In this document: piece after piece, positions 1-30,741 of the stretch
Position numbering within the stretch: position 1 is the first letter of the stretch
How the letters are laid out: every line of letters begins with the position of its first letter
Assembly: GCA_002691265.1 (NCBI GenBank)
Contig: NZHJ01000016.1
Coordinates: forward strand, 1-30,741
From: Flavobacteriaceae bacterium
GTDB taxonomy: Bacteria > Bacteroidota > Bacteroidia > Flavobacteriales > Flavobacteriaceae
Reading direction: 5' to 3'
DNA: 30,741 nucleotides
Position numbers and translations under genes: made by a program
The notes under the pieces: generated by a model
Told to the model about the DNA's origin: nothing
Database searches by the model: none
The model's input: only the letters and a program-made list of their open reading frames with translations

Positions 1-1136
1 ATATCAATCCCAGTATATGCGAATTGAATTCCCAAAGATCTGTAAGTGATTTCAGGGTCAACGTACCCAAATTTAAAATTTGTTTTTACCATTTCTGAGT
101 CGGTTTTTCCTCCCCAGTAATTTTGATTTTCCGGAAATATAATTCCATCTATGTATTCGTTTTCTCCATAAGCTCTTTCATCAAAAACATAATTAAAATC
201 AAAAAATCCAACAAGCCCTTTTTCAAGATTTGTGTATTGAAATCTATTTAAAATATTTAGTTGTTGACCAGTTGGATTATCTCTAAAACCGTCATTATTG
301 TTATCTGCACTTGTGTCTTTTTTGTTTGCATGAAAGTAAAGTCCGTAATCTAATTTCTGGTTTAAATTGGCTGTATAATGCGTATTTAATTCTAGACGCT
401 CCATCTGATTAGCAAATAGATTTAAAAAAAACTTATCATCTGTTAACGGTTTACGTAACTCTGCATTAATCTGACCCGAAATGCTTTCATAGCCATTTAC
501 TACACTACCGGAACCTTTTGCAACCTGTAAACTTTCTATCCAAGTTCCAGGAATATATGTTAAACCATATGATTGAAGAGCTCCTCTAATGGAAGGGATG
601 TTTTCAATGGACATCAAAATATTTGGACTACTCAAACCCAACATATTAATTTGTTTTCTACCGGAAATACCGTCTGAAAAATTGACGTCAATTGAGGGGG
701 TTGTTTCAAAACTCTCAGCAAGGTTACAACATGCAGCCTTTAATAATTCATCGGAAGATATATTTAAAACATTTGCAGAGCTTAATAGAGAAACAGAGGA
801 TGATTTAGTATTATATCTAATGGAGACTGCGTCTAACTCTGAATCCGCTTTTAATATAATTTTAGCATTTGATGATGCAACGCTTACGGTATCATTTTCG
901 TATCCAACAAAACTGACAACATAGCTGTTCTTATTATCGGGGTTGGATAATTTGAATTTACCATCTGTATCAGAAATTGTACCACCTGAATTGTCTATCC
1001 AATATATATTAGCACCAACAACTGGTGTCTCTTTATTTTCAACAATCTCGAGAATTGTCCCTTTGACATCTTGAGAAAATCCAAAGGTAGAAATGAAAAG
1101 AAATATAATTGTTAAAAAAGAAATCTTATTAATCAA
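1..1136 (-). CDS. TonB-dependent outer-membrane receptor, N-terminal part (cut by left edge)
   Basis: Reading the minus strand from a TTG at 1136 gives about 378 residues that run off the window. The order is a signal peptide (residues 1 to about 21, ending FGFSQ), a CarboxypepD_reg-like beta-sandwich (about 23-100, with GANIYW and VSFVGYE), a plug domain (about 110-230, with GRKQINMLGL, NVLNISSDELL and GSGSVVNGYESISGQI), then the start of the beta-barrel. This is the architecture of Bacteroidetes TonB-dependent receptors that import bound metals or other ligands across the outer membrane. The plug holds a Cys-Cys pair (AACCNL). No ATG precedes the signal peptide and a TAA lies just upstream, so TTG is the only sensible start. 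A metal-domain AraC regulator lies directly upstream on the same strand, which suggests a metal substrate; that is inference. The barrel is incomplete only because the window ends. Confidence 0.88.
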   Translation of the reverse strand, partial: MINKISFLTIIFLFISTFGFSQDVKGTILEIVENKETPVVGANIYWIDNSGGTISDTDGKFKLSNPDNKNSYVVSFVGYENDTVSVASSNAKIILKADSELDAVSIRYNTKSSSVSLLSSANVLNISSDELLKAACCNLAESFETTPSIDVNFSDGISGRKQINMLGLSSPNILMSIENIPSIRGALQSYGLTYIPGTWIESLQVAKGSGSVVNGYESISGQINAELRKPLTDDKFFLNLFANQMERLELNTHYTANLNQKLDYGLYFHANKKDTSADNNNDGFRDNPTGQQLNILNRFQYTNLEKGLVGFFDFNYVFDERAYGENEYIDGIIFPENQNYWGGKTDSEMVKTNFKFGYVDPEITYRSLGIQFAYTGID

Positions 1137-1156
1137 TGTACATAAATTTTACAATA

Positions 1157-1164
1157 CAAAATTA
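1157..1164 (-). promoter_or_regulatory. Possible -7 element of the TonB receptor promoter
   Basis: The minus strand reads TAATTTTG, matching the Bacteroidetes -7 consensus TAnnTTTG, about 20 nt before the TTG start. The nearest upstream TTG is 25 nt away, slightly outside the usual 17-23 spacing, so this is a weak call. Confidence 0.3.
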
Positions 1165-1218
1165 CTAAAGAGTTAGATTAAAACTTATACAATAATTGAA
1201 TATATTTATAAAATTATC

Positions 1219-1776
1219 TCAAATTTGATCAATACCCTTTCTTTGAGAATTTTGCTGTTTTTTGAACTCTGAGGGACTCATACCTGTTACCTGTTTAAAT
1301 TGCTTGGATAAATGTGCAACACTTGAATAATTCAATTTATAAGCAATTTCACTTAAATTAAGTTCATCGTACTTTATTAATTCTTTGGTTTTTTCAATCC
1401 TTTGCATCGAAAAATATTTTTCAATCGTATATCCGGTATTTGATGAAAATATTCTACTTATATAGGAATAATCATATCCAATTTTTTTAGATAGAAATAT
1501 AGAAAATTTTTCATTTAATTTGTTTGAAAACTCAATATGATCAATAATAATGTTTTTTACTTTTTGAATTAATACCGAGTTTTTTTCTTTTAAAATTTCA
1601 AATCCTTTTTGATTAAGTTCGGATTCAATTGATAAAATTTGAAGATCAGTAATTTCATCTACAATAACCTCTCCTAGTTGTATATTTTTAATGCCAATTC
1701 CTTGATCTTTAAAAATATTTTCAACAGCTTCAGTGCATCTTGAACAAACCATATTTTTAATATGAATTTTACGCAT
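1219..1776 (-). CDS. Heavy-metal-associated domain / AraC-type HTH fusion regulator
   Basis: This is a 185-residue protein. Residues 1 to about 65 look like a ferredoxin-fold HMA (copper-chaperone type) domain with the metal-binding motif NMVCSRC (Cys11, Cys14). Residues about 85-180 form an AraC-family double helix-turn-helix, seen in the pattern YDYSYISRIFSSNTGYTIEKY ... LNLSEIAYKLNYSSVAHLSKQF and ending GMSPSEFKK. It is probably a cytoplasmic transcription factor that senses a soft metal such as copper through the CxxC and regulates nearby transport genes. The family of short HMA-AraC proteins is known in Flavobacteriia; the ligand and targets here are inferred. It lies 82 nt upstream of the TonB receptor on the same strand and diverges from purH. 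The single ATG at 1776 places the HMA domain at the very N-terminus, so the start is reliable. Confidence 0.85.
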   Translation of the reverse strand: MRKIHIKNMVCSRCTEAVENIFKDQGIGIKNIQLGEVIVDEITDLQILSIESELNQKGFEILKEKNSVLIQKVKNIIIDHIEFSNKLNEKFSIFLSKKIGYDYSYISRIFSSNTGYTIEKYFSMQRIEKTKELIKYDELNLSEIAYKLNYSSVAHLSKQFKQVTGMSPSEFKKQQNSQRKGIDQI

Positions 1777-1878
1777 ACTCAGCTTGTAATAACTTATTAA
1801 ATATCGGTGTTAACAAAATTGAATTCTTTAGTTAAAAATAAGGATAATTCATATTCCAATTTAATTATTTTTGAAATT

Positions 1879-3375
1879 ATGAATAATATCAAAATCAAAT
1901 CTGCTTTAATTTCAGTTTTCTCAAAGGAAGGGATTGCCCCAATTGTTGATGAGCTGGTAGAAAATAAAGTGAAATTATATTCAACCGGTGGAACATATAA
2001 ATATATTTCTAAACTTGGTTATGATGTTATCGAAGTTGAGAATATTACAGACTATCCATCCATCTTTGGAGGAAGAGTAAAAACACTTCATCCAAAGATA
2101 TTTGGTGGCATTCTTTACAGAAGAGAAAACAATGAGGACATTGAAGAAAAAGAAAAATATGAAATACCTTCGATTGATTTGGTTATTGTTGATTTATACC
2201 CATTTGAAGAAACTGTAAAAAAAGGCGGAACCCAAGATGAAATAATCGAAAAAATTGATATTGGAGGTATTGCATTAATTAGAGCTGCGGCAAAAAATCA
2301 TAAAAATGTGGTTTGTATTTCGTCTGTACATGACTATGAATCTTTTTTAGAAATTTACAAAAACAACAACGGTCAACTTAGTTTAGATGAAAGAAAATAT
2401 TTTGCAAGAAATTCATTTCTAACTTCATCAAAATATGATTCAGCGATATTTAATTATTTTGATGGTGTAGAAAACCTAAGCCTGCGATATGGGGAAAACC
2501 CTCATCAAAGTGGGATTTTTTCTGGGAAATTAGATGATGTGTTCACTAAATTAAGTGGTAAAGACTTAAGCTATAATAATTTACTTGATATTGATTCTGC
2601 AATGGATTTAATGTCAGAATTTAAAGAGGATAAACCAACTTTTGCAATTTTAAAGCATAATAATGCATGTGGTATTGCAATGAGAGATAATATAAAAGAA
2701 GCTTATGATGCAGCCCTTAAAGCTGATCCAGTTTCGGCATTTGGAGGTATACTAATTTCAAATAGCAAAATCGATAGTGAGACAGCTTCAACAATAAATA
2801 GTCTTTTTTGTGAGGTTGTCATTTCTCCTGAATTTGAAAAGAGTGCTATAGAAATATTAATACAAAAGAAAAACAGAATTATTTTAGAACTTAAATTGTT
2901 CCCAAAAAAGAATAATATTATGAGATCATGTTTGAACGGTAAATTAATACAAAGTTCTGATAATATTACTGATGATAGAGAAATTTTGAGTTATCCAACA
3001 AAACTTAACCCAAATGATAAACAAATTGACGACTTACTATTTGCTTCGAAAATTTGTAAAAACACAAAATCTAATACAATAGTGTTGGTAAAAAACAAAC
3101 AACTTTTAGGGTCTGGAACTGGACAAACAAGTCGCGTTGATGCTTTAAATCAAGCAATTGAAAAAGCTGAGAAATTTGGATTTGATTTATCAGGTGCATC
3201 AATGGCTAGTGATGCATTTTTTCCTTTTCCAGATTGCGTTGAGATTGCCCACAAAAAAGGCATAAACTCTATAATTCAACCGGGTGGGTCAATTAAAGAT
3301 AACCTAAGTATTGATTACTGTAATAACAATAATATTGCAATGGTTTTTACAGGGGTCAGACATTTTAAACATTGA
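1879..3375 (+). CDS. purH: Bifunctional AICAR transformylase / IMP cyclohydrolase PurH
   Basis: PurH catalyses the last two steps of purine synthesis: formylation of AICAR with 10-formyl-THF, then ring closure to IMP. The 498-residue product begins with the MGS-like cyclohydrolase domain (about 1-190; STGGT at 35-39, RVKTLHPK at 66-73, VDLYPFE at 104-110). The transformylase domain follows (SLRYGENPHQ at 201-210; catalytic Lys-His in LKHNNACG at 259-260; C-terminal FTGVRHFKH). The ORF could start 24 codons earlier at a TTG, but that extension is low-complexity, and the family start (MNNIKIKSALISVF) matches the ATG at 1879. Length is normal for the family. It lies upstream of mreB on the same strand, an order I associate with Flavobacteriia, and may be transcribed separately because a weak hairpin with a T run follows it. 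Confidence 0.96.
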   Translation: MNNIKIKSALISVFSKEGIAPIVDELVENKVKLYSTGGTYKYISKLGYDVIEVENITDYPSIFGGRVKTLHPKIFGGILYRRENNEDIEEKEKYEIPSIDLVIVDLYPFEETVKKGGTQDEIIEKIDIGGIALIRAAAKNHKNVVCISSVHDYESFLEIYKNNNGQLSLDERKYFARNSFLTSSKYDSAIFNYFDGVENLSLRYGENPHQSGIFSGKLDDVFTKLSGKDLSYNNLLDIDSAMDLMSEFKEDKPTFAILKHNNACGIAMRDNIKEAYDAALKADPVSAFGGILISNSKIDSETASTINSLFCEVVISPEFEKSAIEILIQKKNRIILELKLFPKKNNIMRSCLNGKLIQSSDNITDDREILSYPTKLNPNDKQIDDLLFASKICKNTKSNTIVLVKNKQLLGSGTGQTSRVDALNQAIEKAEKFGFDLSGASMASDAFFPFPDCVEIAHKKGINSIIQPGGSIKDNLSIDYCNNNNIAMVFTGVRHFKH

Positions 3376-3430
3376 TATCATTTTATTGTTTTATTATTTA
3401 ATTTTTATTCATAGATTTACATTACAGGCC

Positions 3431-3455
3431 CAAGTATTAGAAACTTGATTTTTTT
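3431..3455 (+). terminator. Weak hairpin with T-run between purH and mreB
   Basis: CAAGT (3431-3435) and ACTTG (3443-3447) are perfectly complementary around a 7-nt loop, and seven T follow (3449-3455). The stem is only 5 bp with two G-C pairs, so it would be a leaky terminator or chance. It lies 11 nt before the mreB ATG. Confidence 0.3.
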
Positions 3456-3466
3456 GATTTAACCCT

Positions 3467-4495
3467 ATGGGATTTTTTGATTTTTTAACGGAAGAAATTG
3501 CGATTGATTTAGGTACTGCTAATACACTAATTATTCATAATGATAAAGTTGTAGTTGACAGTCCTTCAATTGTTGCCAAAGATAGAATTTCAGGTAAAAT
3601 AATTGCCGTTGGAAATGAGGCCAATCTAATGCAGGGTAAGACTCATGAAAACATAAAAACTATTAGACCTTTAAAAGATGGTGTAATTGCTGATTTTGAT
3701 GCGTCTGAACAAATGATTAATTTGTTTATCAAAAGTATACCAACACTTAAAAATAAAATCTTTTCACCCTCGTTAATCATGGTTATTTGTATTCCATCAG
3801 GAATTACCGAAGTTGAAATGAGAGCTGTAAAGGAGTCTGCAGAAAGGGTTAACGGAAAAGAAGTATACTTAATACATGAACCAATGGCTGCAGCCATTGG
3901 TATAGGTGTAGATATTATGCAGCCCAAGGGAAATATGATTATTGATATTGGCGGAGGGACAACTGAAATTGCTGTTATAGCCCTTGGAGGTATTGTGTGT
4001 GATCAATCATTAAAGGTAGCTGGAGATGTATTTACCAATGATATTATTTACTACATGAGGACTCAGCATAACCTGTATGTTGGAGATAGAACCGCAGAAA
4101 AGATTAAAATTCAGATAGGTGCTGCAACCGAGGACCTTGACGATCCACCAGAAGAAATGAGTGTTCAAGGTCGTGATTTATTGACTGGAAAACCAAAGCA
4201 AATTGAAATATCGTATAGGGAAATTGTTAAGGCACTTGAGAAGTCTATTCTAAGGGTTGAGGACTCTGTTATGGAAACACTTTCAAAGACACCACCCGAG
4301 CTTGCAGCAGATATTTATAATACAGGAATGTATTTGGCCGGTGGGGGCTCAATGTTGAGAGGACTTGATAAGAGACTTTCTAAAAAAACCGATCTACCTG
4401 TTTATATCGCTGAAGACCCACTGAGAGCAGTTGTAAGAGGAACTGGTATCGTACTTAAAAATATTCCAAAATATAAGAGTGTGCTTATAAAATAG
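3467..4495 (+). CDS. mreB: Rod-shape-determining protein MreB
   Basis: MreB is a bacterial actin that polymerises under the inner membrane and guides the elongasome during side-wall peptidoglycan synthesis. The 342-residue protein has the actin-fold nucleotide-binding signatures: phosphate loop 1 (IAIDLGTANT, about 11-20), phosphate loop 2 (IDIGGGTTEIAV, about 159-170) and the adenosine motif (LAGGGSMLRGL, about 289-299). HEPMAAAIG is also typical. It opens with MGFFDFL, the hydrophobic N-terminal stretch family members use to touch the membrane. Length is normal. It heads mreB-mreC-mreD-PBP2-rodA with only 10 nt to mreC, so it is probably cotranscribed with them. Confidence 0.97.
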   Translation: MGFFDFLTEEIAIDLGTANTLIIHNDKVVVDSPSIVAKDRISGKIIAVGNEANLMQGKTHENIKTIRPLKDGVIADFDASEQMINLFIKSIPTLKNKIFSPSLIMVICIPSGITEVEMRAVKESAERVNGKEVYLIHEPMAAAIGIGVDIMQPKGNMIIDIGGGTTEIAVIALGGIVCDQSLKVAGDVFTNDIIYYMRTQHNLYVGDRTAEKIKIQIGAATEDLDDPPEEMSVQGRDLLTGKPKQIEISYREIVKALEKSILRVEDSVMETLSKTPPELAADIYNTGMYLAGGGSMLRGLDKRLSKKTDLPVYIAEDPLRAVVRGTGIVLKNIPKYKSVLIK

Positions 4496-4505
4496 TTAGA
4501 TAAAT

Positions 4506-5300
4506 ATGCAGCGAATTATTTATTTCTTAATTAGAAATAAGGATTTTATTTTATTTCTTTCGTTGCTTTTAATTTGTCTGTCTATAAACATAAATTATAA
4601 TGAATACAATAAGAGTAAATTTTTAAACTCAAGCAATTCTCTTTTCTCCTACTTATATGACACAAAATTTACAATTTCAAAATATTTCAATCTTGAATAT
4701 CAAAATAAAATTCTAACCGAAGAAAATAGAAAATTAAGACTCCATATTTATAATATGGATGATAAAAAAGTTGACGATTTAGAAAAAATTAACTTTGATG
4801 TAACATCGGGATCGGTTATAAAAAACAGCTATTCATTTACAAATAATTTTATTACGATAGATGTCGGAAAAAAGGACAGTGTTGAAATTGATCATGGAGT
4901 GATTTCATCCAAAGGTGTTGTTGGAATTATTGATAAAACTACCTCTAATTATTCAAGATTTATTTCGGTTTTAAACACTAATTTTTTATTAAACGCAAAG
5001 TTTAAAAACTCAAACTACTTCGGAATACTTTCATGGGATGGTATAAATATTAACAAAGTACAATTAAAAGATATACCAAAACAAGCAAACGTTTCTATTG
5101 GAGATACAATTGTAACAGGTGGGAATTCGTTAATTTTCCCAAAGGGGATTCCGATTGGGTATGTTGAGTCATATAAATTAGATAATTCTCAAAACTATCT
5201 TGAATTAGAGATTCAATTAGCTACAGACATGGCCAACATTGAAAAAATTTATGTGCTAAAAAATAATAATTTAAGTGAGATAAACTCATTGGATGAATAA
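4506..5300 (+). CDS. mreC: Rod-shape-determining protein MreC
   Basis: MreC is a periplasmic scaffold of the elongasome that links MreB/MreD to PBP2 and activates it. The 264-residue protein has a short cytoplasmic N-terminus, one membrane helix (about 13-29), a coiled-coil-like stretch (about 60-95, LEYQNKILTEENRKLR) and the beta-domain of the family (IDVGKKDSVEIDHGVISSKGVVGII, with GDTIVTGGNSLIFPKGIPIGYV later). Sequence identity across the family is low, but the motif order and the position between mreB and mreD make the call firm. Its stop overlaps the mreD start by 8 nt, which suggests translational coupling. Confidence 0.93.
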   Translation: MQRIIYFLIRNKDFILFLSLLLICLSININYNEYNKSKFLNSSNSLFSYLYDTKFTISKYFNLEYQNKILTEENRKLRLHIYNMDDKKVDDLEKINFDVTSGSVIKNSYSFTNNFITIDVGKKDSVEIDHGVISSKGVVGIIDKTTSNYSRFISVLNTNFLLNAKFKNSNYFGILSWDGININKVQLKDIPKQANVSIGDTIVTGGNSLIFPKGIPIGYVESYKLDNSQNYLELEIQLATDMANIEKIYVLKNNNLSEINSLDE

Positions 5301-5795
5301 ATTTGTGTCTAATATAATTACAGCATTAATATTAATTTTTGCACAGGGGTTATTTTTTAATAACATTAATTTTTTAGGCTCAATTAATCCCTTTGTATAT
5401 GTTTTTTTTATTGCATATTTTCCTTTAAAAAATAACAGGACATTTTTCATTTTTTGTGCTTTTATTTATGGACTAATTATTGATATTTTTTCTGACACTT
5501 ACGCTATTCATGCAGCAGCTACTCTTGTAATTTCGTTTCTTAGGCCAAATCTCCTAAAACTTTTTTTGGGATAGCATATGAACACCAAGTTGTTAAATTT
5601 GATTCAATTGATCTAAGGCAGAACTTATTATATCTATTCTCAATAATTTTTATTCATCATCTAATTTTATTTGGTCTAGAAATATTTGATATTTCTAAAA
5701 TATCCTTGATTTTAAAAAATACTTTGGGTAGTACAATTTTTACTTTTGTTGTAATATATATTCTTTTTGAATTGATAATAAACAGAAAGAAATGA
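5293..5795 (+). CDS. mreD: Rod-shape-determining protein MreD, split by a one-base frameshift
   Basis: MreD is a small polytopic inner-membrane subunit of the elongasome. The frame opening at 5293 stops at 5572-5574 after 93 residues (ending NLLKLFLG), too short for MreD. In the frame one base back, an open stretch without an ATG runs from the T7 run at 5561-5567 to TGA at 5793-5795 and encodes the expected C-terminal half, including YEHQVVKFDS and further membrane segments. Joining the two by re-reading one T (a -1 shift) gives about 167 residues, normal for the family, with the junction KLFFGIAYEHQ. The stop then overlaps the PBP2 start as ATGA, the arrangement expected of an intact gene. 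An artefactual or real deletion of one T, or -1 slippage at T-TTT-TTG, would explain it. Confidence 0.85.
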
Positions 5796-7657
5796 GAAAA
5801 ACTCTTTTAATTCTAATTGTTATTTCCACCTCTTTGGTTTTTATACTGAGACTTTATTATTTACAAGTATATGCTACAGAACCTTATTCTGTTTATGAAG
5901 ATAATGCAATTCGCAAAGTTTTTACTTATCCAAAAAGAGGATATATATATGATAGAAATAACAACCTATTAGTATCGAATCAACCTTCTTATGATGTAAT
6001 GATTATTCCTGGTTTAGTTAAAGAACTAGACACTACAGAATTTTGTAAACTATTAAAAATATCAAAGGATTATTTTGATAATAAAATTGATAGAACAAAA
6101 AGATATTCAACAAGAATTCCATCGGTTTTTCTAGCTCATCTTTCAAAAGAAGATTATGGTTTTCTTGCTGAAAAGATTAGAAAATATGATGGTTTTTATA
6201 TCCAAAAAAGAAATTTACGTCAATATAATACAACAATAGGAGCAAATGTGCTTGGATATGTAGCTGAAGTCAATAGATCAAATTTAGAAAAAGACAACTA
6301 TTATTCTCAGGGGGATATTATTGGTAAACAAGGAGTTGAATTATCATATGAGAAATATTTGAGGGGCGAAAAAGGAATTAAGTTTATTCAAAAAGACAGA
6401 TTTAATAGAGATATTGGGAGTTTCAATGATGGTCTAAATGATATTAATTCAATTGCTGGAAATGATTTGACTATTACAATTGATTCGGAAATACAAGAAT
6501 ATGGCGAGCTTTTAATGTCTAATAAGAAAGGGGCAATTGTAGCTATTGAACCAAACTCTGGTGAATTATTAACACTTGTTTCTGCTCCCTCATATAACCC
6601 AAATCTATTGGTTGGCAGAGAAAGGTCAAAAAACTACTTTGAATTATACCAAGACAGTATTTATAAACCTCTATTAGATAAAGGTCTTCTGTCTACATTT
6701 CCAGCAGGATCTCCGTTTAAAGTTATTGTTGGATTAATTGCATTGGAGGAGGAGGTTATCAGTGAAAAGAGTACAATTTTTTGCAAAGGTGAATATATAT
6801 ACGGAAGAAATAAAAAATCTATGAAATGTCACTGCGGAGGTGGTTACAGAAATATTTATAATGCAATTTCTGAATCATGCAATTCATACTTTGCAGATAT
6901 TTACAGAAAAACTATTAGTAAAAACAATGAAATTTCAGATAACTTCAATTCATGGAGTGAAAGTGTTAAAAGTTTTGGTTTAGGAAACTATCTGAACAAT
7001 GACCTGCCGATAGGAAAAAAAGGTATGATTCCAACCTCAGAATTTTATGATAGGTGGTATCCTGACTTTAGATGGGGCCCAACAACAAACCTTTCAAATT
7101 CAATAGGTCAGGGAGAAATACTTGTAACCCCTATTCAGCTAGCAAATATGATAGCTGCTGTTGCAAACAAAGGGTTTTATTACACACCTCATATAATTAA
7201 AAAAATCGAGGGAGATTCTATTTCAATGAGGTTTAAAGAGAAAAAAACAATTGACATTGAAAAAAAATATTTTGATATAATTGAAGTCGGTCTTTCAAAA
7301 GTTTACGAAAGTGGTACAGGAAAACTTTTAAATATTCCAGGAATTGAAATATGTGGAAAATCTGGAACTGCCGAAAATTTTACAAAAATAAACGGTAAAA
7401 AAACCCAACTTACAGATCACTCTATTTTTGTAGCATATGCACCAAAAAATAATCCCCAAATTGCAATAGCTGTTTTAGTTGAAAATGGGTATTATGGTTC
7501 AACATGGGCAGGAAGAATTTCAAGCTTAATGATTGAAAAATATTTAAAAGGTAATATTAGTAATCAAAGAATTGAAAAGCTGGTCATAAATAAAAGTTTA
7601 GACGATGAGTACCAAAAACCCTTCTCAAATAAACCATTTAAAATTAATAAACTTTGA
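5792..7657 (+). CDS. mrdA: Penicillin-binding protein 2 (elongation-specific transpeptidase)
   Basis: This class B PBP crosslinks peptidoglycan at the lateral wall together with RodA. The 621-residue protein has a membrane anchor at about 4-20, the dimerisation/pedestal region with YPKRGYIYDRNNNLL (46-60), and a transpeptidase domain from about 240. The catalytic motifs are SPFK (nucleophile Ser307, Lys310; the family often has STFK), SCN (362-364) and KSGTAEN (523-529). A Cys-rich stretch near 331-348 (FCKG, KCHCGG) resembles the insertion seen in many PBP2 proteins. The start overlaps the mreD stop by ATGA and the stop overlaps the rodA start, consistent with a single operon. Confidence 0.96.
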   Translation: MRKTLLILIVISTSLVFILRLYYLQVYATEPYSVYEDNAIRKVFTYPKRGYIYDRNNNLLVSNQPSYDVMIIPGLVKELDTTEFCKLLKISKDYFDNKIDRTKRYSTRIPSVFLAHLSKEDYGFLAEKIRKYDGFYIQKRNLRQYNTTIGANVLGYVAEVNRSNLEKDNYYSQGDIIGKQGVELSYEKYLRGEKGIKFIQKDRFNRDIGSFNDGLNDINSIAGNDLTITIDSEIQEYGELLMSNKKGAIVAIEPNSGELLTLVSAPSYNPNLLVGRERSKNYFELYQDSIYKPLLDKGLLSTFPAGSPFKVIVGLIALEEEVISEKSTIFCKGEYIYGRNKKSMKCHCGGGYRNIYNAISESCNSYFADIYRKTISKNNEISDNFNSWSESVKSFGLGNYLNNDLPIGKKGMIPTSEFYDRWYPDFRWGPTTNLSNSIGQGEILVTPIQLANMIAAVANKGFYYTPHIIKKIEGDSISMRFKEKKTIDIEKKYFDIIEVGLSKVYESGTGKLLNIPGIEICGKSGTAENFTKINGKKTQLTDHSIFVAYAPKNNPQIAIAVLVENGYYGSTWAGRISSLMIEKYLKGNISNQRIEKLVINKSLDDEYQKPFSNKPFKINKL

Positions 7658-8934
7658 TTGGCCAGAGAAAAAACATACTTAAACTAGATTGGGTTATAAT
7701 TCTGCTTTATTTTTTATTACTGGGTTTTGGTGTAGGTAATATTTTATCATCAAGTATCTCTGGTGAAGAAGTAAATTTTCTGGACCTTTCTAATCTTTAC
7801 AGCAAACAACTTTTATATGCCTTAATCTCAATTTTTTTGGGATTTATTGCAATTTCAATTGAGGTTAAATTTTATGAAAGATTTTCTAGTATATTTTATT
7901 TAATCTCATTGATTGTTTTATTATGCCTATTCTTATTTGGAAAAAGAGTTAATGGAGCTTTGTCATGGTTTCCTATAGGAGGGTTTAATCTTCAGCCAAG
8001 TGAATTTGTAAAGATTACAGTAGCACTTGCAGTCTCTAAATATATTAGTGACTTTCAGACAGATTTAAAAAACACAAATGATCAGCTGAAACTTTTCCTT
8101 ATCATTTTTATACCCATTATAATTATAGTTTTTCAAAATGATACCGGTAGCTCAATTGTTTTTTTCTCTTTATTTTTTGTTTTATATCGTGAGGGAATTT
8201 CACAAAACTATGTGGAAGCTATTTTTAGTATAATTATCCTTGCGATACTATCGTTAAAACTTTCAGCATCAGTTACAGCATCAGTTTCAATATCTTTTAT
8301 TTTAATCTATTATCTATTTAAAAGGAAGGTCAGAAATAAAATTATTAAAATAATTTCTTTATCATCTTTATGTTTAATAACCTGCTTTGGAACTATATAT
8401 AGTTATGATAATATCCTTAGAAATCATCAAAAAAACTATATAAAAGTATGGCTTAATTTAGAAAAAGATCCAAATAAAATTAAGCAAATGGAAAGGACCA
8501 TTTTATATAATTTAAATGAATCTAAGAAAGCTATTAGTTCTGGGGGTCTTACAGGAAAAGGTTATCTAAAAGGTACCCGTACCATGGGGAACTTTGTTCC
8601 GGCACAACATAGTGATTATATTTTTAGTACGGTTGGTGAAGAATGGGGGTTTTTTGGCAGCGTATTTATAATTCTCTTATACACAATCCTGATAATTAGA
8701 ATAATTTATTTATCTGAAAATCAGAAAAACAAATTTAGCAGAGTGTATGGCTATTGTACTGCTTCAATTTTATTTATTCATTTTATGATTAATATTGGGA
8801 TGGTCCTTGGATTAACCCCAACAATTGGAATCCCGTTACCCTTCTTAAGTTATGGAGGTTCAAGCTTGATAGCATTTACTTTATTACTTTCGATATTTTT
8901 AAGACTTGACGGTAACAAAAAAAATGAATGGTAA
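7654..8934 (+). CDS. rodA: Peptidoglycan glycosyltransferase RodA (SEDS family)
   Basis: RodA polymerises glycan strands from lipid II in complex with PBP2 at the inner membrane. The 426-residue protein has about ten hydrophobic segments and SEDS signatures: GGFNLQPSEFVKI (about 109-121), QNDTGSSIVFF, HSDYIFSTVGEEWGF and the C-terminal NIGMVLGLTPTIGIPLPFLSYGGSS. The start is a TTG at 7654 whose last two bases are the TG of the PBP2 TGA stop. No ATG lies close enough to preserve the first membrane segment, so TTG is preferred; this overlap also favours translational coupling. Its stop is 2 bp from the convergent gldC stop. Confidence 0.95.
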   Translation: MIGQRKNILKLDWVIILLYFLLLGFGVGNILSSSISGEEVNFLDLSNLYSKQLLYALISIFLGFIAISIEVKFYERFSSIFYLISLIVLLCLFLFGKRVNGALSWFPIGGFNLQPSEFVKITVALAVSKYISDFQTDLKNTNDQLKLFLIIFIPIIIIVFQNDTGSSIVFFSLFFVLYREGISQNYVEAIFSIIILAILSLKLSASVTASVSISFILIYYLFKRKVRNKIIKIISLSSLCLITCFGTIYSYDNILRNHQKNYIKVWLNLEKDPNKIKQMERTILYNLNESKKAISSGGLTGKGYLKGTRTMGNFVPAQHSDYIFSTVGEEWGFFGSVFIILLYTILIIRIIYLSENQKNKFSRVYGYCTASILFIHFMINIGMVLGLTPTIGIPLPFLSYGGSSLIAFTLLLSIFLRLDGNKKNEW

Positions 8935-8936
8935 AA

Positions 8937-9269
8937 CTATTTTTTTATCTCTAATTTTTCAGCAAAGTAATCACAAAAATCTAACATAGTTTGTGACATT
9001 TTTTCATCCTGTGTAGCTCTTTTAAATGTTGAAGACATACTTGTAAGTATCTGATAAAAAAATATTTTCATTTCATCTAATGGCATATCTTTTGTCCAAA
9101 GGTCAATTCTCAAACTTTCTTTTCTATTTGAATCCCACACAGAAAGAAACGTGGCTTTAGTTTCACTATTTTTTATGCCAGCATCACTTGCTGACCAATG
9201 TATTTTCTCAGGAATTTTATTTTCATCTAATTCCACAAGAATTTCTATTTTAGATTTTTTATTTTTCAT
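8937..9269 (-). CDS. gldC: Gliding motility protein GldC
   Basis: The 110-residue soluble protein closely matches the GldC pattern of Bacteroidetes: an N-terminal ELDENKIPEKIHWSASD, then KATFLSVWDSN, LRIDLWTKDMPLDEMKIFF and a C-terminal FCDYFAEKLE. GldC is required for efficient rather than absolute gliding in Flavobacterium johnsoniae, and its molecular role is not settled. Its ATG shares one base with the gldB stop (TAATG), so the two are cotranscribed and probably coupled. Presence of gldB/gldC alone does not prove gliding, as many non-gliding marine flavobacteria keep them. Confidence 0.93.
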   Translation of the reverse strand: MKNKKSKIEILVELDENKIPEKIHWSASDAGIKNSETKATFLSVWDSNRKESLRIDLWTKDMPLDEMKIFFYQILTSMSSTFKRATQDEKMSQTMLDFCDYFAEKLEIKK

Positions 9270-10225
9270 TACTTGTTAGGCTTATATTTTGATTTATTGT
9301 AAATATCTTTAGGACTTGTTTTTAGTAATTCCGTTAATGATACATCATTATTTTTCATGTAAGATTTAACAATCTGCCAACCTATATATTTACCTATCTT
9401 TTCAGACGACTCATTATCAATTTCTAAATAAAATTTTGAAAATGGAGCATCAAATATAAATTGATTCATCAGATTATTATCTGGATTAAATAAGATATTA
9501 TTTTCAATGAAATAAGTCCAAACAAAATATTCATTTTCTTTTGCCCATTTCATTTTATCTTTAGAATATCCAATTTTAAGTCTATCTTCTATGTTTAGAC
9601 AGAAATCTTTGTAATATAAAATTTTCCCATAATAAATTATTTTATCAAGAAATGTATAAAATTCAATTCTTGGCACAATGTCAATCGCAAATTGTTCAGC
9701 AATATCTGATATAATATTTGAAGTTGTAAAATCTTCTTTTAAGTACAAAGGTATTTCTTCATAAAAGCGATGAGTTGGGCCTAAATAATTATCTAAACCT
9801 ATAATTAATATTGAATCAGCAAGAATAATTTTATTTCTGTAATCAATATCTGTATTAACTGTTATGACTTTGGGTTTTATAAAGTTTTTATTTATCTCTA
9901 AATTTCTATTGAAAAAACTAGAAATTTCTAATTCTAAAAAATTTACAGATTCATACTCTTTCTGAATTTCGTTAAAAATTTCTTGTTGTATGGGATCATT
10001 AAGTCTTTCTACCCAAACACTCTCTGGAAAGGATTCTGGAAAAAAATAAGGATATTTTTTTTTGAGTTCATTTAACTCAATTGGCTTGGAATTATAAAAT
10101 TGTTTTTCAAACCTATCAATAATATATTTATCGGATTTATCAACTTTTTCATTACAGGAAACTACAATAAAAAAAAATAAAATCATTAACGTATTTTTTG
10201 TGTAGTTTGGCAGAGAAATTGACAT
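9269..10225 (-). CDS. gldB: Gliding motility lipoprotein GldB
   Basis: The 318-residue protein starts with a lipoprotein signal peptide (hydrophobic segment 12-22, lipobox IVVSC with Cys24), so it is probably anchored in a membrane facing the periplasm. Downstream motifs fit GldB: DRFEKQFYN near the mature N-terminus, ILIIGLDNYLGPTHRFYEEIP in the middle, and GKYIGWQIVKSYM near the C-terminus. GldB is essential for gliding in F. johnsoniae and is linked to the gliding/type IX secretion machinery. It is divergent from nadE across 59 bp and leads the two-gene gldB-gldC unit. An aromatic and Lys-rich composition follows the low GC of the region. Confidence 0.92.
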   Translation of the reverse strand: MSISLPNYTKNTLMILFFFIVVSCNEKVDKSDKYIIDRFEKQFYNSKPIELNELKKKYPYFFPESFPESVWVERLNDPIQQEIFNEIQKEYESVNFLELEISSFFNRNLEINKNFIKPKVITVNTDIDYRNKIILADSILIIGLDNYLGPTHRFYEEIPLYLKEDFTTSNIISDIAEQFAIDIVPRIEFYTFLDKIIYYGKILYYKDFCLNIEDRLKIGYSKDKMKWAKENEYFVWTYFIENNILFNPDNNLMNQFIFDAPFSKFYLEIDNESSEKIGKYIGWQIVKSYMKNNDVSLTELLKTSPKDIYNKSKYKPNK

Positions 10226-10284
10226 AGGTTTTATATATTTTTGTATTACAAATATAATATACTTTTTGAGCTAATATTTATTAA
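10226..10284. promoter_or_regulatory. Divergent gldB/nadE promoter region
   Basis: This 59-bp gap must hold promoters for both genes. On the minus strand TATATTTG (10249-10256) matches TAnnTTTG about 25 nt before the gldB ATG. On the plus strand TATTTTTG (10236-10243) matches the same motif for nadE, with a TTGACA 14 nt upstream inside the gldB start. No well-spaced -33 TTG is visible for gldB. The AT-rich context makes chance matches likely. Confidence 0.4.
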
Positions 10285-11070
10285 ATGAAAACATCTAAAA
10301 CAATAGATTATATTGTTAGTTGGATTAAAAATTATAAGGAAGTCAACGCAGTTAATGGTTTTGTTGTAGGAGTCTCTGGTGGTATTGATTCTGCTTTAAC
10401 GTCAACATTATGTGCAATGACTGGCATCAATACATTATGCCTAAATATGCCTATAAGACAAAAAGAAGAACAGTACAATAGAGCGAATAAACACATCAAT
10501 TGGTTGAAAAATAAATTTAAAAATGTTAATTCGATAGATATTGATTTAACAAAAGTTTTTAACGAGTTCAAATCCACAGTTGAAAATAATTCTTCGGAAA
10601 ATAACTTAGCGCTTGCCAATTCCAGATCTAGAATTAGAATGACAACTTTATATTACTATGCAGGAATTAATAACTCAATAGTTGTTGGGACAGGCAATAA
10701 AGTTGAAGATTTTGGAATTGGATTTTATACAAAATACGGAGATGGTGGAGTTGATATAAGCCCGATTGCTGATTTAATGAAGTCTGAAGTATTTAAAATT
10801 TCAAAAGCACTACAAATCAATGACGAGATTTTAGATGCAAAACCGACAGACGGTTTATGGGATGATGATAGATCTGATGAAGATCAAATAGGGGCAACAT
10901 ACAATGATTTAGAACTAATAATGAATATTTTAGAAAAAGGAGTAAACCCTGACGAAATAGCTGATGAGTTAAAGGGAAAATATGATATATATATTAAACA
11001 TCATATGGCTAACAAACATAAAATGATTGGTATTCCAATTTGTAAAATTCCAAAGGAATTAAAATCATAA
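10285..11070 (+). CDS. nadE: NAD synthetase, ammonia-dependent type
   Basis: NadE adenylates nicotinic acid adenine dinucleotide and amidates it to NAD in the cytosol. The 261-residue protein consists of the synthetase domain only. It shows the PP-loop SGGIDSA (31-37), the GTGNKVED motif, FYTKYGDGGVDISPIADLMKSEV and the late DGLWDDDRSDEDQIGATY. There is no N-terminal glutaminase domain, so ammonia rather than glutamine is the expected nitrogen donor. It overlaps the convergent dnaG by 6 bp (their stops interlock). Association with gldB is a common flavobacterial arrangement. Confidence 0.95.
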   Translation: MKTSKTIDYIVSWIKNYKEVNAVNGFVVGVSGGIDSALTSTLCAMTGINTLCLNMPIRQKEEQYNRANKHINWLKNKFKNVNSIDIDLTKVFNEFKSTVENNSSENNLALANSRSRIRMTTLYYYAGINNSIVVGTGNKVEDFGIGFYTKYGDGGVDISPIADLMKSEVFKISKALQINDEILDAKPTDGLWDDDRSDEDQIGATYNDLELIMNILEKGVNPDEIADELKGKYDIYIKHHMANKHKMIGIPICKIPKELKS

Positions 11071-13014
11071 AACTCTGTTTAACTTTTCGGATAATAGCTT
11101 CTTTAATTTGGAATAGTTTATGACCTCCTCAAGATTATCTTTATCCAATTGATTTTCCTTGACTTCATCCCTAAATCCATTAACTTTTTTATCAATTAAG
11201 AAACACCTTAGATTTAAGACCGTCTCAATAGTCAGCTGTGCAAGAGTGTCTTTTTTTGTTTTGGGGTATATATTATTTTTTTCCCAATCATGTAAAAAAT
11301 ACTTTTCGTTATCCATAACGATATTAGTCACCTCTAACTGTTGCTCGACGCTTAATTCATTAATAAATTTATCAATATTGATTTCTTTATTTTCATTAAA
11401 ACATTCAATTATCCTAAAATAAATATTTTTAAAATTGTCATTTGAAAACTCCATTTCGTCAATATGTAAGTCCATATAGATTTTTTCAAAAACTTTTAAT
11501 GATCTCATCGATTTTTTTCTGGTTAAACCACCATCATTACTTTGTGTAAAAACCTCTTCCTCGAAATCAATTAAATCATTTCCGTATAAAATTAATATTT
11601 CAATGATTTTTCTTTCAAGTTCGTATAATTCATTAACCTGTCTTTTCTTTTTATCACTTTTAACAATTGAGATTGGCTCAAATTCTTTTACAGGCTTCTT
11701 CTTTAAATTATTAAAATCTTTCTTAACAATTTGAGCCAAGGTGCTATATAACACCTGCTCGCTAATGTTCATTATGCTTGAACACTCCTTTATATATAAT
11801 TCACGTTTAATATAATCAGATATTTTAGAAATACTTTCAACCATATCCCTAATTACTGCAGCCTTTTTTACAGGATCATTTTCTGAATTATCTAATAATA
11901 ATGATGCTTTGTAAACGATAAAATCTTTAGTGTTTTTATTTAAATATGACTGAACTTCTTCTAAATTTTTGTTAGAAACAAAAGAATCAGGATCATCACC
12001 TTCAGGAAGATTACATATTTTTACGTTCATTCCTTGCTCTAATATCAAGTCAATACCTCTAAGAGCCGCCCTAGAGCCCGCAGCATCACCGTCAAATACA
12101 ACAGTAATATTTTTGGTTAGCCTATTTATTAATCTGATTTGATTTTCAGTCAGCGCTGTGCCAGAAGAAGAAACAACATTAGAAATTCCACATTGATGCA
12201 TTTTTATCACATCAGTGTAGCCTTCAACCAAAAAACAATTGTCATTCTTTACTATTGATTGCTTACTTTCAAATATCCCATATAAAACTTTACTCTTTTG
12301 GTAAATTAAACTTTCGGGAGAATTAATATACTTAGCAATATTTTTTGAAGAACCCAAAATTCTTCCACCAAATCCCAAAATTCTTCCGGACATACTTCTA
12401 ATAGGAAAAACAACCCTTCCCCTGAATCTGTCAATATTTTCATTTTCTTTGACAATTGTTAAGCCAGTTTTTTCTAAAAAGTTTAATTTATATCCTGCAC
12501 GAATAGCAGCTTTAGAGAAATTATCCTTTACATTTACCGAATATCCAATTTCAAACTTTTGAATAATTTCATCATTAAAATTTCTTTCCTTTAAATAACT
12601 TAACGCAACCGTTTTACCCTCCTCTTCAAAGAGGTTTTTTATAAAGTAATTTTTTGCAAAATCGGATACTAAAAATAAACTCTCCTTTTCATTATCCTGA
12701 GAGATTTGTTCTTGTGTTCTTTCGGTTTCCTCAACTTCAATATTGTATTTATTAGCGATATATTTGATGGCCTCAGGATAAGAGTACTTTTCGTGCTCCA
12801 TTAAAAATGTTATAACAGTGCCGCCCTTACCACTGGAAAAATCTTTCCAAATCTGTTTAGCGGGTGAAACCATAAAGCTTGGAGTTCTTTCTTCAGTGAA
12901 AGGACTTAAGCCCTTATAATTTGATCCAGATTTTTTAAGCTGAACAAAATCTCCGATAACTTCCTCGACTCGAGCAGTTTCAAAAACTTTTTCTATGGTT
13001 CTTTTTGAAATCAA
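11065..13014 (-). CDS. dnaG: DNA primase DnaG with degenerate zinc-binding domain
   Basis: DnaG makes RNA primers for lagging-strand synthesis with the DnaB helicase. The 649-residue protein has an N-terminal CHC2-like domain (about 1-95), the catalytic core (about 110-330) with Toprim residues Glu264 (VEGYTD) and Asp308/Asp310 (FDGDAAGSR), RFRGRVVFPI at about 196-205, and a divergent C-terminal helicase-binding region. In the N-terminal domain all four usual zinc ligands are replaced: the CPFH position is SPFT (Ser37, Thr40), and the CxxC position is DFSS (Asp58, Ser61). I recall the same loss in other flavobacterial DnaG proteins, so it is probably lineage-wide. It lies 69 nt after rlmN on the same strand and may be the tail of the long operon. 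Confidence 0.96.
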   Translation of the reverse strand: MISKRTIEKVFETARVEEVIGDFVQLKKSGSNYKGLSPFTEERTPSFMVSPAKQIWKDFSSGKGGTVITFLMEHEKYSYPEAIKYIANKYNIEVEETERTQEQISQDNEKESLFLVSDFAKNYFIKNLFEEEGKTVALSYLKERNFNDEIIQKFEIGYSVNVKDNFSKAAIRAGYKLNFLEKTGLTIVKENENIDRFRGRVVFPIRSMSGRILGFGGRILGSSKNIAKYINSPESLIYQKSKVLYGIFESKQSIVKNDNCFLVEGYTDVIKMHQCGISNVVSSSGTALTENQIRLINRLTKNITVVFDGDAAGSRAALRGIDLILEQGMNVKICNLPEGDDPDSFVSNKNLEEVQSYLNKNTKDFIVYKASLLLDNSENDPVKKAAVIRDMVESISKISDYIKRELYIKECSSIMNISEQVLYSTLAQIVKKDFNNLKKKPVKEFEPISIVKSDKKKRQVNELYELERKIIEILILYGNDLIDFEEEVFTQSNDGGLTRKKSMRSLKVFEKIYMDLHIDEMEFSNDNFKNIYFRIIECFNENKEINIDKFINELSVEQQLEVTNIVMDNEKYFLHDWEKNNIYPKTKKDTLAQLTIETVLNLRCFLIDKKVNGFRDEVKENQLDKDNLEEVINYSKLKKLLSEKLNRVL

Positions 13015-13083
13015 TTTAAAAATTTATTTGAATCAATTAATTTAAGGAATTATTCTCGATAAATAATAAATAAGATAATTGGT

Positions 13084-14121
13084 TTACGACTTATTCGCAA
13101 GTTGGCCACAGGCCGCATCAATATCCTGACCCCTAGATTTTCTGATAGTTGCCTTAATCTTATTTGAATCTAAGGTTTTAACATATTTAGCAATTACATC
13201 ATCTGATGCTTGAACAAAACCTGGATCATCAATACTATTATATTGAATAAGATTAACTTTACTTGGAATTCTTTTACAAAGTTTGACCAAAGCTGCAATA
13301 TCTTCATCACGATCATTAATGTCCTTCCAAACAACATATTCATAAGTTATAATTTTTTTTGTTTTATCATACCAATATTTCAAGGCCTCTTCTAATTCAA
13401 TTAGATTCATTTTATCATTAAATGGCATAATTGAGGTTCTTTTTTCATCTATCGCAGAATGTAAAGAAACTGCAAGTTTAAATTTCACTCCCTGATCAGC
13501 AATTTTTTTTATCATTTTTGGAATTCCTGAGGTCGAAACAACTATTCTTTTTGGAGATATTCCCAAACCTGATTTTGAAGTGATTTTTCCAATTGAACTC
13601 AAAACATTATTATAATTCATTAATGGTTCACCCATACCCATAAATACAATATTTGTTAGGGGTCTTTGAAAATGCTCAATACTTTGCTGATGGATTAAAA
13701 CTACCTGATCATAAATTTCATCAGGATTTAGATTTCTCATTCTTTTAAGTTTTGCGGTAGCACAAAATTTACAGTTTAGACTACAACCAACCTGTGAGGA
13801 GACACATGCGGTGATTCTTTTTTTTGTTGGGATTAAGACACACTCGACAATATATCCATCAAAAAGCATAATAGCATTTTTTATTGTACCATCAGAGCTT
13901 TTTTGCATTCTATGAACCTTTATAAAATTTATAACAAAATTATCCTTGAGAAATTTTATTAAACTTTCAGGTAGATTGGACATTTCATCAAAGCTATGAG
14001 CTGATTTTTTCCAAATCCAATGATAAATTTGATTAGCTCTAAATGATTTAAAGGAATTGTTAGTTAAAATTTCTTTTAACTCATCTTCGTTAATTGATCT
14101 AATGTCCTTTTTAGAAGACAA
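13084..14121 (-). CDS. rlmN: Dual-specificity rRNA/tRNA methyltransferase RlmN
   Basis: RlmN is a radical-SAM enzyme that puts a C2-methyl on A2503 of 23S rRNA and on A37 of some tRNAs, affecting peptidyl-transferase function and accuracy. The 345-residue protein has the radical-SAM cluster motif CSLNCKFC (Cys113, Cys117, Cys120), MGMGEPLMN in the SAM-binding part, VVSTSGIPKMI, and the C-terminal catalytic Cys338 in DAACGQL. The N-terminal accessory domain (about 1-95) is present. Length is normal. It follows queA by 4 nt, fitting a cotranscribed pair of RNA-modification genes. Confidence 0.96.
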   Translation of the reverse strand: MSSKKDIRSINEDELKEILTNNSFKSFRANQIYHWIWKKSAHSFDEMSNLPESLIKFLKDNFVINFIKVHRMQKSSDGTIKNAIMLFDGYIVECVLIPTKKRITACVSSQVGCSLNCKFCATAKLKRMRNLNPDEIYDQVVLIHQQSIEHFQRPLTNIVFMGMGEPLMNYNNVLSSIGKITSKSGLGISPKRIVVSTSGIPKMIKKIADQGVKFKLAVSLHSAIDEKRTSIMPFNDKMNLIELEEALKYWYDKTKKIITYEYVVWKDINDRDEDIAALVKLCKRIPSKVNLIQYNSIDDPGFVQASDDVIAKYVKTLDSNKIKATIRKSRGQDIDAACGQLANKS

Positions 14122-14125
14122 AATT

Positions 14126-15175
14126 TTAAATGATTAGCATTGAGTCTCCATAACTAAAGAAATTATATTTTTCCTTAATCGCTTCTTCATAGGCTTTCTT
14201 AATAAAATCATTACCTAAAAAGGCAGATGTCATCATCAATAGTGTTGATTTAGGCATATGAAAATTGGTTATCATTGAATTAGCAATTGAAAAATCGTAA
14301 GGAGGAAAAATAAATTTATTTGTCCATCCATCATATTCATTTAGGGTTCCCATTGAAGATACGGAGCTTTCAATTGCTCTCATCACAGTTGTTCCAACTG
14401 CACATATTCGTTTTTTATTTGCCAGTCCTTTATTAATAATAGCTGCAGAATCACCTTCGATAATTGCCCTCTCACTATCCATCTTGTGCTTTGATAAATC
14501 TTCTACCTCTACAGGGTAAAATGAACCAAGACTAACATGTAAAGTAACTTCTGAGAAATTTACACCTTTTATTTCAAGTCTTTTCATGAGATGTTTTGAA
14601 AAGTGTAATCCAGCTGTTGGAGCTGCAACAGCTCCTTCATTTTTGGCATAAATAGTCTGATATCTATCCTTATCCTCAGGCTCAACTTCTCTATTTATAT
14701 ATTTTGGTAAGGGGGTCTCACCTAAATCAATTAAAAGTTTTCTAAAATCTTCATAACCAACATCACAAAGAAACCTCAAAGTTCGCCCCCTAGATGTTGT
14801 ATTATCAATAACTTCTGCAACAAGTGTATCATCATTTCCAAAATACAATTTATTTCCTATTCTGATTTTTCTAGCTGGATCAACTAGCACATCCCATAAC
14901 CTCTGTTCAGCACTTAGTTCACGGAGTAAAAAAACTTCAATTCTAGCTCCAGTTTTTTCTTTGTTTCCGTACAAACGAGCTGGAAATACTTTTGTATTAT
15001 TTAGTACTATTACATCGTTCTCATCAAAGTATTCAATCATATCTTTAAACTGCCTATGTTGAATTGAATAGTCTTTTCTATCTATCACCATCAATCTAGC
15101 TTCATCTCGATTTTTATTTGGATATTCAGCAACTAATTCTTTAGGAAGTTCGTAATTGAAATCTGAAAGTTTCAT
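14126..15175 (-). CDS. queA: S-adenosylmethionine:tRNA ribosyltransferase-isomerase QueA
   Basis: QueA transfers and isomerises the ribosyl group of SAM onto 7-aminomethyl-7-deazaguanine in tRNA to form epoxyqueuosine at the wobble position of Asp, Asn, His and Tyr tRNAs. The 349-residue protein shows [17 protein letters not shown] at the start, [46 protein letters not shown] and the C-terminal [14 protein letters not shown] second in-frame ATG lies two codons upstream at 15181 (MRMKLSDF), but MKLSDF matches the family start. A strong flavobacterial-type promoter lies just upstream, so queA-rlmN may be transcribed independently of the aromatic genes as well. Confidence 0.96.
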
Positions 15176-15204
15176 TCTCATATTAAAGTGGGGTTTGAAA
15201 GCTG

Positions 15205-15236
15205 CAAATATACAATGTGGAAATAGGGGATGTCAA
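15205..15236 (-). promoter_or_regulatory. Promoter upstream of queA (TTGACA-type -33 and TATATTTG -7)
   Basis: The minus strand reads TTG (15234-15236, within TTGACA), 21 nt, then TATATTTG (15205-15212). This matches the Bacteroidetes primary sigma consensus TTG-N17-23-TAnnTTTG exactly. It lies in the only sizeable gap inside the aroA-queA segment, 30 nt before the queA ATG. Confidence 0.6.
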
Positions 15237-15247
15237 GTAATTTGACA
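15231..15247. repeat. Inverted repeat overlapping the queA -33 element
   Basis: TGTCAA (15231-15236) and TTGACA (15242-15247) form a perfect 6-bp inverted repeat around 5 nt. It covers the -33 box of the queA promoter, as an operator would. It could also be a chance repeat or a poor hairpin after aroA; there is no T run after it. Confidence 0.4.
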
Positions 15248-15250
15248 AAA

Positions 15251-16465
15251 TTATTTAGAATATATAGCTATTCTCTCTAAATCTGACCAAAAGGAACTGT
15301 AGGATTTACTTACAACTTTTGGATCTTTGATTATAATTTTGACTTTAGTCGCCAAACAAGCAAATGACATTGCCATTCTGTGATCATCATATGTTTCTAT
15401 TACTACATTTCGTTTTAAAAAATCAACATTATCAAAAGAAATGGAATCATCGGTAATTATAACTTTTAGATTAAACTTGCTTAACTCCTTCTTTAATGCT
15501 AAAAGTCTATCAGTTTCTTTAATTTTTAATGTGTGTAGACCGGTTAAATTACATTTAATACCAAGACCCAAACAAGTGACACAAATTGTTTGTGCTAAAT
15601 CTGGGTTTGAAGTTAAATCAAATGAAAATTTATCAGTATTCGATTCGAGTTTTTTTAAAATTACAAGATCATCTTTATATGTTGTTTTAACCCCAAACGA
15701 TTTGTAAATGTCTGCAACTTTAGAATCACCTTGTAAACTTTTAAAAGAAAATTTTGAAAGCTTCAAAGTATAACCAATTTTTGCTAGTGCAACTACTGAA
15801 TAGAAATAAGAGGCTGAAGACCAGTCAGACTCAATGTAATGTTTTTTAGATTCAATTTTCTGAAGTTCACAAATAGATATTTGGTTATATGTTGTAGTAA
15901 TTTCAACCCCAAGTTTTTTTAGTAAAGAAATGGTCATGTCAATATATGGCTTGGATGTCTCCCTACCTGTTAATTGTATTTTCAATCCACCAGAAATCTT
16001 AGGGGCGATTAATAATAAAGATGATATATATTGACTACTTGTTGAAGAATCAATAATCAAATTCTTACTAATTAATTCGGATGGTTTAATTAGAAGAGGT
16101 GGATAACCTTCCTTATCTATATAATGAATTGAGGCCCCAATTTCACGAAGAGAGTCCACTAGTATTTTAATTGGTCGATTATGCATTCTTTGGGAACCTC
16201 TTAATTCTATCTCTTTTTTAGTGGTTAATGAAAAGTATGAGGTTAAAAATCTCATTGCCGTTCCTGCATGACCAATATCAATAGTACTTGATTTAGAACT
16301 CAGAGCTTTTAATAAATAATTTGTGTCATCTGAATTTGATATATTTTCCAAAGACAACTTTTTAAAAAGCGAGCTTAAAATTAATAACCTATTAGATTCA
16401 CTTTTAGATCCTGGAATAACAATATGAGCATCTTCAAGTTGAGCACTCTTCAATGAAAGATTCAT
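15251..16465 (-). CDS. aroA: 3-phosphoshikimate 1-carboxyvinyltransferase (EPSP synthase)
   Basis: AroA joins PEP to shikimate-3-phosphate, the sixth step of the shikimate pathway. The 404-residue cytosolic protein has GSKSESNR (19-26, substrate-binding Lys/Ser/Arg), GHAGTAMRF (65-73), SSQYISSLL, SDWSSASYF, KETDRLLALKKEL and YDDHRMAMSF near the C-terminus. The Gly-Ala of the usual NAGTAMR motif is preserved as HAGTAMR, where His replaces the common Asn. The length is slightly shorter than the usual 420-430 residues but no domain is missing. Its ATG overlaps the preceding stop by one base. Confidence 0.95.
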   Translation of the reverse strand: MNLSLKSAQLEDAHIVIPGSKSESNRLLILSSLFKKLSLENISNSDDTNYLLKALSSKSSTIDIGHAGTAMRFLTSYFSLTTKKEIELRGSQRMHNRPIKILVDSLREIGASIHYIDKEGYPPLLIKPSELISKNLIIDSSTSSQYISSLLLIAPKISGGLKIQLTGRETSKPYIDMTISLLKKLGVEITTTYNQISICELQKIESKKHYIESDWSSASYFYSVVALAKIGYTLKLSKFSFKSLQGDSKVADIYKSFGVKTTYKDDLVILKKLESNTDKFSFDLTSNPDLAQTICVTCLGLGIKCNLTGLHTLKIKETDRLLALKKELSKFNLKVIITDDSISFDNVDFLKRNVVIETYDDHRMAMSFACLATKVKIIIKDPKVVSKSYSSFWSDLERIAIYSK

Positions 16466-16791
16466 TAGTCAAGTTTTTGATTTGAATGATGTCTATCATG
16501 ATCTCGTTTTGCTTTCATATTTAGTCTATTGTCGAACGATGTTTGAAGGTCAACTCCTGTTTGATTTGCAAGACATAACAAAACGAATAAAACATCCGAA
16601 AGTTCAGCAGCTAAATCAACTTCTTTGTCGGATTCTTTAAAACTTTGTTCTCCATATTGACGGGAAATTATACGAGCTACTTCACCAACTTCTTCAGTAA
16701 GTTGTGCCATATTTGTCAATTCATTAAAATATCTTACCCCGTGTTTTTTTATCCAATTATCAACTTTTAACTGTAAATTTTTTATTTCCAT
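16465..16791 (-). CDS. MazG-like nucleotide pyrophosphohydrolase
   Basis: The 108-residue protein is an all-alpha NTP pyrophosphohydrolase of the MazG-like superfamily. The metal-binding pattern EExxE...ExxD is clear: Glu33, Glu34 and Glu37 (LTEEVGEVAR), then Glu63 and Asp66 (AAELSDVLF). Members hydrolyse nucleoside triphosphates to monophosphates and are thought to clear non-canonical nucleotides; the substrate here cannot be read from sequence. The single-domain form is common in Bacteroidetes and typically sits next to dtd, as here. It has a one-base overlap with aroA downstream. Confidence 0.88.
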   Translation of the reverse strand: MEIKNLQLKVDNWIKKHGVRYFNELTNMAQLTEEVGEVARIISRQYGEQSFKESDKEVDLAAELSDVLFVLLCLANQTGVDLQTSFDNRLNMKAKRDHDRHHSNQKLD

Positions 16792-16825
16792 TTTATGAAT
16801 TTTTGTTAGCTGTTTTCTAAAGTGT

Positions 16826-17266
16826 TTAGTTTTCTAAGATTATTGTTACCGGGCCATCATTAATCAAATTAATTTTCATGTCAGCGCCAAATTTTCCTGT
16901 CTTAATTTTTGTATTTATATATGTTTGTAATTCTTTTATAAAACTATTATAAATTTTAATAGTATTTTCTGGTTTGGCAGCTTTAATAAAGCTTGGGCGA
17001 TTTCCTTTTTTTGTGTCTGCATACAAAGTAAATTGACTAACCAATAAAATTTCTCCTTTAATATCATTTATATTTTTATTCATTTTTCCAAATTCGTCAT
17101 TGAAAATTCTAAGTTTTGAAACTTTACTTGCTATTTTGTTCAAAAAACTTTCATTATCATTTGCAGAAATTCCAATGAATATTACCATTCCGTATCCAAT
17201 AGAAGAATATATCTTTTTATCAATTTTTAAATTTGATTCTATTACCCTTTGAATAACTAATTTCAA
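16826..17266 (-). CDS. dtd: D-aminoacyl-tRNA deacylase
   Basis: Dtd removes D-amino acids (classically D-Tyr, also Gly on tRNA-Ala) from misacylated tRNA. The 146-residue protein has the two signature motifs: SQFTLYAD (77-84) and NDGPVT (136-141) with the Gly-cisPro element that rejects L-aminoacyl groups. Length is normal. It is 1 nt from the rsgA stop and lies within the operon headed by the Phe/Tyr attenuator, a suggestive location for an enzyme guarding tRNA-Tyr. No odd features. Confidence 0.96.
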   Translation of the reverse strand: MKLVIQRVIESNLKIDKKIYSSIGYGMVIFIGISANDNESFLNKIASKVSKLRIFNDEFGKMNKNINDIKGEILLVSQFTLYADTKKGNRPSFIKAAKPENTIKIYNSFIKELQTYINTKIKTGKFGADMKINLINDGPVTIILEN

Positions 17267-17267
17267 T

Positions 17268-18197
17268 TTATCTATGTTTTAAATTATCATCATTTATTAT
17301 TTGAATATAGCTATCATACCTAGATTTTGAAATTTCTCCAGACTTTACTTTTTCTTTCACATAGCATTTAGGCTCGTTTAAATGTATACAATTATTAAAC
17401 TTACATTTTGATTTAACATTAAAAAATTCAGGAAAAAAATTACTAATTTCATCAATATTATAATTCACTAATCCAAATCCTTTTATCCCTGGTGTATCTA
17501 TAAGTTTAATGTTATTTTCAAGATCATAAAGTTCCGCATAAGTGGTTGTATGCTTACCTTGTGAATGTTGATTAGAAATATTACCTACTTTTAAATTTAA
17601 AGCACCATCTATTGCATTAATTATTGACGTTTTACCCACCCCGGAATGTCCTCCTAACATTATGGTTTTATTTGATATTTTATTCTCCAATTCTTTAATA
17701 CCTTTACCTGAATTTGCGCATATTTTAATTGTTTCATAACCAATACTATCATAAATATTAATCAGGGAATTTAATGAATCTTCATCTGCTTCATCATATA
17801 AATCGCACTTATTAAAAACTAGCAGAGTTTTGATTGAATACGCTTCAGCACTTACTAAAAATCTATCAATAAAACTAATAGTTGTAATCGGGTTTTTTAA
17901 AGTAATAACCAGTAAAAGAAGATCTATATTTGATGCTAAAATATGTGTCTGCTTTGATAGATTAACAGACTTTCTTAAAATATAGTTTCTTCTTTCAAAT
18001 ATTTTTTTAATAATACCAACTTCTTGCTGATCATGGTCTTCAACATCAAATTCAACAAAATCTCCAACTACCACTGGGTTTGTACTATTTATATTTTCCA
18101 GTCTAAGTTTCCCTTTAATCTTACAATCAAATGTATCTCCGGTTTCTGATTTAACCGTGTACCATGAACCTGTTGATTTGTAGACTAATCCTTTCAA
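17268..18197 (-). CDS. rsgA: Small ribosomal subunit biogenesis GTPase RsgA
   Basis: RsgA is a late-stage 30S maturation GTPase. The 309-residue protein has an N-terminal OB fold (about 1-70), a circularly permuted GTPase domain in which NKCD (129-132, G4) precedes the P-loop GGHSGVGKT (182-190, G1) and DTPG (234-237, G3), and a C-terminal zinc module (Cys265, Cys270, His272, Cys278). The His in GHSGVGK is typical of the family. It starts 6 nt after the stop of the DAHP synthase gene. Everything expected is present. Confidence 0.96.
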   Translation of the reverse strand: MKGLVYKSTGSWYTVKSETGDTFDCKIKGKLRLENINSTNPVVVGDFVEFDVEDHDQQEVGIIKKIFERRNYILRKSVNLSKQTHILASNIDLLLLVITLKNPITTISFIDRFLVSAEAYSIKTLLVFNKCDLYDEADEDSLNSLINIYDSIGYETIKICANSGKGIKELENKISNKTIMLGGHSGVGKTSIINAIDGALNLKVGNISNQHSQGKHTTTYAELYDLENNIKLIDTPGIKGFGLVNYNIDEISNFFPEFFNVKSKCKFNNCIHLNEPKCYVKEKVKSGEISKSRYDSYIQIINDDNLKHR

Positions 18198-18203
18198 ATA
18201 TGT

Positions 18204-19286
18204 TTAATTCTTTAATATTTTTTCTTGGTGATTTATTGATTCTTGATGAATTGCCTTGAAAACTTTTAAAATAAATTCTTCACTTAGGTTTTTTTCATCA
18301 CCCTCTAAAATCATTTTCCCTAAAATTTCATTCCATCTTTTAGACTGAAGTACAGCAACATTATTTTTTTTCTTTAAAAGACCAATTTTTTCTGCAACTT
18401 TCATTCTATTACCCAAGATATTTATTAATTGATTGTCATGAACATTAATCTGTGCTCTTAAATTATCTAAATTATCTAAGTATGCTTCATCATCATTTGT
18501 GACACGTCTGATTGTAAGATTTTTAGTCAATTCTTTTAACTTTTCAGGGGTTATTTGCTGTTTGGCATCACTCCATGCATTATCTGGATCATTATGTGAT
18601 TCAATCATCAATCCATCATAATTTAAGTCTAGTGCAGTTTGACATAAATCAAAAATAAGATCTCTTCTTCCTGCTATGTGTGAGGGGTCCAGAATCAATG
18701 GCAAATCAGGAAGTCTTCTTTGAAGATCAATAGCAATTTGCCACTCTGGATTATTTCTGTATTTTGTTTTTTCATAAGTTGAAAACCCTCTATGTATTGC
18801 TCCAATATTTTTAATATTTGAAGAAAAAAATCTTTCAATTGCTCCTAACCATAAGGATAAATCAGGGTTTACAGGATTTTTAATTAGAATAATTTTTTCA
18901 GTACCTCGAAGTGCTTCCGCGATTTCTTGAACGATAAATGGGCTTACAGTCGTCCTAGCTCCAATCCACAAAATATCAATTTCGTTTTTAAGTGCTAAGT
19001 CAACATGGTTAGCATTAGCAACCTCTGTAGTAGTAAGAATTCCTGTCTCTTTTTTTGCTTTTTTCATCCACTGTAATGCTAAAGATCCAACACCTTCAAA
19101 ATTTCCAGGTCTTGTTCTTGGCTTCCAAATACCTGCTCTATAAACTATTGTATCTGAATCTTTAAGTTGGTGGGCAATATCTAAAACTTGATTCTCAGTT
19201 TCGGCACTACATGGTCCTGCAATTAAAAGTGGGTGTGAAAGACTCATATCATCCAACCATTTTCTCAAATTTTTACTATTCTTCAT
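18204..19286 (-). CDS. Bifunctional DAHP synthase / chorismate mutase
   Basis: The 360-residue protein fuses a KDO8PS/DAHP-type synthase (about 1-260) to a C-terminal AroQ-type chorismate mutase (about 265-350). The first domain has AGPCSAE (23-29), KPRTRPGNFEG (55-65), ILTTTEV, LDPSHIAGRRD and the SHNDPDNAWSDAKQQ stretch. The mutase shows LRAQINVHDNQLINILGNRMKVAEKIGLLKK. It makes the first committed compound of aromatic synthesis and also converts chorismate to prephenate, so entry and Phe/Tyr branch point are joined. This fusion is typical of Bacteroidetes and explains why the PheA and TyrA here lack mutase domains. Literature symbols vary (aroG/aroF/pheA type), so none is given. Confidence 0.94.
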   Translation of the reverse strand: MKNSKNLRKWLDDMSLSHPLLIAGPCSAETENQVLDIAHQLKDSDTIVYRAGIWKPRTRPGNFEGVGSLALQWMKKAKKETGILTTTEVANANHVDLALKNEIDILWIGARTTVSPFIVQEIAEALRGTEKIILIKNPVNPDLSLWLGAIERFFSSNIKNIGAIHRGFSTYEKTKYRNNPEWQIAIDLQRRLPDLPLILDPSHIAGRRDLIFDLCQTALDLNYDGLMIESHNDPDNAWSDAKQQITPEKLKELTKNLTIRRVTNDDEAYLDNLDNLRAQINVHDNQLINILGNRMKVAEKIGLLKKKNNVAVLQSKRWNEILGKMILEGDEKNLSEEFILKVFKAIHQESINHQEKILKN

Positions 19287-19289
19287 ATT

Positions 19290-20144
19290 CTAATTTATTC
19301 CTTTTAAAATTGTTTTTATATAATTAGTTGACTTTAATTGAGATTCAACTTCATCGAATCTATCTTTTTTAATCAAAGAATTTATATATGCTAAGTTTTC
19401 AATGTAATCATCTAATGATTTAATAATATTTTTTTTATTATCCTCTAAAATATCTGTCCACATTTCAGGTGAACTTTTTGCGAGTCTAACTGTTGATTCA
19501 AAACCACTTCCAGCCATATCAAAAATATTCTTTTCATTTTTTTCTTCATCCATTACGGTTTTACCTAACATGAAAGAACTTATATGGGATAGATGTGAAA
19601 CGTAAGCAATATGCTTATCATGAGAATCAGAGTCCATATAGCCAATTTTCATTTTCATTAAATTAAATATTTTTAGTCCAAGCTCAAGTATTGATTTATC
19701 TGTTTTATCCTTATCACATATAATTATATTTTTTCCTTCGAATAAGCCTTCATGAGCAGCCGCGGGTCCTGAGAGTTCTGTTCCAGCGATCGGGTGAGTG
19801 GCTAGAAAATTTTGACGATTAGGATGTTCTTTTACAATTTGACAAATACTTTTTTTTGTGGAACCAAAATCGATAACTAAGCTGTTATTATTCACAGATT
19901 TTAAAACTATAGGCAGAATATTAAGTATGGATTTAACAGGAACTGAGATTACAATAATATCTGGATTATTTATTTTTAAAAGTTCAGATGTTTCATCGAT
20001 TAACTTTAACTCAAGAGCTTTCTGAAGGTGAATTTCTGACTTATCTATTCCAATAATTGTAGATTTTGGAAATAACTTTCTCATATCAATGGCAAAGCTG
20101 CCACCAATAAGACCAACACCAATCACATAAATTTTCTTTTTCAT
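19290..20144 (-). CDS. tyrA: Prephenate dehydrogenase
   Basis: TyrA oxidatively decarboxylates prephenate to 4-hydroxyphenylpyruvate, the tyrosine branch. The 284-residue protein starts with a Rossmann GVGLIGGSFA motif (9-18), followed by IDFGSTKKSI, ATHPIAGTELSGPAAAHEGLFEGK (catalytic His and substrate-binding segment) and a helical C-terminal dimerisation region with YVSHLSHISSFML. There is no chorismate mutase or ACT domain, so control probably comes from the attenuator and other enzymes. Its ATG overlaps the aminotransferase stop (ATGA), indicating coupling. Confidence 0.94.
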   Translation of the reverse strand: MKKKIYVIGVGLIGGSFAIDMRKLFPKSTIIGIDKSEIHLQKALELKLIDETSELLKINNPDIIVISVPVKSILNILPIVLKSVNNNSLVIDFGSTKKSICQIVKEHPNRQNFLATHPIAGTELSGPAAAHEGLFEGKNIIICDKDKTDKSILELGLKIFNLMKMKIGYMDSDSHDKHIAYVSHLSHISSFMLGKTVMDEEKNEKNIFDMAGSGFESTVRLAKSSPEMWTDILEDNKKNIIKSLDDYIENLAYINSLIKKDRFDEVESQLKSTNYIKTILKGIN

Positions 20145-21283
20145 AATCTTGAAATTGCTTTCTTAATATTGATTTCAGAATTACAGAGTGAAATCCTTAC
20201 ATATCCTTCACCATTTGATCCAAAAATACTACCAGGTGCAATAAAAACACCTTTTTCATTTAAAAGACTATCCACATAATCTATAGAGGTTTTATTACTT
20301 TTAATCTTAGCCCAAACAAACATTCCCGATGAAGATCTTGAAAAATCACAATTTAATTTATCAGCTAATTCCCATACTAATTTTCTTCTTTTTGAATATT
20401 CAAAGTTCAAGTTTTTAAACCAATCCTTTGATTGACTTAATGCTGAGACAGCACCCATTTGTAAAGGAAAAAACATACCTGAATCAACATTACTTTTTAC
20501 CTTTAAAATATTTGAAATGTATTTAGGATTTGCCACAGCAAAGCCTAATCTCCATCCAGCCATGTTGAAACTTTTACTTAAAGAATTTAACTCAATACAA
20601 ATATCTCTCGCTCCGTTAACATTCATAATACTTAATGGATTATTATTTAAAATGAAACTATATGGATTATCATTTACAATTAAAATATTATTAGACTTCG
20701 CAAAATTTATAATTTCAGAAAAATACTCATGGGATGCTACTGTTCCTGTTGGCATATGAGGATAATTAATCCACATTATCTTAACACTAGATAAATCAAG
20801 TTTAGTTAATTGCTCCAAGTCAGGCAGCCAGTTATTTTTTTCATTTAAATCATAATATATAATTTCATTTCCGATCAACTTTGTTATTGATGAATATGTT
20901 GGATATCCGGGATTTGGTATTAAGACTTTATCATCTTCAGAAAGAAAAGACATTGAAATATGAAAAATTCCCTCCTTGCTTCCAATCAATGGTAAAATTT
21001 CAGATTGATAATTTAAATCACAATTATAATGTAACTTATAAAAATTTGATATTTCCTTTCTAAATTTTTCAACTCCGATATAGCTTTGATATTTATGCGC
21101 TCCAGCAACATTTAACGAATGTTTTAATTTTTTTATTACCGGAGTTGGAGGAGATAAATCTGGACTCCCAATTCCAAGGTTGATAATATCTTCTCCAGAG
21201 TCAATTAAAGACTTTACCTCTCTCAGTTTGGAGGAAAAATAATACTCACTTAATCCTTCTATTCTTTTTGAAAATTCAATCAT
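20141..21283 (-). CDS. PLP-dependent aminotransferase, fold type I
   Basis: The 380-residue protein is a class I/II aminotransferase. It has the Schiff-base Lys237 in SLSKSFNMAGWRLG, Asn173 (NYPHMPTG), Asp205 (VNDNPYS), and a C-terminal GYVRISLC with the carboxylate-binding Arg. The position between pheA and tyrA points to transamination in Phe/Tyr synthesis (phenylpyruvate and 4-hydroxyphenylpyruvate, or prephenate), but sequence alone does not separate these from LL-DAP or alanine/aspartate specificity. An ATG at 21304 would add seven residues and overlap pheA by 29 nt; MIEFSKRIEGL at 21283 matches the family start and gives an 8-nt overlap. Confidence 0.88.
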   Translation of the reverse strand: MIEFSKRIEGLSEYYFSSKLREVKSLIDSGEDIINLGIGSPDLSPPTPVIKKLKHSLNVAGAHKYQSYIGVEKFRKEISNFYKLHYNCDLNYQSEILPLIGSKEGIFHISMSFLSEDDKVLIPNPGYPTYSSITKLIGNEIIYYDLNEKNNWLPDLEQLTKLDLSSVKIMWINYPHMPTGTVASHEYFSEIINFAKSNNILIVNDNPYSFILNNNPLSIMNVNGARDICIELNSLSKSFNMAGWRLGFAVANPKYISNILKVKSNVDSGMFFPLQMGAVSALSQSKDWFKNLNFEYSKRRKLVWELADKLNCDFSRSSSGMFVWAKIKSNKTSIDYVDSLLNEKGVFIAPGSIFGSNGEGYVRISLCNSEINIKKAISRL

Positions 21284-22103
21284 CTTTAGAGTTTTTGTAT
21301 TCACCTAATACTTTAAAATCTTTAGCCATAATTTCAATTATGGACTTAGCCTTAAAATAATCCTCTAATTTATCAAAAGTGACATCAACAAAAAATGAGT
21401 ATCTCCAAGGAGTTTGAATCTTAGGCATTGATTGAATCTTAGTTAAATTTAACTTACAATCACTTAAAACATTTAAAATAGCTGCCAAGCTTCCCCTTTT
21501 ATGATCCAATTCAAATTTTACTGAGGCCTTATTAAAATTTAAGTTTTTAGTTGGACCTTTTTTTTGAAGAATAACAAATCTTGTTTGATTCTTTTTTATA
21601 GTTTGAATATTATCATTTATAATATCCAGCCCATAAATTTTTGAGGCTAAATCACTTGCAATTGCACCTAAACCCTTTATTTTATTTTCAGAAATTTTCT
21701 TTGCTACCTGAGCAGTATCCTTATCCTCGATTAAAACAATATCCACATTATCTTTAAAAAAATCTCTGCATTGAAGAAGAGCCATGGGATGAGACTGCAC
21801 TTCTTTTATATCTTCAATTGATTGACCTTTTAAGGCAATCAAATTATGTGTTATTTGAAGATAATATTCACCTACAATATTTACTCGATATTCATCAATC
21901 AATGCATAATTAGGAATAATAGATCCAGCAGTAGAATTTTCAATTGCCATGATAGCATAATCTATTTTATCATTAAATAAATTTAAAATCAATTCTTCGA
22001 AGGAAAGATATTCAATCAAATTAATATCTTCTCCAAAATAGTTATTTGCAACTATGTGATGAAATGAACCCTTTATTCCCTGAATACCTATGTTTTTTTT
22101 CAT
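21276..22103 (-). CDS. pheA: Prephenate dehydratase
   Basis: PheA converts prephenate to phenylpyruvate, the Phe branch. The 275-residue protein has the periplasmic-binding-protein-like catalytic domain (GIQGIKGSFHH at 6-16, AIENSTAGSI, SHPMALLQC, and the catalytic Thr in NQTRF at 172-176) and a C-terminal ACT domain (about 195-270, HKRGSLAAILNVLSDCKLNLTKI), which in this family binds Phe for feedback inhibition. No chorismate mutase domain, as expected given the fusion downstream. A longer frame opens at ATG 22133 but that codon is inside the attenuator terminator and its extra residues are not conserved; the ATG at 22103, directly after the T run, is the start. Confidence 0.95.
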   Translation of the reverse strand: MKKNIGIQGIKGSFHHIVANNYFGEDINLIEYLSFEELILNLFNDKIDYAIMAIENSTAGSIIPNYALIDEYRVNIVGEYYLQITHNLIALKGQSIEDIKEVQSHPMALLQCRDFFKDNVDIVLIEDKDTAQVAKKISENKIKGLGAIASDLASKIYGLDIINDNIQTIKKNQTRFVILQKKGPTKNLNFNKASVKFELDHKRGSLAAILNVLSDCKLNLTKIQSMPKIQTPWRYSFFVDVTFDKLEDYFKAKSIIEIMAKDFKVLGEYKNSKDD

Positions 22104-22131
22104 AAAAAAAAAGTCTCGAAATTTCGAGACC
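22104..22131 (-). terminator. Intrinsic terminator of the pheA attenuator
   Basis: On the minus strand an 18-nt perfect palindrome (22113-22130, GTCTCGAAATTTCGAGAC) forms a 7-bp stem with an AATT loop, extendable by one G-U pair. It is followed by nine T (22104-22112) that end at the pheA ATG. There is no T run on the plus-strand side, so it acts only on pheA-direction transcription. Being before rather than after a gene marks it as an attenuator. Confidence 0.9.
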
Positions 22132-22169
22132 ATAAATAAATTTGATTAGTAATATATAACCACAGCCTC
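22126..22169 (-). promoter_or_regulatory. Antiterminator pairing of the pheA attenuator
   Basis: GAGGCTGTGG (22169-22160, starting in the leader stop codon) can pair with TTATGGTCTC (22135-22126), which includes the 5' arm of the terminator. The 10-bp helix has five Watson-Crick and five G-U pairs with no bulge. It excludes the terminator stem. A ribosome at the leader stop would cover the upstream strand, while one stalled at the Tyr/Phe codons would leave it free. Confidence 0.65.
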
Positions 22170-22228
22170 TACATCCTTTTTAAATAAAAGAAGTAATATA
22201 AGTTAAAGTTGTAGTTAAAAAATAGCAT
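22169..22228 (-). CDS. Phe/Tyr leader peptide of the aromatic amino acid operon
   Basis: A 19-codon ORF reads MLFFNYNFNLYYFFYLKRM and stops at TAG. Five Phe (3, 4, 8, 13, 14) and four Tyr (6, 11, 12, 15) make up nearly half of it, with a dense cluster YYFFY just before the end. The start is preceded by TAAAAATG, an A-rich context favoured by Bacteroidetes that lack Shine-Dalgarno sites. It lies 66 nt upstream of pheA and directly before mutually exclusive antiterminator and terminator structures. The arrangement is that of classic amino-acid operon attenuators (pheL, pheST, trp, his in enterobacteria). AT-rich DNA yields Phe and Tyr codons by chance, but the position, length and adjoining structures argue for function. 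The peptide itself is expected to have no further role. Confidence 0.8.
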   Translation of the reverse strand: MLFFNYNFNLYYFFYLKRM

Positions 22229-22284
22229 TTTTAATGATTGGTTGGTCTAATGTAAATAATATTTATTAAAAAAAAGAAAATTAT

Positions 22285-23877
22285 CTAAAGAATATAATCT
22301 GTAGATACAAAGTTAGAATTATCAGAACTTAACAAATCCTTAATTATCTTATTATTTTCATTATTATCCTTTGAGGCAACAAACGTACGAATTGAAAATG
22401 ATCTTAGTGCATCATGAACACTTAATGTACTGAATGCAGAATCTTTTCTTCCTGTAAATGGATAAATATCGGGGCCTCGTTGACATGAGCTATTTATATT
22501 GACCCTACAAACTAAATTCACCAAAGTGTCAATTAGGGGTCCAAGCTTCTTTGTTTCCTTTCCGAAAATACTAACCTGTTGTCCGTAATTTGATTCTGCC
22601 ATGTCATCAAGAGGTTCATTAATATCTTTAAATGAAATTATTGGAATCACTGGCCCAAACTGCTCTTCTTTATAAACACTCATATCTTTAGTAACAGGGT
22701 ATAAAATAGCTGGATATACATAATTTTCACATTGAATTCCACCTTTAGGATTAACTATCTTAGCACCCTTCTGTTTTGCATCAGTAATTAGTGATTGTAT
22801 GTATTCGGGTTTATTTGGTTCTGGTAGCGGAGTTAACTTAACGTTGTCCTCCCATGGATTTCCGTATTTTAGTTTATCAACAGCCTTAGAAAATCTGTTG
22901 AGAAATTCATCTCTAATTTCATCATGAACATAAATTATCTTAAGAGCGGTACATCTTTGTCCGTTATAAGAAAGGGATCCGTTTATACATTCCTGAATCG
23001 TTAAGTCTAAGTCGGCATCTGGTAATATAATCGCTGGATTTTTTGCCTCAAGACCCAAGACTAATCTTAGTCTATTTTTCTTTGGATGAGATTCTTGCAA
23101 GGAATTAGCAGATGAACTATGTCCTATAAGTGCCAAGACATTTACTTTACCAGATTCCATAATAGGGGTTGCTAAAACCCTACCTCTTCCAAATAAAATA
23201 TTTACTACACCGGGTGGAAAATGTTTTTTGAAAGCTTCCATTAATGGAGAAATTAATAGCACACCGTGTTTAGCTGGCTTGAATATCACTGTATTACCCA
23301 TAATTAAAGCTGGAATTAAAAGACAAAATGTCTCATTCAACGGATAATTATATGGTCCTAAACAAAGAACCACACCAAGTGGTCCTCTACGAATGTGTGC
23401 ATTAATACCGCTGTGTTTTTGAAATTTTGCAGAATCTCTATCAATTTTCTTGTAAGCTTCAATTGTATCGTATATATAATCTACGGTTCTGTCAAATTCT
23501 TTTTTAGAATCAGTATAGTTTTTTCCAATCTCCCACATTAATAACTTTACTACAATATCTCTTTTCTGCTTCATTTCTTCAACGAAGTTTTCCATTGCAT
23601 TAATACGATCTACAACCTTCATCGTTGGCCATAAACCCTTTCCTTTATCAAATGCATTACAAGCAGAGTCTAGCGCCTCAATAGCTTCATCCTTATCTAA
23701 ACTTGGTATTTCACCAAGCAAAGTAGGCTTATATTCAGGTGTTGATGATATTGTAGAATAAACAGGTGAAAATTCACCATCCCATTTAACCAAACTTCCA
23801 TTAATCAGATAGTTATCTTGCTTTATCTTTTCAGTTATCTCAAACTCTTGCGGTATCTGCCTAAATTTAAATTCCAT
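22285..23877 (-). CDS. gapN: NADP-dependent non-phosphorylating glyceraldehyde-3-phosphate dehydrogenase
   Basis: The 530-residue protein is an aldehyde dehydrogenase with catalytic Cys309 (NGQRCTA), Glu277 (GLEAKNPAI), Asn177 (GPYNYPLNE) and the NAD(P)-binding FKPAKHG (199-205). Length, the N-terminal [12 protein letters not shown] and [11 protein letters not shown] fit the GapN group, which oxidises glyceraldehyde-3-P directly to 3-phosphoglycerate and yields NADPH without ATP. Specificity within aldehyde dehydrogenases is inferred from this similarity. The frame opens 12 codons earlier at 23913, but [12 protein letters not shown] at 23877 matches the family start. It lies just upstream of the pheA attenuator on the same strand, so read-through would also be subject to attenuation. 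Confidence 0.88.
22308..22335 (-). promoter_or_regulatory. Candidate promoter for the pheA leader, inside the gapN 3' end
   Basis: The minus strand reads TTG (22333-22335), 17 nt, then TAACTTTG (22308-22315), an exact match to TTG-N17-23-TAnnTTTG. Initiation just downstream would give a leader RNA of about 75-80 nt before the leader peptide ATG. The motif overlaps gapN codons, so it may be coincidental. Confidence 0.4.
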
Positions 23878-23926
23878 AATAATTAATTTAAGTAGCTGCA
23901 ATTTCCATTCCAAAAAAATAAATTAC

Positions 23927-23934
23927 TAAGTTTG
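23927..23934 (+). promoter_or_regulatory. Possible -7 element of the GT90 gene
   Basis: TAAGTTTG fits TAnnTTTG and lies 23 nt before the ATG at 23958. No TTG is found at the right distance upstream, so support is weak. Confidence 0.25.
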
Positions 23935-23957
23935 AAATTCATTAATTATCATTTTTG

Positions 23958-24938
23958 ATGCTTTCAAGTATTAAACATCGCAACAATAAGCAGAAATATT
24001 ATTTATTAAATTATTTGAGCTTATTAATTCCTGATTTTTTCTACAGAAATAATTTAAGAAAGAAATTAAACTCACTTTCTGATTTTGATTTTGATTATAT
24101 TAAAAATAGGGTAAACTATTACAACAAAATAAACAAAGAGATTAAACTAAATAAGGATGTTGAAAGTCTTAATAATTTTAAAATTAAAAACTTCCATAGA
24201 ACTTATTTTTTTGATACTTACCAATACACTAGATTCTTTGAAAAAAGATTAAAATTGAAAACGCTATTTGGAGATATCACTCATAGCCCTGATGTTCCAT
24301 CGATTGTAAAAAGTAGACCAATCAATGAAAATAATCAAAATTCAATTTTGCTGAAACTAAATAAAATCAGGCATTTTACATACACAAAAGATTCTAATGA
24401 ATTTGATCATAAAATAAATAAACTAATTGGAAGATCTGCGATAACTAAAAAGCATAAAAAAAGAATTGATTTTTTTAAAATATACTTTAATAATAAGTTA
24501 TGCGACCTTGGAGCAATAAATAAGAATACACCACACCCAGAATGGCTAAAAAATAAAATATCAATAGAAGATCATTTAAAATATAAATTTATTATGTGTG
24601 TGGAGGGAGTTGATGTTGCTACAAATCTAAAATGGGTAATGTCTTCAAATTCAATTGCTGTGATGCCCAGACCTAAAATTGAATCTTGGTTTATGGAAAA
24701 TAAGCTGATTCCGGAAAAACATTATATTGAAATAAAGGAAGATTATTCAGATTTAGAAAGTAGAATTGAATACTACATAAAGAATCCTAAAAAATGTAAA
24801 AGGATTATCAAAAATGCCAATGATTATGTTGTACAATTCAAAAATAAAAAAAGAGAAGACATTATATCATTGTTGGTTTTAGAAAAATACTTTCATTTCA
24901 CTGGACAGCAAGAAAAAACTAGTTTTTTGGATTATTAG
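23958..24938 (+). CDS. Glycosyltransferase family 90 (LPS/CAP10-type) protein
   Basis: The 326-residue protein matches the bacterial LpsA/CAP10-like group of GT90: N-terminal basic region with LIPDFFYRNNL and IKNRVNYYNK, GDITHSPDVPSIVKSRP (about 95-111), the KKRIDFFKIYFNN segment, then KFIMCVEGVDVATNLKWVMSSNSIAVMPRP and WFMENKLIPEKHYIEIKEDYSDLESRI. These enzymes transfer sugars such as xylose or glucose onto LPS, capsule or protein; the acceptor here is unknown. No signal peptide or clear membrane helix, so it is probably cytosolic. A TTG one codon earlier is possible. It is a single gene on the plus strand between two minus-strand metabolic units, and its 3' end overlaps ilvA by 20 bp. That isolation may reflect insertion or rearrangement. 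Confidence 0.82.
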   Translation: MLSSIKHRNNKQKYYLLNYLSLLIPDFFYRNNLRKKLNSLSDFDFDYIKNRVNYYNKINKEIKLNKDVESLNNFKIKNFHRTYFFDTYQYTRFFEKRLKLKTLFGDITHSPDVPSIVKSRPINENNQNSILLKLNKIRHFTYTKDSNEFDHKINKLIGRSAITKKHKKRIDFFKIYFNNKLCDLGAINKNTPHPEWLKNKISIEDHLKYKFIMCVEGVDVATNLKWVMSSNSIAVMPRPKIESWFMENKLIPEKHYIEIKEDYSDLESRIEYYIKNPKKCKRIIKNANDYVVQFKNKKREDIISLLVLEKYFHFTGQQEKTSFLDY

Positions 24939-25926
24939 ATTTCCAAATATCAGCTCTTTTTATTATTTGGGGCATTCTAGAATTATCGTTATTTCCTCCA
25001 CAAATTATACAACCAATATTTTTATTTATGATTTTATGTCTGTAATGTCTCAGAGCAGCACTTGACATTGCACCTGCCGGTTCAGCAATAATATTTTCGT
25101 ACGATTTTAGTTCTAGAATAGAATTACAAATTTCATTCTCATCCAAAATTATTAAATCATCTAAATGTTCTTTACAGTAATCAAAGCTATAATTGCCAAC
25201 TTTTTTAACCGCAACTCCATCAACAAAACCATCAATTCTATTTAAAGTAATTAACTTATTTTTATCAATGGATTTGGACATTGATGGGGCTCCTTTAGGC
25301 TCAATGCCTATTATTTTTGTCTTTGGACTCAGTTGCTTGAAAACATTTATTGCGCCTGAAATTAATCCGCCACCCCCGATTGGAATAAACAGATAATCTA
25401 GATGATCTTTAAATTGATTAATAATTTCTAAAAATAATGTAGCCTGTCCAGCAATTACTTTTTTATCATCAAAAGGATGTATAAAAGTTTTATCATATTT
25501 ATCACATTCTTGCAACGCTTTTTCATACGCCTGGGTAAAGTTTTCTCCGAACAAAACAACCTCAACATTGGTTTTTCCAAATTTTTTTACTTGTTCAATT
25601 TTTTGATTTGGAGTAGTTGTAGGCATAAATACTTTCCCCTTATAACCTAGGGTGCTACAGCTTACAGCAAAACCTTGAGCATGATTTCCGGCACTAGCAC
25701 AAACTATTCCATTTATTACTTGAGATTGATTTAAAGATGAAATTTTATTAAAGGCACCTCTTATCTTAAATGATCTAACTTTTTGTAAATCTTCCCTTTT
25801 AAAGAATATATTAGAATTATATTTTTGAGAGTAACTTTCAATTTTCTGGAAAGGAGATTCAATTACTACTGTCTGCAATATTTGGCTAGCTTTTTTTATT
25901 TCATTTAATCCGATAAAATTACCCAC
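24919..25926 (-). CDS. ilvA: Threonine dehydratase, catalytic domain only
   Basis: IlvA deaminates threonine to 2-oxobutanoate, the first step to isoleucine. The 335-residue protein is a fold type II PLP enzyme with Lys54 in SFKIRGAFN (52-60), SAGNHAQGFA, the phosphate-binding GGGGL (184-188) and CGGNNDNSRM near the end. The biosynthetic enzyme of other flavobacteria is about 415-420 residues, with a C-terminal ACT-like regulatory domain beginning soon after the GGN motif. Here the protein stops about 20 residues past GGN, and the sequence after the stop shows no remnant of that domain in this frame. It may therefore escape isoleucine feedback. The context (ilvC directly upstream, sharing one base) supports a biosynthetic rather than a TdcB-type catabolic role. 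Confidence 0.92.
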   Translation of the reverse strand: MGNFIGLNEIKKASQILQTVVIESPFQKIESYSQKYNSNIFFKREDLQKVRSFKIRGAFNKISSLNQSQVINGIVCASAGNHAQGFAVSCSTLGYKGKVFMPTTTPNQKIEQVKKFGKTNVEVVLFGENFTQAYEKALQECDKYDKTFIHPFDDKKVIAGQATLFLEIINQFKDHLDYLFIPIGGGGLISGAINVFKQLSPKTKIIGIEPKGAPSMSKSIDKNKLITLNRIDGFVDGVAVKKVGNYSFDYCKEHLDDLIILDENEICNSILELKSYENIIAEPAGAMSSAALRHYRHKIINKNIGCIICGGNNDNSRMPQIIKRADIWKSNNPKN

Positions 25927-27395
25927 TAAAATAAATTTTTCATCGCTGTCATAGACTTTCTAAGCTCCAGTCCAATCTTTTCAATAGGATGATTGTTTAT
26001 TTCAAAGTTAATTTTTTTAAGTAAGTCTTTATCAATTTCTTTATTAATATTAGGCTCTATGCCAAAAGAAGATAGGCTTAATTTACTAATATAATTTTTT
26101 AAAAGGTGTTTTGCTTCATTAGCAAATAAGTAACATCCATATTCAGCTGTATCAGAAATTATACTATTCATTTCATATAATTTCTTTCTTGCAACTAAAT
26201 TTGCAATTAAAGGTAATTCATGTAAAGATTCATAATATGCTGATTCGTCAATGATACCAGCTTCAACCATTGTTTCAAAAGCTAATTCAACCCCAGATTT
26301 TATAAATGCTATCATGGCGATTCCTTTTTCAAAGTATTCTTGATTAGAAATAGCGTCTTCCGTTGAAGGTGTTTTTTCAAATGCTGTCTCACCAGTCTCC
26401 TCCCTCCAATTAAGAAGTTTTTTATCGTCGTTATTCCAATCTTCCATCATACCTTGTGAAAACTCTCCAGACATTATATCATCCATATGCTTTTTAAATA
26501 GGGGCTTCATAATCTCTTTAAGTTCTTCTGCAATTCTGTTTGCTTCGATTTTGGAACTATCAGACATCGAATTCATCATTTTAGAAATACCTCCGTGCTT
26601 TAATGACTCAGTAATAACCTCCCAACCATTTTGAATTTGTTTTGCGGCATATGTTTTTTCTAGACCCTCGTTAACCATTTTTTCAAATAACAGTATTGAT
26701 GCCGTTTGAAGTACTCCACACAAAATAGTCTGCTCTCCCATTAAATCACTTTTTACTTCTGCAACGAAAGATGACTCTAGAACACCAGCCCTGTGTGAAC
26801 CAAGTGAATACGCATATGCTTTTGCTAAATCTAACCCTTGACTAATGGGGTCATTTGCAGAATGTACAGCGATTAATGTTGGCACACCAAAACCTCTTTT
26901 AAACTCTTCTCTAACTTCTGTTCCTGGACATTTTGGGGCTACCATAATTACTGTTATGTCTTCTCTGATTTTAATTCCTTCTTCCACTATATTAAAACCA
27001 TGTGAATATGAAAGAATTGAATTTTGCTTCATCAGAGGCATAACCGTATTAACTACGTGAGTATGATTCTTATCAGGGGTCAAATTAATTACCATATCAG
27101 CATTTGGAATTAACTCATCAAAAGATCCTACTTTAAAATTATTACTACTAGCGTTTATAAATGACTTTCTTTTTGATAAAATTGCACTATCTCTTAAGGC
27201 ATATGTAATATTTAAACCTGAATCTCGCATATTTAAACCCTGGTTCAGGCCTTGTGCACCACAACCAACAATGACAATATTTTTTTCTTTTAAAATTTTA
27301 TTTTCATTTTGAAACTCATCAATATTCATAAATCTACACTTAGATAACTGTGATTTTTTCTCTGATTCGTTAAGTGAATTGAAATAATTACTCAT
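25926..27395 (-). CDS. ilvC: Ketol-acid reductoisomerase, class II
   Basis: IlvC isomerises and reduces acetolactate or acetohydroxybutyrate with NADPH. The 489-residue length marks the class II form, with a duplicated knotted C-terminal domain as in E. coli and Bacteroidetes. Visible motifs are the Rossmann [10 protein letters not shown] (44-53), [12 protein letters not shown] for NADPH phosphate, [27 protein letters not shown], then [11 protein letters not shown] with the magnesium-binding Asp and Glu, and [13 protein letters not shown] in the second repeat. It lies 6 nt after the ilvN stop and overlaps ilvA by one base. Complete and ordinary. Confidence 0.97.
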
Positions 27396-27401
27396 ATGGT
27401 G

Positions 27402-27935
27402 TTATTTTTTTTTAAAATCTCTTAGTATTTCTGAAATCATTAATGGAGCTTTTGTTACTGCAATTCTCGCTGATCTAACATATTGTAAAATCCCGTATTT
27501 ATTTAACTTTTCATATAGGTCATCTAGCTCGTGTGTTCTGCCTGATTTTTCAATTACAAAAAATTCAGGGTTAACCGTTACTATAATTGCATTACTTTCT
27601 TTAATTATGTTTTGAATTTTTCTGTCATCAAATAACAGCGATGATTTTATTTTAAACAAACATGATTCTTGGTATATTGTTTCTTCATCCGTGTGATAAT
27701 ATGCCTGAATAACTTCAATTTGTCTGTTAATTTGACCAACTATTTTTTTTATCAAGGATTCAGATGCAATGACAAGAATAGTCCATCTTTGAACATTTTC
27801 AATTTCTGTCATTGATGAATTGAAGCTTTCAATATTAATGTGTCTTCTTTGAAATATGGCTGAAATCCTGTTAAGTAAACCTACACTATCTTCAGTGTAG
27901 ATAGAAACTGTATATTTTATTAATTTTTTTTCCAT
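27402..27935 (-). CDS. ilvN: Acetolactate synthase small (regulatory) subunit
   Basis: The 177-residue protein has an N-terminal ACT domain (about 5-85, TVSIYTEDSVGLLNRISAIFQRRHINIESFN), which in this family binds valine and mediates feedback inhibition, followed by the ALS_ss_C-type domain (about 90-170). It partners the ilvB product and is separated from it by 6 nt. The DSVGLLNRI motif and HINIESF are standard. IlvN and IlvH cannot be separated on sequence alone, but the family is clear. Confidence 0.94.
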   Translation of the reverse strand: MEKKLIKYTVSIYTEDSVGLLNRISAIFQRRHINIESFNSSMTEIENVQRWTILVIASESLIKKIVGQINRQIEVIQAYYHTDEETIYQESCLFKIKSSLLFDDRKIQNIIKESNAIIVTVNPEFFVIEKSGRTHELDDLYEKLNKYGILQYVRSARIAVTKAPLMISEILRDFKKK

Positions 27936-27941
27936 AACTAG

Positions 27942-29630
27942 TTAGCTTAATCTTATTTCTGACACTGAAGAACCAGTAGTTATCATTGGAAATACATTAT
28001 CTTCTTTTTCAACAACAACTTCCAAAAAATATGGTTCATCTGATTTTATCATTTCCTCTACAGCATTAGCTAAATCTTCTCTTTTAGTTACCCTTTTGGC
28101 TTTTAAATAGTAACCTTCAGCGATTTTTACAAAATCAGGGTTTACCATTTCAGTTGAAGCATATCTTTTATCAAAGAATAATTGCTGCCATTGCCTAACC
28201 ATTCCTAAAAAATCATTATTTAAGACAACTATTTTAACTGCTGCTTTTGTTTGAAAAACAGTACCTAATTCCTGAATAGTCATTTGGTAACCACCATCAC
28301 CAATTACCGCAACAACTTCTCTTTCAGGACAAGCCATTTTGGCTCCAATTGCTGCTGGTAATGCAAATCCCATTGTCCCTAGCCCACCAGATGTAATATT
28401 GCTTTTTGTTTTATTGAAGTTTGAATATCTACAAGCAATCATTTGGTGCTGTCCAACATCTGAAACAATAGCTGCATCACCCTTGGTTTGAATATTAATT
28501 TCCTTCATTACTTCACCCATTGTTAACCCTTCTTTCTTTGGGTTTAAGTCATCATGTATTACTTTTTTGTATTCAATTTCATATAATTCTTTAAACTTTG
28601 CATGCCATTTTTTGTGAGATTTATTTTCTGTTATTTTTAAAATTTCATTTAAAGTTTGTTTAGCATCACCTAATACTGCAACATCAACATCAATAATTTT
28701 ATTTACTTCAGCGGGATCAATTTCAAAGTGGATAACTTTAGCCTGCTTTGCATATCTATTTACATCACCTGTAACTCTATCGTCAAATCTCATTCCTATC
28801 GCAATAAGCACGTCACATTCATTAGTAAGAATATTTGGAGCATAATTTCCATGCATTCCAAGCATTCCAACATTAAGCGGATGACTTGTTGGAATTGCGG
28901 AAGCTCCTAAAATCGTCCAAGCGGCAGGAATTCCAGATTTTTCCACAAATTTAATTAGCTCTTTCTCAGCATTGCCTAAAATAACACCTTGACCCCAAAC
29001 GATAAGAGGTTTTTTTGCATTATTTATTAATTCAGCGGCAAGTTTAATATTGTTATGATTAATTTTTGGTACAGCCTTATAACTTCTAATACCCTCAATT
29101 TTCTTATACGAAAAATTAATTTTTTCAAATTGGGCATCTTTGGTTATATCAATTAACACAGGTCCAGGTCGTCCACTTTTAGCTATGTAAAATGCCTTAG
29201 CAAATATTTCAGGAATTTCTGATGCTTTAGTTATTTGATAGTTCCATTTTGTAATAGGGGTTGAAATTCCGATAATATCAGTTTCTTGAAATGCGTCACT
29301 ACCAAGTAAGTGTGAACTAACTTGGCCCGTAATACAAACCATTGGAGTAGAATCAATTTGAGCATCGGCTAATCCAGTTACTAAGTTTGTAGCTCCTGGT
29401 CCTGAAGTAGCTATGGCAACTCCTACTCTCCCTGAAATTCTTGCAAAACCTTGTGCGGAATGAGTAGCACCTTGTTCGTGTCTAGTGAGTACATGATGTA
29501 TCTTATCTTGATATTTATATAATTCATCATAAACAGGCATTATTGCTCCTCCAGGATATCCATAAATAATATCTACTTGCTCCTCTAACAAACATTTAAT
29601 AACAGCCTCGCTACCGGTAATTTTTGACAT
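27942..29630 (-). CDS. ilvB: Acetolactate synthase large (catalytic) subunit
   Basis: A ThDP- and FAD-dependent enzyme that condenses pyruvate with pyruvate or 2-oxobutanoate, the first common step of branched-chain synthesis. The 562-residue protein has Glu52 in TRHEQGATH (activates ThDP), the central FAD-type domain with LGMHGNYAPNILTNECDVLIAIGMRFDDRVTG, and the C-terminal ThDP domain with GDGGYQMTIQELGTV and NNDFLGMVRQWQ. The catalytic form rather than a pyruvate decarboxylase is supported by the ilvN partner directly after it. It starts 10 nt after the ilvD stop. Confidence 0.97.
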   Translation of the reverse strand: MSKITGSEAVIKCLLEEQVDIIYGYPGGAIMPVYDELYKYQDKIHHVLTRHEQGATHSAQGFARISGRVGVAIATSGPGATNLVTGLADAQIDSTPMVCITGQVSSHLLGSDAFQETDIIGISTPITKWNYQITKASEIPEIFAKAFYIAKSGRPGPVLIDITKDAQFEKINFSYKKIEGIRSYKAVPKINHNNIKLAAELINNAKKPLIVWGQGVILGNAEKELIKFVEKSGIPAAWTILGASAIPTSHPLNVGMLGMHGNYAPNILTNECDVLIAIGMRFDDRVTGDVNRYAKQAKVIHFEIDPAEVNKIIDVDVAVLGDAKQTLNEILKITENKSHKKWHAKFKELYEIEYKKVIHDDLNPKKEGLTMGEVMKEINIQTKGDAAIVSDVGQHQMIACRYSNFNKTKSNITSGGLGTMGFALPAAIGAKMACPEREVVAVIGDGGYQMTIQELGTVFQTKAAVKIVVLNNDFLGMVRQWQQLFFDKRYASTEMVNPDFVKIAEGYYLKAKRVTKREDLANAVEEMIKSDEPYFLEVVVEKEDNVFPMITTGSSVSEIRLS

Positions 29631-29640
29631 AATATTTTAA

Positions 29641-30741
29641 TTAAAATTCATCAGTTACACATCCTAAAGAAGCTGAAGAAACAATATTAGCATATTTGTA
29701 TAATGATCCCTTTTCAGCTTTTAGCGGAGGGGTTTTCCAATTTTTTCTCCTTGTTTCCAATTCTTGATCGGAAACATGTAATGTTATCGTATTAGTTTCA
29801 GCATCAATTGATATTCTATCTCCATTTTTTACAACAGAAATATTTCCACCCACCTGTGCCTCTGGGGTTATGTGACCAACAACAAAACCGTGTGTGCCAC
29901 CTGAAAATCTTCCGTCCGTAATTAATGCAACATCTTTTCCTAAACCAGCACCCATAATTCCAGCGGTTGGCTTTAACATTTCTGGCATTCCGGGGCCACC
30001 CTTTGGACCCACATATCTAATTACTACAACATCACCCTTTTTAACCCTTCCATTTTTTATGCCAATATTTGCTTCTGATTCAGAATCAAATACATTTGCT
30101 ATACCACTAAAGTGAAGCCCTTCCTTTCCGGTTATTTTAGCAACACTACCTTCACTTGCTAAATTTCCGTATAGTATCCTTATATGACCAGATTCTTTTA
30201 TGGGGTTTTCAAATGGTCTGATTACATCTTGTTCAAAGTTTAGATTTGCAACATCATCTAAATTCTCTCTCAAAGTTTTTCCAGTTACAGTTAAACATTC
30301 ACCGTATAAAAAACCTTTTTCAAGTAAATATTTAAGTACAATAGGAATTCCTCCAATATCATGTAAATCTTCCATTAGATACTTTCCACTAGGTTTTAAA
30401 TCAGCGATAAAAGGGGTTTTTTCACTAATTCTTTGAAAATCATCAAGTGTAAAATCAATTTTTGCAGCTCTTGCAATTGCAAGAAAATGTAAAACTGCAT
30501 TTGTAGACCCTCCAAGGGCAACAACTGTTGTTACAGCATTTTCGATTGATTTTTTAGTTATTATATCCAATGGTTTAATATCATCTTCAATTAGTTTCTT
30601 CATCGACTTTCCTGTCTCGATTGAAACTTTATTTCTTGTATTATTATTGGCAGGTATTGAAGAAGAAAATGGCAAAGACATACCAAGTGCTTCAATAGCC
30701 GAAGCCATGGTATTTGCAGTGTACATTCCTCCACAGGCTCC
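29641..30741 (-). CDS. ilvD: Dihydroxy-acid dehydratase, C-terminal part (cut by right edge)
   Basis: IlvD dehydrates 2,3-dihydroxy acids to 2-oxo acids, the third step to valine, leucine and isoleucine, using an iron-sulfur cluster. About 366 residues are visible and the frame remains open to the window edge, beginning [20 protein letters not shown], whose Cys is a cluster ligand. Later motifs are [46 protein letters not shown] and [22 protein letters not shown]. An internal ATG at 30726 is not the start. It leads ilvD-ilvB-ilvN-ilvC-ilvA; any promoter or leucine/isoleucine/valine attenuator would lie beyond the right edge. Confidence 0.96.

Follow-up and report, generated by a model that had tools for sequence, protein, structure and literature searches.

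This locus raises the question of whether the short stretch in front of pheA, on the minus strand of the window (the whole stretch of DNA that was analysed, 30,741 nt), is a switch through which translation of a leader sets transcription of the genes for phenylalanine and tyrosine synthesis. The preliminary description had read it as a Phe/Tyr attenuator, and conservation, covariation, geometry, and predicted folds all supported that reading. As judged from the DNA and its comparison with relatives, we consider with a probability of about 0.93 that the region acts on the pheA (Phe/Tyr) operon as a ribosome-mediated transcription attenuator of the trp type, and its leader very probably turns on the Phe/Tyr pathway genes when these amino acids are short. 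The comparison of relatives proposed in the preliminary description recovered a short F/Y-rich ORF, a covarying alternative pairing, and a T run. The type of switch is classical, and the locus is a well-supported further case of a known mechanism; what is new here is the codon content, the four-region anatomy with its covariation, the spacing, the class-wide range, and the tandem forms.

Parts of the locus in front of pheA

The first gene that the element would control is pheA (21276..22103, minus strand), which encodes a prephenate dehydratase of 275 aa (Pfam PDT, 186 bits). Co-directional genes with gaps of ≤70 nt follow at 13084..21304 on the same strand, as defined by ORFs and Pfam matches: aminotransferase, prephenate dehydrogenase, DAHP synthase-chorismate mutase, rsgA, D-Tyr-tRNA deacylase, MazG-like, EPSP synthase, queA, and rlmN. 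Enzymes that make Phe and Tyr are thus among the genes 3′ of the pheA leader, and from the short gaps it is plausible that transcription continues to rlmN. Upstream, a 542-aa ORF on the same strand, which we take to be aldehyde dehydrogenase-like, ends at 22285. In a neighbouring operon, approximately 105 nt lie between ilvD and the ORF upstream of it. The genome assembly comprises 1.36 Mb and is 78.5% complete, with a contamination of 5.18%.

All parts of the element lie on the minus strand. The leader ORF (22169..22228, MLFFNYNFNLYYFFYLKRM) consists of 19 codons and a TAG, and its predicted translation from the ATG at 22228 is M L F F N Y N F N L Y Y F F Y L K R M; the end-product codons are clustered, with five Phe and four Tyr (9 of 19 codons), and the preliminary description of this ORF was right to the base. 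In the minimum free energy fold, region 1 (22205..22217), within the leader ORF, forms the 5′ arm of a predicted 1:2 protector or pause hairpin. Region 2, the 5′ strand of the antiterminator (GAGGCTGTGG, 22160..22169), has as its first base the last base of the leader TAG. Region 3 (TTATGGTCTC, 22126..22135) is common to the antiterminator and the 5′ arm of the terminator, as indicated by pairing, covariation, and masked folds. Between the leader ORF and the first structural gene, the sequence and a consensus scan revealed a predicted intrinsic terminator, the hairpin of which (regions 3:4) is a perfect 18-nt palindrome (GTCTCGAAATTTCGAGAC, 22113..22130), followed by a run of nine T (22104..22112) that adjoins the pheA ATG (22103–22101). 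The coordinates previously given for the palindrome and the T run were confirmed.

The assignment of a terminator depends on where PheA begins. The pheA frame is open from an upstream ATG at 22133 (a 285-aa ORF), and if translation started there, the hairpin would lie inside the coding sequence and there would be no terminator. The same in-frame ATG was found in 9 of 17 same-genus loci, but the upstream ATG was out of frame in four of the 17 and missing in four others. We rejected this start, present in frame in 9 of 17 loci only, as very improbable, and retained the terminator directly in front of the ATG.

Folding of the region from 22240 to 22104 gave z = −3.49, with 0 of 200 shuffles as good. 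The predicted fold contains a 12-bp hairpin (22217–22205 with 22169–22157), which overlaps the leader ORF and would bury the antiterminator in the absence of a ribosome. The preliminary description had stated that there was no separate pause hairpin, and this prediction contradicts it. Its 10-bp pairing between GAGGCTGTGG, starting in the stop codon, and the 5′ arm of the terminator was reproduced, but G-U pairs account for 5 of the 10, and the helix is weaker than had been implied. The energies of the 2:3 helix (−9.1 kcal/mol) and the terminator (−8.8 kcal/mol) are about equal.

Conservation, spacing, and alternative pairing in relatives

PheA homologues were present in 104 of the 149 genomes searched, giving 105 pheA matches. 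A detector that demanded a terminator, a second pairing partner of the terminator 5′ arm, and an ORF ending near this partner was applied to up to 300 nt upstream of pheA at 90 loci, including that of the window. The full set of parts, with an F/Y-rich ORF, was detected in 79 of the 90 regions and in 0 of 900 shuffles, the detector favouring F/Y-rich ORFs in real and shuffled sequences alike. In front of other ORFs, a Phe/Tyr-rich leader was found in 0 of 234 controls as run, corrected to 0 of 233 because one control ORF was the second pheA copy of the window's own genome; this copy had been missed because its start codon was taken 30 nt upstream, at an earlier in-frame ATG, showing that the detector depends on the start codon chosen. 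One control ORF had a terminator, an alternative pair, and an ORF without Phe/Tyr-rich codons.

Among the 11 loci missed by the detector, four (L007, L010, L022, and L078) have the element by eye, the causes being a GTG start, a contig end, a long loop, and a one-base insertion. By eye, no element was seen in the other 7 of the 90 loci (L030, L070, L071, L077, L079, L080, and L083), three of them in genomes of ~0.6 Mb. A further 13 loci were read by eye only: the element was seen in L125, L128, and L130 but not in the other 10, of which seven belong to family f5, with a divergent PheA. The by-locus reading left out 2 of the 105 matches, a partial gene of genome G129 and the second PheA copy of the window's genome (G000, contig 11:38564–39388). 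The latter is 100% identical to the first and has the same upstream ORF start, perhaps reflecting a duplicated or strain-mixed stretch of the assembly. In family f16, with endosymbiont-sized genomes of 0.6 Mb, pheA was present and no attenuator was seen by eye (L077, L079, L080, L126, and L127).

These counts bear on the simplest alternative, namely that the hairpin only terminates the upstream gene and that the F/Y-rich ORF arose by chance. TTT and TAT codons do arise easily in A+T-rich DNA, and the 542-aa ORF on the same strand ends shortly before the leader. Nevertheless, the shuffles and the other-gene controls, none of which contained the set of parts, led us to reject a chance ORF beside a terminator, and conservation of the ORF, the spacing, and both helices argues in the same direction. 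With the covariation of regions 2 and 3 described below and a possible promoter box between the two ORFs, we give this alternative almost no weight.

The composition of the detected leaders was consistent with Phe and Tyr being the amino acids that are read. Phe and Tyr made up 24% and 16% of leader residues, respectively, the corresponding values for long ORFs at these loci being 4.6% and 3.9%, and all 79 ORFs had a stretch of six codons with at least four for Phe/Tyr. Tyr was present in every one of the 79 leaders, and a Trp codon in 36. The 474 critical codons (six per leader) included 280 Phe, 143 Tyr, and 21 Trp codons. In 79 of 79 leaders, 8–17 nt (14 nt in 32) separated the final Phe/Tyr/Trp codon of the dense stretch from region 2, and relative to the start of region 2 the leader stop codon ended at positions ranging from 4 nt upstream to 29 nt downstream. 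A distance of 8–17 nt is roughly how far a ribosome extends 3′ of its A site. With this footprint, a ribosome stalled at the last aromatic codon would end at about the start of region 2 and leave it free, whereas one that had reached the stop codon would cover region 2.

Such conserved features, namely codon content and codon-to-region-2 spacing, are also informative about what reads the leader. A trans-acting factor or a tRNA, in the manner of a T-box, could in principle take the place of the ribosome, with nothing specific in its favour, but it is these features that are conserved, and no Rfam family, T-box included, reached its threshold in the window or in eight related loci; we regard this alternative as scarcely credible. 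Membership in the Rfam family RF01859 (Phe_leader) was rejected at 18.3 bits against a cut-off of 55, as was the trpB motif at 21.7 bits against a cut-off of 59.

The predicted folds followed the expected position of the ribosome. In masked folding, the ribosome-free state gave 1:2 and 3:4 in 79 of 79 leaders, masking of the upstream part (the stalled state) gave the antiterminator 2:3 in 78 of 79, and a ribosome at the stop codon gave the terminator 3:4 in 79 of 79, with region 2 wholly covered in 78 of 79. The 2:3 count arises partly by construction, because region 2 was located through its complementarity to region 3. The 1:2 count is free of this construction; compared with shuffled leader ORFs, the 1:2 energy had a mean z of −3.01, with 60 of 79 leaders below −2, 261 of 4740 shuffles as good, and z = −2.1 at the window locus.

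Regions 2 and 3, which make up the antiterminator and share the 5′ arm of the mutually exclusive terminator, covary across lineages. Because a MAFFT alignment offset region 2 by a few bases between lineages, we used an alignment-free swap test rather than counting base pairs on that alignment. Arms were grouped into 12 types according to their five initial bases, a few of these types being register shifts of one another. When arms were permuted among types, the observed sum of pairing was matched by 0 of 500 permutations, and this held for all 200 draws. At the level of single sequences, the own arm ranked above ≥90% of the arms of foreign types in only 58 of 79.

The position of the hairpin suggests another possibility. 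The preliminary description had called the geometry very tight, and this holds for the genus of the window, where a run of T7–T10 adjoins the pheA ATG in 17 of 17 loci, including that of the window. Among the 79 detected leaders, however, this is one end of a range, the stem ending 6–94 nt before the aligned pheA start. The terminator hairpin, with its stem ending 9 nt before the pheA AUG in the window, might also hide the start codon and control initiation of translation as well as, or rather than, termination. The adjoining T runs of the genus and the 42 leaders with a gap of 6–13 nt are compatible with such a role. On the other hand, the other 37 leaders have the same parts with a gap of 15–94 nt, and the T run is typical of intrinsic termination. 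Start hiding as a general explanation appears unlikely, and we retain transcription termination as the main outcome; in the genus of the window, where the hairpin is so near the start codon, a translation block is possible as an addition.

A candidate −7 promoter box (TACATTAG, 22247..22254, minus strand) lies upstream of the leader, with one mismatch to the Bacteroidota consensus TAnnTTTG (PMC9723704). In the relatives, the form TAnnTTWG, which was picked post hoc after the data had been seen, occurred in the 60 nt preceding the leader ATG in 67 of 79 cases, compared with 400 of 3950 base-shuffled controls, and its distance to the ATG was 16–19 nt in 40 of the 67. The exact TAnnTTTG was found in 16 of 79 leaders versus 5.4% of shuffles, and five of its six positions were matched in 72 of 79 leaders but also in 66.5% of shuffles. 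The box is therefore a possible promoter element, with a weak and partly post hoc match.

Proposed mechanism and known attenuators

From these parts, we infer that the promoter is used, that the leader is translated, and that stalling, termination, read-through, and an amino-acid response occur. RNA polymerase would start just upstream of the 19-codon leader. With ample supplies of charged tRNA-Phe and tRNA-Tyr, the ribosome would reach the stop codon and cover region 2; the terminator 3:4 would then form, and transcription would stop at the nine T before the pheA ATG. When either charged tRNA is scarce, the ribosome would stall on YYFFY, masking region 1 and leaving region 2 free, and region 2 would pair with region 3 ahead of the synthesis of region 4, so that the polymerase would read into pheA. 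If the leader were not translated, 1:2 would form and the terminator would win again. The mechanism needs a ribosome close behind RNA polymerase, and the element is therefore a direct test of coupling in Bacteroidota. The boundaries of this RNA element are clear, the position of the expected stall can be stated, and the tested loci gave no Rfam match; the element would account for how a flavobacterium with a small genome, in which the switch has been kept, controls a central pathway.

Ribosome-mediated attenuation is textbook knowledge for enterobacteria. The E. coli trp attenuator has the same regions 1–4 and the same 1:2, 2:3, and 3:4 logic but senses Trp. The enterobacterial pheA (pheL) attenuator likewise has a Phe-rich leader before pheA and an alternative antiterminator and terminator with the same logic; the leader of the window differs in adding Tyr (and Trp in those relatives with a Trp codon) and in preceding a gene set with prephenate dehydrogenase and DAHP synthase-chorismate mutase among its members. 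In the enterobacterial ilvGMEDA and thr leaders, one leader senses more than one amino acid, and a two-amino-acid response is therefore not new in principle, although those leaders sense other amino acids.

The preliminary description knew of no example in Bacteroidetes, which overrated the novelty, because cases in Flavobacteriaceae had been outlined in the 2021 transcriptome study of F. psychrophilum (PMC9723704). According to its relevant passages, there are strong clues that operons for amino acids are preceded by leader peptides acting in attenuation, and pheA (like hisG) has in front of it a structured 5′ element that recurs in other Flavobacteriaceae genera and is absent from Rfam (PMC9723704). 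Judged by this description, the F. psychrophilum pheA element is very probably the same as ours; the passages concerned describe neither its sequence, codons, and helices nor its occurrence outside the family (PMC9723704). A survey of 2010 stated, in the part relevant here, that to its authors' knowledge leader peptides were unshown outside Proteobacteria and Actinobacteria, and added Firmicutes (PMC2965389). The pheA motif of Actinobacteria (PMC2864571) is likewise a candidate structured RNA named for pheA, and it is listed there for Actinobacteria. As for priority, the first report may predate 2021. The abstract of Vitreschak et al. 2004 reportedly mentions some attenuators in Bacteroidetes/Chlorobi.

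Range across Bacteroidia and related leaders

With the strict detector, 76 of 80 named genome records, mostly of Flavobacteriaceae, had the full set of parts. These records included a few not titled Flavobacteriaceae, one of them titled Rhizobium, and many Flavobacterium species, with F. psychrophilum not named among them. Of the four misses, the element was present by eye in L217, L237, and L253 but not in L180. A loosened detector was applied to a class-wide sample, comprising 39 of the 40 matched genomes other than G000 (G266 was left out), and found the element in 24 of 39 and, outside the order, in 21 of 35, including the weak cases L137, L159, L164, and L171; among the 15 not found, L160 and L168 look present by eye. 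The loosened detector was positive in 1 of 780 shuffles and in 1 of 275 ORFs, the latter being the pheA of L154 with a late start, and the ORF control became 0 of 273 once two pheA copies (L154 and the second of G000) were taken out. The leaders of four of the 80 named records recur identically among the initial loci, and the upstream stretch of one class locus is also that of a named record; with overlaps removed, approximately 174 distinct examples were detected.

For the other classes of the phylum, we used a simpler scan for a short ORF with at least four F/Y/W in six codons within 700 nt, of which a terminator was not a part, and accepted none in 28 loci (of 77 matched genomes outside the class). 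Two of the 28 had been flagged and were rejected, as the ORFs lay 500–542 nt upstream and resemble the QueA C-terminus. Taken together, the detections within the class and their lack in these 28 loci suggest what looks like a trait of the class Bacteroidia, with patchy absence.

Some loci contained more than one unit. In the last 500 nt before pheA in one locus (L125/L173, G112:C25:16352–19552), three tandem attenuator-like units were found, with short Phe-rich ORFs (MKHITENKAFSFEAFFFNRKTQA, MNNLVSTFRFFGFFFFRKEGAMS, and MNQNTQQNFSFFGFFFFKWKSEAVD), each followed by its own terminator and none containing Tyr. The sample of this family held only one other genome, in which there was no match. Two F/Y-rich leader units with two terminators precede pheA in L159 (G279) and L171 (G250), and two tandem F/Y leaders do so in L164 (G202), where the terminator search found no second terminator.

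Short His-rich ORFs precede hisG in 9 of 9 loci (L255–L263; a HisG match was found in 9 of the 40 genomes searched). They have at least three His in six codons and lie 292–347 nt before the HisG domain, and were identified by ORF and codon content alone. These leaders of relatives resemble the pheA leader in being short and amino-acid-rich, with His instead of Phe/Tyr. None of the 21 genomes examined from the window's genus, all of them incomplete, gave a HisG match, a hint that histidine synthesis has been lost in this genus.

A joint reading of these results, which we put forward tentatively and at somewhat below even odds, is that ribosome-mediated attenuation, inherited from early in the class, routinely governs aromatic (and histidine) synthesis throughout Bacteroidia. 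In that case, ribosome and RNA polymerase would be tightly coupled in Bacteroidia, mostly without Shine-Dalgarno sequences; tandem arrays of two or three attenuators would be successive amino-acid checks for the polymerase; and the small-genome genus of the window would have a terminator pressed against the start codon, which may block translation too.

In two loci lacking the leader, L030 and L180, GTTCGAAGAACGAAATAAAAT occurs upstream of pheA three and four times, respectively. The L180 record is titled Gelidibacter, yet Gelidibacter mesophilus (L183) keeps the leader.
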